A stretch of 64,000 nt of DNA from Streptomyces sp. AM 4-1-1 (GTDB lineage: Bacteria > Actinomycetota > Actinomycetes > Streptomycetales > Streptomycetaceae). Below are positions 1-64,000 of the stretch, in pieces. The stretch covers positions 6,820,001-6,884,000 of the forward strand of contig NZ_CP119145.1 in NCBI RefSeq assembly GCF_029167625.1. Reading direction: 5' to 3'. The notes under the pieces were generated by a model that saw nothing but the letters and a program-made list of their open reading frames with translations, made no database searches and was not told the origin of the DNA. Each line of letters opens with the position of its first letter. Positions within the stretch are counted from its first letter, which is position 1. Made by a program: the position numbers and the translations under genes.

Positions 1-666
1 GTCGCCGGTGACGACGTTGAGCACCCCCGGCGGCAGCCCCGCCTCGGTCGCCAGCCGTCCGAGCAGCAGCGCGGACAGCGGTGAGGACTCCGAGGGCTTC
101 AGGACGACGGTGCATCCCGCGGCGAGCGCCGGGGCGACCTTCCAGGAGGCCAGCGTCAGGGGGAAGTTCCAGGGCACGACGGCGCCGACGACACCCGCCG
201 GCTCCCGGGTGACGAGCGCGAGCGCGTCCGGCGCGGTGTGCGGGGCCTCGTCGGTGAGCTTGTCCGCCAACTGCCCGTACCAGCGGAACGTGTTGACGGC
301 GGCGCGCAGTTCGATGTCGTACGCGTCGGTGACGGGCTTGCCCATCTCCAGACTGACGGTCAGCGCCAGCCGCTCGCGGTGCCGCTCCAGCGAATCCGCG
401 ACGCGCAGCAGGACCCGCCCGCGCTCCACGGGGGCCATGCGCGGCCAGGGGCCCGAGTCGAACGCGGCACGGGCCGCGGCGACGGCAAGGCCGACCTCCG
501 CCTCCCGCGCGTCGGCGACCCGGGTCAGGACCCGCCCGTCACGGGGTGAGACGACCGGGAAGGCGGCGCCGCCGCCCGCCTCGTCCTTCCCGTCGATGTG
601 GTGGTACGAGGGCAGGTCCAGCGACTTCGCCCGGGACAGCAGTTCCTCGTGGGTGGCGTCCAGCAT
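1..666 (-). CDS. Aldehyde dehydrogenase, N-terminal part (cut by window edge)
   Basis: Only the first 222 codons are visible; the catalytic Cys and Glu lie beyond base 1. The visible part carries the ALDH signature PWNFPL (residues 165-170) and VLKPSE (188-193), both of which line the NAD(P)+ site, so this is a soluble enzyme oxidising an aldehyde to a carboxylate. The ATG at 666 sits just behind a GGAGGAGG ribosome site. It follows the ring-cleavage genes on the same strand, but the strong hairpin at 717-765 lies between them, so it may be expressed at a lower level or separately. The substrate cannot be read; it is distinct in sequence from the two HpaE-like dehydrogenases further right. 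Confidence 0.9.
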   Translation of the reverse strand, partial: MLDATHEELLSRAKSLDLPSYHHIDGKDEAGGGAAFPVVSPRDGRVLTRVADAREAEVGLAVAAARAAFDSGPWPRMAPVERGRVLLRVADSLERHRERLALTVSLEMGKPVTDAYDIELRAAVNTFRWYGQLADKLTDEAPHTAPDALALVTREPAGVVGAVVPWNFPLTLASWKVAPALAAGCTVVLKPSESSPLSALLLGRLATEAGLPPGVLNVVTGD

Positions 667-716
667 GCGCCTCCTCCGTTTCTGTGAGCGCGGTGTGCCG
701 GCAGGCCCCGCGCGCG

Positions 717-765
717 CCCGGGGCCGCCGCGCCGGTCTCGGCCCGACCGGACCGGCGGCCCCGGG
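717..765 (-). terminator. Long hairpin between FAH-fold gene and aldehyde dehydrogenase
   Basis: A perfect 13-bp stem (717-729 with 753-765) encloses a second stem (CCGGTC 732-737 with GACCGG 745-750). It begins 6 bases after the stop of the FAH-fold gene. There is no T-run, which is normal for streptomycete terminators. It probably ends or attenuates the catabolic transcript. Confidence 0.65.
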
Positions 766-770
766 ACACG

Positions 771-1616
771 TCAGCGCCTGGGCGCTCTGACACCGCGGAA
801 CTCCCAGTCGCCGCCCAGCGCGGTGGACAGGACCTCCTCGGACTCGGTGGGCTGCGCCCCGACGTCCGTACGGATCGCGGTGGGTCCGGTGACGATCCGG
901 TTGGTCAGCCGGCCCAGACCCTCGACCTCCACCTCGACGAGGTCGCCGGGCCGCACGGGGCGCGAGTTGGCCGGTGTGCCGGACAGCAGCACGTCGCCCG
1001 GGTACAGGGTGATGGTGCGGGCGATGTCCGCGACGAGATAGTGCATGTCCCACTCCATCTCGTCGGTCGAACCGTCCTGCACCACCTCGCCGTTGACGTA
1101 GGTGCGCAGGTACTTGCCGTGGAAGTCCCAGTCGGTGACCAGGCCGGGGCCGAGCGGGCAGAGGGTGTCGGAACCCTTGACGCGCAGCATGGAACCGGCG
1201 TCGGTGTCCCGGAAGTCGTGCAGACCGTAGTCGTTGGCGACGGTGTACCCGGCGATGTACGCCCCCGCCTCGTCCGGGGAGATGTTGCGGCAGGTCCTGC
1301 CGATGACGATGGCCACCTCTCCCTCGTAGTTGAGCCAGGTGCAGCCCTCCGGGCGGACGATCGCGCCGCCGTGGGAGTTGAGGGAAGAGGTGGGCTTGTG
1401 GAAGTACGTCGGCGCCGGGGTCAGCCGGGTTTGGAACTCCTCCACCCGGCTGCGGTGGTTGAGGTGGACCGCGATGATCTTCGAGGGTACGACCGGGGGC
1501 AGGTGCCGGGCGTCGTCCGCCTTGACGCGGCGGCCGTCGCCCGCGACCAGCTCGTCGCCGTCACGGACGGTCTCGACGGCGGCCCCGTCGAGGAGGATGC
1601 GACGGTACTCGGGCAT
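771..1616 (-). CDS. Fumarylacetoacetate hydrolase-family protein (HpaG/HpcE-like)
   Basis: A 281-residue single-domain FAH-fold protein. The metal-binding acidic pair is visible as NYEGE (E98, E100), followed by VANDYGLHDF (D129) and KGSDTLCPLGP. The family hydrolyses, decarboxylates or isomerises 2-oxo-acid products of meta-cleavage; in the homoprotocatechuate route the HpaG members decarboxylate and isomerise 5-oxopent-3-ene-1,2,5-tricarboxylate. The ATG at 1616 lies one base beyond the stop of the dioxygenase gene (TGACATG), so translation is probably coupled. Its position between dioxygenase and dehydrogenase genes supports a meta-cleavage role; the exact substrate is inference. A second FAH domain occurs in the fusion protein at 19464. 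Confidence 0.88.
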   Translation of the reverse strand: MPEYRRILLDGAAVETVRDGDELVAGDGRRVKADDARHLPPVVPSKIIAVHLNHRSRVEEFQTRLTPAPTYFHKPTSSLNSHGGAIVRPEGCTWLNYEGEVAIVIGRTCRNISPDEAGAYIAGYTVANDYGLHDFRDTDAGSMLRVKGSDTLCPLGPGLVTDWDFHGKYLRTYVNGEVVQDGSTDEMEWDMHYLVADIARTITLYPGDVLLSGTPANSRPVRPGDLVEVEVEGLGRLTNRIVTGPTAIRTDVGAQPTESEEVLSTALGGDWEFRGVRAPRR

Positions 1617-1617
1617 G

Positions 1618-2571
1618 TCAGGACTCCTGCTCTGCGTGCGGGGCGGCGTGCTGGTGCGGATCATCGCCGGGACGGGGCCCGGGGGTTCCGGCCCATCCTC
1701 CGGCGGGCCGGTCGAACCAGAGGTGGACCTGACCGGTGCCGATCGAGTTCTCGTACTCGCCGTACTGGCGGCCCTTCGCGACGCACGCCTCACCGCCCAG
1801 GGCGCCCGCGGCCATCAGATAGTGGAAGAACTTCGCCTCGGGCCGGTACACCGAGAACTCGTCCATGGTGCGCAGGACCTTGTCGTGGCGGCCCTCCTTG
1901 AACCAGGCGATGCGCTCGGCGTCGGCCGCGCGCGCCTCGGGGGTGAAGATGTTGGCCGGGTCGCTGGACTCACGGTCGCGCAACTGGCGCAGCGGCCAGA
2001 AGGTGTGCGACAGCGCGCCCGAGGCGATGAGCAGCACCTTGCGGCCGGGAGTGGCCGCGATGCCGTCGGCGAGCGCGCGCCCCAGCCGCAGATGGTCCTC
2101 CGTGTCGCCGGTCTGGCACACGCCGATCGACACCCACCGCTTGTCCGGCAGCCCCTTGCCGAGGAACTGCCACAGATTGAGGGTGGCGTAGTAGATCGGC
2201 AGATACGTGTCGTCGATCGCGGTGATCCAGGTGCCGTGTTTGTCGGCGAACGAGGCGATGTTGTGGGCGAGTTCGGGATCACCGGGGAAGTCGTACGGCA
2301 TCCGGCACATGCCGCGCGGCAGCTCCTCCGAGGTGAAGAGCCCCGCGCGCCGGGACTGCGCGGTGACGACGAACTCGACGGTGGTGGCCCAGTGGGAGTC
2401 GAGGACCACGACGGTGTCGTAGTCCGCGGTCTCGAAGACGTCCTCGCGGAGCTGGTTCAGCCCGGTGACGAGGGTGACCTCCTTGCCGTCGTTGAGTTCC
2501 AGCCGGGTCTTCCGCGGCAGCACGATGGTGGGCACGTGGGCCAGCAGGCCCGCCCCGACGATCTCACCCAT
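1618..2571 (-). CDS. Class III extradiol ring-cleavage dioxygenase (LigB/HpaD-like)
   Basis: A 317-residue protein of the LigB superfamily, non-haem Fe(II) enzymes that open catechol-type rings next to the hydroxyls. Expected iron-ligand regions are AHVPTI (H12) and VVLDSHW (H60), with further conserved blocks around SHTFWPLRQ and YGEYENSIGTGQVHLWF. Its start overlaps the stop of the downstream-reading dehydrogenase gene by 8 bases (ATGGGTGA), a classic coupled pair. The N-terminus MGEIV is shared with the second dioxygenase in the window (18425-19285), which supports both start choices. The likely substrate is a homoprotocatechuate- or catechol-type diol, which is inferred from the neighbours. 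Confidence 0.88.
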   Translation of the reverse strand: MGEIVGAGLLAHVPTIVLPRKTRLELNDGKEVTLVTGLNQLREDVFETADYDTVVVLDSHWATTVEFVVTAQSRRAGLFTSEELPRGMCRMPYDFPGDPELAHNIASFADKHGTWITAIDDTYLPIYYATLNLWQFLGKGLPDKRWVSIGVCQTGDTEDHLRLGRALADGIAATPGRKVLLIASGALSHTFWPLRQLRDRESSDPANIFTPEARAADAERIAWFKEGRHDKVLRTMDEFSVYRPEAKFFHYLMAAGALGGEACVAKGRQYGEYENSIGTGQVHLWFDRPAGGWAGTPGPRPGDDPHQHAAPHAEQES

Positions 2572-4036
2572 GGTCCGGCCGTCCTTCGGGAGCGGTGACG
2601 GTGTTCTTGACGTCGCAGTAGAAGTCGAAGCTCCACGTGCCGCCCTCGCGCCCGACACCGGAGTGGCGCGAGCCCCCGAACGGTGCCTGGAGATCGCGGA
2701 CGAAGAAGCAGTTGACCCAGACGGTGCCCGCGACCAGTCGCGCGGTGACACGCTCGGACCGCTCACGGCTGCCGGTGGCGACGGTGGCCGCCAGGCCGAA
2801 CCGGGTGCCGTTGGCCAGCCGTACCGCCTCCTCCTCGTCGGCGAACGTCTGGAGTGTCAGAACGGGCCCGAAGACCTCCTCCTGGACGACCTCGCTGTCC
2901 TGCGCGACGTCGGTCAGCAGCGTCGGACGGTAGTACAGCCCGCCGAGTTCGGTGTTGGCCGCGCCTCCGACGACGGCGCGGGCCCCGGCGTCCAGGGCCC
3001 GCCGGACGAAGCCGTCGATCTTCTCCAGCTGACGGGGGTGGATGTTGGGGCCGAGGTCGGTGGCCGCGTCACGCGGGTCGCCCTGGGTGAGCCGGCCCGC
3101 CTTCTCCACGAAGCGCCGGGTGAACTCCTCCGCGACCGTCTCCTCGACGAGGAGACGGGTGGCCGCGAGGCAGACCTGCCCGGAGTTGTCGTACTGCTCC
3201 ACCGCCAGGTCGACGGCGAGATCGAGGTCGGCGTCGGCGAAGACGAGCAGGGGCGACTTGCCGCCCAGCTCGAAGCTCGCCGGCACCAGGTTGGCGGCGG
3301 CGGCCGCCGCGATGGTCTTCGCGGTGGGCACCGAGCCGGTGAAGCTGATGCGGCGGACGTCCGGGTGCGAGACGAGCGCGGCGCCCACCTCGGCCCCGTA
3401 ACCCTGCACGACGTTCAGCACCCCGGCCGGCAGCCCGGCCTCGGCCGCGATGTCCGCGAGCAGCGACGCGGTGAGCGGTGACCACTCGGCGGGCTTGAGG
3501 ACGACGCTGTTGCCGGCGGCGAGCGCCGGGGCGACCTTCCAGGTGGCGAGCATCAGCGGCGCGTTCCACGGCGTGACGAGCACACAGGGGCCCGCCGGGT
3601 CCCAGGAGACGTGGTTGGTGTGGCCGCGGGTGTCGAAGTCCTCGTGCCCCAGCTCCAGCAGCCAGTCCGCGAAGAAGCGGAAGTTGTGGGCGACGCGTGG
3701 CATCACGCCGCGGCGGTGGGAGCGCAGCAGCGCGCCGTTGTCGTTGGTCTCGACGATCGAAAGGTCCTCCAGGCGCTTCTCCACACCGTCGGCGATCGCG
3801 TGCAGGAGCCGGGCGCGTTCGGCGCGCGGGGTGGCCGCCCAGGCGGGGAAGGCGTCCTTGGCGGCGGCGACGGCCGCATCGGCCTCCGCCGCCCCGCCAC
3901 GGGCGATCTCGCCGAGGGCGCGGCCGTCGATCGGCGAGTGGTCGGGGAACGTCTCGGCGGACGCCACGCGTTCGCCGCCGATCCAGTGCCGGGTGTCGAC
4001 GGCCACACCGGCCACGGTGGTGATGAGAGAGGTCAT
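2564..4036 (-). CDS. HpaE-like semialdehyde dehydrogenase
   Basis: A complete 490-residue NAD(P)+-dependent aldehyde dehydrogenase. The catalytic pair is visible: Glu in FELGGKSP (E256) and Cys in SGQVCLAA (C289); TPWNAPL (155-161) contacts cofactor. Family resemblance and location suggest 5-carboxymethyl-2-hydroxymuconate semialdehyde dehydrogenase (HpaE), the step after ring opening. The ATG at 4036 has GGAG seven bases upstream and is preferred. A GTG at 4072 overlaps the previous stop as GTGA and would add 12 residues, so it cannot be excluded. A paralogue lies at 21831-23297. Confidence 0.88.
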   Translation of the reverse strand: MTSLITTVAGVAVDTRHWIGGERVASAETFPDHSPIDGRALGEIARGGAAEADAAVAAAKDAFPAWAATPRAERARLLHAIADGVEKRLEDLSIVETNDNGALLRSHRRGVMPRVAHNFRFFADWLLELGHEDFDTRGHTNHVSWDPAGPCVLVTPWNAPLMLATWKVAPALAAGNSVVLKPAEWSPLTASLLADIAAEAGLPAGVLNVVQGYGAEVGAALVSHPDVRRISFTGSVPTAKTIAAAAAANLVPASFELGGKSPLLVFADADLDLAVDLAVEQYDNSGQVCLAATRLLVEETVAEEFTRRFVEKAGRLTQGDPRDAATDLGPNIHPRQLEKIDGFVRRALDAGARAVVGGAANTELGGLYYRPTLLTDVAQDSEVVQEEVFGPVLTLQTFADEEEAVRLANGTRFGLAATVATGSRERSERVTARLVAGTVWVNCFFVRDLQAPFGGSRHSGVGREGGTWSFDFYCDVKNTVTAPEGRPDHG

Positions 4037-4068
4037 GTCCGGTCTCCGGGGGTGTCGTTCGTCATCGG

Positions 4069-4875
4069 TCACTGGGCGTGGGAGGTGCCGGACTCCAGCA
4101 GGCGTCCGCCGTCCCAGACGACCCCGACCTGGCGGTAGTACGCGCCGATCGGTTCGTGGATCTCCAGACGGGCCAGTTCCTCGGTGGGGGCCTCGAACAG
4201 CTCCAGCTCCGCGTCACCGGCCCAGGCCGGACCGGCCTCGACGGAGGCGGCGCCGGACTCGACCAGTTCGTCGAGCGCGAGCCCCTTGCCCTTCTCCACG
4301 GAGGGCAGCCAGCGGTGATGGGCCATCGGATGGCCGTTGACGAACCCGCCCGTCTCCGACGGCTCGCGGAGGGTCACCACCGCCTGGGCGAGCCTGCGGT
4401 CGGCCGCGGCGAGCGTGGCGCCGAACCGGGCACCGGCCTCGATCCGCGGCGCGGGACCGTAGGGGTGGGGACGGGTCTGGTGGATGGAGCCCAGCTTCTT
4501 CGGGTAGCCCTGGTGCAGGCCCCGGGCGATCGCGAAGTCCTTGTCGACCCAGATGTACACGCAGCGCGAGTACGTCCGCCCCTGGTACGAGCACCGGACG
4601 ACCGCGAACGCCTCCTTGTACTGGGAGAGCACCGGGTCCAGCAGTTCCGGCCCGCCGGACGAGCAGGACTGCCAGTCGGCCCAGATCAGGGCGACGGCCC
4701 CCGGGTCCTCCTCGGCGAGCTCCAGCGGCTCCGGCAGCAGCTCGCGCACCCGGGCGGGATCGGTGCGGTACTCGACGGTGAGCAGGTCGCCCGAGTACAG
4801 CCAGGGGGGCGAAGGGATCAGCGAGGAGGCACCGGTCCCTGTCTTGGGGTGGAAGTAGCCGCGGATGCCGGCCAT
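4069..4875 (-). CDS. Acetoacetate decarboxylase-family protein
   Basis: A 268-residue ADC-fold protein. The family's Schiff-base lysine region is present as GYPKKLG (124-130), preceded by YIWVDKDFAIARG. Members include acetoacetate decarboxylases and a broader set acting by imine chemistry on beta-keto acids or catalysing aldol and hydratase reactions. In this operon it could process a keto-acid product of ring fission, but that is inference. The ATG at 4875 has AAGGAG nine bases upstream. The stop overlaps a possible GTG start of the next gene (GTGA), consistent with one transcript. Confidence 0.82.
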   Translation of the reverse strand: MAGIRGYFHPKTGTGASSLIPSPPWLYSGDLLTVEYRTDPARVRELLPEPLELAEEDPGAVALIWADWQSCSSGGPELLDPVLSQYKEAFAVVRCSYQGRTYSRCVYIWVDKDFAIARGLHQGYPKKLGSIHQTRPHPYGPAPRIEAGARFGATLAAADRRLAQAVVTLREPSETGGFVNGHPMAHHRWLPSVEKGKGLALDELVESGAASVEAGPAWAGDAELELFEAPTEELARLEIHEPIGAYYRQVGVVWDGGRLLESGTSHAQ

Positions 4876-4964
4876 GTCGTTACGCTCCTTGCGGGTCGGA
4901 CGGTGAGGGTGGTCTGCCTGATCTGCCGGGCGGGTGCCCTCGGAGGTCGTACGGGTCTCGCGGT

Positions 4965-5930
4965 TCAGGGCCCTTCCGGGTCCACCGCGTCGCGGTCCGC
5001 CCAGAGCGGTTCGATCAGCGACCTCAGCCGCTCGGCGCCGGTCTTCTCCAGCACCTCCAGGGCGGCGACGTTGTCCTCCAGCTGCCGCAGGCTGCTGGCC
5101 CCGAACAGCACGGTGGCGACCGACGGGTGCGTCAGGGTGTACGCGATGCAGAGCTGGGCGGGCGTCGCCTCCAGCTCCTCGGCGATGCCCGCGAGCACCG
5201 GCGCCGCCTGCACGATGCGGTCACGCACCCCGCCCGGGTCGCGGCCGATCTGCCGGGAGACCTTGCCGCGCGCGAGGATGCCGCCCTCCATCACGTCGGA
5301 GGCCTGCATGGAGACGCCCTCGGCGAAGACCCGGGCGAACGGCTCGCCGTCCGGGATGGACCGCCGGCAGGGGCTGTACTTGAGCTGCGCGAGCTGGGGA
5401 CCGGGGGAGCCCGCCTCGACGGCGTGCTCACGGACGGTACGCACCGCGGTGGCCGACCAGTTGTTCACCCCCCAGCACCCGATGAGCCCGTCCCGCTCCA
5501 GCTCTGCCAGGTCCCCGGCGAGAGCGCGCAGGTCCAGGTCGTCGCGGCGGATGTCGCCGAGCACCGCGACGTCCGCGTGGTCGGTGCCGGCCCGGAACAT
5601 GGCCCGCTCCAGCTGCTCGCGCAGGGACTGCTCGGGGTACGGCTCCAGCCACAGCTTCGTCGAGAGCAGGTACTCGTCACGTTCGATCCCCGCTGCGCGC
5701 ACGATCGCCGAGAACAGCACGTCGGTGAAGACGGGCGGCTCGCCGGGGATGCCGTAGACACCGACATCGAACAGATTGATCCCGAGGTCGACGGCGCGGC
5801 GGACCATGGCCACCGCGTCGTGGAAGTCCATCCGGTCGTAGATGTGCCACGACCCCAGGGACAGGACGGAGACCTCGGGACCCGCGGTCCCGAGACGGCG
5901 GTGCGGTACGGACTTCGTCGGCATGGACAT
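4965..5930 (-). CDS. Aldo/keto reductase-like protein lacking the tetrad His
   Basis: A 321-residue (beta/alpha)8 AKR-like protein. Of the usual Asp-Tyr-Lys-His tetrad, Asp and Tyr are seen in NLFDVGVYG (D55, Y59) and Lys in LLSTKLW (K92). The position that is normally His (the LxxH at the end of the next strand) reads VAVLGD, so Gly replaces His. The paralogue at 13899-14891 has the same change. C-terminal VLFGASSLRQLEDN is the typical cofactor-phosphate segment. Two ATGs are possible, 5930 and 5924 (AAGGAG spacing 4 or 10). The role is unknown; it may be a reductase with altered chemistry or a Kv-beta-like enzyme. Confidence 0.82.
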   Translation of the reverse strand: MSMPTKSVPHRRLGTAGPEVSVLSLGSWHIYDRMDFHDAVAMVRRAVDLGINLFDVGVYGIPGEPPVFTDVLFSAIVRAAGIERDEYLLSTKLWLEPYPEQSLREQLERAMFRAGTDHADVAVLGDIRRDDLDLRALAGDLAELERDGLIGCWGVNNWSATAVRTVREHAVEAGSPGPQLAQLKYSPCRRSIPDGEPFARVFAEGVSMQASDVMEGGILARGKVSRQIGRDPGGVRDRIVQAAPVLAGIAEELEATPAQLCIAYTLTHPSVATVLFGASSLRQLEDNVAALEVLEKTGAERLRSLIEPLWADRDAVDPEGP

Positions 5931-6004
5931 CTGACTCCTTCGACTTCTTCGACTGCTCGGACCACTCGGCTGATCGGACTTCTTCGGCTTCTTCGGGGGT
6001 GTGT

Positions 6005-6056
6005 GGTGGCGGCCCGGTGTCCGGTACGGGCCCGTACCGGACACCGGGCCGCCACC
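6005..6056. terminator. Perfect 52-bp loop-less palindrome after the alcohol dehydrogenase gene
   Basis: The two 26-base arms (6005-6030 and 6031-6056) are exact reverse complements with no spacer. It starts 4 bases after the stop of the alcohol dehydrogenase gene on the minus strand. As RNA it forms a very stable hairpin, so a terminator or attenuator for the upstream importer/dehydrogenase transcript is most likely; a dyad protein-binding site is the alternative. Confidence 0.7.
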
Positions 6057-6060
6057 GCCG

Positions 6061-7170
6061 TCACGCCTGCCAGGGGTGGACGACGGCCTTGACCTGTTCG
6101 AGCCGGGACATCGCCTCGACGGCCGCCGAGGCCCCGCCGAGCCCGACGGGCTCGCTGAACAGGTCGTCCCAGGCGAACCGGGACTGGAAGGTCCGCAGGA
6201 ACTCGACCGCGCGGTAGTAGTCGGCCACGTCCCCGTTGAGGGAGCCCAGGATGTTCAGCTCCTTGCCCATGACCGTGCCCAGCGGTACCGGGTCGGGCCG
6301 GGGACCGGTGCTTCCGACGACGACGAACCGGCCGCCCTGCGCCGCCATGTCCACCGCCTCGGCGGCCACCCCAGGGGCGCCGGCGAGATCGAGCACCAGC
6401 TCGGCCCCCCGGCCGCCCGTGGCCTCCATGACGGCGGCGACACGGCTCGCCGGGTCACCGTCCAGACCGACGGTGACGTCGGCGCCGAAGGACTTCGCCA
6501 GCTCCAGCCGCGCGTCCGGCGCGCCCACCGTGACGATCGTGCCCGCGCCGGACACCCGGGCCACCGCGGTCGCGAAGATCCCGAGGGCTCCCGCGCCCTG
6601 GACGACCACGGACGACCCCGGGCGCACCCCGCCGGCCCGGTCGAAGGCGTGCAGCACGGTCTTGACGGCGCAGCCCGCGCCCGCCGCCCAGGTGTCCTTG
6701 ACGTCGTCGGCCAGGATGACCTTCTGGGCGCCCGGGGTGACGTAGTTGTACTCGGCCAGTCCCGCCGTGGCGTACGGGTGGCGGTCCGAGCGCTGACGGA
6801 ACCCGTATCCCCGGTCCGAGCAGGCCACGGGGGAGCGCAGCACCGTACAGCCGTGACAGTGACCGCAGGTGGACTCGGACCAGCCGATCCGGTCCCCCTC
6901 GCGCACCGGACGGCCGAGCGCGTCGACGGTCCCGGGACCCACGGCCACCACGGTGCCGGTCATCTCGTGTCCGAGGACCATGGGCAGCATGTCCGGCATG
7001 GCCATGGCGCCGCTCCACAGGTGGACGTCCGTGGCGCACAGGGTCGCGCAGTTCACGCGCACCAGCGCCGCGCCGGGTTCGCACTCTCCCGGGAGCGGCA
7101 GCTCCTCCAGGACCAACGGTTCTCCATGGGCCCGCAGGACGGCGGCCCGGGTGGACGTCGGAATCGACAT
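6061..7170 (-). CDS. Zinc-dependent alcohol dehydrogenase (MDR superfamily)
   Basis: A 369-residue medium-chain dehydrogenase. Catalytic-zinc ligands are seen at CATDVH (C45) and GHE (H68, E69). The structural-zinc lobe is C102, C105, C108 and C117. The Rossmann glycine motif is VVQGAGALGIFA. It interconverts an alcohol and an aldehyde or ketone with NAD(P)(H). The ATG at 7170 is preceded by GGAG at 8 bases. It follows the LivH-type permease gene by 17 bases and probably shares its transcript. The substrate is presumably a pathway intermediate, which is not readable from sequence. Confidence 0.87.
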   Translation of the reverse strand: MSIPTSTRAAVLRAHGEPLVLEELPLPGECEPGAALVRVNCATLCATDVHLWSGAMAMPDMLPMVLGHEMTGTVVAVGPGTVDALGRPVREGDRIGWSESTCGHCHGCTVLRSPVACSDRGYGFRQRSDRHPYATAGLAEYNYVTPGAQKVILADDVKDTWAAGAGCAVKTVLHAFDRAGGVRPGSSVVVQGAGALGIFATAVARVSGAGTIVTVGAPDARLELAKSFGADVTVGLDGDPASRVAAVMEATGGRGAELVLDLAGAPGVAAEAVDMAAQGGRFVVVGSTGPRPDPVPLGTVMGKELNILGSLNGDVADYYRAVEFLRTFQSRFAWDDLFSEPVGLGGASAAVEAMSRLEQVKAVVHPWQA

Positions 7171-7187
7171 TCGATGTTCTCCGTTCA

Positions 7188-8060
7188 CTATCGGCTGTGC
7201 GCCGTGTCCCAGACCTCGTGCCGGCTGCGCCACCACAGCGCCACCAGGATCACCAGGAAGGGAACGACACCCTGGTAGCTCTGGACCGACTCCACGGACG
7301 CGGAGAGCCCTTCGAGGCAGCCCAGGACCAGTCCGCCGACCAGGGTCAGCGGCAGGCTCCGGAAGGCGCCCAGCATCGCGACCGCCAGCGCGGTGTTGAT
7401 GAGTTTGCCGAGGGTCGAGAAGTCACCGCCCAGACGTGGCGCCACGAGCAGGACGACCAGGGTGGTGATGGCGCCGATGGCGACCCAGACACCCAGGGCG
7501 AGCCGGGGCGCCGGAATGCCCACCACCTGGGCGGTGGACGGCTGCTCGGACAGCGCCTGGAGCTGGAGACCGACCCGCGTCCTGCTCAGCAGCAGTCCGA
7601 CTCCGGCGGTGATCACCACCGCGAAGGCCAGCGAGACCAGCACCGACTGCGGCACCACGACACTGCCCATGGTGAAGACGGGGGCGTCGAAGGGCTGCGG
7701 GAAGCGGTGCGCCCCGGTGGTCGTGGAGCCGAAGAACCGTACTCCGACCGCCATGACGGCGACGTACAGGGCGACGGTCACGGCCGCCTTCGTGTTCTGG
7801 CTGTGCCCGCCGAACCAGCGCACCAGCACCGATCCGAGCAGGCCGGACAGGACGGCGCCCGCGAGAACGCCCGCCGGGAGCGCGAGCCACACGTTCAGCC
7901 CGGCGTCCGTCAGCGACACCATCACGAAGGCGCCCATCGCGCCCACGGCGGCCATCGCGAAGTTGACCACGGCGGCGAGCCGGTAGGTCAGTACAACACA
8001 CAGCCCGAGCAGGGCGTACACCCCGCCGCTGGTCAGGCCGGCGATCACAGAATTCACCAT
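7188..8060 (-). CDS. livH: Branched-chain-type ABC importer permease (LivH family)
   Basis: A 290-residue integral membrane protein with about eight hydrophobic segments, starting with the typical GLTSGGVYALLGLCVVLTYR and containing the LSRTRVGLQLQALSEQPSTA loop that contacts the ATPase. It pairs with the LivM half of the fusion at 9539-11299. The ATG at 8060 follows AGGAGG at 7 bases. Such importers take up amino acids, but in catabolic clusters they often import aromatic acids or amides; the neighbours favour an aromatic substrate here. Confidence 0.88.
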   Translation of the reverse strand: MVNSVIAGLTSGGVYALLGLCVVLTYRLAAVVNFAMAAVGAMGAFVMVSLTDAGLNVWLALPAGVLAGAVLSGLLGSVLVRWFGGHSQNTKAAVTVALYVAVMAVGVRFFGSTTTGAHRFPQPFDAPVFTMGSVVVPQSVLVSLAFAVVITAGVGLLLSRTRVGLQLQALSEQPSTAQVVGIPAPRLALGVWVAIGAITTLVVLLVAPRLGGDFSTLGKLINTALAVAMLGAFRSLPLTLVGGLVLGCLEGLSASVESVQSYQGVVPFLVILVALWWRSRHEVWDTAHSR

Positions 8061-8084
8061 CGGACACCTCCTGATGGGTTCCGG

Positions 8085-8109
8085 GCACGCACGCCGTGCG
8101 CGTGCGTGC
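8085..8109 (-). terminator. Intercistronic hairpin between binding protein and LivH
   Basis: A 9-bp stem (GCACGCACG 8085-8093 with CGTGCGTGC 8101-8109) lies between the binding-protein stop and the livH start. Stems placed like this commonly let the binding protein be made in excess of the permease by partial termination or by mRNA protection. Confidence 0.5.
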
Positions 8110-8126
8110 GTGGTCTGAAGCTGCCG

Positions 8127-9293
8127 TCAGCTCTTCTGGCCGGGGACGACGAAGCCCTCCGGGAGCACCTTCCACTTGCCGTTCTCGGCCTTGACGAAGC
8201 GGCTGCCCTTGACCGGGTTGTGCACGTCGCCGGGGCCGAAGACCCACGGTGTTCCCACCATCGGGTAGGTGATGGGCTGCATGTTCTTGAGCGCCTTGGT
8301 CACCGAGGAGCGGTTGACCGGGTCCTTCATGCCCTTGAGCACCTGGACGAAGACGTCCGCCGACATCACCGCGCCCTGGCTGAAGGCGGTCTTCTGGATC
8401 TTGTTCTTGCTGACGATGTCCGCCCACCGCTTGTTGCCGGGCAGGGTCTCGTCCGTGTACGGCTGCCACTCGGTGCCCGCGTAGACGGACATCCCGGCGG
8501 GGATGGCCTTGGCGTTGGCGTCGGTGTAGCTGTTGGCGCCGAAGATGAAGTCCACGCCCCCCATGCCCTGGGTCTTGGCCTGCGACATGTACGGGCCGAC
8601 CGGGCCGTTGTAGAGGACCGCCTGGCACCCGGCGGCCTTGTCGGCGACCAGGTACTTGGTGGGGTCACCCTCGCCGACCGCGAACTCCTTGTGGGCCAGC
8701 TTCTTGCCGGTGAGTTCGGACCATTCCTTGACCGCCTTGTCGACGCCGTCGCCACTGCCGGGCAGCACGGTGTAGTCCATGCAGACCTTGTCGTGGCCCA
8801 GGGTCTCCGACGCGTAGTAGAGCATCGCCGTCAGCAGCGTGAACGGACCCGGGTTGACCGGGGCGATGTTCGGGCTGGTGAAGCAGGCGGCGTCGACGCC
8901 GACGGCCGGGATGGAGACGACGTTGTTCTTCTGGTACGTCGCCCGGTTGAGCCCGCAGTCCACCGCGCTGGAGGAGCCCACGAGGGCCACGACCCCCTTG
9001 GACCGGATCAGGTCGATGGCCGCCTCGGTGGACCGCTGCGGGTTCATCGTGTCGTCGATGCTGATCAGTTCGAGCTTGCGGCCGTTGACCCCGCCGGCCG
9101 CGTTGACCTCGTCGAAGACGGCCTTGACCGCCTGGGGGACCTCGGGCGTCTGGAACAGACCGGTGACGCCGTTGATCGCGCCGACCTTGATCGGTCCGTC
9201 GGACGATTCACCGCTCGATCCCGAGGAACAGGCCGAGCTCACCAGGACCAGGGCAGTGGTGGCCAGGGCCGCCGTCATACTCGTACGCTTCAT
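8127..9293 (-). CDS. ABC importer substrate-binding lipoprotein (Leu/Ile/Val-binding family)
   Basis: A 388-residue secreted lipoprotein. Lys/Arg-rich start MKRTS, hydrophobic h-region, then a lipobox ending SSAC with the lipid-bearing Cys at about residue 22, followed by an Ser/Gly-rich linker. The mature part begins IKVGAINGVTG and has DEVNAAGGVNGRKLEL, both typical of type I periplasmic-binding proteins of Liv importers. It captures the substrate outside the membrane for LivH/LivM. It lies between the LivM-LivG fusion and LivH genes. The gap of 245 bases upstream could contain an extra promoter. Confidence 0.88.
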   Translation of the reverse strand: MKRTSMTAALATTALVLVSSACSSGSSGESSDGPIKVGAINGVTGLFQTPEVPQAVKAVFDEVNAAGGVNGRKLELISIDDTMNPQRSTEAAIDLIRSKGVVALVGSSSAVDCGLNRATYQKNNVVSIPAVGVDAACFTSPNIAPVNPGPFTLLTAMLYYASETLGHDKVCMDYTVLPGSGDGVDKAVKEWSELTGKKLAHKEFAVGEGDPTKYLVADKAAGCQAVLYNGPVGPYMSQAKTQGMGGVDFIFGANSYTDANAKAIPAGMSVYAGTEWQPYTDETLPGNKRWADIVSKNKIQKTAFSQGAVMSADVFVQVLKGMKDPVNRSSVTKALKNMQPITYPMVGTPWVFGPGDVHNPVKGSRFVKAENGKWKVLPEGFVVPGQKS

Positions 9294-9538
9294 CGTCGCT
9301 GCTGCGCTTTCTTGTCGGTCCGGCAGTACCTGCCAGGACTCTTCGAAGCCGACTGGGGGACCGTCCGTTCCGGTGGTTCGCCGGTCGGACACGTCCGGTG
9401 CTCTGTCCGGCGAGGTGCCGGGGCCGCCTGCCGGAGGGGCGGGAGACGGTCGGGTGCCGCAAGACGCGTGGGGGCTCGGGGCTTGGGATCAGGTGATGCG
9501 GGCGGCAGAAGGGGTACGGGTGGTGCCGGCGCCGCCGG

Positions 9539-11299
9539 TCAGCCGGCCGGTACCTCGGCGGTGCCGAGGTAGGCCGCCATCACCACCGGGTCCTCCAGGA
9601 CCTCCCGGGTCGGGCCGGAGGCGAGCACATGGCCGAAGTCGAGCACCGTCACCTGCTCGCAGGCCGCCCGGACGAGGTCCATGTCGTGCTCGACCAGCAG
9701 GACCGACACCCCGAAGCGGGCCGGCACCTCGGCGAGACGCCTGCCGAGCACCAGGGACTCGGCGGCCGACTGCCCGGCCGCCGGCTCGTCGAGCAGCGCC
9801 ACCTTGGGACGGGCGGCGATGGCGGCGGCCACGTCCAGCAGGCGCCGGCTGCCGACGTCGACGATCGAGACGGGCACCTGGCCCGGAGGGCACCCGAAGA
9901 ACTTCAGGAGTTCGTCGGCCTCCTCCCGGGGCAGCGCGCGGCCCGCGCCGATCGCCAGGTACTCGTACTGGGTGAGTTCGGGGGCGATGGCCGTGGTCTG
10001 GAAGGTGCGGCGCATTCCCTGCCGGGCCCGGGAGCTGGGGCTGAGCCGGTCGAGGGACTTGCCCTCCAGTTCGACGCCGCCCTCGTAGCCACCGACGAAG
10101 CCGGTGACGGCGGAGATGAAGGTCGACTTGCCCGCGCCGTTGGGCCCGATGAGCCCGACGACCTTGCCGGCGGGGACGACGAGGTCCACCGAGTCGAGCG
10201 CGACCACCTCTCCGTAGCGCACCGTCAGGCCAGTCACCGCCAGACACGGCCCGCCGCTCGTGACCACGGCCGGTGCGACCGGAGCCGGAGCACCGGCTTC
10301 CTCCGGTGAGGGTCCGGACCCGCCCGGGGCGGACTCCAGCTCTTCGAGCAGCTTGCGGGCCGCGCGCTCCCGTTTGCGGCCACGGGTGAAGTCCGTCTGG
10401 TTCACCCCACTGCGCAGGGCGAGCACCGCGCCGAAGCCGAACAGTATCCCGCCGAGGTCCTGGGGCAGCCGCAGCTTCTCCAGGATCGTCGACATCACGG
10501 CACCGAACACACCGCCGATGACCGCGCCCTCGGGGTTGTGCGGACCGATCAGGATCGCCACCGCGAAGAGGGTCAGGGACTGCATCATGGCGAAGTTGTT
10601 GGGCACCACGAGCCCGAGCTGCCCGGCCATCAGCCCGCCGCCGACGCCCGCGATGAACGCGCTGATCGCGAACCCGGCGAGCTTGCTGCGGGCGACCGAG
10701 ATGCCGTGCGCGGCGGCGGCGCGCTCCGAGTGGCGCAGCTCCATCCAGGACATGCCGAGCCGGGTCCGGTTCAGCAGGGCCAGCCCGACGGCCAGCACGG
10801 TGAAGACGATGACCGCGAGCCCGAAGTACTGCCCGTCGTCGTAGAAGAGCTCCGGCCGTTCCAGCGTCTTGAGCTCGGAGGTGCCGGGGAACTGGTTGGC
10901 GTTGAGGACGATGTCCGCGGACACCGCGAAGCCGAAGGTGACGACCGCGAGGTTGACCCCGCGGATGCGCAGCGCGGGCAGCCCGATGGCCACGCCGACC
11001 GGTACGGCCGCCAGGCCGCCGATCAGCAGCCAGAGGACGAAGCCGCCGGGCGCGTCGGCCATGTTCAGCCGCAGCACCACCCAGGCGCCGATGGAGGCGA
11101 AGGACATCTGGCAGAGCGACATCACACCGACCCGGCCGACGATGACGCCGTAGCTCTGCATGATCACCGCGCTGACCACCGCCGTGATGGCGAGGTACAC
11201 CCAGTACGGCGGCAGCACCATCGGCACCAGCACGACGGCCAGCACCGCGGCGGCGAGCCCCAGGCCCAGCGGTCGTTTGTCGAAGGACATCATGTTCAC
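9539..11299 (-). CDS. LivM-LivG fusion: ABC permease joined to ATPase
   Basis: A 586-residue protein combining two normally separate subunits. Residues 1 to about 320 are a LivM-type permease with multiple membrane segments and the loop LNRTRLGMSWMELRHSERAA. A charged linker rich in Arg, Glu and Pro leads to an ATPase domain with Walker A GPNGAGKST, Walker B VALLDEP and switch His in VEHDMD. The signature that is normally LS-GQ is degenerate (IVDVGSRRLLDVA). GTG at 11299 overlaps the livF stop as GTGA; ATG at 11293 is the alternative. The joined subunits presumably enforce 1:1 stoichiometry. The weak signature implies that LivF supplies the functional one. Confidence 0.88.
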   Translation of the reverse strand: MNMMSFDKRPLGLGLAAAVLAVVLVPMVLPPYWVYLAITAVVSAVIMQSYGVIVGRVGVMSLCQMSFASIGAWVVLRLNMADAPGGFVLWLLIGGLAAVPVGVAIGLPALRIRGVNLAVVTFGFAVSADIVLNANQFPGTSELKTLERPELFYDDGQYFGLAVIVFTVLAVGLALLNRTRLGMSWMELRHSERAAAAHGISVARSKLAGFAISAFIAGVGGGLMAGQLGLVVPNNFAMMQSLTLFAVAILIGPHNPEGAVIGGVFGAVMSTILEKLRLPQDLGGILFGFGAVLALRSGVNQTDFTRGRKRERAARKLLEELESAPGGSGPSPEEAGAPAPVAPAVVTSGGPCLAVTGLTVRYGEVVALDSVDLVVPAGKVVGLIGPNGAGKSTFISAVTGFVGGYEGGVELEGKSLDRLSPSSRARQGMRRTFQTTAIAPELTQYEYLAIGAGRALPREEADELLKFFGCPPGQVPVSIVDVGSRRLLDVAAAIAARPKVALLDEPAAGQSAAESLVLGRRLAEVPARFGVSVLLVEHDMDLVRAACEQVTVLDFGHVLASGPTREVLEDPVVMAAYLGTAEVPAG

Positions 11300-12054
11300 T
11301 CGCTCTCTGCCGCGCCGGGACCGGCGGTGGCAAGCGGGGAGCCGTCGTGCTCGGAGACCCGGCCGAAGTAGCACTCGTGCAGTCGGTCGGCGTCCCCCCG
11401 CAGTTCCGCGCAGGGGCCGTCGAAGACGACGCGGCCCTTGCGCAGGACGAAGGCGTGGCTGCCGATCTCCAGGGCGAGGTTGGCGAACTGCTCGATCAGC
11501 AGGACCGCGATGCCGAGGCCGACCAGGTCGGTCACCGCCCGCATGAGGCGCTGGACGACCACGGGCGCCAGGCCCGAGGACATCTCGTCGATGACGATCG
11601 TCCTCGGATCGGATATCAGCGCCCGGCCGAGCACGAGCATCTGCTGCTCGCCGCCGGAGAGGTGCCCGGCCTGGAGCTTGCGGCGCTTCTCCAGCTCGGG
11701 GAAGAGCCGGTAGACCGTGGCGGGATCACCGGCGCCGGCCTGGGAGACCAGCAGGTTCTGTTCGACGGTGAGCGTCCGGAACACCGTGCGCGCCTGTTCC
11801 ACATAGGCCAGTCCCGCCTGTGCCCGCCGGTACGTGGCCAGCTTCCCGATCGGCCGTCCGTCGAGTTCGATCGTGCCGGCGGTCACCTTGGCCAGGCCGG
11901 CTATGCCGTCCATCAGGGTCGTCTTGCCGGCGCCGTTGGCGCCCAGCAGCACGGTGGCCTCGGCCTGGGCGGCCACGAGGGAGACGTCGTGCACGACGGG
12001 GACCTCGGCCCGGTTGATGCTGACGTTGCGCAGGGCGAGCGCGGGGGCCGTCAT
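11296..12054 (-). CDS. livF: ABC importer ATPase (LivF family)
   Basis: A 252-residue ATP-binding subunit with Walker A LGANGAGKTT, canonical signature LSGGEQQM, Walker B IVIDEMSSGL and the LivF-typical Gln in place of the switch His (LIEQFA). It energises the importer together with the ATPase half of the fusion protein. Both ends overlap neighbours by 4 bases (ATGA with the small upstream gene, GTGA with the fusion), so this is a tightly coupled operon. Confidence 0.9.
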   Translation of the reverse strand: MTAPALALRNVSINRAEVPVVHDVSLVAAQAEATVLLGANGAGKTTLMDGIAGLAKVTAGTIELDGRPIGKLATYRRAQAGLAYVEQARTVFRTLTVEQNLLVSQAGAGDPATVYRLFPELEKRRKLQAGHLSGGEQQMLVLGRALISDPRTIVIDEMSSGLAPVVVQRLMRAVTDLVGLGIAVLLIEQFANLALEIGSHAFVLRKGRVVFDGPCAELRGDADRLHECYFGRVSEHDGSPLATAGPGAAESE

Positions 12055-12257
12055 TCCCGGCCTCCACCGCATGTCCCGGCCGGCGTCCGTACGACGGCGG
12101 CGCGGGTCGTGCTGCCGACGGCCCGAAGGCGGTCGGTTGTCTGCCAGGTCCGGCGGAACTCGTCACGCATGGCCTGGGCATCGAGAGGCATGGCCTCGTC
12201 CGGTATGTCAGCGCTGCTGCGGTCAAAGATCCGCTGCGCCTCGGAATGCAGGGGCAT
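12051..12257 (-). CDS. Small 68-residue protein resembling the N-terminus of an HSL-type hydrolase
   Basis: This first gene of the importer operon has an excellent ribosome site (GCGGAGG, six bases before ATG 12257) and ends by overlapping livF (ATGA). The sequence MPLHSEAQRIFDRSS, then AMRDEFRRTW, resembles the cap-forming N-terminus of hormone-sensitive-lipase-like esterases. The catalytic domain is absent because livF starts at once. It is either a truncated remnant kept for translational coupling or a genuine small protein. I cannot assign a function. Confidence 0.55.
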   Translation of the reverse strand: MPLHSEAQRIFDRSSADIPDEAMPLDAQAMRDEFRRTWQTTDRLRAVGSTTRAAVVRTPAGTCGGGRE

Positions 12258-12303
12258 TGTCAACCTCCGCTTGCCCGGGTGCCACCAAAGGTTGGGCACT
12301 CGC

Positions 12304-12314
12304 AAATCGTATCT
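12304..12314. promoter_or_regulatory. Candidate GntR-type operator (half-conserved)
   Basis: AAATCGTATCT lies in the divergent region between the importer operon and the amidohydrolase gene. On the opposite strand it reads AGATACGATTT, matching the right half of the palindrome at 19438. It sits within a weak dyad AATC-N6-GATT. I infer a binding site for a GntR/FCD regulator, possibly the one at 16852. Confidence 0.4.
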
Positions 12315-12370
12315 GATTCCGTGTACGGTAAACAGCCCTATCGACGGTGTCCATAGTGGGGAGCAAGAAG

Positions 12371-13792
12371 ATGCACAACGATTACTGCAACGAGACCGGG
12401 ACGGCCGACCTGGTGCTCACCGGGGGACGGGTGCACACCATGGATGCGGTCGGCCGGGTGGCCGAGGCGGTGGCGGTGTCCGGCGGCCGGATCACCAGGG
12501 TCGGTGCCGCGGACGAGGTCGCGCCGCTCATCGGACCGGGCACGCGGGTCGTGGCGCTGCGCGGACGCGCGGTCCTGCCGGGCATCAACGACAGCCATCT
12601 GCACGGCGTCTGGCTCGGCGCGATGTGGCCCGCCCTGCTGATGGACCAGATGACGGCTCCGGAGCCCACGGCCGGGGAGGGCGGCGGGGCGGACGGGCAC
12701 CACGGGGGCGGCCCCGCCGTCCGGCTTGAGGACAGCGCCGACCGGCGGCGGGCGATCCTGCGCACCGGGGAGCTGCTGTCCTCCCTGGGCATCACCAGCT
12801 ACACCGAGCCGGGACTCGGTCCCGGGGAGGACGACGGGCCCACGGGCTGCTTCGGATCGGCGGCCCTGCGCGACTACGCGGACCTGGCGGCGGAGGGGCG
12901 GCTGAGCGCCCGGGTCACCGCCCTCACGCTCTTCGGGGAGCTCGACGGCGCGAGCACGGCCGCCGGACTGCGGCGGGGGCTGATGGAGTTCCGCGCACCC
13001 GGCGACGTGCCCGGCTGGTTCAAGGTCGCCGGGGTGAAGATCTTCGCGGACGGCATCCCGCCCATGCGCAACGCCTGGACGGACGAGCCGTACACCGACG
13101 GCAGCCATGGAGAACTGCTGGTCGAAGGCGGGTCCGAGGCCGAGCGCGAGCGCGCACTGCGCTCGATGATCGACGCGGCGCACGCCGCGGGGCACCAGAT
13201 CGGGGTCCACGCCACCGGCAGCCGCACCACCCGGGTGGTCGCCGACGCCTTCGCCGCGGCCATCGCGCGCGACGGCCGCGACGCCCGGCACTACGTCATC
13301 CACGGCGACCTCCTCCACCCGGCCACGCTGGCCGTGATGGCCTCGGCCGGGATCGGGCTCAACACCCAGGCGGGGATCGCGGTCGCCACGGGGGCCATGC
13401 TCACCGCGGCGATGGGCGAGGACGTCCTGCCGTACGCCTGGCCCGTCCGTGACGCCCTGGCGGCGGGCGTCCCGCTCTGCCTCAGCTCCGACGCGCCCGT
13501 GCTCACCCCGGACTGGCGCGCCGGCCTCGCGGCGGCGGTGGCGCACCGGGGTCTGGACCCCGCCGGGCGCGGTCCGGATCAGCGGCTGGCGGTCTCGCAG
13601 GCGCTCCGGGCCTACACCGTCACGCCCGCCCGGCAGGACGGTGCCGAGGACTGGAAGGGCACCGTCGAGCCGGGCAAGGTCGCGGACCTGTGCGTACTGG
13701 ACGCCGATCCGCTGGAGACCGAGGCGGCGGCGCTCCCCTCGGTCCCGGTGTCCCTGACCGTGCTGGACGGGCGCGTGGTCCACGAGGGCTGA
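12371..13792 (+). CDS. YtcJ-type metal amidohydrolase, internally shortened
   Basis: A 473-residue amidohydrolase-3 family protein, a metal-dependent hydrolase of amide or related bonds. Metal-binding elements visible are NDSHLH (H76, H78), GVHATG, YVIHGD and SSDAP. Compared with its 571-residue paralogue at 25572-27287 it lacks about 100 residues after the HxH block. That region in the paralogue contains GWD and the conserved GILKE segment; here there is only a Gly/His-rich stretch (about residues 93-115). It may therefore be inactive or altered. ATG at 12371 follows GGGGAG; it is divergent from the importer operon. Confidence 0.8.
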   Translation: MHNDYCNETGTADLVLTGGRVHTMDAVGRVAEAVAVSGGRITRVGAADEVAPLIGPGTRVVALRGRAVLPGINDSHLHGVWLGAMWPALLMDQMTAPEPTAGEGGGADGHHGGGPAVRLEDSADRRRAILRTGELLSSLGITSYTEPGLGPGEDDGPTGCFGSAALRDYADLAAEGRLSARVTALTLFGELDGASTAAGLRRGLMEFRAPGDVPGWFKVAGVKIFADGIPPMRNAWTDEPYTDGSHGELLVEGGSEAERERALRSMIDAAHAAGHQIGVHATGSRTTRVVADAFAAAIARDGRDARHYVIHGDLLHPATLAVMASAGIGLNTQAGIAVATGAMLTAAMGEDVLPYAWPVRDALAAGVPLCLSSDAPVLTPDWRAGLAAAVAHRGLDPAGRGPDQRLAVSQALRAYTVTPARQDGAEDWKGTVEPGKVADLCVLDADPLETEAAALPSVPVSLTVLDGRVVHEG

Positions 13793-13809
13793 ACGGCCCG
13801 TGGGCCGAG

Positions 13810-13851
13810 GAAGAAGGGGACGGACACCCGCACGGTGCCGTCCCCTTCTTC
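13810..13851. terminator. Bidirectional terminator hairpin 1
   Basis: A perfect 14-bp stem (13810-13823 with 13838-13851). The left arm starts GAAGAAGGGGACGG, so the + strand RNA ends in CUUCUUC. It lies between convergent genes. Confidence 0.75.
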
Positions 13852-13858
13852 GGTGTGC

Positions 13859-13892
13859 GTGGTCCACGGGGGCCAGGACCCCCGTGGACCAC
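13859..13892. terminator. Bidirectional terminator hairpin 2
   Basis: A perfect 14-bp stem (13859-13872 with 13879-13892) with a 6-base loop, directly after the first hairpin and six bases from the stop of the minus-strand gene. The two tandem hairpins insulate the converging transcripts. Confidence 0.7.
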
Positions 13893-13898
13893 GACGCA

Positions 13899-14891
13899 TC
13901 ACCCGCGCTCGGGCACGTCCGTCCCCCAGGACGCCCCGGGGTCCACCACGTCGCGGTCGGCCCAGAGCCCGTCGACCGCCCCGCGCAACTCGTCACCGTG
14001 GCGTTCCAGCAGGTCGAGGGCGCCGAGGTTGTCCTGGAACTGGCGCAGGCTGCTGGCCCCGAACAGCACCGAACCGGCGGCGGGGTGGGCCAGGCAGAAG
14101 GCGACGGCGAGCTGTGCGGGCGTCGCTCCGAACCGCTCGGCCACCTCCTGGACCCGCGGGAAGGACTCCCGGATGCGGTCCCGGATGTCACCCGGATCGG
14201 CGCCGATCTTGCGCTGCGGCCGCAGCTTGCCGACGAGGATGCCGCCCTCGAACACGTCCGACGCCTGGAGCCCCATCCCGGCCTCGGTGAACAGCCGTCC
14301 GTAGGGCTCGCCGTCCGCCACCGAGCGGCGGGCCAGACTGTACTTGAGCTGGGCGAAGGCGGGCGGCACCATGCCTTCGGCGAGGGCGAACCGGCGAGCG
14401 GCCCACACATCGTCCGCGGACCAGTTGTTGACCCCCCAGGAGTCGAACCGGCCGGCCCGGACCAGCTCGGCGATGTCGGTGACCACCCGGGGGATGTCCA
14501 GGTCACCGAGGAAGTCCCCGGCGACCACGAAGTCCGCCCGGTCCGTGCCGACCCGGTCCAGGGAGACGTCCAGCTGGCCGGCGAAGGAGGCCGCCGGGTA
14601 CTCCCACAGCCAGAGCTTTCCGCACAGCAGATAGTCTTCGCGCGCGACCCCCGCCGCGCGTACCGTCTCTCCGAACAGCACGTCGGTCACGGCGTTCTCC
14701 GCGTGCGGACCGAAGTTGTAGTGGGCCACGTCGAAGAGGTTGACCCCCCGGCCGACCGCCTCGCGCACCAGCTCGACGGACGCTTCCTTGTCCATGCGGT
14801 CCCAGGTGTTCCACGAGCCGAGGCCCAGAACCGGGACCTCAGGACCTTCCGCGCCGAGTCGGCGCCGGGGCACCTGCCCTGAGAACTCCAT
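13899..14891 (-). CDS. Aldo/keto reductase-like protein, paralogue of 4965-5930
   Basis: A 330-residue AKR-like protein, clearly homologous throughout to the one at 4965-5930 (shared blocks RRLG-EGPEV, LGSW, NLFDV, WGVNNWSA, ASDV-EGGIL, VLFGASSLRQ). Asp (D54), Tyr (Y58) and Lys (K92) of the tetrad are present. The expected His is again Gly (FVVAGD, G125). ATG at 14891 follows GGGAGG at 7 bases. It is transcribed divergently from the O-methyltransferase gene; the gap contains a candidate operator. The reaction is unknown. Confidence 0.82.
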   Translation of the reverse strand: MEFSGQVPRRRLGAEGPEVPVLGLGSWNTWDRMDKEASVELVREAVGRGVNLFDVAHYNFGPHAENAVTDVLFGETVRAAGVAREDYLLCGKLWLWEYPAASFAGQLDVSLDRVGTDRADFVVAGDFLGDLDIPRVVTDIAELVRAGRFDSWGVNNWSADDVWAARRFALAEGMVPPAFAQLKYSLARRSVADGEPYGRLFTEAGMGLQASDVFEGGILVGKLRPQRKIGADPGDIRDRIRESFPRVQEVAERFGATPAQLAVAFCLAHPAAGSVLFGASSLRQFQDNLGALDLLERHGDELRGAVDGLWADRDVVDPGASWGTDVPERG

Positions 14892-14937
14892 CGCGAACCT
14901 CCCGATGACGGTGTGCGACCTCTGGCCGCCGGAATAC

Positions 14938-14948
14938 TTATCGTATAG
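14938..14948. promoter_or_regulatory. Candidate GntR-type operator
   Basis: TTATCGTATAG between the AKR-like gene and the O-methyltransferase gene shares TATACGAT (opposite strand) with the palindrome at 19438. The region is unusually A+T-rich for this genome, as expected for a divergent promoter. Confidence 0.4.
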
Positions 14949-14986
14949 CATCCAGCATATTCTTCGAGTCCCCTAGGAGTGCATCC

Positions 14987-15988
14987 ATGCCGCTTCGTCC
15001 GGACAGCGCCGACCCCTCGGGTCCCGCCGACATCGTGAACGTGGCCGTCGGTTACATGGCCGCCAAACAGCTCTTCGCCGCCAGTGAGGCCGGGCTGTTC
15101 GCGGCCCTCTCGGAAGGCCCCGCGACCGCCGCGGACCTCGCCGCCCGCGTCGGCATACCCGAGCGCACCGCCCGTATCCTCGCCGACTCCATGGCGGGCC
15201 TCGGACTGCTCACCCGTACGGAGGGCAGTTACGCCAACACCCCCAGCACCCTGCGCTACCTCGCCGGGGCGGGGGACGACGTCGACCTGCGGCCGTTCCT
15301 CGGCTTCCTCGACTCCATCAGCTACGGCCACTGGCTCGGCTTCGGCGAGACCACCCGGACGGCGAAGCCGGCCGAGCTGGATCTCGGCGGCGACCGGATC
15401 GGCACCTTCATGGCCGGCGTCATGACGTACAACGCCCTGCACGCCAGGATGCTCGCGGAGAACTACGACTTCGCCGGCCACCGGCGGGTGCTGGACTTCG
15501 GCGGACTCTCCGGCTCCTTCCTCGGCGAGGCGCTGCGCTCGGCACCCGAGCTGCGCGGCACCTTCTTCTCCGCGGGCGAACTGGTCGAGCCCGCGCGCGG
15601 AACCCTGGCCGACGCGGGCGCCGGGGACCGGGTGGAGATCGTCGAGGGCGACATCCTCACCGGCGACATCCCCTCCGGCTTCGACCTGGTCCTGCTCGAA
15701 CACGTCGCGCACCGCTTCGACGCCGAGCAGAACCAGCGCATCATCGAGCGGGCCCGTGCCGCGGCCGAGCCCGGCGCCACGCTGCTGCTGCTCGACTTCT
15801 TCCTCGACTCGGACGAGGAGCAGCGTGCCATCGACGCCCTTCACGCCGGTGAGTACCTGGTGATCGACGGCACCACCGTCTACCCCGAGGACGAGGTCCG
15901 CGGCTGGCTCCGGGCCGGCGGCTGGGAGCCCGTCGAGACCCGTGCGCTGCCGGGCAGCCCGCGCATCATCATCGCGGAGGCCCGATGA
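14987..15988 (+). CDS. SAM-dependent O-methyltransferase
   Basis: A 333-residue protein with the layout of hydroxyl-aromatic O-methyltransferases: an N-terminal winged-helix dimerisation domain (AAKQLFAASEAGLFAALSEG) and a C-terminal Rossmann domain with a SAM glycine motif VLDFGGLSGSFL and VLLEHVAHRF. It would methylate an aromatic or enolic hydroxyl. In a ring-cleavage cluster this could protect or divert a catechol intermediate, or handle a side product. The stop overlaps the SDR gene (ATGA). Confidence 0.85.
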   Translation: MPLRPDSADPSGPADIVNVAVGYMAAKQLFAASEAGLFAALSEGPATAADLAARVGIPERTARILADSMAGLGLLTRTEGSYANTPSTLRYLAGAGDDVDLRPFLGFLDSISYGHWLGFGETTRTAKPAELDLGGDRIGTFMAGVMTYNALHARMLAENYDFAGHRRVLDFGGLSGSFLGEALRSAPELRGTFFSAGELVEPARGTLADAGAGDRVEIVEGDILTGDIPSGFDLVLLEHVAHRFDAEQNQRIIERARAAAEPGATLLLLDFFLDSDEEQRAIDALHAGEYLVIDGTTVYPEDEVRGWLRAGGWEPVETRALPGSPRIIIAEAR

Positions 15989-16725
15989 CCGCCCCGGCCC
16001 GCACCGTCCTGGTCACCGGCGGCGCGAGCGGCATCGGCCGGGCCGTGGCCCAGGCGTTCGCCGAGGGCGGCGACCGCGTGGCCGTCGCGGACGTCGACGC
16101 GGAGGCGGCGGCCCGGACCGCGAAGGAGATCGGTGCCACGGCCGTCACCGTGGACGTCACCGATCCGGCGTCGGTCACCGCCGGGGTCGAGCGGGTGGCC
16201 GAACTCCTCGGCCCGATCGATGTCCTGGTGAACAACGCGGGCATCGTCGCCGGCGGAGGACTCCTGGTCGACCTGGACCTGGACATCTTCGACAAGGTCG
16301 TCGCGGTGAACCTGCGCGGCACGTTCACCGTCACCCGTACCGTCGCGGCCGGGATGATCGAAGCCGGGCGCAAGGGCTGCATCGTCAACATCAGCTCGAT
16401 CGGCGCCCGGCAGCCCACCCCGGGTCTCGGGCACTACGAGGCCACCAAGGCCGCCGTGGACGCCCTCACCCGCACCGCCGCCCTGGAGCTGGCCGGGCAC
16501 GGGATCAGGGTCAACGGGGTGGCCCCCGGGCCGGTGCACACACCGATGACGGCCGGGCTGATGGACGATCCGGACGCGCGCGGGGCGTGGGAGGCCCGCA
16601 TCCCCCTGGGCAGGATCGCCACCACGGACGACATCACCCCGATGGTCGCCTTCCTCGCCTCGGACCGGGCCGCGCACATCACGGGCACCGTCGTGCAGGT
16701 CGACGGCGGCCAGCTGCTGACCTGA
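15985..16725 (+). CDS. Short-chain dehydrogenase/reductase (SDR)
   Basis: A 246-residue classical SDR. Cofactor motif TGGASGIG (11-18), NNAG (83-86), catalytic Ser in NISSIG (137-138) and YEATK with Tyr151 and Lys155 are all present. It catalyses NAD(P)(H)-dependent alcohol/ketone interconversion. It is translationally coupled to the methyltransferase gene and followed by a strong terminator, so the two form a bicistronic unit. Confidence 0.9.
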   Translation: MTAPARTVLVTGGASGIGRAVAQAFAEGGDRVAVADVDAEAAARTAKEIGATAVTVDVTDPASVTAGVERVAELLGPIDVLVNNAGIVAGGGLLVDLDLDIFDKVVAVNLRGTFTVTRTVAAGMIEAGRKGCIVNISSIGARQPTPGLGHYEATKAAVDALTRTAALELAGHGIRVNGVAPGPVHTPMTAGLMDDPDARGAWEARIPLGRIATTDDITPMVAFLASDRAAHITGTVVQVDGGQLLT

Positions 16726-16744
16726 TCCGGCCCTCACCGGACGA

Positions 16745-16794
16745 CCGGAGGGGCCCGGCACACCGAGTGAACACGGTGTGCCGGGCCCCTCCGG
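16745..16794. terminator. Bidirectional terminator, 21-bp perfect stem
   Basis: Arms 16745-16765 and 16774-16794 are exact complements with an 8-base loop. It lies between the convergent SDR and GntR genes. Confidence 0.85.
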
Positions 16795-16851
16795 CGTGAT
16801 GGCGGTCCTTCCCGGCCTTCGGCGGCGGGCGGGGATACGGCCCCGGACCGG

Positions 16852-17523
16852 CTACTGCGGCTTCTGCACGTCGTGCAGGGCCTCGGCCGTGGCGATCTTG
16901 TGATTGCAGGCGACCCGCTCGATCTCGTGGGGGTCGGCGTCCATGGCGATCAGGTCGAGCATCCGCTCGTGCTCCTCGACCGAGCGGCGGGCCCGTCCGG
17001 GGACGTACGTGAAGGTGGAGCGGCGCATGTGGTCCAGCCGCGCCCACTCCGACTCCAGCAGCGCCTTCAGGCGCCGGTCGGGGCAGTGGAGGTAGATGGA
17101 GAAGTGGAAATCCCGGTTGAGCGCGGTGAAGGAGGCCGGGTCGAAGTTCTCCAGTGCCTCGGTCATCCCGACGTTGATCCGTCGCGACTCGGCGATGTGC
17201 CCGGGTTCCATGTGCGGCGCGGAGATCCTGGTCGCGTAGCCCTCCAGCCGGGCCAGGATCTGAAGGGAGTGCTCCACCTGTGTCGCGTCGAACTCGGCCA
17301 CCCGGGCGCCGATGTTGCGCACCACCTCCACCAGCCCGTCGGACTGCAGTCTGCGCACCGCTTCGCGCAGCGGGATGGTGCTGACCCCGGTCTCTCTGGC
17401 CAGCTGGTTCACGACGAGCCGGTAGCCGGGGCTGTAGGTCCCGTCCAGGATGCGGGACCGCAACAGCTCGTAACTGAGCTCCGCCTTCGACGCCGATGTG
17501 GCCGTGCTCTTCTGCGGACTCAC
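16852..17523 (-). CDS. GntR-family transcriptional regulator (FCD/FadR subfamily)
   Basis: A 223-residue regulator. The N-terminal winged helix contains the GntR pattern LVVNQLARETGVSTIPLREA (36-55) and RRLQSDGLVE. The C-terminal all-alpha FCD domain carries the metal/ligand set: Asp and His in NRDFHFSI, His in EEHERM and His in ACNHK. GTG at 17523 is preceded by GAGGGG. FCD regulators are usually repressors released by an organic acid. It lies centrally in the catabolic island and is the best candidate for binding the TCGTATACGA-like sites at 12304, 14938 and 19438. Confidence 0.88.
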   Translation of the reverse strand: MSPQKSTATSASKAELSYELLRSRILDGTYSPGYRLVVNQLARETGVSTIPLREAVRRLQSDGLVEVVRNIGARVAEFDATQVEHSLQILARLEGYATRISAPHMEPGHIAESRRINVGMTEALENFDPASFTALNRDFHFSIYLHCPDRRLKALLESEWARLDHMRRSTFTYVPGRARRSVEEHERMLDLIAMDADPHEIERVACNHKIATAEALHDVQKPQ

Positions 17524-17614
17524 TGAGGTCCCCTCGCTCCGGTACGGACAATGGCCTCGCCTCGGCGGGCGGCCGGCGTCCGGCCGGTATGCGCGCCGGA
17601 CGCCGAAACCGCGC

Positions 17615-18364
17615 TCACTGGGCGAGGACCTTCACCACAGTGTGACGGAACTCGTCGCCGATGAGCACCTGTTGGTGGTCACCCGACACGGTGACCAGCT
17701 CGGCGGCACCGAGAACACCGATGATCTCGTCCGTGCCCCTGACCATCATGTCGTCCGTGCCCACGACGAGTACGGGCGCGACGGGCCCCGCCCACGGCGA
17801 GGGCCGGAACGGGGTCCGGCGCAGCCCCTCGACGCAGAGCGCCAGACCGGCGGCCGCCTCCCCGTGGGCACGGACCATGCCCGCGATGAACGAGGTGAAC
17901 GGGTCGGCGGGCTCCTCCTCGCCCGCGACGGCGCGGTGAAGGGCCGTCACGTCCACCGCCTCGAACGGCTCGGCCGGACCGAGACCGCCCAGCACCGCGC
18001 GGCGCACCCGGCCGGGTGCCGCGTCGGCGAGTGCCCAGGTGAGCCTGGCGCCCAGCGAGTACGCCACGATGTCGACGGTCCCGGCCCCGGCGGCGTCGAG
18101 CACCGCGAGGAGGTCGTCGGCGCATCTGTCGGCGGTCACGTCACCGGCCGTCGCCGGAGCCGGGGTCGCGCCGTGGCCCCTGAGGTCCGGGACGATCACG
18201 GTCCGCCCGGCAGCGGTGAGCGCGGCGGCCATGCCGGTGTCCACCCAGTCCGTCTTTCCGTCCGAGCCGAAACCGTGCACCAGGAGGACCGGCGGGACGT
18301 CCGCGGGGCGGTCCGGAGTGAACGTACGGACCGCCAGTCCTTCACGGTCAGGCATCAGAGTCAT
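17615..18364 (-). CDS. Alpha/beta hydrolase
   Basis: A 249-residue alpha/beta-hydrolase-fold protein. The nucleophile elbow is VAYSLG (Ser103), the oxyanion region LLVHGFGSDG, the acid probably in VGTDD and the His in SGDHQQ near the C-terminus. Members of this family in aromatic pathways hydrolyse C-C bonds of ring-fission products, esters or enol-lactones; which applies here is unknown. ATG 18364 (AGGA 8 bases upstream) is preferred over ATG 18355. It is downstream of the dioxygenase gene on the same strand across a 60-base gap. Confidence 0.85.
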   Translation of the reverse strand: MTLMPDREGLAVRTFTPDRPADVPPVLLVHGFGSDGKTDWVDTGMAAALTAAGRTVIVPDLRGHGATPAPATAGDVTADRCADDLLAVLDAAGAGTVDIVAYSLGARLTWALADAAPGRVRRAVLGGLGPAEPFEAVDVTALHRAVAGEEEPADPFTSFIAGMVRAHGEAAAGLALCVEGLRRTPFRPSPWAGPVAPVLVVGTDDMMVRGTDEIIGVLGAAELVTVSGDHQQVLIGDEFRHTVVKVLAQ

Positions 18365-18380
18365 CCCTCTTCCTAATATT

Positions 18381-18398
18381 GGATATGATTTTCGATAG
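18381..18398. promoter_or_regulatory. A+T-rich operator-like element before the hydrolase gene
   Basis: GGATATGATTTTCGATAG lies just upstream of the alpha/beta hydrolase start and resembles, less exactly, the TATACGATTTT right flank at 19441. It may be a weaker site of the same regulator or simply a promoter. Confidence 0.25.
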
Positions 18399-18424
18399 TA
18401 ACGCACCGGGTTTCCGGGGCGCCG

Positions 18425-19285
18425 TCAGGCAGCCGGGACCTGGGGGAGCGGGAAGTCGACCACCACCTGGCCGGTGCCGCTGCTGCCGAAGTACGGGCAC
18501 AGCACCTCGCCCTTGCCGGTGTAGTCCTCCCAGCCGAGCAGGCCGAAGAGCATCGCCGTGTCGGCCATCGCCCCCTCGCCCGTGCAGCGCTTGTTGTAGT
18601 CGGGCAGCATCTGCACGAACTCCGCCGCCCTGCCCTGGGTCCACATCTCCAGCACGGTGTGGTCGATCTGGCGGTTGAAGTCGCTGCTGACCTCGTTGAG
18701 GAGCGACTCGGCCACCTCGTTGGGCGGGAAGGCGTGCGACAGCGAGCCGCTGGCCAGGAAGGCCACCTTGCGGTCGCTGCGGCGCACCGCGCGCAGCAGC
18801 GCCTCACCGATCCTGCGGTTCTCGTCGATCGTGGAGTAGATGTTGCAGCCGATCGGGAGCACGCGGATGTCCGATCCGGCGTTCATGAAGTACATCGGCA
18901 CGAGCGTGGCGTACTCCAGCCCCAGGTCCTTGTAGGTGTGGACCCTGGCCTTCTGTCCGCCGGCCGCGATCTCCTCCCGGAACAGCTCGGCCAGCTCCGG
19001 GTCGCCGGTGTAGTCGTACTCCAGGTCGTGGATGAAGTGCGGCAGTTCGTGGCTGGCGTAGGACGCCTGGTGCCGCTCCTTGCCGTTCAGATGGAAGCCG
19101 ATGCTGTTCATCCAGTGGCTGTCGGCCACGAGGAAGGTGTCGACGCCCCGCTCCCGGGCGCGCCGGCCGATCTCGGTCAGCGCCTCCTCCGCCGGCCGGC
19201 GGATTCCGTAGTGCTTCCCGGGCTGGATGGACAGCCAGATCGACGGCACATGAGTGATCTTGGCCGCCATGACGATTTCTCCCAC
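18425..19285 (-). CDS. Class III extradiol dioxygenase (LigB family), second copy
   Basis: A 286-residue ring-cleavage dioxygenase of the LigB superfamily. Iron-ligand regions are ITHVPSI and VADSHW; other conserved blocks include GSLSHAFPPNE and YFGSSGTGQVVVDFP. GTG at 19285 is preferred: it has AGAGGTGG upstream and gives MGEIV, as in the dioxygenase at 1618-2571. An ATG at 19270 is possible. The two enzymes are divergent, so they may open different rings or regioisomers. It is transcribed divergently from the FAH-RraA fusion gene across a region with a palindromic operator. Confidence 0.87.
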   Translation of the reverse strand: MGEIVMAAKITHVPSIWLSIQPGKHYGIRRPAEEALTEIGRRARERGVDTFLVADSHWMNSIGFHLNGKERHQASYASHELPHFIHDLEYDYTGDPELAELFREEIAAGGQKARVHTYKDLGLEYATLVPMYFMNAGSDIRVLPIGCNIYSTIDENRRIGEALLRAVRRSDRKVAFLASGSLSHAFPPNEVAESLLNEVSSDFNRQIDHTVLEMWTQGRAAEFVQMLPDYNKRCTGEGAMADTAMLFGLLGWEDYTGKGEVLCPYFGSSGTGQVVVDFPLPQVPAA

Positions 19286-19437
19286 TTACGCCACCTCTCA
19301 GGTGTGGCCGGTCGCCCTGGCTCGTCGTCCAGAGGTCCGGCAGCTGCATCACAAACGTGAGGCCTGATGCAAATCATGTATGAAGTCGAATATGTTGTCC
19401 ATGGCACTCGCCATCTCGCCATTGATCGTGCATGATG

Positions 19438-19447
19438 TCGTATACGA
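19438..19447. promoter_or_regulatory. Palindromic GntR-type operator TCGTATACGA
   Basis: A perfect 10-bp palindrome TCGTATACGA lies directly before the ribosome site of the FAH-RraA fusion. The core GTATAC dyad is typical of FCD-type GntR sites. A related half-site AAATCATGTATGA is at 19371-19383 in the same divergent region, suitable for control in both directions. Confidence 0.5.
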
Positions 19448-19463
19448 TTTTAAGGAGGGTGGC

Positions 19464-20879
19464 ATGGAGCATCCGCTCGGACTGGCGCCGCAGAAGATCA
19501 TCGCGGTGCATCTCAACTACCGCAGCCGCGCCCAGGAGCGTGGTCGCACCCCGGCCGCACCTTCGTACTTCCTCAAACCGCCGTCGTCGCTGTCCAGTTC
19601 GGGCCGCCCGGTCGTGCGGCCCGCGGGGTGCGAACTGCTCGCCTTCGAGGGGGAGATCGCCATCGTCATGGGGACCCGGGCACACCAGGTCCCGCGTGAA
19701 CGCGCTCTGGACCACGTGGCCGGCTACGCGGCGGCGAACGACTTCGGGGTCTACGACTACAAGCACGCCGACCTCGGCTCCAACCTCCGGGCCAAGGGCC
19801 AGGACGGCTTCACCCCCGTGGGCCCGGTGCTGCTGACGGACACCGACCCGGCGGACCTGCGGCTTCGCACCTATGTCAACGGGCGGCTCGTCCAGGACGC
19901 GGGCACCGACGAGCTGCTGTTCCCCTTCGACCTGCTCATCGCCGACCTCTCCAGGCTGATGACCCTGGAACCCGGCGACATCGTCCTCGCCGGTACGCCC
20001 GCCGGGTCCACCGTCGTGCGTCCGGGCGACGTGGTCGAGGTCGAACTCAACGACTCGGGGCGGCTGCGCAGCGACATCGTCGCGGGGGAGGCGCCCGCCG
20101 ACCTCGGCGCACGGCCACAGGTGACCGAGGCGACCAGGGCGGCCGCTTACGGCGCGGGGTACACGAATCCCGAACAGGCCCCCGTACTGGCTCCGGAGAC
20201 CGAGGCGGCGCTCCGGTCGGTGTCCACCGCGACCCTCTCCTCCCAGCTCCGCAAGCGCGGCATCGACCACCACTTCATCGAGGGGGTCCGCCCCGCCCGC
20301 CCCGATCTGCGGATGGTCGGCACGGCCCGCACCCTGCGCTACGTCCCGCTGCGCGAGGACGTCTTCGCCGAGATCGGCAGCGGGATGAACGCCCAGAAGC
20401 GCACCGTCGAGGAGATCCGCCCCGGCGAGGTGCTGGTCATCGAGGCCCGCGGCGACCACGGCGCGGGCACCCTCGGGGACATCCTGGCGATGCGCGCCCT
20501 GCGCCGGGGCGCCGCCGGGGTCATCACCGACGGAGGGCTGCGGGACAGCCCCTCCTTCGCCGGTCTGGACCTGCCCGCCTACTACGGCGTCGCGCACGCC
20601 GCCGTACTCGGCCGCCGGCACGTCCCGATGGATTCCCAACTCCCCGTCTCCTGCGGCGGTGTGCTGGTCATGCCGGGCGATGTGCTGGTCGGTGACGCCG
20701 AGGGCGTCGTCGTCATCCCGCCGAAGCTGGCCGCCGAGGTCGCGCGGGACGCCGCCGCCCAGGAGGCCGAGGAGAAGTTCATCCTCGACCAGGTCGACCA
20801 GGGCGCCTCGGTGGACGGCCTCTACCCCATGAACCGCGCCTGGCGTGAGCGCTACGAGAAGGAACACGGCGCCCCGTGA
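19464..20879 (+). CDS. FAH-domain / RraA-type aldolase fusion
   Basis: A 471-residue two-domain protein. The N-terminal part (about 1-215) is an FAH fold with metal-binding FEGEIAIV and AANDFGVYDY, homologous to the protein at 771-1616. The C-terminal part (about 245-471) is RraA/HMG-aldolase-like with GDILAMRALRRGAAGVITDG followed by GLRDS. The first domain would isomerise, decarboxylate or hydrolyse a ring-fission product. The second would cleave a 4-hydroxy-4-carboxy-2-oxo acid to pyruvate or oxaloacetate, so consecutive steps may be channelled. ATG 19464 has a perfect AAGGAGGG site. Confidence 0.87.
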   Translation: MEHPLGLAPQKIIAVHLNYRSRAQERGRTPAAPSYFLKPPSSLSSSGRPVVRPAGCELLAFEGEIAIVMGTRAHQVPRERALDHVAGYAAANDFGVYDYKHADLGSNLRAKGQDGFTPVGPVLLTDTDPADLRLRTYVNGRLVQDAGTDELLFPFDLLIADLSRLMTLEPGDIVLAGTPAGSTVVRPGDVVEVELNDSGRLRSDIVAGEAPADLGARPQVTEATRAAAYGAGYTNPEQAPVLAPETEAALRSVSTATLSSQLRKRGIDHHFIEGVRPARPDLRMVGTARTLRYVPLREDVFAEIGSGMNAQKRTVEEIRPGEVLVIEARGDHGAGTLGDILAMRALRRGAAGVITDGGLRDSPSFAGLDLPAYYGVAHAAVLGRRHVPMDSQLPVSCGGVLVMPGDVLVGDAEGVVVIPPKLAAEVARDAAAQEAEEKFILDQVDQGASVDGLYPMNRAWRERYEKEHGAP

Positions 20880-20919
20880 TCCCACCCGGCCCCCCGAGTC
20901 ATCGTCAAGGAGTGAAGAC

Positions 20920-21831
20920 ATGAAGTTCCGTTCGGACCCCGCGTCAGTCCGCGGGTCCATAGCCCCCGTGGTCACGCCGTTCACCGCCGGTGGAGACCTG
21001 GACCTGGACTCACTGCGCAGGCTGGTCCGCCACCAGCTGGCACAGGGCTCGCACGGCATCTCCGCCGGCGGCTCCACGGGTGAACCCGGGAGCATGAGCG
21101 TGGAGGAGCGGATCGCCGTGATGGCGGCGGTCGCCGAGGAGACGGCCGACCGTGTGCCGTTCCTGCCGGGCACCGGCTCCGCCAAGCTGGACGAGACGCT
21201 GAGGCTGACCGCGGAGGCGGAGCGACTGGGCGCCGACATCGCCCTGGTCATCACCCCGTACTACGCCCGGCCGACCCAGGAAGCGCTCTTCCGCTGGTAC
21301 GCCACGGTCGCCTCCGAGTTCCCGGACATGCCGCTGGTCATCTACAACGTGCCGTCCCGGACGGCGGTCGACATCGCCCCGGAGACGGTGGCGCGGCTGC
21401 GCAGGGCCCACGACAACATCGTGGGCATCAAGGAGACCACCAAGGACTTCGAGCACTTCTCGCACGTCCTCAACCTCTGCGGCCGCGACTTCCTGATGTG
21501 GTCCGGCATCGAGCTGCTCTGTCTGCCGCTGCTGGCCATCGGCGGCATCGGCTTCATCAGCGCCGCCGCCAACCTGGCACCGGCGACCGTGTCGAGGATG
21601 TACACCGCGTACACCGAGGGCGACCACAAGACCGCCCTCGAACTGCACTACGCGCTCCACCCGATCGTCGAACTTCTCTTCGTCGAGACCAACCCGGCCC
21701 CGGCCAAGTGGGTGCTGGAGCAGCGCGGGCTGATCGACTCCGGACACGTCCGGCCGCCGCTGATCGCCCCCACCGACGCGGGCGTCGCGCGCATCAACGA
21801 ACTACTGGCACAGAGCGAGGGAGTCGCGTAA
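20920..21831 (+). CDS. DapA/NAL-family lyase (Schiff-base aldolase)
   Basis: A 303-residue class I aldolase-fold enzyme. Schiff-base Lys in VGIKETTKD (K171), proton-relay Tyr in IYNVPSRT (Y142) and the carboxylate-binding GGSTGEP (50-56) are present. The family cleaves or makes C-C bonds to pyruvate; catabolic members include hydratase-aldolases of aromatic routes. Given a dioxygenase, FAH and dehydrogenase next door, a terminal aldolase role fits better than lysine synthesis. AAGGAG precedes ATG 20920. The stop overlaps the next start by one base (TAATG). Confidence 0.87.
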   Translation: MKFRSDPASVRGSIAPVVTPFTAGGDLDLDSLRRLVRHQLAQGSHGISAGGSTGEPGSMSVEERIAVMAAVAEETADRVPFLPGTGSAKLDETLRLTAEAERLGADIALVITPYYARPTQEALFRWYATVASEFPDMPLVIYNVPSRTAVDIAPETVARLRRAHDNIVGIKETTKDFEHFSHVLNLCGRDFLMWSGIELLCLPLLAIGGIGFISAAANLAPATVSRMYTAYTEGDHKTALELHYALHPIVELLFVETNPAPAKWVLEQRGLIDSGHVRPPLIAPTDAGVARINELLAQSEGVA

Positions 21832-23297
21832 TGAACCTGGAGCACTACATCGGCGGGAAGCACGTCCCCAGCGTTTCGGGTGCCACCTTCACCGCACTGG
21901 AGCCGTCCACCAACAAGCCCTACCTGACCGTCGCGGCCGGTCAGCAGGAGGATGTCGACGCCGCCGTCGCCGCCGCATCGGCGGCCTTCACCGAGGGCCC
22001 CTGGCCCTCGATGCCCGCGGCAGGGCGCGCCGCGGTGCTGCGCCGGATCGCCGACGCCATCGAGTCCCGCGACGACCGCATCGCCGCCATGGAGTGCCGG
22101 GACACCGGTCTGCCGATCACCCAGGCGCGTGGTCAGGCACTGCGCGCCGCGCAGAACTTCCGCTTCTTCGCCGACGTGATCACCACTCTCGGCGAGGACG
22201 TCTACCGGGTGGCCTCCGCCCAGCTCAACTACGTGATCCGCAAGCCGGTCGGAGTCGCCGGGCTGATCACTCCCTGGAACACCCCGTTCATGCTGGAGAC
22301 CTGGAAGCTGGCGCCCGCGCTGGCCTCCGGCTGCCCGGTCGTCCTCAAGCCCGCCGAGTGGTCCCCGCTCTCCGCGAGCGTCCTCCCCGAGATCATGGAG
22401 GAGGCCGGGCTGCCGCCGGGCGTCTTCAACGTGGTCCACGGCATCGGCGAGGAGGCCGGAGCCGCCCTGGTGGCGCACCCGGACGTGCCGGTCATCTCCT
22501 TCACGGGGGAGACCACCACGGGCAAGACCATCATGCGGTCGGCCTCCGACCACCTGAAGTCGCTCTCCATGGAGCTGGGCGGGAAGTCGCCCCTGGTGGT
22601 CTTCGAGGACGCGGATCTGGACCGGGCGCTCGACGCGGCCGTCTTCGGCGTCTTCTCCCTCAACGGCGAGCGCTGCACGGCAAGTTCACGCATCCTGGTG
22701 CACCAGCCGGTGTACGAGGAGTTCGTGCGCCGGCTCGCCGGGCGGGCGTCCCGGGTGCGGGTCGGCGCCCCGGACGACCCGGCGACCGAGCTCGGCGCGC
22801 TCGTCCACCCGGAGCACTACGACCGGGTGATGGAGTACGTCCGGATCGGTACGGAGGAGGGCGCCCGCCTCGTCGCCGGCGGCTCGCGCCCGGCGGACCT
22901 GCCCGAGGGCAACTTCCTCTCGGCCACCGTCTTCGCCGACGTCACCGAGGACATGCGGATCTTCCAGGAGGAGATCTTCGGCCCGGTCGTGTGCGTCACC
23001 CCGTTCGCGGACGAGGCCGAGGCACTGCACCTGGCCAACGCCACCCGCTACGGTCTGGCGGCCTACCTCTGGACCAACGACCTGCGCAGGACGCACCGGA
23101 TGAGCGAGGCGGTCGAGGCCGGCATGGTCTGGGTGAACTCCCAGAACGTACGCGATCTGCGCACCCCCTTCGGTGGCGTCAAGGCCAGCGGGCTCGGCCG
23201 GGAGGGCGGGGAGCACAGCATCGACGTCTACACCGAGTCGCGCATCGTCCACGTGGCCACCGAGGACCTGCCGGTCTCCCGATTCGGCACGGTCTGA
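21831..23297 (+). CDS. HpaE-like aldehyde dehydrogenase, second copy
   Basis: A 488-residue aldehyde dehydrogenase. Catalytic Glu in MELGGKSP (E248) and Cys in GERCTASS (C282); TPWNTPF binds cofactor. It resembles 5-carboxymethyl-2-hydroxymuconate semialdehyde dehydrogenases, like its paralogue at 2564-4036. It is coupled to the lyase gene (TAATG) and is the last gene before a hairpin, giving a FAH-RraA / lyase / dehydrogenase operon. Confidence 0.88.
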   Translation: MNLEHYIGGKHVPSVSGATFTALEPSTNKPYLTVAAGQQEDVDAAVAAASAAFTEGPWPSMPAAGRAAVLRRIADAIESRDDRIAAMECRDTGLPITQARGQALRAAQNFRFFADVITTLGEDVYRVASAQLNYVIRKPVGVAGLITPWNTPFMLETWKLAPALASGCPVVLKPAEWSPLSASVLPEIMEEAGLPPGVFNVVHGIGEEAGAALVAHPDVPVISFTGETTTGKTIMRSASDHLKSLSMELGGKSPLVVFEDADLDRALDAAVFGVFSLNGERCTASSRILVHQPVYEEFVRRLAGRASRVRVGAPDDPATELGALVHPEHYDRVMEYVRIGTEEGARLVAGGSRPADLPEGNFLSATVFADVTEDMRIFQEEIFGPVVCVTPFADEAEALHLANATRYGLAAYLWTNDLRRTHRMSEAVEAGMVWVNSQNVRDLRTPFGGVKASGLGREGGEHSIDVYTESRIVHVATEDLPVSRFGTV

Positions 23298-23304
23298 ACC
23301 CGGT

Positions 23305-23347
23305 CCGCACCGGGCCCCACCGCCCCGAGCGGCGGAGCCCGGTGCGG
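23305..23347 (+). terminator. Probable terminator after the ring-cleavage operon
   Basis: An outer 11-bp stem (CCGCACCGGGC 23305-23315 with GCCCGGTGCGG 23337-23347) encloses a smaller CCGCC/GGCGG stem. It begins 8 bases after the dehydrogenase stop. Confidence 0.6.
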
Positions 23348-23562
23348 CACGGACGTGGCGGCGCCCTCCGCGACAAACGCGGAGCGGCCCCGCGATCCGC
23401 GGCCGCCCCGGACCCCAACCCCGCACCCCGGCCCGCACGGTGGGGCACGCCGGGTCCCGCCGACGGCATCGCCACCCGACGGGCACGCGCCGCGGCCCCC
23501 GCCGGACCCCATGTCCCCGCCCGGCCCCCTCACCCGTTCCCTTCCACGTCAGGAGACAACCG

Positions 23563-23595
23563 ATGAGCACCCAGAAGCCCGCACGGGACCGGTAG
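23563..23595 (+). CDS. Ten-codon leader ORF before the glutamine-synthetase-like gene
   Basis: A short ORF MSTQKPARDR with a strong ribosome site (AGGAGA, 7 bases upstream) ends in TAG four bases before the ATG of the amide-ligase gene, which has no good ribosome site of its own. I infer a leader whose translation delivers ribosomes to the next start. The alternative, an N-terminal frameshift of the larger gene, is less likely because the long protein starts normally for its family. Confidence 0.45.
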   Translation: MSTQKPARDR

Positions 23596-23599
23596 CGGC

Positions 23600-24922
23600 A
23601 TGGACATGGACCAACTCGCCGGCCAGGGCATCGACGTCGTCCGGGTCACCTTCCCCGACCTCATGGGCACCGACCGCGCCCGGGACGTCCTGCTCGACCA
23701 CTTCCCCTCGGCCTGCGAACACGGGCTCGCCTTCTGCCGCGCCGTCTACCACACCAGCCCCCTCGGCGACACGGTGGACATCGCCGGCGGTCTCGACGCG
23801 GGCCTTCCCGACATATCCGTCCGCCCCGACCTGTCCACCCTCGTGCCGTTGCCGTGGGAACCGGGGGTCGCCTGGTGCCTGGGCGACGCGACCGACACCG
23901 CCACCGGTGAGCCCTGCGCCGAGTCCCCGCGTGATCTGCTCCGCTCCGTGCTGGCCCGGTGGGCGAAGCAGGGACTGCGGCCGGTCATCGGGCCCGAGCT
24001 GGAGTACTACCTGTGCGACCCGGCGCCTGAGGTTCCGTCCGGCTGGAAGCGCTACGCGGAGGCTCCGGGCAACATCTACACGGCGGGCCGCCGCGGCGAC
24101 CCGGACCGGCACCTGCTCCGCACCCTGCGCCACCTGCGCGACCTGGGACTGGGCGTCAGCGCGGGCAACCACGAGTTCAGCAGCGGCCAGTTCGAGATCA
24201 ACCTCACGCACTCCGAGGCCCTGGACGCGGCCGACCGCGCCTTCCTCTTCAAGGCCGGGGTCAAGGAACTGGCCCGCGACGAGGGCAGAATGGCCACCTT
24301 CATGGCCAAACCCTTCAACGACGAGGGCGGTTCGGGCTTCCATCTGCACCTGTCCTGCGACGGCGACGGGGGCAACGCCTTCGACGACCCCGCCGGCGCG
24401 TACGGGCTGTCGGACACCGCCCGGCACGCCGTCGCCGGAATCGTCGCCCATGCCCCCGCGCTCGCCGCGCTCCTCAACCCGACCGTCAACTCGTACAAAC
24501 GGTTCGGCCCCGACACCCTCGCCCCCTGGCTCATCGACTGGGGCCTGGACAACCGCAGCGCGATGGTCCGCATCCCCCCGGAACGGGGCGCGGGGTCCCG
24601 TCTCGAACTGCGGCTGGGTGACGCGAGCGCCAACCCGTACCTGGGCGTCGCCGCCACCCTCGCGGCCGCTCTGCTCGGCGTCCGGGCCGGGGAGGAGCCG
24701 CCCGCCCCGCTGGAGGGCTACGGCTACGACTCCTCGAAGGCGGCCACCCTGCCCATGAGCCTCACGGCGGCGCTCGACGCCCTGGAGGCCGACGACGCGC
24801 TCATCGAAATCCTCGGCAAGGACTTCGTGAACTCCTTCCTCGCCTACAAGCGCGACGAGGTGCGGCGCTGCGAACGGTTCGTCAGCGACTGGGAGTTCAC
24901 GGAGTACGCGTACCACCTGTGA
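23600..24922 (+). CDS. Glutamine-synthetase-like gamma-glutamylamide ligase
   Basis: A 440-residue protein with all GS catalytic blocks: IGPELEYYL (E133, E135), HEFSSGQFEIN (E192, E199), SGFHLHLS (H248) and RLELRLGD (R334-R338). The divergent N-terminus and the presence in a catabolic cluster point to a GlnA-like enzyme that joins glutamate to an amine rather than ammonia, as in polyamine or ethanolamine catabolism of actinomycetes. It could activate an aromatic amine, with the amidohydrolase next door later removing the amide; that is inference. Confidence 0.87.
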   Translation: MDMDQLAGQGIDVVRVTFPDLMGTDRARDVLLDHFPSACEHGLAFCRAVYHTSPLGDTVDIAGGLDAGLPDISVRPDLSTLVPLPWEPGVAWCLGDATDTATGEPCAESPRDLLRSVLARWAKQGLRPVIGPELEYYLCDPAPEVPSGWKRYAEAPGNIYTAGRRGDPDRHLLRTLRHLRDLGLGVSAGNHEFSSGQFEINLTHSEALDAADRAFLFKAGVKELARDEGRMATFMAKPFNDEGGSGFHLHLSCDGDGGNAFDDPAGAYGLSDTARHAVAGIVAHAPALAALLNPTVNSYKRFGPDTLAPWLIDWGLDNRSAMVRIPPERGAGSRLELRLGDASANPYLGVAATLAAALLGVRAGEEPPAPLEGYGYDSSKAATLPMSLTAALDALEADDALIEILGKDFVNSFLAYKRDEVRRCERFVSDWEFTEYAYHL

Positions 24923-24929
24923 CCGCGCC

Positions 24930-24948
24930 CTCCCGGTGCGGCCGGGAG
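24930..24948 (+). terminator. Short hairpin after the amide-ligase gene
   Basis: A 7-bp stem CTCCCGG (24930-24936) / CCGGGAG (24942-24948), eight bases after the stop. It is probably an attenuator, since the next gene on the strand is 67 bases further on. Confidence 0.45.
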
Positions 24949-25015
24949 AGCGAGCAGCACCGGGACCCGCCCTTCCGGACGGTCCCGTCCGCCAGAAAAC
25001 AGCCGAGGTGATGAC

Positions 25016-25411
25016 ATGAGCAAGAATCTCGACGCGGTCCGCGGGTCCTACGAGGCGTCGGCCGCCGGGGACGTCAACGGACTGCTCTCCCTGCTCGCGC
25101 CGGACGCGCGGTGGACCGAGATGGCCGGTTCCCCCTATGCCGGCACCTACACCGGTGCCGAGGAGATCCTGACCGGGGTCTTCCAGCGGCTGGGCGACGA
25201 GTGGGAGGACTTCCAGGCGGTGCCCGAGCAGTACGTCGACGGGCACGACACGATCGCGGTCGTGGGTACCTACACCGGGACCCATCGCGCGACGGGCCGT
25301 CGCCTGGCCGCCCGCTTCGTCCATGTGTGGTGGTGCGAGGACGGCGTCGCGACCCGGTTCGAGCAGTTCGCCGACACCGCTCTCCTCCAAGAGGCCCCGC
25401 GGGCCCGATGA
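25016..25411 (+). CDS. SnoaL-like / NTF2-fold protein
   Basis: A 131-residue single-domain protein with the NTF2/SnoaL pattern: an N-terminal helix, LLAPDARWTEMAGSPYAGTYTGAEEI, then a beta-sheet with GTYTGTHRATGRRLAARFVHVWW. This fold serves polyketide cyclases, ketosteroid isomerases and small dehydratases or hydrolases. No catalytic residue set is diagnostic here. It lies between the amide ligase and amidohydrolase genes and presumably acts on the same compound. Confidence 0.75.
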   Translation: MSKNLDAVRGSYEASAAGDVNGLLSLLAPDARWTEMAGSPYAGTYTGAEEILTGVFQRLGDEWEDFQAVPEQYVDGHDTIAVVGTYTGTHRATGRRLAARFVHVWWCEDGVATRFEQFADTALLQEAPRAR

Positions 25412-25571
25412 GGGGCCCTTCCCGTCGGCGGCCCGGAGGCGGCGGGTCCGACGGTGGTCCGAAAGCGGCCCTGAGGCGGTCCGACGCGGCCGGACCGGCC
25501 TCCTCCGCCACCACCGGGCAGCCACGCGGGCGCGGGCCCGCCCTTCCTGTCAACTCCCCCTGGAGACAACC

Positions 25572-27287
25572 ATGTCCGAAAGAGCGGATCTGATCCTGAC
25601 CGGTGGCGACGTCCTGACCGTCGACGACACCTTCTCCGTCGCGCGCGCGGTGGCCGTGAAACGCGACCGGATCGTCGCCGTCGGGAGCGACAGCGAGATC
25701 CGGGCCCTCGCGGGGCCGCACACCAAGGTGGTCGATCTGGCCGGCCGCACCGTGCTCCCGGGGATCAACGACTCCCATCTGCACGCCGCCGCCTGGCAGT
25801 TGTCCCGGCCGCCGTTCGCGCTGAACGTCGGGCACCCGGCCGTGCGCTCGATCGCCGATGTCGTCGAGTCGGTGCGCCGGAGAGCGGCCGACACCCCGTC
25901 AGGGGACTGGATCACCGGCCTCGGCTGGGACATCGGATACCTCGCCGAATGCCTGGCCGACCGGGACCGCCGCCCACACCGCCACGACCTGGACGCAGTC
26001 TCCCCCCACCACCCGGTCTGTCTCACCGACTTCTCCGGACACATGGTCTGGGTGAACTCCAAGGCCCTCGAACTCGCCGGGATCGCCCGTGGCTCCGTAC
26101 CGCCGTCCGGTGGTGTGATCGAGACGGACGCCGAGGGGGAGCCCACCGGCATCCTGAAGGAGACGGCGCAGGCGGCCGTGCAGCGGCTGATCCCGCTCGC
26201 GACCGTGGCCCAGCGCAAGAGCGCGATCCGCGCGGCGGTGGCGGCGCTGCACGCCGAGGGCATCACCAGCTACACCGAGCCGGGGCTCGGACCTGGCGGT
26301 GTGCAGATCCTCGGTGGCGGTCTGAGCACCGCGACCCTGGACGCGTACGTCGAACTCGCCCGCGCGGGCGAGCTGGCGTCGCGGGTGAGGGTGCTGCTGC
26401 TGCCCGCGCCGATGGACGGCTCGGCCGCCGAGGTGACGGCCGGGCTGACCGGGCTCGCCGTGCCCGACGACGTGGACGCCGACCGACTGGCGGTCATCGG
26501 CGTCAAGCTGTTCGCCGACGGTGTCCCGCCGAACGGCACCGCCTGGATGCACGACCCCTATGTGGACGGCGGTCACGGCGCGCTCTGTGTGCACGGCGCG
26601 GACGCGGCCCTGCAACAGGCCGAACTCACCGAGATGGTCCGGGTCGCGCACGCGGCCGGGCACCAACTGGGCGTCCACGTCACCGGCGACCGGGCCATCG
26701 ACGCCGTGGTGGACGCCTTCGTCGCCGCCGACGAGGCGCATCCGCGTCCCGACGCCCGGCACTACGTCATCCACGGAGACTTCATATCCGAACGGAGCCT
26801 GGCGAAGCTGGCCGCGCACGGCTACTCCGTCAACATGAACCCGGCGATCAAGTGGACCATCGCCGATCTGATGGACGAGGTCGTCGGCAAGGAACGGTCC
26901 GACTACCAGTGGCCGGCGCGCTCCGCGGCGGACGCCGGGGTCGCCCTCTGCGCCAGCTCCGACGCCCCCATCACCGAGCCCAACTGGCGTCAGGGCGTCA
27001 CCGCGATGCTGCTGCGCGAGTCCAAGGCCACGGGGCGGGCGAGCGGCCCCGAACAGCGCGTCACACTGGAGGTCGCCCTGCGCGCCTACACGGTCAACGC
27101 CGCCCGGCAGGACTTCGCCGAGTCCTGGAAGGGGACCGTCGAACCGGGCAAGGTCGCCGACCTGTGCGTCCTCGGCGGTGACCTGCGCGCGGCCGATCCG
27201 CACGACATCCCGGACATCCCGATCGACCTGACCGTGTTCAACGGCGAGATCGTCTTCGAACGCGGCCAGGAGGCGCCTGCCGGGTGA
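25572..27287 (+). CDS. YtcJ-type metal amidohydrolase, full length
   Basis: A 571-residue amidohydrolase-3 family enzyme. NDSHLH, GILKE, GVHVTGD, YVIHGD and SSDAP give the expected metal-site set. YtcJ-type enzymes hydrolyse N-substituted formamides and other amides. It shares long identical blocks with the shortened paralogue at 12371-13792 (for example ITSYTEPGLGP and SWKGTVEPGKVADLC in the two forms). GGAGA precedes ATG 25572. It closes the catabolic island; a hairpin follows. Confidence 0.87.
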   Translation: MSERADLILTGGDVLTVDDTFSVARAVAVKRDRIVAVGSDSEIRALAGPHTKVVDLAGRTVLPGINDSHLHAAAWQLSRPPFALNVGHPAVRSIADVVESVRRRAADTPSGDWITGLGWDIGYLAECLADRDRRPHRHDLDAVSPHHPVCLTDFSGHMVWVNSKALELAGIARGSVPPSGGVIETDAEGEPTGILKETAQAAVQRLIPLATVAQRKSAIRAAVAALHAEGITSYTEPGLGPGGVQILGGGLSTATLDAYVELARAGELASRVRVLLLPAPMDGSAAEVTAGLTGLAVPDDVDADRLAVIGVKLFADGVPPNGTAWMHDPYVDGGHGALCVHGADAALQQAELTEMVRVAHAAGHQLGVHVTGDRAIDAVVDAFVAADEAHPRPDARHYVIHGDFISERSLAKLAAHGYSVNMNPAIKWTIADLMDEVVGKERSDYQWPARSAADAGVALCASSDAPITEPNWRQGVTAMLLRESKATGRASGPEQRVTLEVALRAYTVNAARQDFAESWKGTVEPGKVADLCVLGGDLRAADPHDIPDIPIDLTVFNGEIVFERGQEAPAG

Positions 27288-27297
27288 CCCGGACGCC

Positions 27298-27329
27298 GGC
27301 GGCCGGACCGCCGCCGGCGGCCGGCCGCC
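27298..27329. terminator. Hairpin between convergent genes
   Basis: GGCGGCCGG (27298-27306) pairs with CCGGCCGCC (27321-27329); the loop can itself pair. It lies between the amidohydrolase gene and the convergent sigma-CAP gene. Confidence 0.5.
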
Positions 27330-27394
27330 GCCCAACCGGTCGTGGACGCCAGGCACTCCGGATCGGTGACCGGGGGATCACCGGACTGGACGGC

Positions 27395-28996
27395 TCATTG
27401 CGCGGCGCCGAAGTTCTGCGTCCACACCGGTCCGTCCCCACCGTCCTGGACACCCACACCGATCTCCTTGAACGAGCAGTTCAGGATGTTCGCCCGGTGT
27501 CCCGGACTGTTCATCCACGCGCTCATCACGTCGGCGGGCGTGCGCTGTCCCTTCGCGATGTTCTCGCCGTACGTGCTCCACCGGTATCCGGCCGCCGTGA
27601 TGCGGTCACCCGGGTCCGTGCCGTCCGGCGAGGTGTGCGAGAAGTAGTTCCGCGCCACCATGTCGGCGGAGTGACGCTGGGCCGCGGTGTCCAGCAGGGC
27701 GTTGCCGCGCACCGGTCCGCATCCCGACTTGGCGCGTTCGGCGTTGACCAGACCGGTGACCTGCTGGATGCGTGATCCCGACGCGGGGGACGCGGGCGCC
27801 GCCGGCGGCGCGGGCCTGTGTTCCGGCGCGGCGGAGGTGGGCGACCGTTCGGGCCGTGCGGTGGGGACGACGCTCTCCGTGGCCTTCGGGGTGGGGGTGG
27901 GGGGCGCGTTCCTCGTGGGGGAGGGCGAGGCGGAGGCCGTGGAGGGGGAGGGCTTCGGGGCGGGGGTGACAGAGGTGACGGAGGGCGCCGTCCCGGCAAC
28001 GGGCGCGTCCGCCGTCACGACCGTCTCCCCGCGGCTCTCGTCGTCCGCGTACAGGCGTACCGCCGCCCCTCCCGCACCCAGAACGGCCACGGCGGTCGCC
28101 GCGGCCACAGCCGTGTTGCGGCGGCGGCGACGCGTCTCTCCCCGCCTCCGCTCGGCCCGTCCCGCTCCCCCCGGGGGAGTGGGGGCGGCCTCCGCCGCGG
28201 TGCTGAGGAACTGGGGCGCACGGCCCGGGAAGGCCATCGCCAGGGGAACCAGGGCCAGCCCCACCAGCAGCCCCTCTGCCGGGACGAGCCCGGAACCGTG
28301 CCCCGAACAGACGGTGCAGCCACGGGCGTGCCGCGCGATCCGCTTGCGCCACAGGGCCGAGGGCGCCCCGTCCCACTTGGCGGTCATGTCCTCCAGCAGG
28401 ACACAGCGCGGCTGCGCGGCCAGCGCGCTCACCACCACCCTGGCGGTGTCCAACCGGTCCTTCATCCGCTGCACGCGTACGGCGGTGTGCTCCGGGGAGA
28501 GTTCCAGCGCCGCCGCCACCTCCGCCCGGGACAGCTGCCCCGCGGTCTCCAGCCACCACAGCGAGAGCAGCTCCTGATCGTCCTCGTCCAGCCAACGGGT
28601 CGCTTCGGCGACCTGGCGCCGCTGCCCGGTCAGGCCGAGCCGCAGAATCGTGAGATCGACGAAGTCCGCTCCGGGGTCGACGGCGTCGTGGGAGTCGTCC
28701 AGGCCCTCGACGGGTACCGCGTCGGTCCGCCGCTCGCGCCAGTGTCCGCGTATCTCGTTCATCGTGATCGCCACGAGCCATGAGCGGAAACGTTCCGGCT
28801 CGCGCAGTTCGGGCAGGGCGCGCAGCATACGGAAGACGCTCTCCTGCACGACGTCGTCCACATCGGGGTGACCGTTCAGCGCGCGCCCGACGATGTTGTA
28901 CAGCAGCGGCAGATAGGACGCGACGAGTCGGTCCTTGGCGCTCCGGTCTCCGGCCTGCGCCGCGGATATCAACGCCGTCTCGTGGTCCTCGCCCAT
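27395..28996 (-). CDS. ECF sigma factor fused to a membrane-anchored CAP/SCP domain
   Basis: A 533-residue mosaic. Sigma region 2 spans about residues 22-90 (DVDDVVQESVFRML, FRSWLVAITMNEIRGHWRE) and region 4 about 135-190. A zinc-finger-like HARGCTVC follows (H223, C227, C230), then a hydrophobic stretch, an Arg-rich patch, a membrane segment (296-313), a long Pro/Ser/Thr linker and a CAP domain (about 412-533) with HSADMVARNYFSHTSPDG and YGENIAKG. The sigma part would face the cytoplasm and the CAP domain the outside, so it could link an external signal or cleavage to transcription. ATG 28996 is preferred over GTG 29038. Confidence 0.87.
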   Translation of the reverse strand: MGEDHETALISAAQAGDRSAKDRLVASYLPLLYNIVGRALNGHPDVDDVVQESVFRMLRALPELREPERFRSWLVAITMNEIRGHWRERRTDAVPVEGLDDSHDAVDPGADFVDLTILRLGLTGQRRQVAEATRWLDEDDQELLSLWWLETAGQLSRAEVAAALELSPEHTAVRVQRMKDRLDTARVVVSALAAQPRCVLLEDMTAKWDGAPSALWRKRIARHARGCTVCSGHGSGLVPAEGLLVGLALVPLAMAFPGRAPQFLSTAAEAAPTPPGGAGRAERRRGETRRRRRNTAVAAATAVAVLGAGGAAVRLYADDESRGETVVTADAPVAGTAPSVTSVTPAPKPSPSTASASPSPTRNAPPTPTPKATESVVPTARPERSPTSAAPEHRPAPPAAPASPASGSRIQQVTGLVNAERAKSGCGPVRGNALLDTAAQRHSADMVARNYFSHTSPDGTDPGDRITAAGYRWSTYGENIAKGQRTPADVMSAWMNSPGHRANILNCSFKEIGVGVQDGGDGPVWTQNFGAAQ

Positions 28997-29563
28997 GCCG
29001 CACTCACTCTTCCGGAGTCCTGTTCTGTCACTTCGCACACCTGGGAGACGGGCTGCGGCCCGGACGATAACAAAAAATGGCCGACGAGCCGCAAAAGAAC
29101 GCGGAGACCGGACCGGCGGGCCGTGCCCCGCCCCTGCATCTCCCGCCCCCGCCCCGCTCCGGCGACGCGGCTCACTGCGCCGCTCCGGGCCGGGGCAGTC
29201 AGCCGAAGCGACGGAAGAGTTCCTGGAGGTAGTCCTCCAGCCTGCTGGTGAGAAGAGCCGGAGTCAGGTCGTCGCGTCCCAGCTCCCGCCAGGGCGCACA
29301 GGCTGTCGTTCACCCTGAGCTCGGTCATGGTCATGGGCATGGGTTCACGAACCGGCGCTGCCCGGAGTGCTGTGCCGAGGGGCAGAGCCGCACACCCCAC
29401 GGCGTCGGACCGCCGGACCGCCCGGCCGGGCCCTGGCGGCGGGCCGGTGTCGGTCCCGGCGACCGGTGTGGCGACCGTCACTCCGACTTCCTCGGGGGCG
29501 GTGTCGTCCGAACGCGGGGTGCCGGGCGTATGTCTGATGAGACCGAAGAGATCCAGGAGCTGA
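28997..29563. other. Intergenic region, 567 bases, between two divergent sigma-factor genes
   Basis: It carries an A+T-rich patch (around 29068-29082) likely to be part of the promoter of the sigma-CAP gene. Apart from the doubtful remnant at 29199-29334 I see no supported gene. Confidence 0.6.
29199..29334 (-). pseudogene. Possible frameshifted small ORF
   Basis: In one frame MTMTELRVNDSL begins at 29334. In the next frame an unusually protein-like tail (APWRELGRDDLTP, then LEDYLQELFRRFG) runs to a stop at 29199. A one-base change would join them into about 45 residues. There is no clear ribosome site and I recognise no family, so this is only a candidate remnant. Confidence 0.22.
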
Positions 29564-30067
29564 TTGTTGACCGTCGAGGAGTTCGAAGAGTTCTACGCGC
29601 GGACGGTCGCCCGGCTCACAGGGCAGTTGTTCGTGATGCTCGGCGATCAGCACGAGGCGCAGGACGTGGTGCAGGAGGCGTTCGTCAAGGGCTGGAGCCG
29701 ACGGCGTCAGCTCGACCGTGACGGACAGCCGGAGGCGTGGATTCGTACGGTCGCCTGGCGGCTGGCCGTGAGCCGGTGGCGTGGGCGCCGTCGCGCGGCG
29801 GATGCCTGGCAGCGCAGCGGCGCCGCGCCCCATGTGGAGCCGCCGGGTCCCGAAACTGTGGCCCTCGTGGAAGTGCTGCGGGAGCTGCCGCCCAAACAGC
29901 GCCGCACGCTGACCCTGCACTACGTGTGCGATCTGACCGTCGAACAGATCGCCTCGGAGACCGGCATCGCGGCCAGCACCGTCAAGACGCATCTGGGCCG
30001 GGGCCGGGCCACGCTCGCACGTCGTCTGCACGATCCGCGTATTGAGGAGGAGGTCCCCGGTGCCTGA
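29564..30067 (+). CDS. ECF sigma factor (SigE-like family)
   Basis: A 167-residue two-domain sigma factor. Region 2 has FEEFYARTVARLTGQL, DQHEAQDVVQEAFVKGW and EAWIRTVAWRLAVSRWR; region 4 has LPPKQRRTLTLHYVCDLTVE and GIAASTVKTHLGRGRATL. The frame has a stop just upstream and no early ATG, so it must start at a TTG, either 29564 or 29567. AGGAG lies 4 or 7 bases before these, which favours 29567. TTG starts limit expression. It overlaps the membrane protein gene that follows by 8 bases, suggesting a sigma/anti-sigma pair. Confidence 0.85.
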   Translation: MLTVEEFEEFYARTVARLTGQLFVMLGDQHEAQDVVQEAFVKGWSRRRQLDRDGQPEAWIRTVAWRLAVSRWRGRRRAADAWQRSGAAPHVEPPGPETVALVEVLRELPPKQRRTLTLHYVCDLTVEQIASETGIAASTVKTHLGRGRATLARRLHDPRIEEEVPGA

Positions 30068-30566
30068 AGCCCACGACCCGCTGCGGGCGCTGTTCCAGGA
30101 AGCCGCCGCCACCGGCCAGTCCCGCGCCCGTTCCGCGCCGCTCCCGCTCATCACCGGGCGCGGCGAAAGGCTGCGCAGGCGCAGGGCCGTCGCCCTGGCC
30201 GTCGGAGCCTGCGTGGTCCTCTCCGGTGCGGGAACGGCCGTGGCCGTGTTCCTGCCCGCCGGTCCGGGCGTCACCGTCCCGGCCACCACCCCGACGCCTC
30301 CCCGGCCTTCACCCGTACCGTCCCCGCCCCGGACCGGCTCGTCACCGACCGACAGCGTTTCCCCCTCCGAACTGTCGTCCCCCGGCGTCGGCTCACCGCC
30401 GACCGTCGCCGATTCCCCCAGCTCCCCTTCCTCTCGGACGAGTTCACCGTCGACGAGTTCACCGCCGACCGGCCTTCCGTCGACGGGCCATCCCTTCCCG
30501 GGCCGGACCACGTCGGAAGGGCCGGAAACCCCCACCCGGGACCGGAGCACCGAACCGCCTCGCTGA
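30060..30566 (+). CDS. Single-pass membrane protein, putative anti-sigma factor
   Basis: A 168-residue protein with a short cytoplasmic N-terminus (HDPLRALFQEAAATGQ), one membrane segment (about 45-62, AVALAVGACVVLSGAGTAVAV) and a long external tail made almost only of Pro, Ser and Thr. GTG 30060 has a strong AGGAGG site and lies inside the sigma gene. Overlap with an ECF sigma gene and this topology suggest an anti-sigma factor, though no zinc-binding motif is present. The tail may span or bind the cell wall. Confidence 0.65.
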   Translation: MPEAHDPLRALFQEAAATGQSRARSAPLPLITGRGERLRRRRAVALAVGACVVLSGAGTAVAVFLPAGPGVTVPATTPTPPRPSPVPSPPRTGSSPTDSVSPSELSSPGVGSPPTVADSPSSPSSRTSSPSTSSPPTGLPSTGHPFPGRTTSEGPETPTRDRSTEPPR

Positions 30567-30646
30567 TCCGTCCCCCTCCCGTCCCGTGAAGGCATGCGCC
30601 CCACGGGCCTGTTCGGCATGCGCGGAAGCGCTCCAGAAAGACCGAA

Positions 30647-31903
30647 ATGAGCCTTTCCTCTCCTCCTCGGCGTCCTGAGCGCCCATCGGTCCGAACGGGG
30701 ACGGCACCCGGGCCGTCCCGCGACCGCACCCGTCCGACGCGTTCGCGTCCGGCCGTACCGGACAGGTTTCCTGCGCGTCCCGGCCCGGCCGACCGCCAGG
30801 TGCTGTGGCTGTATCTGCTGACCCGGGTCGGTATCTGGATCACGGCCTACTGCACCTGCCGGCTGTTTCCCGGCGACCGCAGATCCCGTTACGCCGCCTC
30901 GTTCCTCTCGCCGTGGCAGCAGTGGGACTGGTGGCATTACCTGCACATAGCCCAGGACGGGTACTTCCCGGAGCCGACCGGCGGGGGAGCGGCGGCCGAC
31001 GGGGACAACAGAGAGGCGTTCTTTCCCGGCTTTCCCCTCGCGCTGCGAGCCGTCCACACCTTTGTCCCCGACTGGTCCGCCGCGGGAGCGCTGATCTCCT
31101 TCGTCGCCGGAGGCGTCGCCGTGCTGGCCCTGGCCCGGATCGCCCGGCTGTATCTGCCGGACGAGGCGGGGCAGCGCGCGGTTCTGTTCTTCCTGTTCTC
31201 CCCGTGCGCGGTCTTCCTGGCCGCCGGCTACACGGAAGCGCTCTTCCTCTCGCTGGCCCTGCCCGCCTGGCTGGCCGCCCAGCGCCTCAACTGGCCGCTC
31301 GCGGCCGTCCTGGCATGCCTGGCCACCACCGTCCGCGTCAGCGGCCTCTTCCTCTCCGCGGCCCTCGCGGTCCACTTCCTCACCACCGCCCGCTCCTCCG
31401 GCCGTTGGCGCGCCCTTCCCTGGCTGGCCCTGCCCGCTCTTCCGCCGCTTCTCCACAGCTGGTACCTGCACGCGCACACCGGCGACTGGATGGCCTGGAA
31501 ACACGCGGAGGAACGCGGCTGGTACCGCGACTTCCACGCCCCCTGGGAAGCGTGGCGGAACACCTGGCACGCCGCCTTCGGCCACTCCCAGGCCACCGGG
31601 TACGCCGTCATGGACCAGGCCGAACTCCTCACCATGCTGGTCGGCGTCGCCCTCTGCGCCCTGCTGATCCGGCGGCGACGCTGGGCCGAAGCCGTGTACA
31701 TCGGCCTCAACCTGTGGGCGCTGGGCACCTCTTACTGGTACACCTCCCTGCCCCGCGCGACGCTCCTGTGGTGGCCGCTGTGGACCGGCCTGGCCGCGTG
31801 GAGCCTGCGGCGCCCCCTCGTCAGGACCGCCTACCTCGCCATCGTGGCCCCTCTGATGACCGTCTTCGCCGTCACCTTCCTCTCCGGACGGTGGGCCGGC
31901 TGA
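30647..31903 (+). CDS. PIG-V-like membrane mannosyltransferase
   Basis: A 418-residue protein with a basic, Pro/Arg-rich N-terminal tail and about nine membrane segments. The first outer loop carries WDWWHYLHIAQDGY, the typical acidic catalytic loop of GT-C glycosyltransferases of the PIG-V/mannosyltransferase family, followed by AFFPGFPL. It would transfer a sugar from a polyprenyl-phosphate donor on the outer membrane face. A Ser/Thr-rich extracellular protein is encoded immediately upstream and is a plausible O-glycosylation target. Confidence 0.82.
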   Translation: MSLSSPPRRPERPSVRTGTAPGPSRDRTRPTRSRPAVPDRFPARPGPADRQVLWLYLLTRVGIWITAYCTCRLFPGDRRSRYAASFLSPWQQWDWWHYLHIAQDGYFPEPTGGGAAADGDNREAFFPGFPLALRAVHTFVPDWSAAGALISFVAGGVAVLALARIARLYLPDEAGQRAVLFFLFSPCAVFLAAGYTEALFLSLALPAWLAAQRLNWPLAAVLACLATTVRVSGLFLSAALAVHFLTTARSSGRWRALPWLALPALPPLLHSWYLHAHTGDWMAWKHAEERGWYRDFHAPWEAWRNTWHAAFGHSQATGYAVMDQAELLTMLVGVALCALLIRRRRWAEAVYIGLNLWALGTSYWYTSLPRATLLWWPLWTGLAAWSLRRPLVRTAYLAIVAPLMTVFAVTFLSGRWAG

Positions 31904-32142
31904 CCGCACCCGGGAATCGCTGTCCGGGGCAGCCTCCGCCGCAGGGCGGCATCCCCGCCGACTGGTCGCTCAGGGCTCGGCGGGACCGGTTCCTCCGGCG
32001 CCGGAGGACGGGGCGCGGACGCTGCGGAGCGCGCCCGGGACTCCGCAGCAGGTGTGAACACCGCGAACACCGCGGACGCCATCGCCGCGCTCCCCGCCGG
32101 CACCCCCGACGCGTGCTAGGGGAACCGCGTCCGGCGGACGAT

Positions 32143-32598
32143 TCACCGCTCGGGCGGGGGCGCGAGCAGCATCGGCCAGTCGGCATCGTCGGTGAGCACG
32201 TCGTCGAGCGTACGGTCGGGACGCGCGGTGAAGACCACGGTCCCCGGCGCCGCCCGCGCGTACGTCCCCGGGTCGACCGGGCCCTTCACGCGCAGCACCG
32301 ACGCGGCCTCCCGGTCGACCGCCGAGTGCCCGGGGAACGCCGAGACGTCCACGCCGATCCGCTCCAGCGCGTACGGGTGCACGACGACGTCGACCACCAG
32401 GCGGTCGGCGTCGAGCGTGTGCTCGGCCCAGCCGTCGGTCCGCGCCAGGAACAGGACGCCGTCGCCCTCGTAGCAGTGACCGCCGAGCCGGGCGACGGCC
32501 CGCTCGCCCGGCGGTCCGTCGGGATCGACGAGAAGCACCACGACCGGTACGTCGGGCTCGTCGGGGTTGACGCCTGGGCGGACGCTGATCCGGGCCAT
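32143..32598 (-). CDS. Conserved protein of unknown function (151 residues)
   Basis: A GGAGG site 7 bases before ATG 32598 and good codon bias support a real gene. The sequence reads as alternating beta-strands (VPVVVLLVDPDG, GDGVLFLARTDGWAEHTL, RLVVDVVVHPY), with no signal peptide, membrane segment or recognised motif. It has no operon partner on its strand. I do not recognise the family. Confidence 0.6.
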   Translation of the reverse strand: MARISVRPGVNPDEPDVPVVVLLVDPDGPPGERAVARLGGHCYEGDGVLFLARTDGWAEHTLDADRLVVDVVVHPYALERIGVDVSAFPGHSAVDREAASVLRVKGPVDPGTYARAAPGTVVFTARPDRTLDDVLTDDADWPMLLAPPPER

Positions 32599-33077
32599 GG
32601 GTGGCCTCCGGTGAGGGGTGGGGGCGAGGTGGCGCCGGCACAACGAGGTGACCGCGACCGACGCCCGCCGATGTACGGACAGCGTAGGGCGGGCCGGTGC
32701 CGGCGACCGTCCTGCCCCCGGAAAGCGGGCCGTACCGGAGCCGGCCGGCGGGGGAGACCTGATGGTGCTCGGCCTGCCTCCCGGTCCGCCACCCGGCGAC
32801 CCCCGTTCCGGCGGGCACGTACAGGCCTGGGGCCTTTCGTTCGGATCAGGCCGGGCTCTCGCGGGCTCCGGCACCGCATCTCGCGGCGGTGTCGTCGGCC
32901 GGCATGGCTTCGCACCGCCATGACTCCCTCCGCCGCCTCGCGACGCACGGCGAGCCCGCTCCCTCCTCCTCCGGCCTGATCCCGGCGAAAGGCCCCAGCT
33001 CCGCCCTCGGCTTCGTGGTCGTCGGGGGCGTTCCCGCCCTCCGGCGGCCTCGACCGGAGAAGGCGCGAAGAGCACCC
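32599..33077. other. Intergenic region upstream of the yhf-type operon
   Basis: About 480 bases between divergent genes. Open frames here lack ribosome sites and protein-like sequence; I see no gene. Confidence 0.6.
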
Positions 33078-33112
33078 TTGTCAATATCCAGAATCCTGCT
33101 TATTGTTTGATT
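33078..33112 (+). promoter_or_regulatory. Promoter of the YhfZ-type regulator, probably leaderless
   Basis: A -35-like TTGTCA (33078-33083) and a -10-like TATTGT (33101-33106) are separated by 17 bases, and the GTG start follows the -10 by 7 bases with no ribosome site. This is the layout of a leaderless transcript. CAGAATCCTG-TTA-TGTTTGATT (33089-33112) recurs before the next gene, so the regulator or a partner may bind over the -10. Confidence 0.55.
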
Positions 33113-33113
33113 C

Positions 33114-34052
33114 GTGAACGCTTTCGATGATCGTTTACTCACTCGAAACGGCCTCGCCGCCCGGCAGCTCGCCGTCCTGCTGCTCAACCACGAGCCGGAC
33201 ACCCGCCTGCCCCGCGTCCGCGACTTCGCCGAGGAGCTGGGCTGCGGAAACGGCACGGTCCAGGCGGCGCTGCAACTCCTGGAGGAGGCCGGTGCGATCG
33301 GGACCACCGCGCGCGGTCATCTCGGCACCTTCCTCGTCCACTCGGACCGCGCCGTGCTCTGGCGGGTCGCCGGACTCGGCACGCTGCTCGCGGCGATGCC
33401 CCTTCCCTACTCGCGGAGGTACGAGGGACTGGCGACCGGACTGCGCAACGCCTTCGAGGAGGCGGGCGCCCCGTTCGCCATCACCTTCATGCGTGGCGCC
33501 GGGACCCGTACCGACGCTCTGCTCGAAGGCAAGGTCGATCTCGTCGTCCTGTCCCGCTTCGCCGCCGACCGGCTGATCGCCGAACACCCCGTGGAGCTCG
33601 TCGCCGAGCTCGGCCCCGCCACCTACGTCGGGGCCCACGGCCTGCTGCTGCGACGCGGCGCCGACGTCGATTCCCCCGGTCTGCGGGTGGCGATCGACCA
33701 CGCGTCCGAGGACCAGCGGATGCTGGTCGAGCGGGCCTTCGCGGGGCGCGAGGACATCGAGTGGCTGGAGGCGTCCTACATGCAACTGCGTGATCTCTTC
33801 GCCCGTGACGAGGTCGACGCGACCGTCTGGAACCTGGACGAGGTCCAGGACCGGATAGGTTTCGCCGTCGACGTACTTCCGCTCGGTGACGAGGTCACCC
33901 GGGAGCTCGCCCTGCGCAACTCCAGTGCGGCGATCATCGGCAGGACCGACGGCGCGAAGGCCCTCGCGGCGGTGCGGGACTCGCTCGACCTCTCCCTCAT
34001 CACCTCGGCGCAGAGCGAGGTGCTGCGCGGGGAGCGCGTCCCCTCGTACTGA
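33114..34052 (+). CDS. yhfZ: YhfZ-type transcriptional regulator
   Basis: A 312-residue protein: an N-terminal GntR-like winged helix (RVRDFAEELGCGNGTVQAAL, then LLEEAGAI) followed by a substrate-binding-protein-like sensor domain (about 85-312). This is the architecture of YhfZ, regulator of the enterobacterial yhf operon, and it heads the same gene set here. The start is GTG 33114, apparently leaderless. Codon 8 is TTA (33135-33137), so translation should depend on the bldA tRNA. It probably controls the operon through the motif at 33089 and 34126; the ligand is unknown. Confidence 0.8.
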   Translation: MNAFDDRLLTRNGLAARQLAVLLLNHEPDTRLPRVRDFAEELGCGNGTVQAALQLLEEAGAIGTTARGHLGTFLVHSDRAVLWRVAGLGTLLAAMPLPYSRRYEGLATGLRNAFEEAGAPFAITFMRGAGTRTDALLEGKVDLVVLSRFAADRLIAEHPVELVAELGPATYVGAHGLLLRRGADVDSPGLRVAIDHASEDQRMLVERAFAGREDIEWLEASYMQLRDLFARDEVDATVWNLDEVQDRIGFAVDVLPLGDEVTRELALRNSSAAIIGRTDGAKALAAVRDSLDLSLITSAQSEVLRGERVPSY

Positions 34053-34125
34053 CCCCGGGGCCGCGGCCCGTACGGACCGGTGACCGACGTCTCTCCTCTT
34101 CGGCCCGTTCCACGACCTGAAAATA

Positions 34126-34148
34126 CAAAATCCTGGTTACTGTTGATT
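34126..34148 (+). promoter_or_regulatory. Second copy of the yhf promoter motif
   Basis: CAAAATCCTGGTTACTGTTGATT matches the element before yhfZ at most positions, with TACTGT aligned to the -10-like TATTGT. It lies 13 bases before the yhfY start, so yhfY-yhfW can be transcribed and regulated separately from yhfZ. Confidence 0.55.
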
Positions 34149-34161
34149 TTAGGAGGAACAG

Positions 34162-34548
34162 ATGGACGAACAACTCGCACTCCGCATCCAGCTCTTCCGT
34201 GAGGGCGGTCAGGTCAGGCCCGAGGTCGCCGGCTTCGTCACCGATGAACTGACCACCCTCGAAGCGGACGGCCGCACCGTCACCGAGGCGACCGCGGGCA
34301 TGCTGACCAGCCATCTCATGATGGCGCTCACCCGTCTGCTGGACGGCGAACCGATCGAGCAGTTCCTCACCGACGAGCAGGTCGCGGCGGAACTGGCCGG
34401 ACACCCCGACGCCGTCGCCCGCGCCCGCGCGGTCTCGGCGCGCGCCCGTGAACGGCTCGGCGCCGAGCTGCCCGAGTCCGAGATCAACTTCCTCGGTATG
34501 CATCTCGCCGTACTCGCCCAGCAGTCACCGGCCACCCCCACCTCCTGA
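34162..34548 (+). CDS. yhfY: PRD-type domain protein (YhfY-like)
   Basis: A 128-residue all-helical protein resembling a lone PTS-regulation domain: LTSHLMMALTRLLDGEPIEQ and ELPESEINFLGMHLAVLAQQ place the conserved His residues (about 51 and 112). It has no DNA-binding part, so it is probably a sensor or modulator for YhfZ. AGGAGG before ATG 34162. It is the second regulatory gene of the operon, as in enterobacteria. Confidence 0.78.
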   Translation: MDEQLALRIQLFREGGQVRPEVAGFVTDELTTLEADGRTVTEATAGMLTSHLMMALTRLLDGEPIEQFLTDEQVAAELAGHPDAVARARAVSARARERLGAELPESEINFLGMHLAVLAQQSPATPTS

Positions 34549-34601
34549 CCCGTCCGGGCGCGGTCCCGCACCCGGCGTACACACAGAGAGAAGGACCAGA
34601 C

Positions 34602-34958
34602 ATGACGAAGATCCTCACCGGCGGTGTCGGCAAGGTCGAGGTCACCGAGACGATCAAGAAGCTCGGACTCGACGGCATCGAGGTCGTCAAGTCCAGCGAC
34701 ATGGACGCCGCGATGAAGCTCCGGGTCGGACAGGCCGACTACTACCTCGGCACCTGTCACACCGGCGCCGGCGCCTCACTCGGGGTGCTCGTCGGACTGA
34801 TGGGCAACGCCGCCTGCCACACCTTCGGCCGCAGCGTCCCCACCGAGGACCAGATCACCGCTCTCCTCGCCGACGGCAAGAAGGTCTTCGGCTTCTCGAT
34901 GGACCAGATCGACACCATCGCCCCCCTCATGGCGCGCGCCATCGCCGCCCGCGGCTGA
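34602..34958 (+). CDS. yhfU: DUF2620 protein (YhfU-like)
   Basis: A 118-residue protein with TKILTGGVGKVEVTETIKKL, GIEVVKSSDMDAAMKLRVGQ and YYLGTCHTGAGASLGVL. The pattern fits DUF2620/YhfU, a small Rossmann-like protein with no known reaction. The TCHTGAG loop and acidic SSDMD suggest a ligand or nucleotide site, which is inference. It lies directly before the transporter gene, as in the enterobacterial operon. Confidence 0.8.
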   Translation: MTKILTGGVGKVEVTETIKKLGLDGIEVVKSSDMDAAMKLRVGQADYYLGTCHTGAGASLGVLVGLMGNAACHTFGRSVPTEDQITALLADGKKVFGFSMDQIDTIAPLMARAIAARG

Positions 34959-35002
34959 ACCAGCCCTCCCCCCAGTCGTTTCGGGCACGAAGGAGTGACC
35001 CA

Positions 35003-36337
35003 GTGAGTACCACACTCGCGGCCGGAGCCGGCCTCGACTTCACGTTGGCCCAGCAGCTGACCGTGATAGCGCTCTGCGCGCTGACCGCGTACATCGCGCA
35101 CATGGCCCTCGCCGTCTTCAACGACGGCGTCCGGCCGTTCATGCTGGACTTCATCCAGGGTCGCACCACCCGCAGTGCCACCACCGCCGTCTCCTTCGGC
35201 CTGTCCGCCGGCTTCATCTTCGGCCTCGGCGCGCCGATGGCCCTGTCCACCGGGGTGCTGAACCCCTGGCTGCTCTTCCTGCCCACCGACATCCTCGGCA
35301 TGCTGTCGCCGAAGAAGTGGCTCGCGCCGATCCTCGGCGGGGCCTGGGGCGCGGTCGTCGTCTTCGGACTGAACGGCGCCAACAACGTCGCGCACGATCT
35401 GCCCGTCGACTTCATCACCGCGATGCAGCAGATGTCGACGCCGATCCTCTTCCTCTTCACGCTGTTCCCGGTGCTCGCCATCACCAAGCAGTTCGGCCGC
35501 AAGTGGGGCGGACTCGCCGGGGTCCTCGAACTCGCCCTCGTCGTCCTCACCATGAAGGCCTGGCCGAACATGTTCGCCGGGGCGCTCGCCATGGCCGTCG
35601 GCGTGCTGATGCTCATCGCCCTGGCCGTCGCCAAGGACCTCAAGCAGCGCAAGGCCGACCGCGCCGAGGGCGTCACCGAGGTCGTCCTCGACGACGACCC
35701 GATGGCCTCCCTCTTCAGCGCCAGCGCGGCCCGGCTGCGCAAGTACCTGCCGCTGTTCATGGTGCTCGGCGCGGGCGTCTGCGTCCTCGCCCAGATGCAC
35801 ATATTCGGTGGCGGTGAGGCGACCAGCTTCCTGATCGCCAAGGGACAGTACGGGGAAGCCGCCCAGGTCGACTTCTACCGGGTCTTCGGCTTCATCCCGC
35901 TGATCGCGACCACCGCGCTCGCCTCCGGGGCGTACGGCATCGCGGGCTTCACCCTGGTGTACCCGATCGGCTACCTGATGCCGAACCCGTTCCTCGCCGC
36001 GATCGTCGGCGCGGTCGTGTTCGCCCTCGAAGTGCTGGCCCTGTCGTACATCGGCAAGCTCCTCGGGAAGCTGCCCAGTGTCCGTGACTCCTCGGAACAC
36101 CTGCGCAGCGCGATCAGCGAAACCCTCCAGCTCGCGATCCTCTTCGGCTCCCTGATGGCCGCCAACGCCATGGGCGGCGGGCTCGGCATCCTCGTCGTCG
36201 GCGGGCTCTACCTGCTGAACGAGGCGATGGGCCGGCCGGTCGTGAGGATGGCCGCCGCGCCCGCCGCGGTGATCGTCGGCGGAATCCTTCTCAACGTCCT
36301 GTACTGGCTCGACCTGTTCACCCCGATCAAGGGCTGA
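35003..36337 (+). CDS. yhfT: YhfT-type membrane transporter
   Basis: A 444-residue polytopic membrane protein with about eleven hydrophobic segments, and a charged cytoplasmic loop near residue 215 (KDLKQRKADRAEG). It matches the YhfT family, always found next to YhfU and thought to be the substrate carrier of this operon. The position of YhfU beside it suggests a two-part uptake system; PTS-like involvement is possible given the PRD protein, but no PTS motif is present. GTG 35003 follows AAGGAG. Confidence 0.8.
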   Translation: MSTTLAAGAGLDFTLAQQLTVIALCALTAYIAHMALAVFNDGVRPFMLDFIQGRTTRSATTAVSFGLSAGFIFGLGAPMALSTGVLNPWLLFLPTDILGMLSPKKWLAPILGGAWGAVVVFGLNGANNVAHDLPVDFITAMQQMSTPILFLFTLFPVLAITKQFGRKWGGLAGVLELALVVLTMKAWPNMFAGALAMAVGVLMLIALAVAKDLKQRKADRAEGVTEVVLDDDPMASLFSASAARLRKYLPLFMVLGAGVCVLAQMHIFGGGEATSFLIAKGQYGEAAQVDFYRVFGFIPLIATTALASGAYGIAGFTLVYPIGYLMPNPFLAAIVGAVVFALEVLALSYIGKLLGKLPSVRDSSEHLRSAISETLQLAILFGSLMAANAMGGGLGILVVGGLYLLNEAMGRPVVRMAAAPAAVIVGGILLNVLYWLDLFTPIKG

Positions 36338-36370
36338 GGCCGGACCCGTACGCCAGGAAGGAACCCCGAG

Positions 36371-37345
36371 ATGAACACCCCCACGATGAACACCCCCGCC
36401 GGCCGGCCCGTGCTCCGGACGGTGACCGGCGACCTCCCGGCCGACGCCGTACGCGGCCCCGTCCTCGCCCATGAACACCTGGTCCTCGACCTGGACCGGG
36501 CGGGCGACGGCGCCGCCGTGCTGCGCCCCGACCGCCACCTCGCCGCCGTCACCGCGGAACTGGCCGCACTGCGCCAGGAGTTCGGCCTCTCCCTGGTCGT
36601 CGAACTCACCTGCCGGGGCATGGGCCGCGACCCGCTCGCCCTGGCCCGGATCGCCCGGGACGCCCAGGTCGCCGTCGTCGCCGCGACCGGCTGGTACTAC
36701 GAGCCGTTCCACACCCCCGAGATCGACGGAAGCGGCATCGAACAGCTCACCGACACCCTCGTCGAGGAGATCACCGACGGCATCGGCGCCACCGGCGTCC
36801 GCCCCGGCGTCCTCGGCGAGATCGGCAGCCACGGCGACGTCCCCACCGCGGCCGAGACCAAGGTGCTGCGCGCCGGCGCGCGGGCCGCCACCGCCACCGG
36901 GCTCTCCGTCGCCACCCACGCACAGCTCGGTCACGGTGGACTCGCCCAGCTCGAACTGCTCACCGCCGAGGGCCTGGCACCCCACCGGATCTGCATCGGC
37001 CACCAGGACCTCCTGGACGACCCGGCCACGCACCGCGAGATCGCCGCGAGCGGGGCGTACGTCGCCTTCGACACCATCGGCAAGGACAGCTACCAGAGCG
37101 ACGGGACCCGGCTGAGACTGCTGCTCGCCCTCCTGGAGGCCGGACACGCCGACCGGGCCCTGCTCAGCTGCGACATCTCCCGCCACGGCTACCTCGTCGG
37201 CGAGGGCGGCCAGGGATACGGACACCTCTTCCGGAGCTTCCTGCCCGAACTCCGCGCGGCCGGGGTGGACGACGGACTCGTCGACCTGATGACACGCCGC
37301 AACCCGCTGCGCTTCCTGACCGGCGCGAGCACGGAGGAGAACTGA
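36371..37345 (+). CDS. php: Phosphotriesterase homology protein
   Basis: A 324-residue amidohydrolase-superfamily TIM barrel. The metal site is complete: HEH (H34, H36), Glu in LGEIGS (E150, in place of the carboxylated Lys of true phosphotriesterases), H183, H211 and D268. This Glu form is the mark of E. coli PHP, which hydrolyses neither phosphotriesters nor a known natural substrate. A lactone or ester/phosphate intermediate of the operon's pathway is likely. Translationally close to yhfS (2-base gap). Confidence 0.87.
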   Translation: MNTPTMNTPAGRPVLRTVTGDLPADAVRGPVLAHEHLVLDLDRAGDGAAVLRPDRHLAAVTAELAALRQEFGLSLVVELTCRGMGRDPLALARIARDAQVAVVAATGWYYEPFHTPEIDGSGIEQLTDTLVEEITDGIGATGVRPGVLGEIGSHGDVPTAAETKVLRAGARAATATGLSVATHAQLGHGGLAQLELLTAEGLAPHRICIGHQDLLDDPATHREIAASGAYVAFDTIGKDSYQSDGTRLRLLLALLEAGHADRALLSCDISRHGYLVGEGGQGYGHLFRSFLPELRAAGVDDGLVDLMTRRNPLRFLTGASTEEN

Positions 37346-37347
37346 CC

Positions 37348-38484
37348 ATGAGCACCCCTTCCCCCCGCACAGGACCGGCCCTCCCGCAGACCCACCCGCT
37401 CGCGACCGTCGGACTCGACGAGGCCATCGCCCAGCAGTTCCGGCTGCTGGAGTGCACGGCGGCCCACTTCGAGGGGGCCCAGCTCTTCGACGCCGACTCC
37501 GGAGTCGTCCCCGGTCTCGGCCGCCCCCGCACCACCGCCCGCGTCGAGGCCGTCCTCGCCGACTTCTTCGGCGCCGAGGACGCGGCCTTCGTCCAGGGCG
37601 CGGGAACGGGCGCGATCCGCGCCGCGCTCAACGCCGCCGTCACGGCGGGCGACCCCCTGCTCATCCACCGGGCGCCCGTCTACCGCACCACCGAGGTGAC
37701 CCTGCGCGGCATCGGAGTACGGACCGTCGAGGCCGACTTCAACGACCCCCGGGCGCTGCGCGAAACCCTCGCCTCCGGACGGTTCCGCTGGGCCTACGTC
37801 CAGCACACCCGGCAGCGGCTCGCCGACTCGTACGACCCGGGCCGGGTGCTCGCCGACTGCCGGGCGGCCGGGGTACGCACCCTCGTCGACGACAACTACG
37901 CCGTCCTGCGGGCCCCGCGCGCCGGGGTGGAACTCGGCGCGGACGCCTCCTGCTTCTCCCTCTTCAAACTGCACGGCCCGGAAGGCGTCGGCATCGTCGT
38001 CGGCGCCCGCGACCTCGTCGGGCGCGTCCGCGCGGACAACTACTCCGGCGGCGGACAGGTCCAGGGCCACCAGGCCCTCGACGCCCTGCGCGCCCTCACC
38101 CACGTACCGGTCATGTGGTCGGTGCAGTCACGGGTCGGCGCCGAGATCGCCGAACGGCTGACCGCGGGCGAGGTGGACGGCGTCGCCGAGGTGCGGATCG
38201 CCAACGCCCAGGACCGCTGCCTGCTCGTCCGGCTCGACCGGCCGGTGGCCCGCGAACTGCCCGCCGTCGCCGCGCGTTTCGGCGCCGCCCCCTACCCCGT
38301 CGGCTCCAACTCGCGCTACGAGATCGCGCCGCTCTTCTACCGGATGTCCAGCTCGGCACTGGACGACGCCCCCGAACTCGCCGACTGGACCGTGCGCATC
38401 AACCCGATGCGGGCCGGCGCGGATCTCGTCATCGACATCCTGCGCGCCTCGCTCGCCGCGCTGAACGACCAGAAGGACGACTGA
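37348..38484 (+). CDS. yhfS: PLP-dependent aminotransferase-fold enzyme (YhfS-like)
   Basis: A 378-residue fold-type I PLP protein. The PLP lysine is in SLFKLHGPEG (K207), the cofactor Asp in TLVDDNYAVL and the phosphate-binding loop in QGAGTGAIRAAL. The family is annotated as a putative aminotransferase or lyase; the Phe/His context around the Lys is like cystathionine-lyase or selenocysteine-synthase types rather than classic transaminases. It is 2 bases after php and 2 bases before yhfX, so the three are tightly coupled. Confidence 0.85.
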   Translation: MSTPSPRTGPALPQTHPLATVGLDEAIAQQFRLLECTAAHFEGAQLFDADSGVVPGLGRPRTTARVEAVLADFFGAEDAAFVQGAGTGAIRAALNAAVTAGDPLLIHRAPVYRTTEVTLRGIGVRTVEADFNDPRALRETLASGRFRWAYVQHTRQRLADSYDPGRVLADCRAAGVRTLVDDNYAVLRAPRAGVELGADASCFSLFKLHGPEGVGIVVGARDLVGRVRADNYSGGGQVQGHQALDALRALTHVPVMWSVQSRVGAEIAERLTAGEVDGVAEVRIANAQDRCLLVRLDRPVARELPAVAARFGAAPYPVGSNSRYEIAPLFYRMSSSALDDAPELADWTVRINPMRAGADLVIDILRASLAALNDQKDD

Positions 38485-38486
38485 CC

Positions 38487-39650
38487 GTGTTCCTCGACAC
38501 CGTGCTCACCCGCAACCCCGAGCTCGTCGAAGCCGCGGCCGGCCTGCACCGACGCGGTGAGATCCCGCCCGACACCTACGTCATGGACCTCGACTCGATC
38601 GAGGCCAACGCCGCCCTCCTCGCCGCCGAGGCACAGCGGCTGGGCCTCGGCCTCTGGTTCGTCGTCAAACAGTTCGGCCGCAACCCCGAACTGATCAGGG
38701 CCGTCGCCCGGCACATCCCCCGCTACGCGGCCATCGACGCCGGCGAGGCCCGCACCCTGCACGCCGCGGGCGCACGGGCCGGAAACGTCGGCCACCTGGT
38801 CCAGATCCCGCGCCGCGCCCTGCCCGAGGTGCTGGCCCGGCGCCCCGAGGCCGTCACCGTGTACGACCTCGACAACGCCCGCGCGGTCTCCGGGGCCGCC
38901 GGACGGCTGGGCTTCACGCAGGACGTCCTCGTACGTCTCGAAGGCGCCGACGGCACCGTCTACCCCGGCCAGGAGGGGGGAGTCCCGCTCGCCCGGCTGG
39001 ACACCTTCGCCGAAGCCGCCGAACAACTGCCCGGCATCCGGATCGCGGGCGTCACCGCCTTCCCCTGCGTCCTGTGCGACCCGGCGACCGGAACCCCCGC
39101 CCCGACGGCCAATCTGCTGCTCGCCGTCAAGGCCCGGGAGATCCTGGCAGCCCGGGGCCACACGGACCTCAAGCTGAGCGCCCCCAGCGCCACCTCCATG
39201 GCCTCCCTGCCGCTGCTGGCCGAAGCCGGCGCCACCCACGGCGAACCCGGCCACGCGCTGACCGGCACCACCCCGCTGCACGCGCTCGACCCGCACCAGC
39301 CGGAGAAGCCCGCGTACGTGTACGTCAGCGAGATCGCCCACACCCTCGACGATGGCCGCCCCGCCCTCTACGGCGGCGGCTTCTACGCCCGCTCCCACAT
39401 CCGCAGCGCGCTGCTGCCGCGCACCGGCGCACGCCTCGGGGTGCAGGACGCGCCCGCCGAGAACATCGACTACTACCGGCTGCTCGACGCCCCCGGCGAG
39501 GGGCAGGACATACGGCTCGGTGACACCGCGCTGCTCGCCTTCCGCACACAGATCTTCGTCACCCGCTCGACCGTCGCCGTCGTCTCCGGTCTCTCCCGGG
39601 GCGCCCCCCGGCTCAACGGGCTGTACGACGCCCAGGGCCGGGCCCTGTGA
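38487..39650 (+). CDS. yhfX: Alanine-racemase-fold PLP enzyme (YhfX-like)
   Basis: A 387-residue fold-type III PLP protein. The PLP lysine is in WFVVKQFGRN (K61), and a racemase-like barrel follows. Unlike alanine racemase it has a distinct C-terminal region ending AFRTQIFVTRSTVAVVSGLS. The family may racemise or decarboxylate an amino acid or amino-phosphate. Paired with YhfS it suggests that an amino compound is the operon's substrate. GTG 38487 is two bases after the yhfS stop. Confidence 0.83.
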   Translation: MFLDTVLTRNPELVEAAAGLHRRGEIPPDTYVMDLDSIEANAALLAAEAQRLGLGLWFVVKQFGRNPELIRAVARHIPRYAAIDAGEARTLHAAGARAGNVGHLVQIPRRALPEVLARRPEAVTVYDLDNARAVSGAAGRLGFTQDVLVRLEGADGTVYPGQEGGVPLARLDTFAEAAEQLPGIRIAGVTAFPCVLCDPATGTPAPTANLLLAVKAREILAARGHTDLKLSAPSATSMASLPLLAEAGATHGEPGHALTGTTPLHALDPHQPEKPAYVYVSEIAHTLDDGRPALYGGGFYARSHIRSALLPRTGARLGVQDAPAENIDYYRLLDAPGEGQDIRLGDTALLAFRTQIFVTRSTVAVVSGLSRGAPRLNGLYDAQGRAL

Positions 39651-39717
39651 AGCACCGGGCACAACCGTGCGAAGCGCCGGGGGAACCGTGCCGAGCACCG
39701 AAGGAAAGGAATCACTG

Positions 39718-40950
39718 ATGGCCAAGACCGTCATCGTCGTCATCGACGGGTTCGGGATCGGGGCCATGCCCGACGCGGGAGCCCTGCGCCCCGGCGACCT
39801 CACCGCCGACACCTGCGGACACGTCCTCGACCACTGCCGCGAAGCGTTCGGCCGGCCACTGCGGCTGCCGGTCCTCGGCGCCCTCGGCCTGGGCCTCGTC
39901 CATCCGCACCCGGACCTCGCCCGGCGCACCCACCTCCCGGTCGCCGCGGGCCGGGCCGCCCTCGGCTACCCCGGCGCCGACACCTTCGCGGGCCACCAGA
40001 CCATGATGGGCGCCGACTTCAGCCGGGTGACGGTGGCCCGGCTCGCCGACCACCTCGCATCCGTGACCACGGCCCTCGAAGCGGCCGGGCACCACGTCGA
40101 ACGCCTGGACGGCGGCCCGCTGCTGGTCGTCGACGGGGCGGTGCTCGTCCACGACAACCTGGAGGCCGATCCGGGCATCAACTGGAACGCGTCCGGCCGG
40201 CTGGAGGACCTGCCCTTCGACGGCATCCTCGCCATCGCCGGGACGGTACGCACGGTCGCGCCGGTCGCGCGCGTCATCGCGGTCGGCGGTCACGCGGACG
40301 CCCCGCTCCAGCGGTTCGTACGGCCCGGCGACGGAGGAACGGTCGGCCTGGACACCCCCGCCACCGGCTTCTACCGCAACGGCGGCCTCGAAGTGCGGCA
40401 CCTCGGCGCCGAACTCGACCACACCCGCCAGCTCCCCGACCTGGCCGCGGCCGCCGGAATCCCCGTCACCCTGGTCGGCAAGGCCGCCGACATCCTCGCC
40501 TGTGACGCGGCCCGCCGCCGGCCCGCCGTGCGGACCGCCGACGTCCTGTCCCACACCCTCGACGCGGTACGCGCCCCCGGCGACGCGCTCGTCGTCACCA
40601 ACGTCCAGGAGAGCGACCTGGCGGGGCATCAGCAGGACACCGAACGGTACGGACACATCCTGGAACAGACCGATGCCGGGCTCGCCGCGCTCGTGGCGTT
40701 GCTGGACAGCCCCGGCGACCGCCTCATCGTCACGGGCGACCACGGCAACGACCCGACGATCGGGCACGCCCACCACACCCGCGAGTACGTGCCCGTGCTC
40801 ATCCACCGGCCCGGCGCGGAGGGCGTGACCCGGCTGCCGGACGCGGGCAGCCTGGCCGACGTCGGCGCCACCGCCGCCGCCTCGCTGTCGCTCGACCCGG
40901 CGGGGCTCGCCAACGGCGCCGCACTGCGCCCGGACCGCCACGCCGCCTGA
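39718..40950 (+). CDS. yhfW: Phosphopentomutase-like metalloenzyme (YhfW)
   Basis: A 410-residue alkaline-phosphatase-superfamily protein of the phosphopentomutase branch. The first metal Asp is in VVIDGFGIG (D10). GADTFAGHQTMMG (87-98) corresponds to the mutase phospho-Thr loop (T89). The second metal site is VTGDHGNDPTIGH. It would move or remove a phosphate on a sugar-like compound. Together with the PLP enzymes and PHP this suggests a pathway with a phosphorylated amino-sugar or similar; that is inference. AAGGAAAGGA precedes ATG 39718. Confidence 0.84.
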   Translation: MAKTVIVVIDGFGIGAMPDAGALRPGDLTADTCGHVLDHCREAFGRPLRLPVLGALGLGLVHPHPDLARRTHLPVAAGRAALGYPGADTFAGHQTMMGADFSRVTVARLADHLASVTTALEAAGHHVERLDGGPLLVVDGAVLVHDNLEADPGINWNASGRLEDLPFDGILAIAGTVRTVAPVARVIAVGGHADAPLQRFVRPGDGGTVGLDTPATGFYRNGGLEVRHLGAELDHTRQLPDLAAAAGIPVTLVGKAADILACDAARRRPAVRTADVLSHTLDAVRAPGDALVVTNVQESDLAGHQQDTERYGHILEQTDAGLAALVALLDSPGDRLIVTGDHGNDPTIGHAHHTREYVPVLIHRPGAEGVTRLPDAGSLADVGATAAASLSLDPAGLANGAALRPDRHAA

Positions 40951-41012
40951 ACCCCGGACAGGACCGAACACCCCGCCGCCGCCCGCCTCCCGGTGGTCCG
41001 CGGCGCCGGTCC

Positions 41013-41030
41013 GGCTCCCGCCAGGGAGCC
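41013..41030 (+). terminator. Terminator of the yhf-type operon
   Basis: GGCTCCC (41013-41019) and GGGAGCC (41024-41030) form a 7-bp stem with a 4-base loop, about 60 bases after the yhfW stop. Confidence 0.5.
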
Positions 41031-41123
41031 CAACCGGGCCGCGCCCCGGGCGCGTTGGCCGTGCGCGGCACGGTCGCGGTCGCCGGTCCGCCGGACCGCG
41101 CGGCCGCCGGATGTGGCACAGTC

Positions 41124-42956
41124 GTGCCGGTGGACGTGCTGCGACCCCAGGACCCCCCGCGCATAGGCGCCTATCAGCTTCTCGCCCGCCTCGGCGCGGG
41201 CGGCATGGGACAGGTCTATCTCGGCCGGTCGCCCGGCGGACGGCTGGTGGCCGTGAAGGTGATCCGGGACGAGATCAGCGATCACCCCGATGCCCTGGCC
41301 CGGTTCCGCCGGGAGGCGGCGACCGTGGAGACCGTGCGCAGCGCCTACACCGCCCAGCTGATCGAGGCATCGCTCGACACGGCTCCGTACTGGCTGGCCA
41401 CCGAGTACGTGGCGGGACCCACGCTGCGCGGCGCCGTGGCCACGGGCGGACCGTTCCCGCCGGACAGCGCGCTGCGGCTGCTCGCCGCGCTCGCAGAGGG
41501 GCTCGCCGCGGTGCACGTCCACGGGGTGACCCACCGGGACCTGAAACCGCAGAACGTCATCCTCTCGTCCCAGGGCCCGCAGCTCATCGACTTCGGGATC
41601 GCCCGGGGGCTCGGACAGACGGTCCTCACCCGGGACGGGGCCGCCCCGGGAACACCCGGATACGCGGCGCCCGAGGTCGTCCTGCGCAACGAGGTCGGCC
41701 CGGCGGCGGACGTCTTCGCGCTGGGGGCGACGCTGGCGTACACGGCGACCGGACGGCCCCCGTACGGAGCGGGTGACGCGATGGTGGTGAGCTACCGGGC
41801 CGTGCACGAGGACATCGACGTGGCCGGGGTGCGGGCCGATCTGGCCGCGCTCATCCGACGGTGTGTCGCCAAGGACCCCGCGGACCGGCCGGACCCCGCC
41901 ACCGTGATCGCCGGGTGCGCGGTGGACTCGGTGCTGGCGGCGGACACCCACTACCGCTCGCTGGTCCGGGAAGCGGGATTCGCGCCCGTACCCGTACCGG
42001 GAGAGGTGAGCGCGCCGCCCTCGTCCTCCGGCGCGCACCGCCCAGCCGGCGGCGTGCACGACCCCGCCGAGCCGGAACACGGGGCCGGCGCCGCGCCCGT
42101 GTCCGCGCCTGGGACCGGGGCCCGGACCCGGCCGCTGGACCGGGAGCGGGCCGAGGCCGGGCCGGTGGACGAGATCCCGTCGGGGCCCGTGCCCCGGGAC
42201 GCGCCCGGCACCACCCCGTACGACCGGCCGGAGCGGTCGCCACGGCCCGCCCGCACCCGTCGCAGGGCCTGGCTCGCGGCGGGCGCGGTGGCCGTCGCGG
42301 CGGCGGGGACGGTCCGGCTGCTGACCGGCCAGGACCACCATGGTGCGGCCGCCGCGCCCACGGCCGGGGTCACCGCCTCCGGGCCACCGGCCGCGTCGAG
42401 TGCGGCGACGGCCCGCCCGGCCGCCGGACCGCCGGACCACATCCTGAACGGCCGGATCTCGCAGGACCGCTGGTCGCTGTCGGACGATCCGGCGGAGGCC
42501 GCCCAGGGCATGGGTTCCTGCGATCTGGCGGGTCTCGCCGAGTCGTCACCCCCGTCGGGGCTGCGGTCCTCCGTCTCGCACACCACCGGCTCGGACACCG
42601 CCACGGTGGCACTGCGCCCGAAGGACGCGGGACAGGGAAAGCGGCCCGAGCCGTACTACCTGGCGGTGGGCGTACGGCCCCCGCACGAGACGGACCGCGC
42701 CACCGGCCGGCCCACGGCGGCCGCCGCGAAGGGCATCGGCTTCACCAGCAGGCCCGTCGACCTCTTCGCCAAGTGGTCCTCGGGCGGAACCATCACACTC
42801 AAGTATCCCGACGACTTCCGCGCCCACTTCGGCGAGCGGACCGTCGACGCGATCCCGGTGGGCGACGACCGGGGCGACTGGACCGTGGTGCTCTACCACG
42901 TCGAGGGCGGTCCCGAGGACTACACCTCCGTCGTGTGCAACGGTTTCCACGCCTGA
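41124..42956 (+). CDS. Membrane Ser/Thr protein kinase (PknB-like) with extracellular domain
   Basis: About 610 residues. The kinase domain has LGAGGMGQVY, Lys45 in VAVKVI, THRDLKPQN (D139), IDFGIA (D156) and YAAPEV. A Pro/Arg-rich juxtamembrane region, one membrane segment (about 390-408) and an external domain follow, with two Cys (in SCDLAG and VVCNGF) probably forming a disulphide. It autophosphorylates and signals from outside to cytoplasm. The start is GTG 41124 or GTG 41130; no clear ribosome site. It is monocistronic, with no obvious substrate partner. Confidence 0.87.
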   Translation: MPVDVLRPQDPPRIGAYQLLARLGAGGMGQVYLGRSPGGRLVAVKVIRDEISDHPDALARFRREAATVETVRSAYTAQLIEASLDTAPYWLATEYVAGPTLRGAVATGGPFPPDSALRLLAALAEGLAAVHVHGVTHRDLKPQNVILSSQGPQLIDFGIARGLGQTVLTRDGAAPGTPGYAAPEVVLRNEVGPAADVFALGATLAYTATGRPPYGAGDAMVVSYRAVHEDIDVAGVRADLAALIRRCVAKDPADRPDPATVIAGCAVDSVLAADTHYRSLVREAGFAPVPVPGEVSAPPSSSGAHRPAGGVHDPAEPEHGAGAAPVSAPGTGARTRPLDRERAEAGPVDEIPSGPVPRDAPGTTPYDRPERSPRPARTRRRAWLAAGAVAVAAAGTVRLLTGQDHHGAAAAPTAGVTASGPPAASSAATARPAAGPPDHILNGRISQDRWSLSDDPAEAAQGMGSCDLAGLAESSPPSGLRSSVSHTTGSDTATVALRPKDAGQGKRPEPYYLAVGVRPPHETDRATGRPTAAAAKGIGFTSRPVDLFAKWSSGGTITLKYPDDFRAHFGERTVDAIPVGDDRGDWTVVLYHVEGGPEDYTSVVCNGFHA

Positions 42957-42967
42957 CCGGGGCACGG

Positions 42968-42985
42968 CCCGGCTCCCCGGCCGGG
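42968..42985 (+). terminator. Hairpin after the kinase gene
   Basis: CCCGGC (42968-42973) and GCCGGG (42980-42985) with a 6-base loop, eleven bases after the stop. Confidence 0.45.
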
Positions 42986-43098
42986 AGAACCGACCGCCGG
43001 ATACGGTGACGGCACATTTATCGCATCTGTCCGAATGGCGAGTGATGTGCCGGGTACCCGACACCCTCGGCAGATCGATTCTCCACGCTGGAGGAGCC

Positions 43099-44313
43099 AT
43101 GGAACTCGCACCTCTCGCCCCCCTGTACGAACGCCCGGGACCGTGGGCGACCGTCTACGTCGACACTTCCGTCGCGGACGAGGCCACCCTCGACCGCCGC
43201 GCGCTCCAGGCCCGTCAGATCGGCCGGGAACTCGCCGGGCAGGGCGCCGACGACGCCACCTGCCGCGCGGTCGAGGACACCGTCGGCTCGTACTCGTACG
43301 GGGAGGGCGCCGCCGGGCACGCGGTCTTCGCCACGCACGGCGAGGTGGTGCTCGACCCCGTCCTGAGCCTGCGCCCGCCCGCCGAGCTGTCCAGCACCTG
43401 GGCCGCGCTGCCGCACGTCGCACCGCTGCTGACGCTGGCCCCCGACGAGCCGGACTGTCTCGTCGCCCGCATCGACCGGACGGGCGCCGATCTCGAACTG
43501 CGCACCCCGGTCTCCAGCCGCTCCGCCGGGCAGGTGACCGGCAGGACCTGGCCGATGCACCGGACCGCGACCGCCGACTGGTCCGAACGGCACTTCCAGC
43601 TGAGCGTCGAGAACACCTGGGAGCAGAACGCCAGGACCATCGCGACGGCCATCGAGGAGTGCCGGACGGAGACCGGCGCCGGCCTGGTCGTCCTGGCCGG
43701 TGACACGAGGGAGCGCCGCTCCGTCCACGAGCATCTGCGGCACCTGCCCGCCGACGTGGTCGAGACCGATCACGGAGGCCGGGCCGCGGGCTCGGAGACC
43801 CACCTCCTCGACGAGGCGATCGAAGCGCACCGGCACGCGCTCACCCGCCGCCGGACCGCCGACGGGCTGGAACGCTTCCGGGCCGCCAGGAGCCGCGCGG
43901 GCGGCACGACCGACGCCGCCGAGGGGGTCCCCGCACTGATCGAAGCGGCCCGCGAGCACCGTATCGACACGCTCTACCTCAAGCCGGACGGGCCGGACGC
44001 CCACCGGGAGGTGTGGGCGGGGCCCGGCCCCGACCAGCTCGCCCTTCGTCGCACCGACGTCCGGTACCTCGGCGAGCCGGAACCCTTCGCCGTACGCGCC
44101 GACGACGCCCTGGTCCGTTCGGCGGCGATGGCCGGGGCGGACGTGATCCTCGTACGTCCCGATCTCGACCCGGCGACCGACGCGTCCCACGACCTCGACG
44201 CCCGGCCCGGCACGGCCGAGGAGGGCACGCACGTGCCCGAGGGCGGTCTGGGAGCCCTGCTGCGCGGACCCGAGGCGGGGGAGCACCCGCGGTACGAGGA
44301 GGGCACCGGATGA
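43099..44313 (+). CDS. Rv2629 / Vms1-like (bacterial eRF1-related) protein
   Basis: A 404-residue protein of the mycobacterial Rv2629 family. It starts LAPLYERPGPWATVYVD and has a central ENTWEQNARTIATAIEEC and a C-terminal L7Ae/eRF1-like part (LVRSAAMAGADVILV). The family is related to eukaryotic Vms1/ANKZF1 peptidyl-tRNA hydrolases and eRF1 and is linked to dormancy and ribosome rescue. A role in handling stalled ribosomes under stress is an inference; the ClpC-like unfoldase encoded next would fit. GGAGGA precedes ATG 43099. Confidence 0.78.
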   Translation: MELAPLAPLYERPGPWATVYVDTSVADEATLDRRALQARQIGRELAGQGADDATCRAVEDTVGSYSYGEGAAGHAVFATHGEVVLDPVLSLRPPAELSSTWAALPHVAPLLTLAPDEPDCLVARIDRTGADLELRTPVSSRSAGQVTGRTWPMHRTATADWSERHFQLSVENTWEQNARTIATAIEECRTETGAGLVVLAGDTRERRSVHEHLRHLPADVVETDHGGRAAGSETHLLDEAIEAHRHALTRRRTADGLERFRAARSRAGGTTDAAEGVPALIEAAREHRIDTLYLKPDGPDAHREVWAGPGPDQLALRRTDVRYLGEPEPFAVRADDALVRSAAMAGADVILVRPDLDPATDASHDLDARPGTAEEGTHVPEGGLGALLRGPEAGEHPRYEEGTG

Positions 44314-44456
44314 GATCCGGCGGCACCGGCGACCACCGAGCCCGGGGCCCGGACCGGCCCGGGGTGTGAGCCCGCACGGGCACCGGTGGCGCTGACACCG
44401 CGGTCTCCGGAAGCGAAGCGAGCCGCGACGCGGTCGCGGCAGCGGAACGGACACAG

Positions 44457-47054
44457 ATGAGCAGTGGACACATGGGTCCGGAGGGCTACGGCCCCGACCC
44501 CATCGGCGATTTCCTCTCCCGCTTCTTCGGCGGCGGTACGGGGCCTCCCGGCAGCGCGCGGCGCGGGCCCCGGCAGGCGGACACCGCCCGGCTGATGAGC
44601 GAACCCGCCCGCAAACTCGTCATGTCCGCGGCGTCCTATGCCGCGGAACACGGCAGCTCGGAGCTGGGCACCGCCCATCTTCTGCGGGCGGCGCTGACGG
44701 CGGAACCGACCCGCGCCATGCTGGCGGACGCGGGAGCGGACCCCGACGCGCTGGCCGCGGACATCGACCGCACCATCGGCACCGGGCCCCGCCGGACCGC
44801 GGTCGCCGTCACCCCGGCCGTCAAGAGGGCGCTGCTGGGGGCCCACGAGCTGGCGCTGGCCACCGGCTCGTCCTACATAGGCCCGGAACACGTGCTCGGG
44901 GCGCTCGCCGCCAATGCGGACTCGGCCGCCGGGCGGCTCCTCGACATGCTCCACCTCGCCTCGGCCGCCGCCCCGCAGGGGGCCCAGGGCCCGCAGGGCC
45001 CCACCACCGAACAGCGGCACGACACACCGACCCTCGACAAGTACGGCAGGGACCTCACCGACCTCGCCCGCAGCGGTCGCGTCGATCCCGTCATCGGCCG
45101 CGACGACGAGGTCGAGCAGATGATCGAGGTGCTTTCGCGCCGGGGAAAGAACAACCCCGTCCTCATCGGTGACGCGGGCGTCGGCAAGACCGCGATCGTC
45201 GAGGGGCTGGCGCAGCGCATCGCCGAGGGCGACGTGCCCGCCACCCTGCGGGACCGGCGGGTCGTCGCGCTCGACCTGTCCGGGGTCGTCGCGGGCACCC
45301 GCTACCGCGGTGACTTCGAGGAACGCCTCAACAGCGTCATCGAGGAGATCCGGGCGCACTCCGACTCCCTCATCGTCTTCATCGACGAGCTGCACACCGT
45401 CGTCGGAGCGGGAGGCGGCGGCGAGGGAGGGTCCCTGGAGGCGAGCAACATGCTGAAGCCCGCCCTGGCCCGCGGAGAGCTGCACGTCGTGGGCGCCACC
45501 ACACTGGAGGAGTACCGCCGCCACATCGAGAAGGACGCCGCACTCGCCCGCCGCTTCCAGCCGATCCTGGTCCCGGAACCCTCGGTCACGGACGCGGTCG
45601 AGATCCTGCGGGGTCTCCAGGACCGGTACGAGGCCCATCACCAGGTGCGGTACACCGACGAGGCGCTTCTCGCGGCGGTCGAACTCTCCGACCGCTACCT
45701 CACGGACCGCTTCCTCCCCGACAAGGCCATCGACCTCATCGACCAGGCCGGCGCACGGGTCCGGCTGCGCTCCCGCGCCAAGGGCACCGACGCCCGCGAA
45801 CTCGAACGCCAGGTCGAGCAGTTGACCAGGGACAAGGACCAGGCCGTCGCCTCGGAGCAGTACGAACAGGCCACCGAACTGCGCGACCGCATCGCCGAGC
45901 TGACCGCCCGGACGACGACGGACGACGGGCACCGCCCGAGCGACGGTCAGGTGGTCGAGGTGACGGCGGAGGACATCGCCGAGATCGTGTCGCGGCAGAC
46001 CGGCATACCGGTCAGCAGCCTGACCCAGGAGGAGAAGGACCGGCTGCTCGGACTCGCCGGCCATCTGCACGCCCGGGTCGTGGGCCAGGAGGACGCGGTG
46101 ACCGCCGTCGCCGACGCGGTCCTGCGGTCGCGCACCGGCCTCGCCGACCCGCACCGGCCGGTCGGCAGCTTCCTGTTCCTCGGACCGACCGGCGTCGGCA
46201 AGACCGAACTCGCCCGAGCACTCGCCGAGGCACTGTTCGGCAGCGAGGAGCGCATGGTGCGCCTCGACATGAGCGAGTACCAGGAACGGCACACCGTCAG
46301 CAGGCTGGTCGGCGCCCCGCCCGGATACGTGGGTCACGAGGACGCCGGACAGCTGACCGAGGCCGTCCGGCGCCACCCGTACTCCCTCGTGCTCCTGGAC
46401 GAGGTGGAGAAGGCGCACCCGGACGTCTTCAACATGCTCCTGCAAGTGCTCGACGACGGACGCCTCACCGACGCGCAGGGCCGCACCGTCGACTTCAGGA
46501 ACACCGTCGTGGTGATGACGAGCAACCTCGGCTCGGAGGCGGTCTCCGGAACCCGCGGCACCCTCGGCTTCAACGCTCCGGACGCGGAGAACGCCGGGGA
46601 GCAGGCCGCGCGGGAGCACGCGCTCCGTGCGCTGCGCGAACACTTCCGGCCGGAATTCCTGAACCGGCTGGACGAGATCATCGTCTTCCACCGGCTCACC
46701 GAGGACCAACTGCGCAGGATCACCGGTCTGTTGTTGGACGCGACCAGGCGCAGGCTGCACGCGCAGGACATCTCCGTCGAGTTCACGCCGGACGCGGTCG
46801 ACTGGATCACCCGCCGGGGCCACCAGCCGGAGTACGGCGCGCGCCCGCTGCGCCGCACCATCCAGCGCGATGTCGACAACACCCTCTCGCGGCTCCTGCT
46901 CGACGGGGCGCTGTCGCCGGGGGACCGGGTGAGCGTGGCGACGGAGAACGGCGAACTGTCGTTCCGTACCGAGACCCCGGCCACCGCCCCGGCCGAAGGC
47001 CGGGACGACGCGTCCGCCGCATCGCACCCGGACGAAGGAGGGAACGCGCCATGA
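44457..47054 (+). CDS. ClpC-like AAA+ unfoldase
   Basis: An 865-residue Hsp100 protein. A Gly-rich leader and Clp-N repeats (about 42-165) are followed by AAA-1 with Walker A GDAGVGKT (238-245), a short middle region with coiled coil and UVR-like [18 protein letters not shown], then AAA-2 with GPTGVGKT (576-583). The short middle domain indicates ClpC/ClpE type rather than ClpB. It unfolds proteins for degradation or remodelling. I do not clearly see the ClpP-binding tripeptide loop, so partnership with ClpP is unproven. It is a stress-type paralogue and not the housekeeping copy, judging by its neighbours. Confidence 0.88.
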
Positions 47055-47168
47055 CCGACCCGCCCTGAACCCCGTCCCACAACCAGGTACCCATGGCCTC
47101 CGCGCCCCCTCTCCCACGAACCGGCCGCGGTGGCCCGCCCGACGACAGCGGACCAGGAGGTGCTCCCG

Positions 47169-47576
47169 ATGGAGCGAGGAAGCAACCCGGTGAGCGCGCG
47201 CAAGGACGACGAGATGAAGCACGAACTGCGGGGATACCTGCGGTCCGGGCAGTCGACCCACACGGAGGAGGACCACGACCCCGAACCGCCCGCCGACGAC
47301 GACGTGCGGGTCGACCCCGGCGGGCCCGTACCGCCCCCCGGCGAGGAGGGTGACCGGGTGCGGGCGGAGGCCGGGGCCGGAACGCTGCGGACCGAGCTGG
47401 CCCGTCACCTCACCCGCCGGACGTTCCCCGCCGACAAGGCGTCCCTGCTGGCCGCCCTGGAGGAGGAGCACGCCCCGGACGAGCTGATCGCGGCCGTCCG
47501 GGAACTGCCCGCGGACGACCGGTACGCCAACGCCGGGGAGATCGTCAGGGCGCTCGGACACCGCCCCGCCCCCTGA
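47169..47576 (+). CDS. DUF2795-like small protein
   Basis: A 135-residue acidic, Pro-rich protein. The C-terminal 60 residues (LARHLTRRTFPADKASLLAALEEEHAPDELIAAVRELPADDRYANAGEIVRALG in segments) have the helical pattern of DUF2795, seen in actinobacterial stress proteins. ATG 47169 has AGGAGG upstream. It lies downstream of the ClpC-like gene on the same strand and may be co-induced. Function unknown. Confidence 0.65.
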   Translation: MERGSNPVSARKDDEMKHELRGYLRSGQSTHTEEDHDPEPPADDDVRVDPGGPVPPPGEEGDRVRAEAGAGTLRTELARHLTRRTFPADKASLLAALEEEHAPDELIAAVRELPADDRYANAGEIVRALGHRPAP

Positions 47577-47866
47577 GCCCGGACCCCGCCCGAACCGGCG
47601 CTCAGATCTTCCTACGACGGAGGCATAGGGGTGATTTTGGCCATCAGCTGTGCGTGGTGGCCGAAATCCGTGTTTCGCCGTGGGTTCGAGGTCACGTACC
47701 TTCCGTGATGAGCGCTGTTCAGGACCGGTCCGGCGGGACCTGTCCACGGCACTCAGTACATCCGCTGTACGGAAGCCGGCTCCGGCCGGACGGCCGTGCG
47801 GCCTACAGATTTCGCACGACGCGCACCCTCGGGTGAGCCCGGGCGCACCCGAGTAGGAGAGAACAA
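47577..47866 (+). promoter_or_regulatory. Long upstream region of the cold-shock gene with an inverted repeat
   Basis: It contains GATTTTGGCCA (47633-47643) and TGGCCGAAATC (47658-47668), an 11-base inverted repeat with one mismatch. This could end the preceding transcript or be a structured element in the cold-shock 5' leader. The segment is less G+C-rich than its surroundings. No gene is seen. Confidence 0.4.
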
Positions 47867-48070
47867 ATGGCCAGTGGCACCGTGAAGTGGTTCAACTCGG
47901 AGAAGGGTTTCGGGTTCATCGAGCAGGACGGCGGCGGCCCCGACGTCTTCGCCCACTACAGCAACATCAACGCCCAGGGCTTCCGTGAGCTCCAGGAGGG
48001 CCAGAAGGTCAACTTCGACGTCACCCAGGGCCAGAAGGGCCCCCAGGCGGAGAACATCACCCCCGCCTGA
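47867..48070 (+). CDS. Cold-shock protein (CspA family)
   Basis: A complete 67-residue cold-shock domain with RNP1 KGFGFI and RNP2 VFAHY (the usual VFVHY). It begins [17 protein letters not shown]. It binds single-stranded RNA/DNA and acts as an RNA chaperone or antiterminator in the cytoplasm. ATG 47867 follows GTAGGAGAG. A strong hairpin follows the stop. Confidence 0.95.
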
Positions 48071-48082
48071 CTTCGTCGCCGC

Positions 48083-48118
48083 AGGACGCCCCACGCCGGA
48101 CCCGGCGCGGGGCGTCCT
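48083..48118 (+). terminator. Terminator of the cold-shock gene
   Basis: A 17-bp stem with one mismatch (48083-48099 with 48102-48118), 12 bases after the stop. Confidence 0.75.
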
Positions 48119-48319
48119 CGCGTTCCGGGGCCGGTTCCCTCCGGACGAGCGCCGTCGGCCCGGGGGGGGGCGGGCGCGCGCCCACCCGGGCCGACGCGGA
48201 CGGCGCCCCGCGGCCCGGGACGCCCGCGCGGGTCGCGGTGGTGTCCCGCTCCGGATGCGGGGGAGGGCTGTACGGGTGACGGTGGAGAGGAGAAAACGAC
48301 CTCTTCCCCCTGGAGAATC

Positions 48320-48565
48320 ATGATCGTCAAGAAACTGCACGAAAAGGGCCTGAAGTCCGAGCACGCCTACTGCGCCGCGTTCGTGTCCATCGGCCTGTCC
48401 GTGTGCTCGTGGGCGGGCTCCCTGAAGGCCGAGGGGCGGGGTATGGACCGCGCCGACCGCTGGGGGATATTCGTGGGCGAGTGGGCGCCGACCTTCTTCG
48501 GTCTCGGCCTCGCGCTCGCGGGCTACGAGCGCGAACACCACCACCTGCACGCCGTCGAACACTGA
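48320..48565 (+). CDS. Small membrane protein (81 residues)
   Basis: Two hydrophobic segments (AAFVSIGLSVCSWAGSL and IFVGEWAPTFFGLGLAL) with short charged ends and a His-rich tail (EREHHHLHAVEH). GGAGAATC precedes ATG 48320. Such proteins are common in streptomycetes and of unknown function. It is followed by a bidirectional terminator. Confidence 0.7.
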   Translation: MIVKKLHEKGLKSEHAYCAAFVSIGLSVCSWAGSLKAEGRGMDRADRWGIFVGEWAPTFFGLGLALAGYEREHHHLHAVEH

Positions 48566-48652
48566 CGCCCTCGGAACGGGTGGCTCCTGCCCGGAGCGGG
48601 CGGGGGCCGCTGGCATGTACGGCCCCCGAAGGTCTCCGCGAGGGCATACGGA

Positions 48653-48682
48653 TGTGGCCCCCGGGAAGACCCGGGGGCCACA
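48653..48682. terminator. Bidirectional terminator
   Basis: A perfect 13-bp stem (48653-48665 with 48670-48682) with AAGA loop, between convergent genes. Confidence 0.8.
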
Positions 48683-48758
48683 CTGTGAGATGCCCGTCCT
48701 GCGCCTCCTCCGGAACGGCTCAGCGCCGCGCCGGGGGAGACGTCACGTCACACGCTGA

Positions 48759-49046
48759 TCAGGAACGCGTGAAGGTGGTGCCGTCGAAGGCACCGGCCTG
48801 CCCGGCGCCACGCGCCGAGTCGAGGTAGAAGACGTTGCCGTCGTGGTCGGTGCCGGAGGCCCGGACGACGGAGAACCCGCCGAGCGCCCCGGCGCCCTTC
48901 AGCGCGCTGTAGTACCCCGGGCCGGAGGCGTGGTGCTCCGACTGCCGGTTGTCGTGGCCGGGGTCGGCGGCGGCGACGCCGGCGCCGCCCAGGGCGATCG
49001 GGGCGACGATCGCGACGAGTGCCAGAGCCTTGGCGAACTTACGCAT
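48759..49046 (-). CDS. Small secreted protein (95 residues)
   Basis: MRKFAKALALVAIVAPIALG and a following AGVAAADP form a Sec signal peptide with cleavage probably after AAA (about residue 27). The mature part is about 68 residues, His/Gly-rich, with no Cys. GAAAGG precedes ATG 49046. No family recognised; it may be a cell-surface or chaplin-like accessory protein, but it lacks the chaplin pattern. Confidence 0.7.
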   Translation of the reverse strand: MRKFAKALALVAIVAPIALGGAGVAAADPGHDNRQSEHHASGPGYYSALKGAGALGGFSVVRASGTDHDGNVFYLDSARGAGQAGAFDGTTFTRS

Positions 49047-49268
49047 GGAATGCCTTTCTTCACTGAGTGGACGGTCGGAGTGAGAACGGCGCTTTCCGAA
49101 CAGGACCAGCGGTTTCGCACCAACGACCACGCATCACGTTGCCGTGATCGCGGCGCCTGGCGCGTGTGCCACTCTCGGCAGGACCGAAATCAAGGCCCGT
49201 GTGCACCCGAATCGCCTAATGCCCCTCCGGTGTTCCCGGTGCGCCACCCCGCCCGGACCCGCACGCGC
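49047..49268. other. Intergenic region upstream of the small secreted protein
   Basis: Together with the terminator at 49269-49304 this makes a gap of about 300 bases with no gene. It should contain the promoter of the small secreted protein gene; I see no other signal. Confidence 0.5.
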
Positions 49269-49304
49269 GCGAGGGCGCCCCGCTCATCAGCGGGACGCCC
49301 TCGC
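49269..49304 (-). terminator. Terminator of the protease gene
   Basis: A 15-bp stem with one mismatch (49269-49283 with 49290-49304) beginning about 50 bases downstream of the trypsin-like protease stop. Confidence 0.65.
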
Positions 49305-49353
49305 CCTGACACCTCTTCACCGCACCTCGGCCGTGCGGGTGGGAGCGGACCGG

Positions 49354-50067
49354 TCAGACTCCCGCGATGGACCGTATCCAGGAGCGGTACGCGGTCACGT
49401 TCGTGTACGCGGTGGTGGTCTGCCGGTCGCTGGTGGAGGCGACGCCGACCTGCACGCCGTTCGCGGTCATCGGGCCGCCGGAGTCGCCGCCGGCGGTGAT
49501 GCCGTCACCGCGGCGGGCGCAGATCGCCGAGCCGTTGTACGCGTCGCTGCATCCACTGGTCACGGTCACGTTCGCCACCTTCAGGTAGCGGGACTGGCAG
49601 TTGATCTCCGAACCGCACTGGGAGGTCGCGCCCCAGCCCCAGACCTGTACGGACTGACCCACGAACACGGTGCCGGGCTGGCCGAGCTGTGAGTAGGTCG
49701 CCGTGACGGAGCGGTCGAGACGGACCAGCGCCAGGTCGGCGGCCGAGCTCGTGTAGACCTGGGTGCCGTTGGCCACGGTGCCGCCGCTGCTCTGGTCGAG
49801 GCTGCCGATACGGAACGACAGCCCACCGCCGCTGACGCAGTGCTTGGCGGTGAGTATCCAGGTCGGGGCGATGATCGTCGACGTACAGGTCTGCTGGCCG
49901 TTGGAGAAGAGCCGGGCGGCCCAGGGGGCGTTGCTCGCCGTTCCGCCGCCGATGATGGGGTTGACCACACCGCTGGGGGCGCTGGTGTGGGCCGAGGCCG
50001 TGGGGGCGAGTGCGAGCGCGGAGAGCAACACGGCTATGAGCGCGGGAAGCAGTCTGGTGGGTCGCAA
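49354..50067 (-). CDS. Secreted trypsin-like serine protease
   Basis: A 237-residue S1 chymotrypsin-fold protease. Signal peptide to about residue 26, a short propeptide, then IIGG (38-41), the processed N-terminus. Catalytic triad: His in TAKHC (H76), Asp in ADLALV (D111) and Ser in GDSGGP (S196); disulphide Cys are in place. The Asp at GDGITAGGDSGG points to trypsin-like cleavage. The start is TTG 50067 (GAGGAA upstream); the ATG nearby is in another frame. It is extracellular, probably for protein scavenging during development. Confidence 0.9.
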   Translation of the reverse strand: MRPTRLLPALIAVLLSALALAPTASAHTSAPSGVVNPIIGGGTASNAPWAARLFSNGQQTCTSTIIAPTWILTAKHCVSGGGLSFRIGSLDQSSGGTVANGTQVYTSSAADLALVRLDRSVTATYSQLGQPGTVFVGQSVQVWGWGATSQCGSEINCQSRYLKVANVTVTSGCSDAYNGSAICARRGDGITAGGDSGGPMTANGVQVGVASTSDRQTTTAYTNVTAYRSWIRSIAGV

Positions 50068-50305
50068 GGTTCCTCATTTCCGAAGACACACGCTGGGCGG
50101 CGCGCGATGGGGGTCTCGGACACCAACATGGCCGGATACCGGACGCCGGGGAACTAGCGATTGGCCATAACACACGGCTATGCGGTGGCGTCGAGCCACC
50201 TTCGGACGACACTTTTCGGCCAGGTGGTCCGCCCGCGATCACGCCTGCCGGGAGTCCTTCCGGGGTCTGCGAGGGACATGGCACGGGCGGACGGACCGGG
50301 CGTCG

Positions 50306-50833
50306 TCACCGGTTCAGCGAGATCCGCGCCCATACGGCCTTTCCGCTCCGCCCCGCGGGCTTCCAGCCCCAGTCCTCGCTGAGCGCCTGGACGATGGGCA
50401 GACCGCGGTGCCGCTCGGCGAGCGGGGCGGGCATGGTGAGTCGCGGCCGGCGCCGGCTCGGGTCGTAGACGACGCAGAGCAGCGTACGGGGGCGACGCGT
50501 GAGGGCCAGCCAGATCGAGGGGTCGAGGCTGTCGGGCAGCGGGGTGCGCCGCCGGCCGTGGCACACGGCGTTGGCGACGAGTTCGGAGACGATCTGGACC
50601 GTGTCCTCGCGCACCGGATCGAGGTGCCAACGGCTGAGTACGTCCGAGGTGAACCGCCTGGTCTCCCCGAGGCAGGCGACGCTGGCGGGGATGCGGTGGG
50701 CCGCGAACGGCGGTGCGCCGAGACTGAGATGGGGCGTGAGGTCGGCCGGATTGCCGTCCCGGGGCCGGGGGAGCGCGGGGGTTTCTCCCGGCGTGTTCTG
50801 CCTCTGGCGGTGCTGTCGGTGTGTCGCAGACAT
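50306..50833 (-). CDS. ATP-binding anti-sigma-like regulator (HATPase_c)
   Basis: A 175-residue protein with a GHKL ATPase core: DTVQIVSELVANAVCHG (N-box with Asn) and GLPIVQALSEDWGW (G-box). Streptomycetes have many such RsbW/SpoIIAB-like proteins, often next to DUF397 and XRE genes, as here. GGGGAG before ATG 50833. It probably acts with the divergent DUF397/XRE pair as a WhiJ-type regulatory system. Confidence 0.82.
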   Translation of the reverse strand: MSATHRQHRQRQNTPGETPALPRPRDGNPADLTPHLSLGAPPFAAHRIPASVACLGETRRFTSDVLSRWHLDPVREDTVQIVSELVANAVCHGRRRTPLPDSLDPSIWLALTRRPRTLLCVVYDPSRRRPRLTMPAPLAERHRGLPIVQALSEDWGWKPAGRSGKAVWARISLNR

Positions 50834-51018
50834 CTTCGTCTCCCCGTCATGAGCCCGTGCGGGCGGCGCCCACCACATTTTGTCCGCAACCTGAGGCGTG
50901 GGGACTCGTTCCTGCAAGTGCGGCTGAAATTTCAGCCGCCCCTGAATCGCACACCGGTTCCGCGCGGCGGAGTGGGCGGTTTTGGGGCCGTGGTGGACGT
51001 GGAACGGAGAAACCCGTG

Positions 51019-51249
51019 ATGTCGCAGGTGAACGGTGCGAGCGCCGACTCGATCGAGGGTGTTGTGTGGCGCAAGAGTGCGCGGAGCAACGCCGCGGGGA
51101 ACTGTGTGGAGGTCGCCCTTTTGGCGGACGGAGGAATTGCGGTACGAAACTCACGCTTCCCCTCGGGGCCCGCGCTGATCTACACCCGGGCGGAGGCGAC
51201 GGCTTTCATCCTCGGCGCGAAGGACGGTGATTTCGACTTCGCCCTGTAG
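51019..51249 (+). CDS. DUF397 protein
   Basis: A 76-residue protein with the DUF397 pattern VVWRKSARSNAAGNCVEVAL, VRNSRFP and AFILGAKDGDFD. These small acidic proteins partner XRE/DUF5753 regulators of the WhiJ family and are thought to counteract the regulator. GTG 51016 and ATG 51019 are both possible (GGAG upstream). Confidence 0.85.
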   Translation: MSQVNGASADSIEGVVWRKSARSNAAGNCVEVALLADGGIAVRNSRFPSGPALIYTRAEATAFILGAKDGDFDFAL

Positions 51250-51338
51250 ACGCACAGTCAGGTTCTGGCTATTGCGTGCCCGCTGCGCAGCTCACTGCCA
51301 TACTGACGCCTCGACCACTGCGTAGGGGAGGTTTCGGC

Positions 51339-52271
51339 ATGGCTGCCCAACACACTGGTGTGCCCTCCATACGGGGGTTCCAGCGGCGTCCGCATCTGGG
51401 AGCCGCCGCACACCGCCGGGCGCTGGGCGAGTACATGAGGCGGTGCCGCGGTAGCCGGAACCTGACCGGCAAGGACGTCGCCCGGCGTATCGGCACGTCC
51501 CCGTCGACGGTCAGCCGCATGGAGAGCGGCGAGCGCACCGACAACCCGGTCCGCAACGTCGCGAAACTCCTTTCCGCCTGTCGGATCACCGACGACCGGG
51601 AACTCTCCCACGCCCTGTCGATCGCGGAGGAGGGGGAGCGCCCCGAGGTGTGGGCGCCGTACGCGGACTATGTCGCGAAGTGGGTGCAGCCGCTGCTCGC
51701 CCTGGAGCCGGCCGCCCGGCGCATCCTGTCGTACGAACCACAGCTGGTACCGGGCTGGCTCCAGACCGAGGAGTACGCCCAACTCGTCATTCGCGCCGGA
51801 TTCCCGGACGCCCCGCGCCACGAAATCGAGGCGCGGGCCAAGGCACGGGTCGGCAGGCTCCACATGGTCGGCCGCGCTCAGGACCCGCCCGCGCTCGTCG
51901 TCATCATGGACGAGGACGTGCTGCGGCGGCCCGCGGGCAGTCCCGGAGTGATGTACCGGCAGATCGAGCATCTGATCCAGGTGCTCAAGGGCGAGCTGCG
52001 ACACCGCGTCAAGCTGCAGATCGCGCCGCTGGCGATGGGAATGACCGGTGCGGTGGGGCATCCGATCGTCCATCTGCGCTTCGCCGACGATCTTCTGTCC
52101 GACTTCGTCTACCTGGAACAGAGCGAGAGCGCCTGGTGCATCGAGGGCGCGGGGGAAGCGGAGCGGTACCAGTCCCGGCTCTTCCGGCTCTGCGGCATGG
52201 CCGTCCCGGCGGACCGGACGCTGACGCTGCTGGAGGACAAGCTGGCCGAACTGGCCCGCAACCGCTACTGA
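51339..52271 (+). CDS. XRE-family regulator with DUF5753 (WhiJ-like)
   Basis: A 310-residue protein. HTH region residues about 28-85 (KDVARRIGTSPSTVSRMESG), followed by the DUF5753 domain with YEPQLVPGWLQTEEYA and the C-terminal VYLEQSESAW block. WhiJ-type proteins control aerial growth and antibiotic production in Streptomyces. It follows DUF397 by 89 bases. GGGAGG precedes ATG 51339. Confidence 0.88.
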   Translation: MAAQHTGVPSIRGFQRRPHLGAAAHRRALGEYMRRCRGSRNLTGKDVARRIGTSPSTVSRMESGERTDNPVRNVAKLLSACRITDDRELSHALSIAEEGERPEVWAPYADYVAKWVQPLLALEPAARRILSYEPQLVPGWLQTEEYAQLVIRAGFPDAPRHEIEARAKARVGRLHMVGRAQDPPALVVIMDEDVLRRPAGSPGVMYRQIEHLIQVLKGELRHRVKLQIAPLAMGMTGAVGHPIVHLRFADDLLSDFVYLEQSESAWCIEGAGEAERYQSRLFRLCGMAVPADRTLTLLEDKLAELARNRY

Positions 52272-52292
52272 CCCGCGACGGCGGCCCTGCTG

Positions 52293-53129
52293 TCAGACGA
52301 GGCCGGCCCCGCCGAACTCCTCCCACTCGAAGCTGAGTTGACGCGGAGCGGTGGCGCCCGTCGTGGGCCGCCACTCGGACACCTCGACCAGACCCGGGTC
52401 CAGTGGCGTGAGGCCGTTGTCCGCGTAGTAGCCGCGGACGTCGTCCCGGGTGCGGACGCGGCCCCAGTTCCCCTGTGTCTCCTGGTCCATGAAGGAGGAC
52501 ACGAAGTCACGCACCTCCGCGTTCTCGCTGACGAGCTGGCAGATGACCATCACGCTGCCCTTCGGCAGCCTGGCCCGGACCCTCCTGATCAGCTCCGTCG
52601 GCCGGTCCTCGTCGGGGATGCAGTGCAGCACGGACACGAACAGCGCGGCGACAGGTTCGTCCGGATCGATCAGGCGCTCGACCTGCGCGCTGCCGAAGAT
52701 GAAATCGGTGTCCCGCATGTCCGCCTGGAGCACCGCGGTGTTGGCGTTGGTCTCCAGCAGCGCCCCGCCCACGCTCCGTACGATCGGGTCGGTGTCCACG
52801 TACACCACGCGGGCGTCCGGGTCGACGCGCTGGGCGATCTGGTGCACGTTGTCCTGTGTGGGAAGGCCGGAACCGTGGTCGATGAACTGCCTGATCCCGT
52901 GCTCCCGCGCCAGCACCCCGACGACCCGCCGCAGGAAGGCCCGGTTGTTCAGCGCGAGCGTCTTCATGCTCGGCACCTGCTTCAACAGGCTGTCGCACGC
53001 CGTGCGATCGGCCGCGAAGTTGTCCTTCCCGTCCAGGAGATGGTCGTACATCCGAGCGACGCTCGGCAGTTGGACGTCCACTCCGTACGGCAGGTCCCTC
53101 TCAGCGTGCATATGTTCCCCGAACGTCAT
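52293..53129 (-). CDS. SAM-dependent methyltransferase (DUF574 type)
   Basis: A 278-residue protein with the actinobacterial DUF574 pattern: PSVARMYDHLLDGKDNFAAD, the glycine motif FIDHGSGLPT, VVYVDTDPIV and ALFVSVLHCIPD. SAM-binding Rossmann fold; substrates of this large streptomycete family are unknown. It converges on the WhiJ-like gene with a 21-base gap. Confidence 0.85.
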   Translation of the reverse strand: MTFGEHMHAERDLPYGVDVQLPSVARMYDHLLDGKDNFAADRTACDSLLKQVPSMKTLALNNRAFLRRVVGVLAREHGIRQFIDHGSGLPTQDNVHQIAQRVDPDARVVYVDTDPIVRSVGGALLETNANTAVLQADMRDTDFIFGSAQVERLIDPDEPVAALFVSVLHCIPDEDRPTELIRRVRARLPKGSVMVICQLVSENAEVRDFVSSFMDQETQGNWGRVRTRDDVRGYYADNGLTPLDPGLVEVSEWRPTTGATAPRQLSFEWEEFGGAGLV

Positions 53130-53322
53130 GACGAGACCCCGGTCGGAACTCGTCCGGAGCGGGAAAGTCTAGTGGGATTTCAGCGCGCGAACGAGACCAC
53201 GAACGGCTGACACCCCCCGCCTGGGACACGGGCGCGGAGCGGCACGCGGGCCGTGGGGCGTTGTGTGCCCCGCTCACCTGGCACTACGTCAGGAGTTGTG
53301 AAGGCTCAGGGAGTTGATTGAT

Positions 53323-53817
53323 TCAGTGCGCCGTCCGCAGATGGTGGGAGCAGAGAATCGGGCGGGCGTCGTCGGCCCCGCGCAGGGCGAAGAGGAACTC
53401 GCTGTGGGACAGGCCCATCAGGTCCGCCGCCGCCGTGGTCTCCATCCTGAGCCGGCGCCTCAGCACGACGGCGTCGCTCACGCAACGGGTCCTGGGGCAG
53501 CACGACCGGGGGACCCCTCCGCAGCCGGCCATCTCGTCGACGCACTCGCACAGCAGATGCCAGGCGACGGCGGCGGGATGGGGGCATCGCAGAGCGGCGG
53601 CCCAGTTCATGGCGAGAGCGGTCATGGCGTCCTCGACTGCTCGCTCGGCCGGATGACGGGACCCGAGCCGGGCGGTGGCATAGGCGAGGTAGCCGTCGCG
53701 GTAGAGCGTGCGGAACGCCTGGAAGGCCACCACGGCGGTCGGGGAGACCCGTGGCTGGGCGGGCACGCGGTGCCGCGTCGGGGCCCGCAGGGCGGGGACA
53801 GGGTGGTGCGTCGTCAT
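53323..53817 (-). CDS. Sigma-factor-like small protein of unknown function
   Basis: A 164-residue protein. Residues 30-75 (FQAFRTLYRDGYLAYATARL, AVEDAMTALAMNWAAAL) resemble a degenerate sigma region 2; the end (ETTAAADLMGLSHSEFLFAL) resembles a region-4 helix-turn-helix. The middle has several Cys (CECVDEMAGCGGVPRSCCPRTRC). It may be a non-functional or regulatory sigma relative. It lies 17 bases downstream of the zinc-finger XRE gene and probably forms an operon with it. Confidence 0.55.
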   Translation of the reverse strand: MTTHHPVPALRAPTRHRVPAQPRVSPTAVVAFQAFRTLYRDGYLAYATARLGSRHPAERAVEDAMTALAMNWAAALRCPHPAAVAWHLLCECVDEMAGCGGVPRSCCPRTRCVSDAVVLRRRLRMETTAAADLMGLSHSEFLFALRGADDARPILCSHHLRTAH

Positions 53818-53834
53818 CTCGGCCGTCCCCGCCC

Positions 53835-54941
53835 CTACAGATAGGGCTCGGTGGCCAGGTCACCGACGGACGGGTCGTCCGTCATGAGAACGCTGTAGTG
53901 GACCGCTTCCCACAGGGGCTTGAAGTCGGCCGCCCAGCCGCCGAGCGCGGTGACGAGCGCGCCCAGGATCTCCCACTCCGGTACGAGGTCGCCCTGGAGC
54001 ACCTGGGTGACCACCTCCGCGGGCACCTTCCCCTTGCTGCGCCGCTGGACCTGCTGGGGCGTCGGCCGGGCCGCCGCCAGGTGCAGCCCCCGCAGTGCCG
54101 CCTTCAGCGAGGCGATGTGCTCGGTGACCGTCTGCCGGGGCGGCTGGGTGATGCCGTGGGCCACCTCGCACAGTAACCGCAGCTCGCGTGGGTCCTGGCC
54201 GAGAACGTCGGACAGATGGCAGACCAGGTCCCACGAGGGGAGGCGTTCGCCGGACAGGACCCGGGAGATGAAGGACGGGGAGAGCATGGTGTGGTCGGCC
54301 AACTGGCGAATGCTGACGCTGCTCTCGCGGTGGATCTGGGAGAGTGCCGCGGCGAGCCGCCGTCCGGCGGTGACGGGTTCGCGCACGGCCTGCTCGGTCT
54401 GCTCGGCGCGCTCGGCGGATGCGGCCGCCCGCACCGCGCCGTATCCGTCACCGTGGAGCGACGCGACCGCCCTGGGAGTGGGGAGCGGGGTGGCCCTGTG
54501 CACCAGTGCGCGATGGTCGAGGAGCCGCCGCACGCGGTCCGAGCTCCACTTCGTCCTGGCCGTCTCCGATGTGAGGTTGGTGGCCTTGGCCACCTCCTCC
54601 CATTTGGCTCCCCTGGCGCGGCCCTCGGTGACGACGGCGGCCAGGAAGCACCCCACCTCGCTCTCCACGGCGCGGGCCCGCTGCACCAACTCGCCCAACT
54701 CGTCCCCCGCGTAAGCCGCTTCGAGGAGGAACCCGGCCAGCCGGTGCACCTCGGCCGCCAGCTCCTGCCCCAGCGAACGGCGGTCCTCCCCGACGGCGCC
54801 GGCCTTCTCCCGCTCCCGGCGGCGCTGGGCCTGTCGGCGGCAGCTGTCGCCGCAGTACGAACGGCGCCGGCCGGGCCCCGTGACGTCGGGCAGTTCCGTC
54901 CCGCAGAATCCGCACTCACGCCTGGCGGTCTCGCCTCGCAT
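53835..54941 (-). CDS. XRE-family regulator with N-terminal zinc finger
   Basis: A 368-residue protein. N-terminal Cys cluster CGFCG-N15-YCGDSCR (about 10-35) looks like a zinc ribbon. A coiled-helical middle follows, and a HTH around residues 205-235 (IRQLADHTMLSPSFISRVLS, then GERLPSWDLV). The C-terminus is helical. Codon 256 is TTA (54174-54176), so bldA should be needed for full translation. ATG 54941 is the preferred start. Probably a development-linked regulator. Confidence 0.8.
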   Translation of the reverse strand: MRGETARRECGFCGTELPDVTGPGRRRSYCGDSCRRQAQRRREREKAGAVGEDRRSLGQELAAEVHRLAGFLLEAAYAGDELGELVQRARAVESEVGCFLAAVVTEGRARGAKWEEVAKATNLTSETARTKWSSDRVRRLLDHRALVHRATPLPTPRAVASLHGDGYGAVRAAASAERAEQTEQAVREPVTAGRRLAAALSQIHRESSVSIRQLADHTMLSPSFISRVLSGERLPSWDLVCHLSDVLGQDPRELRLLCEVAHGITQPPRQTVTEHIASLKAALRGLHLAAARPTPQQVQRRSKGKVPAEVVTQVLQGDLVPEWEILGALVTALGGWAADFKPLWEAVHYSVLMTDDPSVGDLATEPYL

Positions 54942-56033
54942 GCCGTGCCCCTTCCCCGAGCCGTCCCGCCGGTCGCCCGGAGCGGTGGACGGCCCTCCCT
55001 CGGTTGATTTCTTCACGTCGTACGGGGCCGCTTTTCGTGCGCCGTCACGGGGGGACGACCGGCCGGGCGCGGGCGTGGCCGCCGCTCCGGAGCACGGGCG
55101 GTCCGCACGGGCCCCCGGCAGGCGGCCGGAAGGATCGCTTCCGCGCCCGGACCGGGCTTTCGGGGACACCGGGCCGCCGTTCGGCCGCTCACAGCTCTCC
55201 GCCGGGCACCATGCGCGGGACCGGCGGGGCGGGTGACCCGCCCGGACGCGCCGTGACACCGCCGACACGCGACCGTGCGTAATCCCCGCCGCTTTCGTTA
55301 CCGTCATCACGACCCGGAGACACCACGGTGCTCCGGATCGCACGTCGGAAGGTCATGAGTTTTCCCCTTGGAATCTCGTCACCGGACGAAGTGTGGGAGG
55401 GGGCTTGGTCCTTGGTTCGCCGCCCGGCTCAGGCCCCCTGCCGATCGCGACAGTAACGCGGTCCACCGTCACCCGCCACGCGCCCTGTCGTAATCCTATA
55501 AACCTGCCCGGATACGGGGAGAAAAAGAAAAAACGGGCGAATGGGTGAACGTCTGAGCGAATCAATGATGGGCTCAGCGGGGACGCCTGAAAGAGATTGA
55601 CCGGTCTTTTTCGGAAGTGAATGATCTGTCGCGGATCGACTCATGGGACAGGCGCGGGAATTGCGCTGGTCCTCGTGTCTCACCGGTACTCCGGTGGACA
55701 CCCCCGGCGGTCCGATGCCCTACCCCCGCCGTGCGGCGTGACAGCACGCCGGCGGCCGGCCCGCGCGGACCGTACGCGCCTCCCAAGTGGCCCCTCGTCG
55801 CACGTGTGTTGCCCGCGCGCTGCGGCAATGTGTCGGCAACGTGAAAAGAACCGCGCGACCTGCGTGGTGCCGCCCCCGCCGATCGGCCTCTCCCGCGCCC
55901 CCGGCGGGGTGCGCCGATGACGGCGCCGGCCTGCTCCTGTGCCGAATTGCCCAGGAATCTCATGGACGATTCGGGGAGTTCCGCACCGGGTCCCGGCGCC
56001 CGAGGACGGTGCCGACGGCTCGTCGCAGTCGCG
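54942..56033. other. Large intergenic region, about 1.1 kb
   Basis: No frame here is both protein-like and provided with a ribosome site. A less G+C-rich stretch with A-runs (about 55495-55600) may hold promoters. The region 54985-55340 may contain the promoter of the zinc-finger regulator. Confidence 0.55.
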
Positions 56034-56063
56034 TTGACAGCGTTCTGGCGCCGTGCCTAACTT
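56034..56063 (+). promoter_or_regulatory. Promoter of the leader peptide and ABC importer operon
   Basis: Consensus -35 TTGACA (56034-56039) and -10 TAACTT (56058-56063) with an 18-base spacer. It lies about 100 bases before the leader ORF. Confidence 0.6.
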
Positions 56064-56201
56064 ACCGCCAGACCGGATCCGAGCGTCAGCCGCAAGCCTG
56101 CCTCCACGGTCCGCGGCCCCGACGCCTCGCGGGCCGCAGCAGACATGAAGTCCGCGGCGGCGGAAGAGCGATGGGTGACCGGGATGTACGCAGGTCCGGG
56201 A

Positions 56202-56300
56202 ATGGCCGCGTGGCGACGCCACGGCCGGGTCGCCGCGTTCCTGCGTCGGCACATCGATCTGCACCACGTCAGCAGCGCGCTCTGTCCCGGACAGGGCTGA
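56202..56300 (+). CDS. Putative leader peptide (RRHIDL type) with a near-terminal Cys
   Basis: A short ORF ends FLRRHIDLHHVSSALCPGQG. The RRH-DL-x3-SSA-C pattern is that of the cis-acting leader peptides found before sulfur and transport genes in actinomycetes. The Cys codon near the end suggests control by cysteine supply: ribosome stalling would change folding of the RNA between leader and permease gene. The start is uncertain: ATG 56202, or GTG 56175 with a better ribosome site (GGAAGAG). It was not covered by longer gene calls because it is so short. Confidence 0.65.
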   Translation: MAAWRRHGRVAAFLRRHIDLHHVSSALCPGQG

Positions 56301-56309
56301 AACCGGACC

Positions 56310-56323
56310 CGGACGATCGTCCG
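56310..56323 (+). promoter_or_regulatory. Dyad in the leader-to-permease RNA
   Basis: CGGACGATCGTCCG is a perfect 14-base palindrome nine bases after the leader stop. GGACGGC and GCCGTCC further downstream can also pair. These could be the alternative structures of an attenuator. Confidence 0.35.
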
Positions 56324-56448
56324 AACGCCTCCCACTCGCGAGGACGGCCGTTCCGGGCCCCGGCACACTCCCGCACCACAGGCCGTCCCCGATTCCGTCC
56401 GCAGCCCCGAGGGGCGGCCGGCGTCCTTTCGATTCCGCTGGAGCCCCC

Positions 56449-57468
56449 ATGAGCGAACCACCCATATCCGGAGTGGAGACCGTCGAGAGAACGGTCTCCC
56501 CCGGACCCGACGGCGAGAGACCGTCAACTCCGTCGGAAGAAAAGGAAACTGATTTACCGTCAGCTCAGCGGGTGGTGCCGCTGCGGCATCCCTGGCGCTG
56601 GATCGCCACCGTGGTCGTGGCGGTCGTCGTCGCCCAGATCGTCCACGGTCTGGTGACCAACCCGTTCTACCAGTGGGACCGCTTCCACTACTGGTTCCTG
56701 CGTCCCGTGATCCTCGACGGTCTGCTGATCACGCTCAAGGTCGCCGCCTGGAGCGCTGTCTTCGGACTCCTCGGCGGTGTCCTCCTCGCGCTCGCCAGGC
56801 TGTCGCGGAGCCCCGTACTGCGCGCGGTGAGCTGGGTGTACGTCTGGCTGTTCCGGTCCGTGCCGCTCATCGTCGTACTGCTCTTCCTCTACAACTTCAG
56901 CGCGCTCTACCGGACGTTCAGCCTCGGAGTGCCCTTCGGCCCCGGCTTCGTCAGCTTCAGCGAGTCGACCGTCGCGACGGACGTCGTCGTGGCGGTCGTC
57001 GGACTCAGCCTCAACGAGGCCGCCTACGCCGCTGAAGTGGTGCGCGCCGGACTGCTCTCCGTCGACCAGGGACAGCACGAGGCGGCGTCCGCGCTGGGAC
57101 TCCCCAAGAGCTACCAGTTCACCCGGATCGTCTTCCCGCAGGCACTGCGGGCGATCGTGCCCTCGTACGTCAACCAGCTGATCGGGCTGATCAAGAGCAC
57201 ATCGCTGGTCTTCTACGTCTCCCTCCTCGACCTCTTCGGCCAGGTGCAGAGCATGGGCAGCACCTACCCGGGCGACGTCGTGCCGCTGCTGCTCGTGGCG
57301 ACGGTCTGGTACGTGATCCTGACCAGCGTCGTCTCGTTGATCCAGTTCTACGTGGAGCGGTACTACTCCCGGGGCGCGCTGCGCACCGTACCGCCCACCC
57401 CGTTGCAGAGACTGCGCGCCGGATTCCGCACCCTCCGGGCCCGCCGCCGGATCGGAGCGGCCCTGTGA
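56449..57468 (+). CDS. Polar-amino-acid-type ABC importer permease
   Basis: A 339-residue HisM/TcyB-type permease: a charged N-terminal tail (about 45 residues), five to six membrane segments and the ATPase-contact motif [22 protein letters not shown]. Codon 36 is TTA (56554-56556), within the non-conserved tail. It transports a small polar amino acid or a sulfur-containing relative, given the Cys leader. GGAG is six bases before ATG 56449. The stop overlaps the ATPase start (GTGA). Confidence 0.88.
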
Positions 57469-58325
57469 GCGCCGGGAAGGGCGGGACGGACGACGTGGCG
57501 GCCAGGAACGCGCGCGTCGCAGCGGACACCGGCATCGCCCCGGTGGCGGTGCGGGTCCATGGCGCGCACAAGTGGTACGGGGCGCACCGCGTCCTCACGG
57601 ATGTCGACCTCACCGTGGAGGCCGGTCAGGTGACCGTGATCCTCGGCCCCTCCGGCTCGGGCAAGTCCACGCTGCTCCGGGCGATCAACCATCTGGAGAA
57701 GCTCGACATCGGATACGTCAGTGTGGGCGGCGAGCCCATCGGTGTCCGGCACCAGGGGGACCGGCTCAAGGAGATCAGCGAGCGCGCGATCCGCGCCCAG
57801 CGCCGCCGGATCGGGTTCGTGTTCCAGAACTTCAACCTCTTCCCGCACCTGACCGTGCTGGACAACGTGGCCGCGGCGCCGACCGCCACCGGACGCGGAA
57901 CCAGACAGGAGTCACGCGAGCAGGCGCGCGCCCTGCTCGACCGGGTGGGCCTCGGCGACAAGGCGGACGCCTATCCGCGGCAGCTCTCGGGCGGCCAGCA
58001 GCAGCGGGTGGCGATCGCGCGTGCGCTGGCGCTGGAGCCGGGCGTCATCCTCTTCGACGAACCGACCTCCGCACTCGACCCCGAACTGGTCGGCGAGGTG
58101 CTGGCCGTCATCAAGAGTCTCGCCACCAGTGGTACGACGCTGATCGTCGTGACCCACGAGATCGGCTTCGCCCGGGAGATCGCCGATCGGATCGTCTTCC
58201 TCGACGGCGGCCGGATCGTCGAGGAAGGCCCGCCGGAGAAGGTGCTGGACCATCCCGACCACCCGCGGACACGGGAGTTCCTGAGCAAGGTCTTCCCGCC
58301 CGCGTCCGCCGTACCGGCCACCTGA
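57465..58325 (+). CDS. Polar-amino-acid-type ABC importer ATPase
   Basis: A 286-residue ATP-binding subunit with Walker [11 protein letters not shown]-loop [10 protein letters not shown], signature LSGGQQQR, Walker [10 protein letters not shown] and switch His in [11 protein letters not shown] start overlapping the permease stop by 4 bases. A 50-base gap separates it from the binding protein gene. Confidence 0.92.
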
Positions 58326-58375
58326 CCCGCACATCCCCCACGCATTCCCCTTCACCCATGCCCTTGAGGATCAAC

Positions 58376-59398
58376 ATGCCGCACCTCCGTTCCAGAATCG
58401 ACCGTGGCGTCATCGTGACCGCCCTCGTCACCTCCCTCGCCGTCGGCCTCGGCGGATGCGGAAGCGATGACACCGAGTCCACGTCGGCGACCGTCGACGG
58501 GAAGGGCACGGTCGTCGTGGGCGCGCTGTCGAACGGCGCCGCGCAGGAGACCGAGCTGACCGTCCCGGAAGTCGCCGCCATCCGGGCGGAACTGCCGAAG
58601 GACATCGCCGACAAGGGCGAGCTGGTCATCGGACTCGGCCTGCTGCCCACGGGAAGCGCGCCGCTGGGCTACGTCGGCAGCGACCAGAAGACCCTCACCG
58701 GCTCCGAACCCGACCTCGGCCGGCTGGTGGCCTCGGTGCTCGGACTGAAGCCCGTCATGGCGAACACCACGTGGGAGAACATGTTCGTCGGCATCGACAG
58801 CGGCCGGAACGACGTCGGTTTCGCCAACATCACCGTCACCGAACAGCGCAAGGAGAAGTACGACTTCGCCTGCTACCGCAAGGACGACGTCAGCTTCGAG
58901 GTGCCCGAGGACAGCACCTGGAACTTCGACGGCACCCACCGGAGCCTCGCCGGCAGGACCGTCGCGGTGAGCGCCGGCACCAACCAGGAGAAGATGCTGC
59001 TGCGTTGGCAGAGTCAGCTGAAGGCGGAGGGCGGGGCCCCTCTCACGGTCAAGTACTTCCAGGACATCAACAGCACGTACCTGGCCCTGTCGTCCGGCAA
59101 GATCGACGCCTACTTCGGCCCCAACCCGAGCGTCGTCTACCACACCGTGCGGACGGCGAAGACCCGAGCCGCCACCCGGAACGCGGGCAAGGTCTCGGGC
59201 GCGGGCACCACGCTCCAGGGACTGATCTGCGCGACCACGAAGAAGGACAACGGCCTGGCCAAGCCCCTCGCGGACGCCATCAACCACCTGATCAGCACGG
59301 GTCAGTACGGGAAGTGGCTGAAGGCCTGGCACCTGGAGGGCGAAAGCGTCCCCGTCTCCCGCGTCAACCCTCCCGGACTGCCGAGGTCCAACTCATGA
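58376..59398 (+). CDS. ABC importer substrate-binding lipoprotein
   Basis: A 340-residue SBP (type II, polar amino acids). Signal with lipobox VGLGGCGSD (Cys about residue 24) followed by a Ser/Thr-rich spacer. The mature part has LVIGLGLLPTGSAPLGYVGS, GSEPDLGRLVASVLGLKP, RNDVGFANITVTEQRKEKYD and LSSGKIDAYFGP. It delivers substrate to the permease. GAGGA lies six bases before ATG 58376. The stop overlaps the acetyltransferase start (ATGA). Confidence 0.9.
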   Translation: MPHLRSRIDRGVIVTALVTSLAVGLGGCGSDDTESTSATVDGKGTVVVGALSNGAAQETELTVPEVAAIRAELPKDIADKGELVIGLGLLPTGSAPLGYVGSDQKTLTGSEPDLGRLVASVLGLKPVMANTTWENMFVGIDSGRNDVGFANITVTEQRKEKYDFACYRKDDVSFEVPEDSTWNFDGTHRSLAGRTVAVSAGTNQEKMLLRWQSQLKAEGGAPLTVKYFQDINSTYLALSSGKIDAYFGPNPSVVYHTVRTAKTRAATRNAGKVSGAGTTLQGLICATTKKDNGLAKPLADAINHLISTGQYGKWLKAWHLEGESVPVSRVNPPGLPRSNS

Positions 59399-60201
59399 CC
59401 ACGGATGTCCGCGACACGGCCGACGGCGCGTCCGAAGGGACCACCGGGGCAGCCGTGTCCGCCGGCCTCCGGCCGCCGGACCGGTCCGGCACACCGGGCG
59501 GGCGGCGGGAGGCCCCGCCGCGCACACTCGACAACCCGGCCTGGGCCGCGCTGACCGGCTCGCACCGCCGTCTGTCGCAGCGCGTCGGCGCCGCCGCCCG
59601 CTACCACCCCGACGTGGCACCCTTCGTCGCGCTCGCCGACCCCTTGGACCCGCGCGGCTGGCAGGACCTGGCCGCACTGGTCGGGCCGGGCACCTCCTTC
59701 ACCCTCGCCGGAGTCCACGCCGTACCCGCAGGCTGGGAGATCCTGCACGAGGTGGAAGGCGTCCAGCTGATCGCCACGTCGCTGCGCGGCGGACCCGACC
59801 CCGAGGCGGTGCGTCTCGGCGCCGCCGACGTGCCGGAGATGCTGGACCTGGTGGCCAGGACGCGGCCGGGGCCGTTCCTGCCGCGGACCGTGGAACTCGG
59901 CGCGTACCACGGCATCCGACGCGACGGCCGTCTCGTCGCCATGGCGGGGGAGCGGCTGCGCCCGCCGGGCTGGACGGAGATCAGCGCCGTGTGCACCGAC
60001 GAGGCCCACCGCGGGGAGGGCCTGGCCACCCGTCTGGTCCGTCATGTCGCGGACGGAATCCGTGAGCGGGGGGACAGGCCGTTCCTCCACACATCGGCCG
60101 CCAACACCCGTGCCGTCCGGCTCTACGAGTCACTGGGCTTCAGCCTCCGCCTCAGGCCCCGCTTCCGCACGCTCCGGTCCCCGGGGGCGCCCCGGTCCTG
60201 A
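59395..60201 (+). CDS. GNAT-family N-acetyltransferase
   Basis: A 268-residue protein with a long N-terminal part (about 1-140) of no recognised family and a C-terminal GNAT domain. The acetyl-CoA motif is VCTDEAHRGEGLATRLVRHV and the end has NTRAVRLYESLGF. The FR47-like pattern suggests acetylation of a small molecule. Its coupling to the importer (ATGA overlap) suggests that the imported compound, or a toxic product of it, is N-acetylated in the cytoplasm. Confidence 0.85.
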   Translation: MTTDVRDTADGASEGTTGAAVSAGLRPPDRSGTPGGRREAPPRTLDNPAWAALTGSHRRLSQRVGAAARYHPDVAPFVALADPLDPRGWQDLAALVGPGTSFTLAGVHAVPAGWEILHEVEGVQLIATSLRGGPDPEAVRLGAADVPEMLDLVARTRPGPFLPRTVELGAYHGIRRDGRLVAMAGERLRPPGWTEISAVCTDEAHRGEGLATRLVRHVADGIRERGDRPFLHTSAANTRAVRLYESLGFSLRLRPRFRTLRSPGAPRS

Positions 60202-60252
60202 ATCCGGCCGGACGACGCACCGGGACGCCGAAGGGACCGGCCTGACCTCGTC

Positions 60253-61698
60253 TCAGAGGAGCGGCGTCCGGCGGACGAAGACATCGGGATATCCGTTGGT
60301 GTCCCCCGACGGCAGGGCGCCGTCCTCCGCTGTGAACAGCAGGGTGGTGCCGAGTGCGTCGACCGAGGGTTCGTACGGCTCGGTGGTCTGCGGACTTTCC
60401 GGGACGTAGGCCAGTTCCGTACGGCCGGTCAGGAGGTTGTGGCGGAAGAGGTCGGCCCGTCCGTTGGTGTCCCCGGGCACCAGATTGTCCGAAGTGGAGG
60501 TGAAGTAGACCCACCGGCGGTCCGCGCTCATGACGCCGCCGCTGTCGTCACCGTTGCCCTCGGCGCCGCCGATGCCCTTGCCGACCACCGCCGTCGTGCC
60601 CGTCCGCAGGTCGTGGGCACAGACGATGTATCGATGGGTGATGATGGACCTCTCGTCTATCTCCCAGCCGTTGAAGACGACGTGGCGGCCGTCGGGGGCG
60701 ATCGTGCCGCTCACGACGCCGAGCAGCCTGCCGTCCGGTGCCACGCTCGCACCACGGACGTGCCCGGTGCGCAGGTCGTACACGTAGAGGGGGTACAGAC
60801 GGGGCTTCATGATCTCCGCGTCGGCCCGCGCACCGGCGGGGCCCGTGCCGGGTCCGGTGTCCGGCGAGGCGCCGGCGTCCTCCTCCGGGTCGTCCGGGTC
60901 CGGTTCGTCGGCCGTGAGCAGGTTGGTGGCCTTGGAGATGAACGTGACGCTCTGTCCGTCCGCGCTGATTCCCGGCTGCCTCGACGCCTGATCGGCGCGC
61001 GAGCCGTCGGCTCCGATACTGGCCACGTGGGTGACACCGGTCCCGCGGTCGGTGACGACGATGCTTTCCTTGGGCCGGCCCTCTCCGGGCACGAGGTCCG
61101 ACCGGGTGGTCTCGTAGGCGACGTACCGTCCGTTCCAGCTGATCGTGGGGTTCGCGGCCAGGCCGCCCTTGGAGTCCGGTGGCACCGTGCCCGGGGTGAT
61201 CCTTTCCGTGCGCCCCGTCACGCGGTCGTGCACGTAGATGTCCTGTGTCTCGTTGGTGTCCCCGGGAGTCAGACTGTCGTCGTCCGAGGCGAACGTCACG
61301 TACCGGCCGTCACCGCTGATCGCGCCCTCGGACGCGCCGGAGGCGGACTGACCACCGTCAGCGCCCACGCTGACGCGCTTGGTGGTCCCGGTCCACAGAT
61401 CCCGGACGAACAGGTCCCACGTGCCGTTCGTGTCCCCGGACACGAGGTTGTCCGCGTCCGACGAGAACAGCGCGTAACGGCCGTCCGTACTCAGCCCTTC
61501 CGAGTACGAGGCGCCGTTGGGCTGCGCGCCGCCGGGGGCCACGCTCACCCGGACGGTGCGGGGAGCCGCCGGGGAGGCCGCCGCGGGCAGCGTCGCCCCC
61601 GCCAGGACCACCGCCGTCAGGGCGCAGCCGCCCAGGACCGCCCGCCGCCGAGCGCCGCCCCGCCCCCGTCCTCCGCCGGTCGCAGGTCTCCACGTCAT
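60253..61698 (-). CDS. Secreted TolB-like beta-propeller protein
   Basis: A 481-residue protein with a twin-arginine-like signal region (GGARRRAVLGG, then a hydrophobic stretch and AAAS). At least six repeats contain SADGRY or similar followed by VFSSDADNLVSGDTNG-like segments (DTNGTWDLFVRD, DTNETQDIYVHD, DTNGRADLFRHN, DTNGYPDVFVRR). These are WD40-like/TolB propeller blades. The DTNG loops may bind calcium. It is a cell-surface or secreted binding protein; ligand unknown. GAGGAGG precedes ATG 61698. Confidence 0.85.
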   Translation of the reverse strand: MTWRPATGGGRGRGGARRRAVLGGCALTAVVLAGATLPAAASPAAPRTVRVSVAPGGAQPNGASYSEGLSTDGRYALFSSDADNLVSGDTNGTWDLFVRDLWTGTTKRVSVGADGGQSASGASEGAISGDGRYVTFASDDDSLTPGDTNETQDIYVHDRVTGRTERITPGTVPPDSKGGLAANPTISWNGRYVAYETTRSDLVPGEGRPKESIVVTDRGTGVTHVASIGADGSRADQASRQPGISADGQSVTFISKATNLLTADEPDPDDPEEDAGASPDTGPGTGPAGARADAEIMKPRLYPLYVYDLRTGHVRGASVAPDGRLLGVVSGTIAPDGRHVVFNGWEIDERSIITHRYIVCAHDLRTGTTAVVGKGIGGAEGNGDDSGGVMSADRRWVYFTSTSDNLVPGDTNGRADLFRHNLLTGRTELAYVPESPQTTEPYEPSVDALGTTLLFTAEDGALPSGDTNGYPDVFVRRTPLL

Positions 61699-62248
61699 GA
61701 CTGCCTCCTCTTGGTCACGCCCGCCGCGCGGCGCTTCGTCACCCGTGCGCGGCCCGCCCCCCGGCGGTCGGCTGGGGAGAGCCAACCGCCGCACATCCAC
61801 GCGGTCAACGTCGCTCCGAAGAGTTGGCCGACAACCCACCAACCGCCGTACAACCAAAGGGAGTCGGATGATCAGTGGAGGGAGGGGAGGACCTGCCGCA
61901 TCCTGGAGCGGCCGCTCTGCCGGCCGGGTGACCGCCCCCTCGCGAAGAGGCCGAAACAGGTCTCTCCCCGGCGAGGACCGGACGAGGACCGGGCAGGAGC
62001 CCGGCGAGGACCGACCCTGTGCGTCACCAACCGTCCGCACGCCTGTGGCCGACCACCGCTCTGTTGCGGTCGCGTGACGCGCGCCTGACGCGCCGCCAAC
62101 CCGAATGGCGCGCTCATGACATTAGTGGGGAAGCGCTTGTTCCGCCGGAGCGCGCCGGTCCATCGTCGAGGAGCGGCGGACGATCCCGTCCACCGCACCG
62201 ACCGGACGCGTGGCCCCCCACGCGCCATGTCCGAGGAGGACCCTCTCG
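61699..62248. other. Divergent intergenic region, 550 bases
   Basis: It contains three short direct repeats of CGAGGACCG (61972-61980, 61983-61991, 62005-62013), possible binding sites. No gene is supported here. Confidence 0.45.
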
Positions 62249-63460
62249 ATGGCAGCAGTGCGCAACACCAAGCGAAGGATCGCCACAGCGCTCGCCGGCG
62301 CGGCGGCCGTGGTGGCGGTGGTCGGAGCCGGCACGGCCCTCCCGGCCCAGGCGGCGCCCGCGGCGGGCAGAGTCCTGCATGCCGGGTCCGCCGAGGCGAT
62401 CCCCGGCAGCTACCTCGTCACCTTAAGGAAGGACGCCGGATTCCAGGCGTCCACGGCCCGGGGCAAGCAGCTCATAGGCGAGTACGGCGGCAAGGTGCGC
62501 CGGACGTACAACTCCGCGCTGAACGGTTACGCGGCCACCCTGAGCAGTTCGCAGGCCGAGCGCCTCGCGGCCGACCCGGCGGTCGCCACGGTCGAGCAGG
62601 ACCAGAAGGTGCACGCCACCGGCACCCAGAACAACGCGCCATGGGGCCTCGACCGCATCGACCAGGCGAACCTGCCCCTCAACGGCACGTACACCTATCC
62701 GGACTCCGCGGGCGGCGGTACGACCGTCTACGTCCTGGACACCGGGGTGCGCATCACCCACCAGGAGATCAGCGGCCGGGCCTCGTACGGCTACGACTTC
62801 GTCGACAACGACACCACCGCGCAGGACGGCTACGGCCATGGCACGCACGTCGCCACGACGGTCGCCGGAACCACCTACGGGGTCGCCAAGAAGGCGAAGA
62901 TCGTCGCCGTCCGGGTGCTCGGCAACGACGGTTCCGGTTCGACGTCCGGCGTCGTCGCCGGTGTCGACTGGATCACCGCCAACCATGTCGCCTCGTCCGT
63001 CGCCAACGTGTCGCTGGGCGGCGGCGTCAGCACCACGCTCGACAACGCGGTGACCAAGTCCATCGCCTCCGGCGTCACCTACTCCATCGCGGCCGGCAAT
63101 TCGGGCGCACCCGCGTCGAACTACTCGCCCGCCCGGGTACCCACCGCGATCACCGTCGGCGCCACCACCAAGACCGACGCGAAGGCCTCCTACTCCAACT
63201 ACGGACCCCTCGTGGACCTCTTCGCCCCCGGCTCCGGCATCACGGCGGGCTGGAACACCTCCGACACCGCCACGTACACGGGCGACGGCACCTCCTTCGC
63301 GGCCCCGCACGTCTCGGGTGCGGCCGCGATCTACCTGACGAACCACCCCGGGGCCTCCCCGGCCGCTGTCGCCTCGGCGCTGGTGAACGGCGCGACCTCC
63401 AACGTGCTGACGGGCATCGGCACCGGCTCGCCCAACAAGCTGCTCAAGGTCGTCCCGTAA
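62249..63460 (+). CDS. Secreted subtilisin-like protease (S8)
   Basis: A 403-residue preproprotease. Signal peptide to about residue 36, an inhibitor-I9 prodomain (about 50-122) with YLVTLR and YAATLS, then the catalytic domain. Triad: Asp in VLDTGV (D164), His in GHGTHVA (H197) and Ser in GTSFAAPH (S349). Codon 59 is TTA (62423-62425), so production of the mature enzyme should depend on bldA tRNA and so be tied to development. GGAGGA precedes ATG 62249. A hairpin follows. Confidence 0.93.
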   Translation: MAAVRNTKRRIATALAGAAAVVAVVGAGTALPAQAAPAAGRVLHAGSAEAIPGSYLVTLRKDAGFQASTARGKQLIGEYGGKVRRTYNSALNGYAATLSSSQAERLAADPAVATVEQDQKVHATGTQNNAPWGLDRIDQANLPLNGTYTYPDSAGGGTTVYVLDTGVRITHQEISGRASYGYDFVDNDTTAQDGYGHGTHVATTVAGTTYGVAKKAKIVAVRVLGNDGSGSTSGVVAGVDWITANHVASSVANVSLGGGVSTTLDNAVTKSIASGVTYSIAAGNSGAPASNYSPARVPTAITVGATTKTDAKASYSNYGPLVDLFAPGSGITAGWNTSDTATYTGDGTSFAAPHVSGAAAIYLTNHPGASPAAVASALVNGATSNVLTGIGTGSPNKLLKVVP

Positions 63461-63485
63461 CCGGTCCCACCACACCACGGGGGGA

Positions 63486-63515
63486 GTCCCGTCGCCCGGG
63501 CCGGGGCGGCGGGAC
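63486..63515 (+). terminator. Terminator of the subtilase gene
   Basis: A 12-bp stem with one G-U pair (63486-63497 with 63504-63515), 25 bases after the stop. Confidence 0.65.
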
Positions 63516-63710
63516 CTCGGGCTTCGCGAGGACGGGGCGGGTGCGCCCGGGACGGCGGCCCCCTGGCCCGCGCGCACAGCTGTCCCGCGCGCACAGCGGG
63601 TCGGCACATCACGCGGTCCAAAGCGGTGACCGTGTCCGGCACCTCCGGGCAGCGGACATCGTGTGCCCGCGTATCGACATCCCCGCGGGGTGGCCGGATA
63701 GAGTCGGGGG

Positions 63711-64000
63711 GTGGAGATCCCCCGCCTGCTCGACGGCCGGCTGAAGTTCCGACATCTGGTCCTCGTCGACGCGCTGTCCCGCCAGGGAAGTGTCGTCGGC
63801 GCCGCCGCGGAGCTGCATGTGACGCAGCCCGCGGCCACCCGGAGCCTGCACGAGCTGGAGGACATCCTCGGTGTCCCGCTGTTCGAGCGTGGCCCCCGGG
63901 GTGTCACCGCCACGGTCTTCGGCGAAGCGTTCACCCAGCACGCGCGGGCCGTACTCGCCCAGTTGACGCAGGCGGGCCGGCACGTGGTGGAGCTCGCCGA
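63711..64000 (+). CDS. LysR-family regulator, N-terminal part (cut by window edge)
   Basis: The visible 96 codons hold the LysR winged helix: LKFRHLVLVDALSRQGSVVG, AAELHVTQPAATRSLHELE and LFERGPRGV. The effector-binding domain lies beyond the window. It is usually encoded next to its target; the partner is not visible. The likely start is GTG 63711, behind a G-rich stretch. Confidence 0.88.
   Translation, partial: MEIPRLLDGRLKFRHLVLVDALSRQGSVVGAAAELHVTQPAATRSLHELEDILGVPLFERGPRGVTATVFGEAFTQHARAVLAQLTQAGRHVVELA

Follow-up and report, generated by a model that had tools for sequence, protein, structure and literature searches.

The closest described system is the yhfZYXW-php-yhfUTS operon of E. 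coli K-12 (b3383–b3376), for which our literature searches returned no substrate, in agreement with the initial annotation, which had described the substrate as not established. In the excerpts available, published mentions are brief: a yhfW mutant was dropped for inconsistent replicates (PMC5293155), yhfW was listed for one reaction at E 0.47, which gives no support (PMC3423039), the operon is merely listed (PMC4448311), and DUF2620, PRD, YhfX and phosphotriesterase genes are listed for a Lactobacillus rhamnosus clade, with no function given there (PMC7513527). A second system of interest is the SFCGS operon, which encodes a SelA/DgaE-like PLP enzyme, a KDGP aldolase, an amidohydrolase and a small PRD protein; searches on DUF7916, SFCGS and DUF4310–4312 yielded nothing usable, the SFCGS/DUF4310–4312 search being dominated by an unrelated word.

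The window analyzed here, a 64,000-nucleotide stretch of Streptomyces DNA, contains homologs of yhfZ, Y, U, T, php, S, X and W (33114–40950, forward strand). Profile searches matched all eight families, confirming the initial annotation of eight consecutive yhf genes in one direction and completing the E. coli set, with 34–48% identity between the Streptomyces and E. coli proteins for seven of them.

Gene order, distribution and candidate operators

The Streptomyces order is Z-Y-U-T-php-S-X-W. The initial annotation had proposed that the genes were rearranged into one direction with the regulators first; the E. coli operon is already so arranged, and it differs in the order of the last six genes (Z-Y-X-W-php-U-T-S). 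The Streptomyces order was also found in 12 of 17 Bacillota regions examined, which rules out a reorganized order as an actinobacterial feature, and because order differs among lineages, that of E. coli was not treated as defining the operon. Nor is the operon undescribed as to annotation, since NCBI names YhfT in many Streptomyces. Within a 396-genome sample of the phylum, it is patchily distributed in Streptomyces and was found in no other genus.

The initial annotation would have been refuted had the neighbors not been conserved together elsewhere; comparison across bacteria found that they are. All eight genes co-occur in 60 of 98 untruncated loci and a common core of X, U, T and Y in 93, bearing out the suggestion of a co-conserved operon of catabolic type. 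S is missing from all 24 Vibrionaceae loci and all nine Yersinia-group loci, W is present in just two of the latter, and php is absent from some loci; these gaps make a fixed linear pathway doubtful.

The first gene, yhfZ (33114..34052, forward strand, GTG start), encodes a regulator with HTH_41 and YhfZ_C domains (Pfam YhfZ_C, 207.6 bits; NCBIfam YhfZ_full, 346 bits). The full-length YhfZ model and HTH_41 both score above curated cut-offs and Pfam GntR falls slightly short (26.2 bits; cut-off 27); we assign the protein to the GntR family, with 2ozz as its solved relative. The small PRD protein encoded by yhfY (34162..34548, forward strand; Pfam PRD, 24.1 bits, cut-off 23) belongs to a family that retains His51 in 111 of 111 aligned sequences. 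An imperfect 18-base dyad, TATCCAGAATCCTGCTTA, lies closely 5' of yhfZ (33085..33102, forward strand; core at 33092), and the same element is found 5' of yhfY (34122..34139, forward strand); we regard both as candidate operators, their symmetry being a judgment by eye. As the pattern was derived from both window sites, finding two matches against none expected is circular, and the support therefore comes from conservation: of the 16 Streptomyces loci suited to the comparison, 14 have the near-dyad 5' of both genes. Two loci with no good pair (L080 and L085) count against this assignment. Among nine short Streptomyces loci spanning the yhfZ–yhfY gap (L001, L003–L009 and L013), the yhfY copy is present only in L001, L003, L004 and L005, is poor in L013, and is lacking in L006–L009. 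No riboswitch or other Rfam match reached the gathering threshold between positions 30000 and 45000.

Conserved enzymes and a candidate substrate class

We propose, with a probability of roughly 40%, that the operon directs the inducible import and breakdown of an amino-sugar-type compound handled as a phosphate ester, this substrate being a candidate. Four genes encode putative enzymes for such a pathway. Php (yhfV; 36371..37345, forward strand) is a metal hydrolase of the phosphotriesterase family (Pfam PTE, 213.8 bits), whose closest solved structures are 4lef and 1bf6. Its six presumed metal ligands are present in 114 of 114 sequences, as are Lys238, Tyr241 and Arg247, with Arg271 in 113. 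Phospho-furanose lactonases possess phosphate-binding residues, and the conserved Lys/Tyr/Arg set of Php would suit a phosphate. YhfS (37348..38484, forward strand; YhfS-like_C, 146 bits) is a PLP enzyme of the aminotransferase-V/Cys-Met type, with 4j8l as its closest solved structure, and YhfX (38487..39650, forward strand, GTG start; YhfX-like_C, 87.5 bits) is a second PLP enzyme, with an N-domain of alanine-racemase type by profile, a single solved match (4kbx), and Lys61 kept in 102 of 102 sequences.

The final gene, yhfW (39718..40950, forward strand; NCBIfam PRK12383, 450 bits), encodes a phosphopentomutase-type mutase. Solved phosphopentomutases (DeoB) match YhfW, which scores below the phosphopentomutase cut-offs (PRK05362, 136 bits against 256; TIGR01696, 119 bits against 341) and retains the presumed nucleophile, Thr in 87 and Ser in 5 of 92 sequences, along with invariant presumed metal ligands, roles that we assign by assumed analogy with phosphopentomutase residues. 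Retention of these residues would fit a phosphorylated substrate.

An alternative substrate for these conserved-site enzymes (the PLP pair, the mutase that moves phosphate and the metal hydrolase) and for the X, U, T, Y core is a phosphorylated amino compound other than an amino sugar, such as an amino-acid or amino-alcohol phosphate; the nagB and murQ neighbors described below would then be incidental. We consider this somewhat unlikely, as the RpiB-like YhfU, the SFCGS link with its DgaE-like and KDGP-aldolase neighbors, and the presence of nagB among the genes all indicate sugars. The initial annotation had suggested in broader terms that a phosphorylated amino compound is degraded; the mutase residues of YhfW and nagB in two genomes fit this candidate substrate class. 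Counting against an amino-sugar phosphate, no kinase was recognized in the operon.

YhfU, YhfT and the relationship to SFCGS

YhfU (DUF2620; 34602..34958, forward strand) has the predicted fold of ribose-5-phosphate isomerase B, which accounts for the 23 best structural matches (107–112 of 118 residues at 2.5–2.9 Å). PTS IIB folds rank below all 23, which speaks against YhfU as a IIB protein; after RpiB, Foldseek returned many generic alpha/beta folds (flavodoxins, cobalamin domains and receivers) at E 0.001–0.03. Cys52, invariant in 55 sequences, aligns to Cys66 of E. coli RpiB, albeit at an hhalign probability of only 4–5% (E 0.01 and 0.0025), and also to a cysteine of 2ppw (E 0.55). In these alignments YhfU shares the cysteine and a glycine-rich loop with the RpiB/LacAB family, but it is shorter than E. 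coli RpiB, without the N-terminal CDH motif or the C-terminal tail. Because the N-terminal Asp-His and the C-terminal arginines, the latter presumably phosphate-binding, are absent from YhfU in the alignment to E. coli RpiB, we class it as a fold relative of RpiB and not as an isomerase.

Together with YhfT, encoded by the following gene (35003..36337, forward strand, GTG start; Pfam YhfT, 517.7 bits), YhfU could instead form a PEP-dependent PTS-like permease, with YhfT as a IIC-like and YhfU as a IIB-like component, YhfY as the PRD regulator, and phosphorylation of the substrate on uptake. This is unlikely, since Cys52 occupies the RpiB cysteine position and not what we take to be the IIB position, and since one yhf carrier (G044, a single contig) has a complete operon and HPr but no match to EI, which weakens an obligatory PTS. 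EI is present in 33 of 34 carriers; as both proteins are widespread in any case, finding EI or HPr is hardly informative.

Returning to the proposed amino-sugar-type substrate, a sugar is further suggested by the fold of YhfU and by its distant relationship to SFCGS (hhalign E 3e-4, probability 40%, 107 columns), the protein whose operon includes DgaE-like and KDGP-aldolase genes. Two YhfU proteins match Pfam SFCGS below the curated cut-off (L119, E 0.001; L151, E 0.037), and the window protein gave no SFCGS row in Pfam. The SFCGS/DUF4312/DUF4311/DUF4310 operon at L178 shares with yhf a PRD regulator, a small PRD protein, the YhfU-related SFCGS protein, membrane proteins, a PLP enzyme and a metal hydrolase family; its KDGP aldolase has no yhf counterpart, and YhfX and YhfW were not recognized there. 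YhfT has many hydrophobic stretches in its hydropathy profile, making it a candidate permease, and found no sequence match in the PDB. It lacks profile similarity to DUF4311 and DUF4310, which weakly excludes a fusion of the two, the profiles being thin (3 and 4 rows). Somewhat doubtfully, YhfT-YhfU-YhfY and the SFCGS/DUF4310–4312 proteins may be sister branches of a single class of uptake module for amino-sugar acids or phosphates. Such a module would combine a membrane permease, a small PRD protein and a small protein of RpiB fold with an active-site cysteine; this last component would bind, isomerize or phosphorylate the entering sugar, and PLP enzymes would then break it down. Together with the neighboring genes described below, the YhfU fold and the SFCGS link point to a possible uptake module of a new type.

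Neighboring genes and a proposed scheme

The amino-sugar assignment draws on nagB, located among yhf genes in two lineages that belong to separate phyla, and on murQ, mupG and nagA flanking the operon in Bacillota. In Vibrio comitans, a nagB gene (TIGR00502, above cut-off) separates yhfW from yhfU, and in a Bacillota genome (G605) nagB comes immediately after yhfW. Each genome carries two more copies elsewhere; with three copies and an assumed number of genes per genome, we roughly estimate chance placement beside or in a given operon at ~0.5–1% per genome. In Bacillota, murQ and mupG lie 5' of yhfZ and nagA 3' of the operon at L154; mupG with a broken murQ-like frame (L152) and a mupG piece (L112) lie 5' of yhfZ; mupG lies 2.6 kb away at L151, and nagA 3' of the operon at L153. 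These neighbors were assigned by profiles and gene layout, and their loci all come from one Bacillota order; with nagB in two genomes only, the associations represent few independent events; most operons adjoin no amino-sugar gene.

Neighbors were clustered across loci (930 neighbors, with the ten nearest members of each family listed), setting aside L002, L010, L011, L017, the 3-kb hit loci L093–L108 and L121–L150, and neighbors shorter than 110 aa or more than 6 kb away. Genes were called by a simple longest-ORF model, which is poor in high-GC loci such as L179 and L110, and neighbors without a profile call were named by eye. Of 21 families recurring in at least two lineages, most lie at kilobase distances and make no evident sense (trpS-like genes, response regulators, transporters), and the recurrence of a trpS-like gene next to the operon in two lineages counts against the amino-sugar reading. 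Among the members listed, the only family inside the operon or within 30 bases of it, on the same strand, in two lineages of different phyla is nagB; the other close family is a Bacillota amidase, added to the operon in 11 of 16 untruncated Bacillota loci. A cell-wall salvage operon, specific for an amino sugar derived from muropeptides, or for its D-amino-acid part, would fit that amidase, the bordering murQ, mupG and nagA genes and the alanine-racemase-type domain of YhfX, but is improbable given that those neighbors come from a single order and that MurNAc genes were not recognized by eye among the window, Vibrio and enteric neighbors listed.

From the gene families, conserved residues, predicted YhfU fold, gene associations and conserved DNA elements, we infer the following scheme for an amino-sugar-type substrate. 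YhfZ would repress through the two 18-base elements until a ligand meets its C-terminal domain, and through YhfY, expression or transport may respond to the cell's phosphorylation state. YhfT and its small partner YhfU would take up the compound and perform its first handling. YhfX, with YhfS where present, would catalyze PLP chemistry of lyase or racemase type at the amino-bearing carbon; Php, aided in many Bacillota by the amidase, could strip an acyl, amide or lactone group; and YhfW might shift phosphate from the 1- to the 5- or 6-position, in this putative order. The end product would join the glucosamine-6-phosphate pool, from which NagB would yield fructose-6-phosphate and ammonia. Eight adjacent E. 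coli genes thereby acquire a concrete candidate substrate class, based on the YhfU fold, the SFCGS/DgaE-like operon link and the nagB, murQ and nagA neighbors, and relevant to both E. coli and Streptomyces. Finally, Paludifilum has a gene order identical to that of Streptomyces, yet in a midpoint-rooted tree it clusters with gammaproteobacteria, apart from the Streptomyces sequences.

Gene content and conserved residues

The eight-gene yhf set (33114–40950, forward strand) consists of tightly packed ORFs assigned by Pfam and NCBIfam to the families YhfZ, PRD (YhfY), DUF2620 (YhfU), YhfT, PTE (Php), YhfS-like, YhfX-like and PRK12383 phosphopentomutase-like (YhfW). The short PRD protein scored barely above the Pfam cut-off and gave no BLAST match to E. 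coli YhfY, although MAFFT did align the pair; the other seven proteins share 34–48 % identity with their E. coli K-12 counterparts. The initial annotation had matched all eight genes to the enterobacterial set, and these assignments bear it out. The operon is a further instance of an already-known kind. It had also described the order as reorganized into one direction with regulators first, which is wrong, since the E. coli set (Z-Y-X-W-php-U-T-S, single letters denoting yhf genes) is already unidirectional with regulators leading. Solved structures of E. coli-type relatives are available for YhfZ (2ozz), YhfX (4kbx), YhfS (4j8l) and Php (1bf6 and 4lef).

In the aligned homologs, the presumed active sites of Php, YhfW, YhfX and YhfY are conserved, with residue roles that we take to be those of known families. 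The six presumed metal ligands of Php are kept in 114/114 sequences, YhfW has Thr or Ser as presumed nucleophile in 92/92 and invariant presumed metal ligands, and Lys61 of YhfX (102/102) and His51 of YhfY (111/111) are likewise retained. Elsewhere in the window, an ORF at 27395–29038 (reverse strand) resembles, by eye, an ECF-type sigma factor followed by a membrane stretch and a CAP/SCP-like C-terminal domain.

Distribution, gene order and origin

The YhfT marker was found in 10 of 120 relatives, and a phylum sample of 396 genomes gave two positives. The window genome is included in either figure; all positives belong to one genus, Streptomyces according to the named matches, and NCBI already annotates the Streptomyces protein as 'YhfT family protein'. 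DUF2620 occurred in 12/398 genomes of a Bacillota sample, in 6/24 and 2/5 genomes of two Bacillota orders, in 21/131 genomes of a Vibrionaceae sample and, at class level in gammaproteobacteria, in 1/274 sampled genomes; genomes already known as carriers are included in all of these counts.

Of 98 untruncated loci, 60 contain the full eight-gene set and 93 contain X, U, T and Y jointly; S is missing from all 24 Vibrionaceae and all nine Yersinia-group loci. Two Vibrionaceae genomes have a divided set, Z-Y-php-U-T plus U-T-X-W (L159/L160 and L162/L163), so the U-T pairing persists where the enzymes are apart. Yersinia proxima (L120) carries, in addition to its first set, a divergent Y-X-W-U-T set that lacks yhfZ, php and yhfS, and in Streptomyces sp. 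col6 (L087) U, T, php, S, X and W were found, with yhfZ and yhfY not found adjoining. The Vibrionaceae genome G1298, and likewise G1282 and G1219, has a pair of DUF2620 genes on the same contig, separated by about 13 kb; in G1298 (L157/L158), by eye, two yhf sets adjoin, with a lactose/cellobiose-type PTS cluster in between. In Vibrio comitans, genes of sulfatase, anaerobic sulfatase-maturating-enzyme and small outer-membrane type (L066:1584–5295, by eye) sit between php and a Y-X-W-nagB-U-T set.

Among named-genome loci the most frequent order is Z-Y-X-W-php-U-T-S (32 loci, enteric bacteria), followed by Z-Y-php-U-T-X-W without S (nine Vibrionaceae loci) and Z-Y-X-php-U-T without S and W (eight Yersinia loci); the remaining patterns occur in one or a few loci each. 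The Streptomyces order recurs, disregarding an extra amidase gene, in 12 of 17 Bacillota regions (L069, L109–L119 and L151–L155), including Paludifilum (L069); L112 has it minus php, and L110, L115, L116 and L119 have other orders. A midpoint-rooted tree built from YhfT+YhfX of 39 loci groups the six Streptomyces sequences in a single clade (support 1.0), which is united with 13 Bacillota loci at support 0.964; Paludifilum is placed with gammaproteobacteria. We infer that Streptomyces acquired the operon once, from a Bacillota-type source. A trpS gene adjoins the operon in Enterobacteriaceae loci; in a single Bacillota genome the operon is followed by a trpS-like gene (L117:17019–18023, by eye).

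Candidate operators and possible PTS dependence

An 18-base near-dyad lies directly before yhfZ (33085–33102, forward strand; common form TATCCAGAATCCTGGTTA), with a second copy before yhfY (34122–34139, forward strand), and would be the binding site of YhfZ. With a core pattern of 16 bases and a tolerance of up to two mismatches, both copies are present in 14 of the 16 Streptomyces loci containing the yhfZ upstream region; L080 has a single poor copy and L085 the first copy only. Among nine short loci spanning only the yhfY site, four have a perfect copy, one a poor copy and four none.

HPr was detected in all 34 yhf carriers and enzyme I in 33 of them. The single-contig Streptomyces genome G044 gave no enzyme I match and has a complete yhf operon at 72–84 % identity, which may argue against a strict PTS requirement. 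YhfT of this genome (L182:4937–6505) contains a Thr/Ala-rich low-complexity insert mid-protein. Lactose/cellobiose-family PTS genes often adjoin Vibrionaceae yhf operons: L165:12675–15567 encodes IIA, IIB and IIC alongside a DUF7916 protein (Pfam, this locus only), and some such genes are present, by eye, in L157, L161, L164, L169, L058 and L064.

Proposed role and the SFCGS parallel

Our leading proposal, to which we assign a probability of roughly 0.4, is that the operon imports and catabolizes an amino-sugar-type phosphate compound, with glucosamine-6-phosphate as the end product.

An SFCGS operon in a Bacillota genome (G763, locus L178) encodes a SelA/DgaE-like PLP enzyme and a KDGP aldolase, together with a PRD regulator, an amidohydrolase, a small PRD protein (marginally under the Pfam cut-off), DUF4312, DUF4311 and DUF4310. 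In Salmonella, glucosaminate-6-phosphate is the substrate on which DgaE and the associated aldolase work. YhfS resembles the DgaE-like protein (E 3e-5), a similarity that may reflect no more than a common PLP fold. The window YhfU did not match the Pfam SFCGS family; divergent YhfU proteins did so below cut-off (E 0.001 in L119, 0.037 in L151), and comparison of the YhfU and SFCGS profiles gave E 3e-4 over 107 columns. DUF4310 and DUF4311 showed no similarity to YhfT by profile comparison, the profiles being thin. That both operons share an uptake module centered on an RpiB-fold cysteine protein is conceivable, though we consider it rather unlikely. A PTS enzyme I gene lies close to one SFCGS operon (L181).
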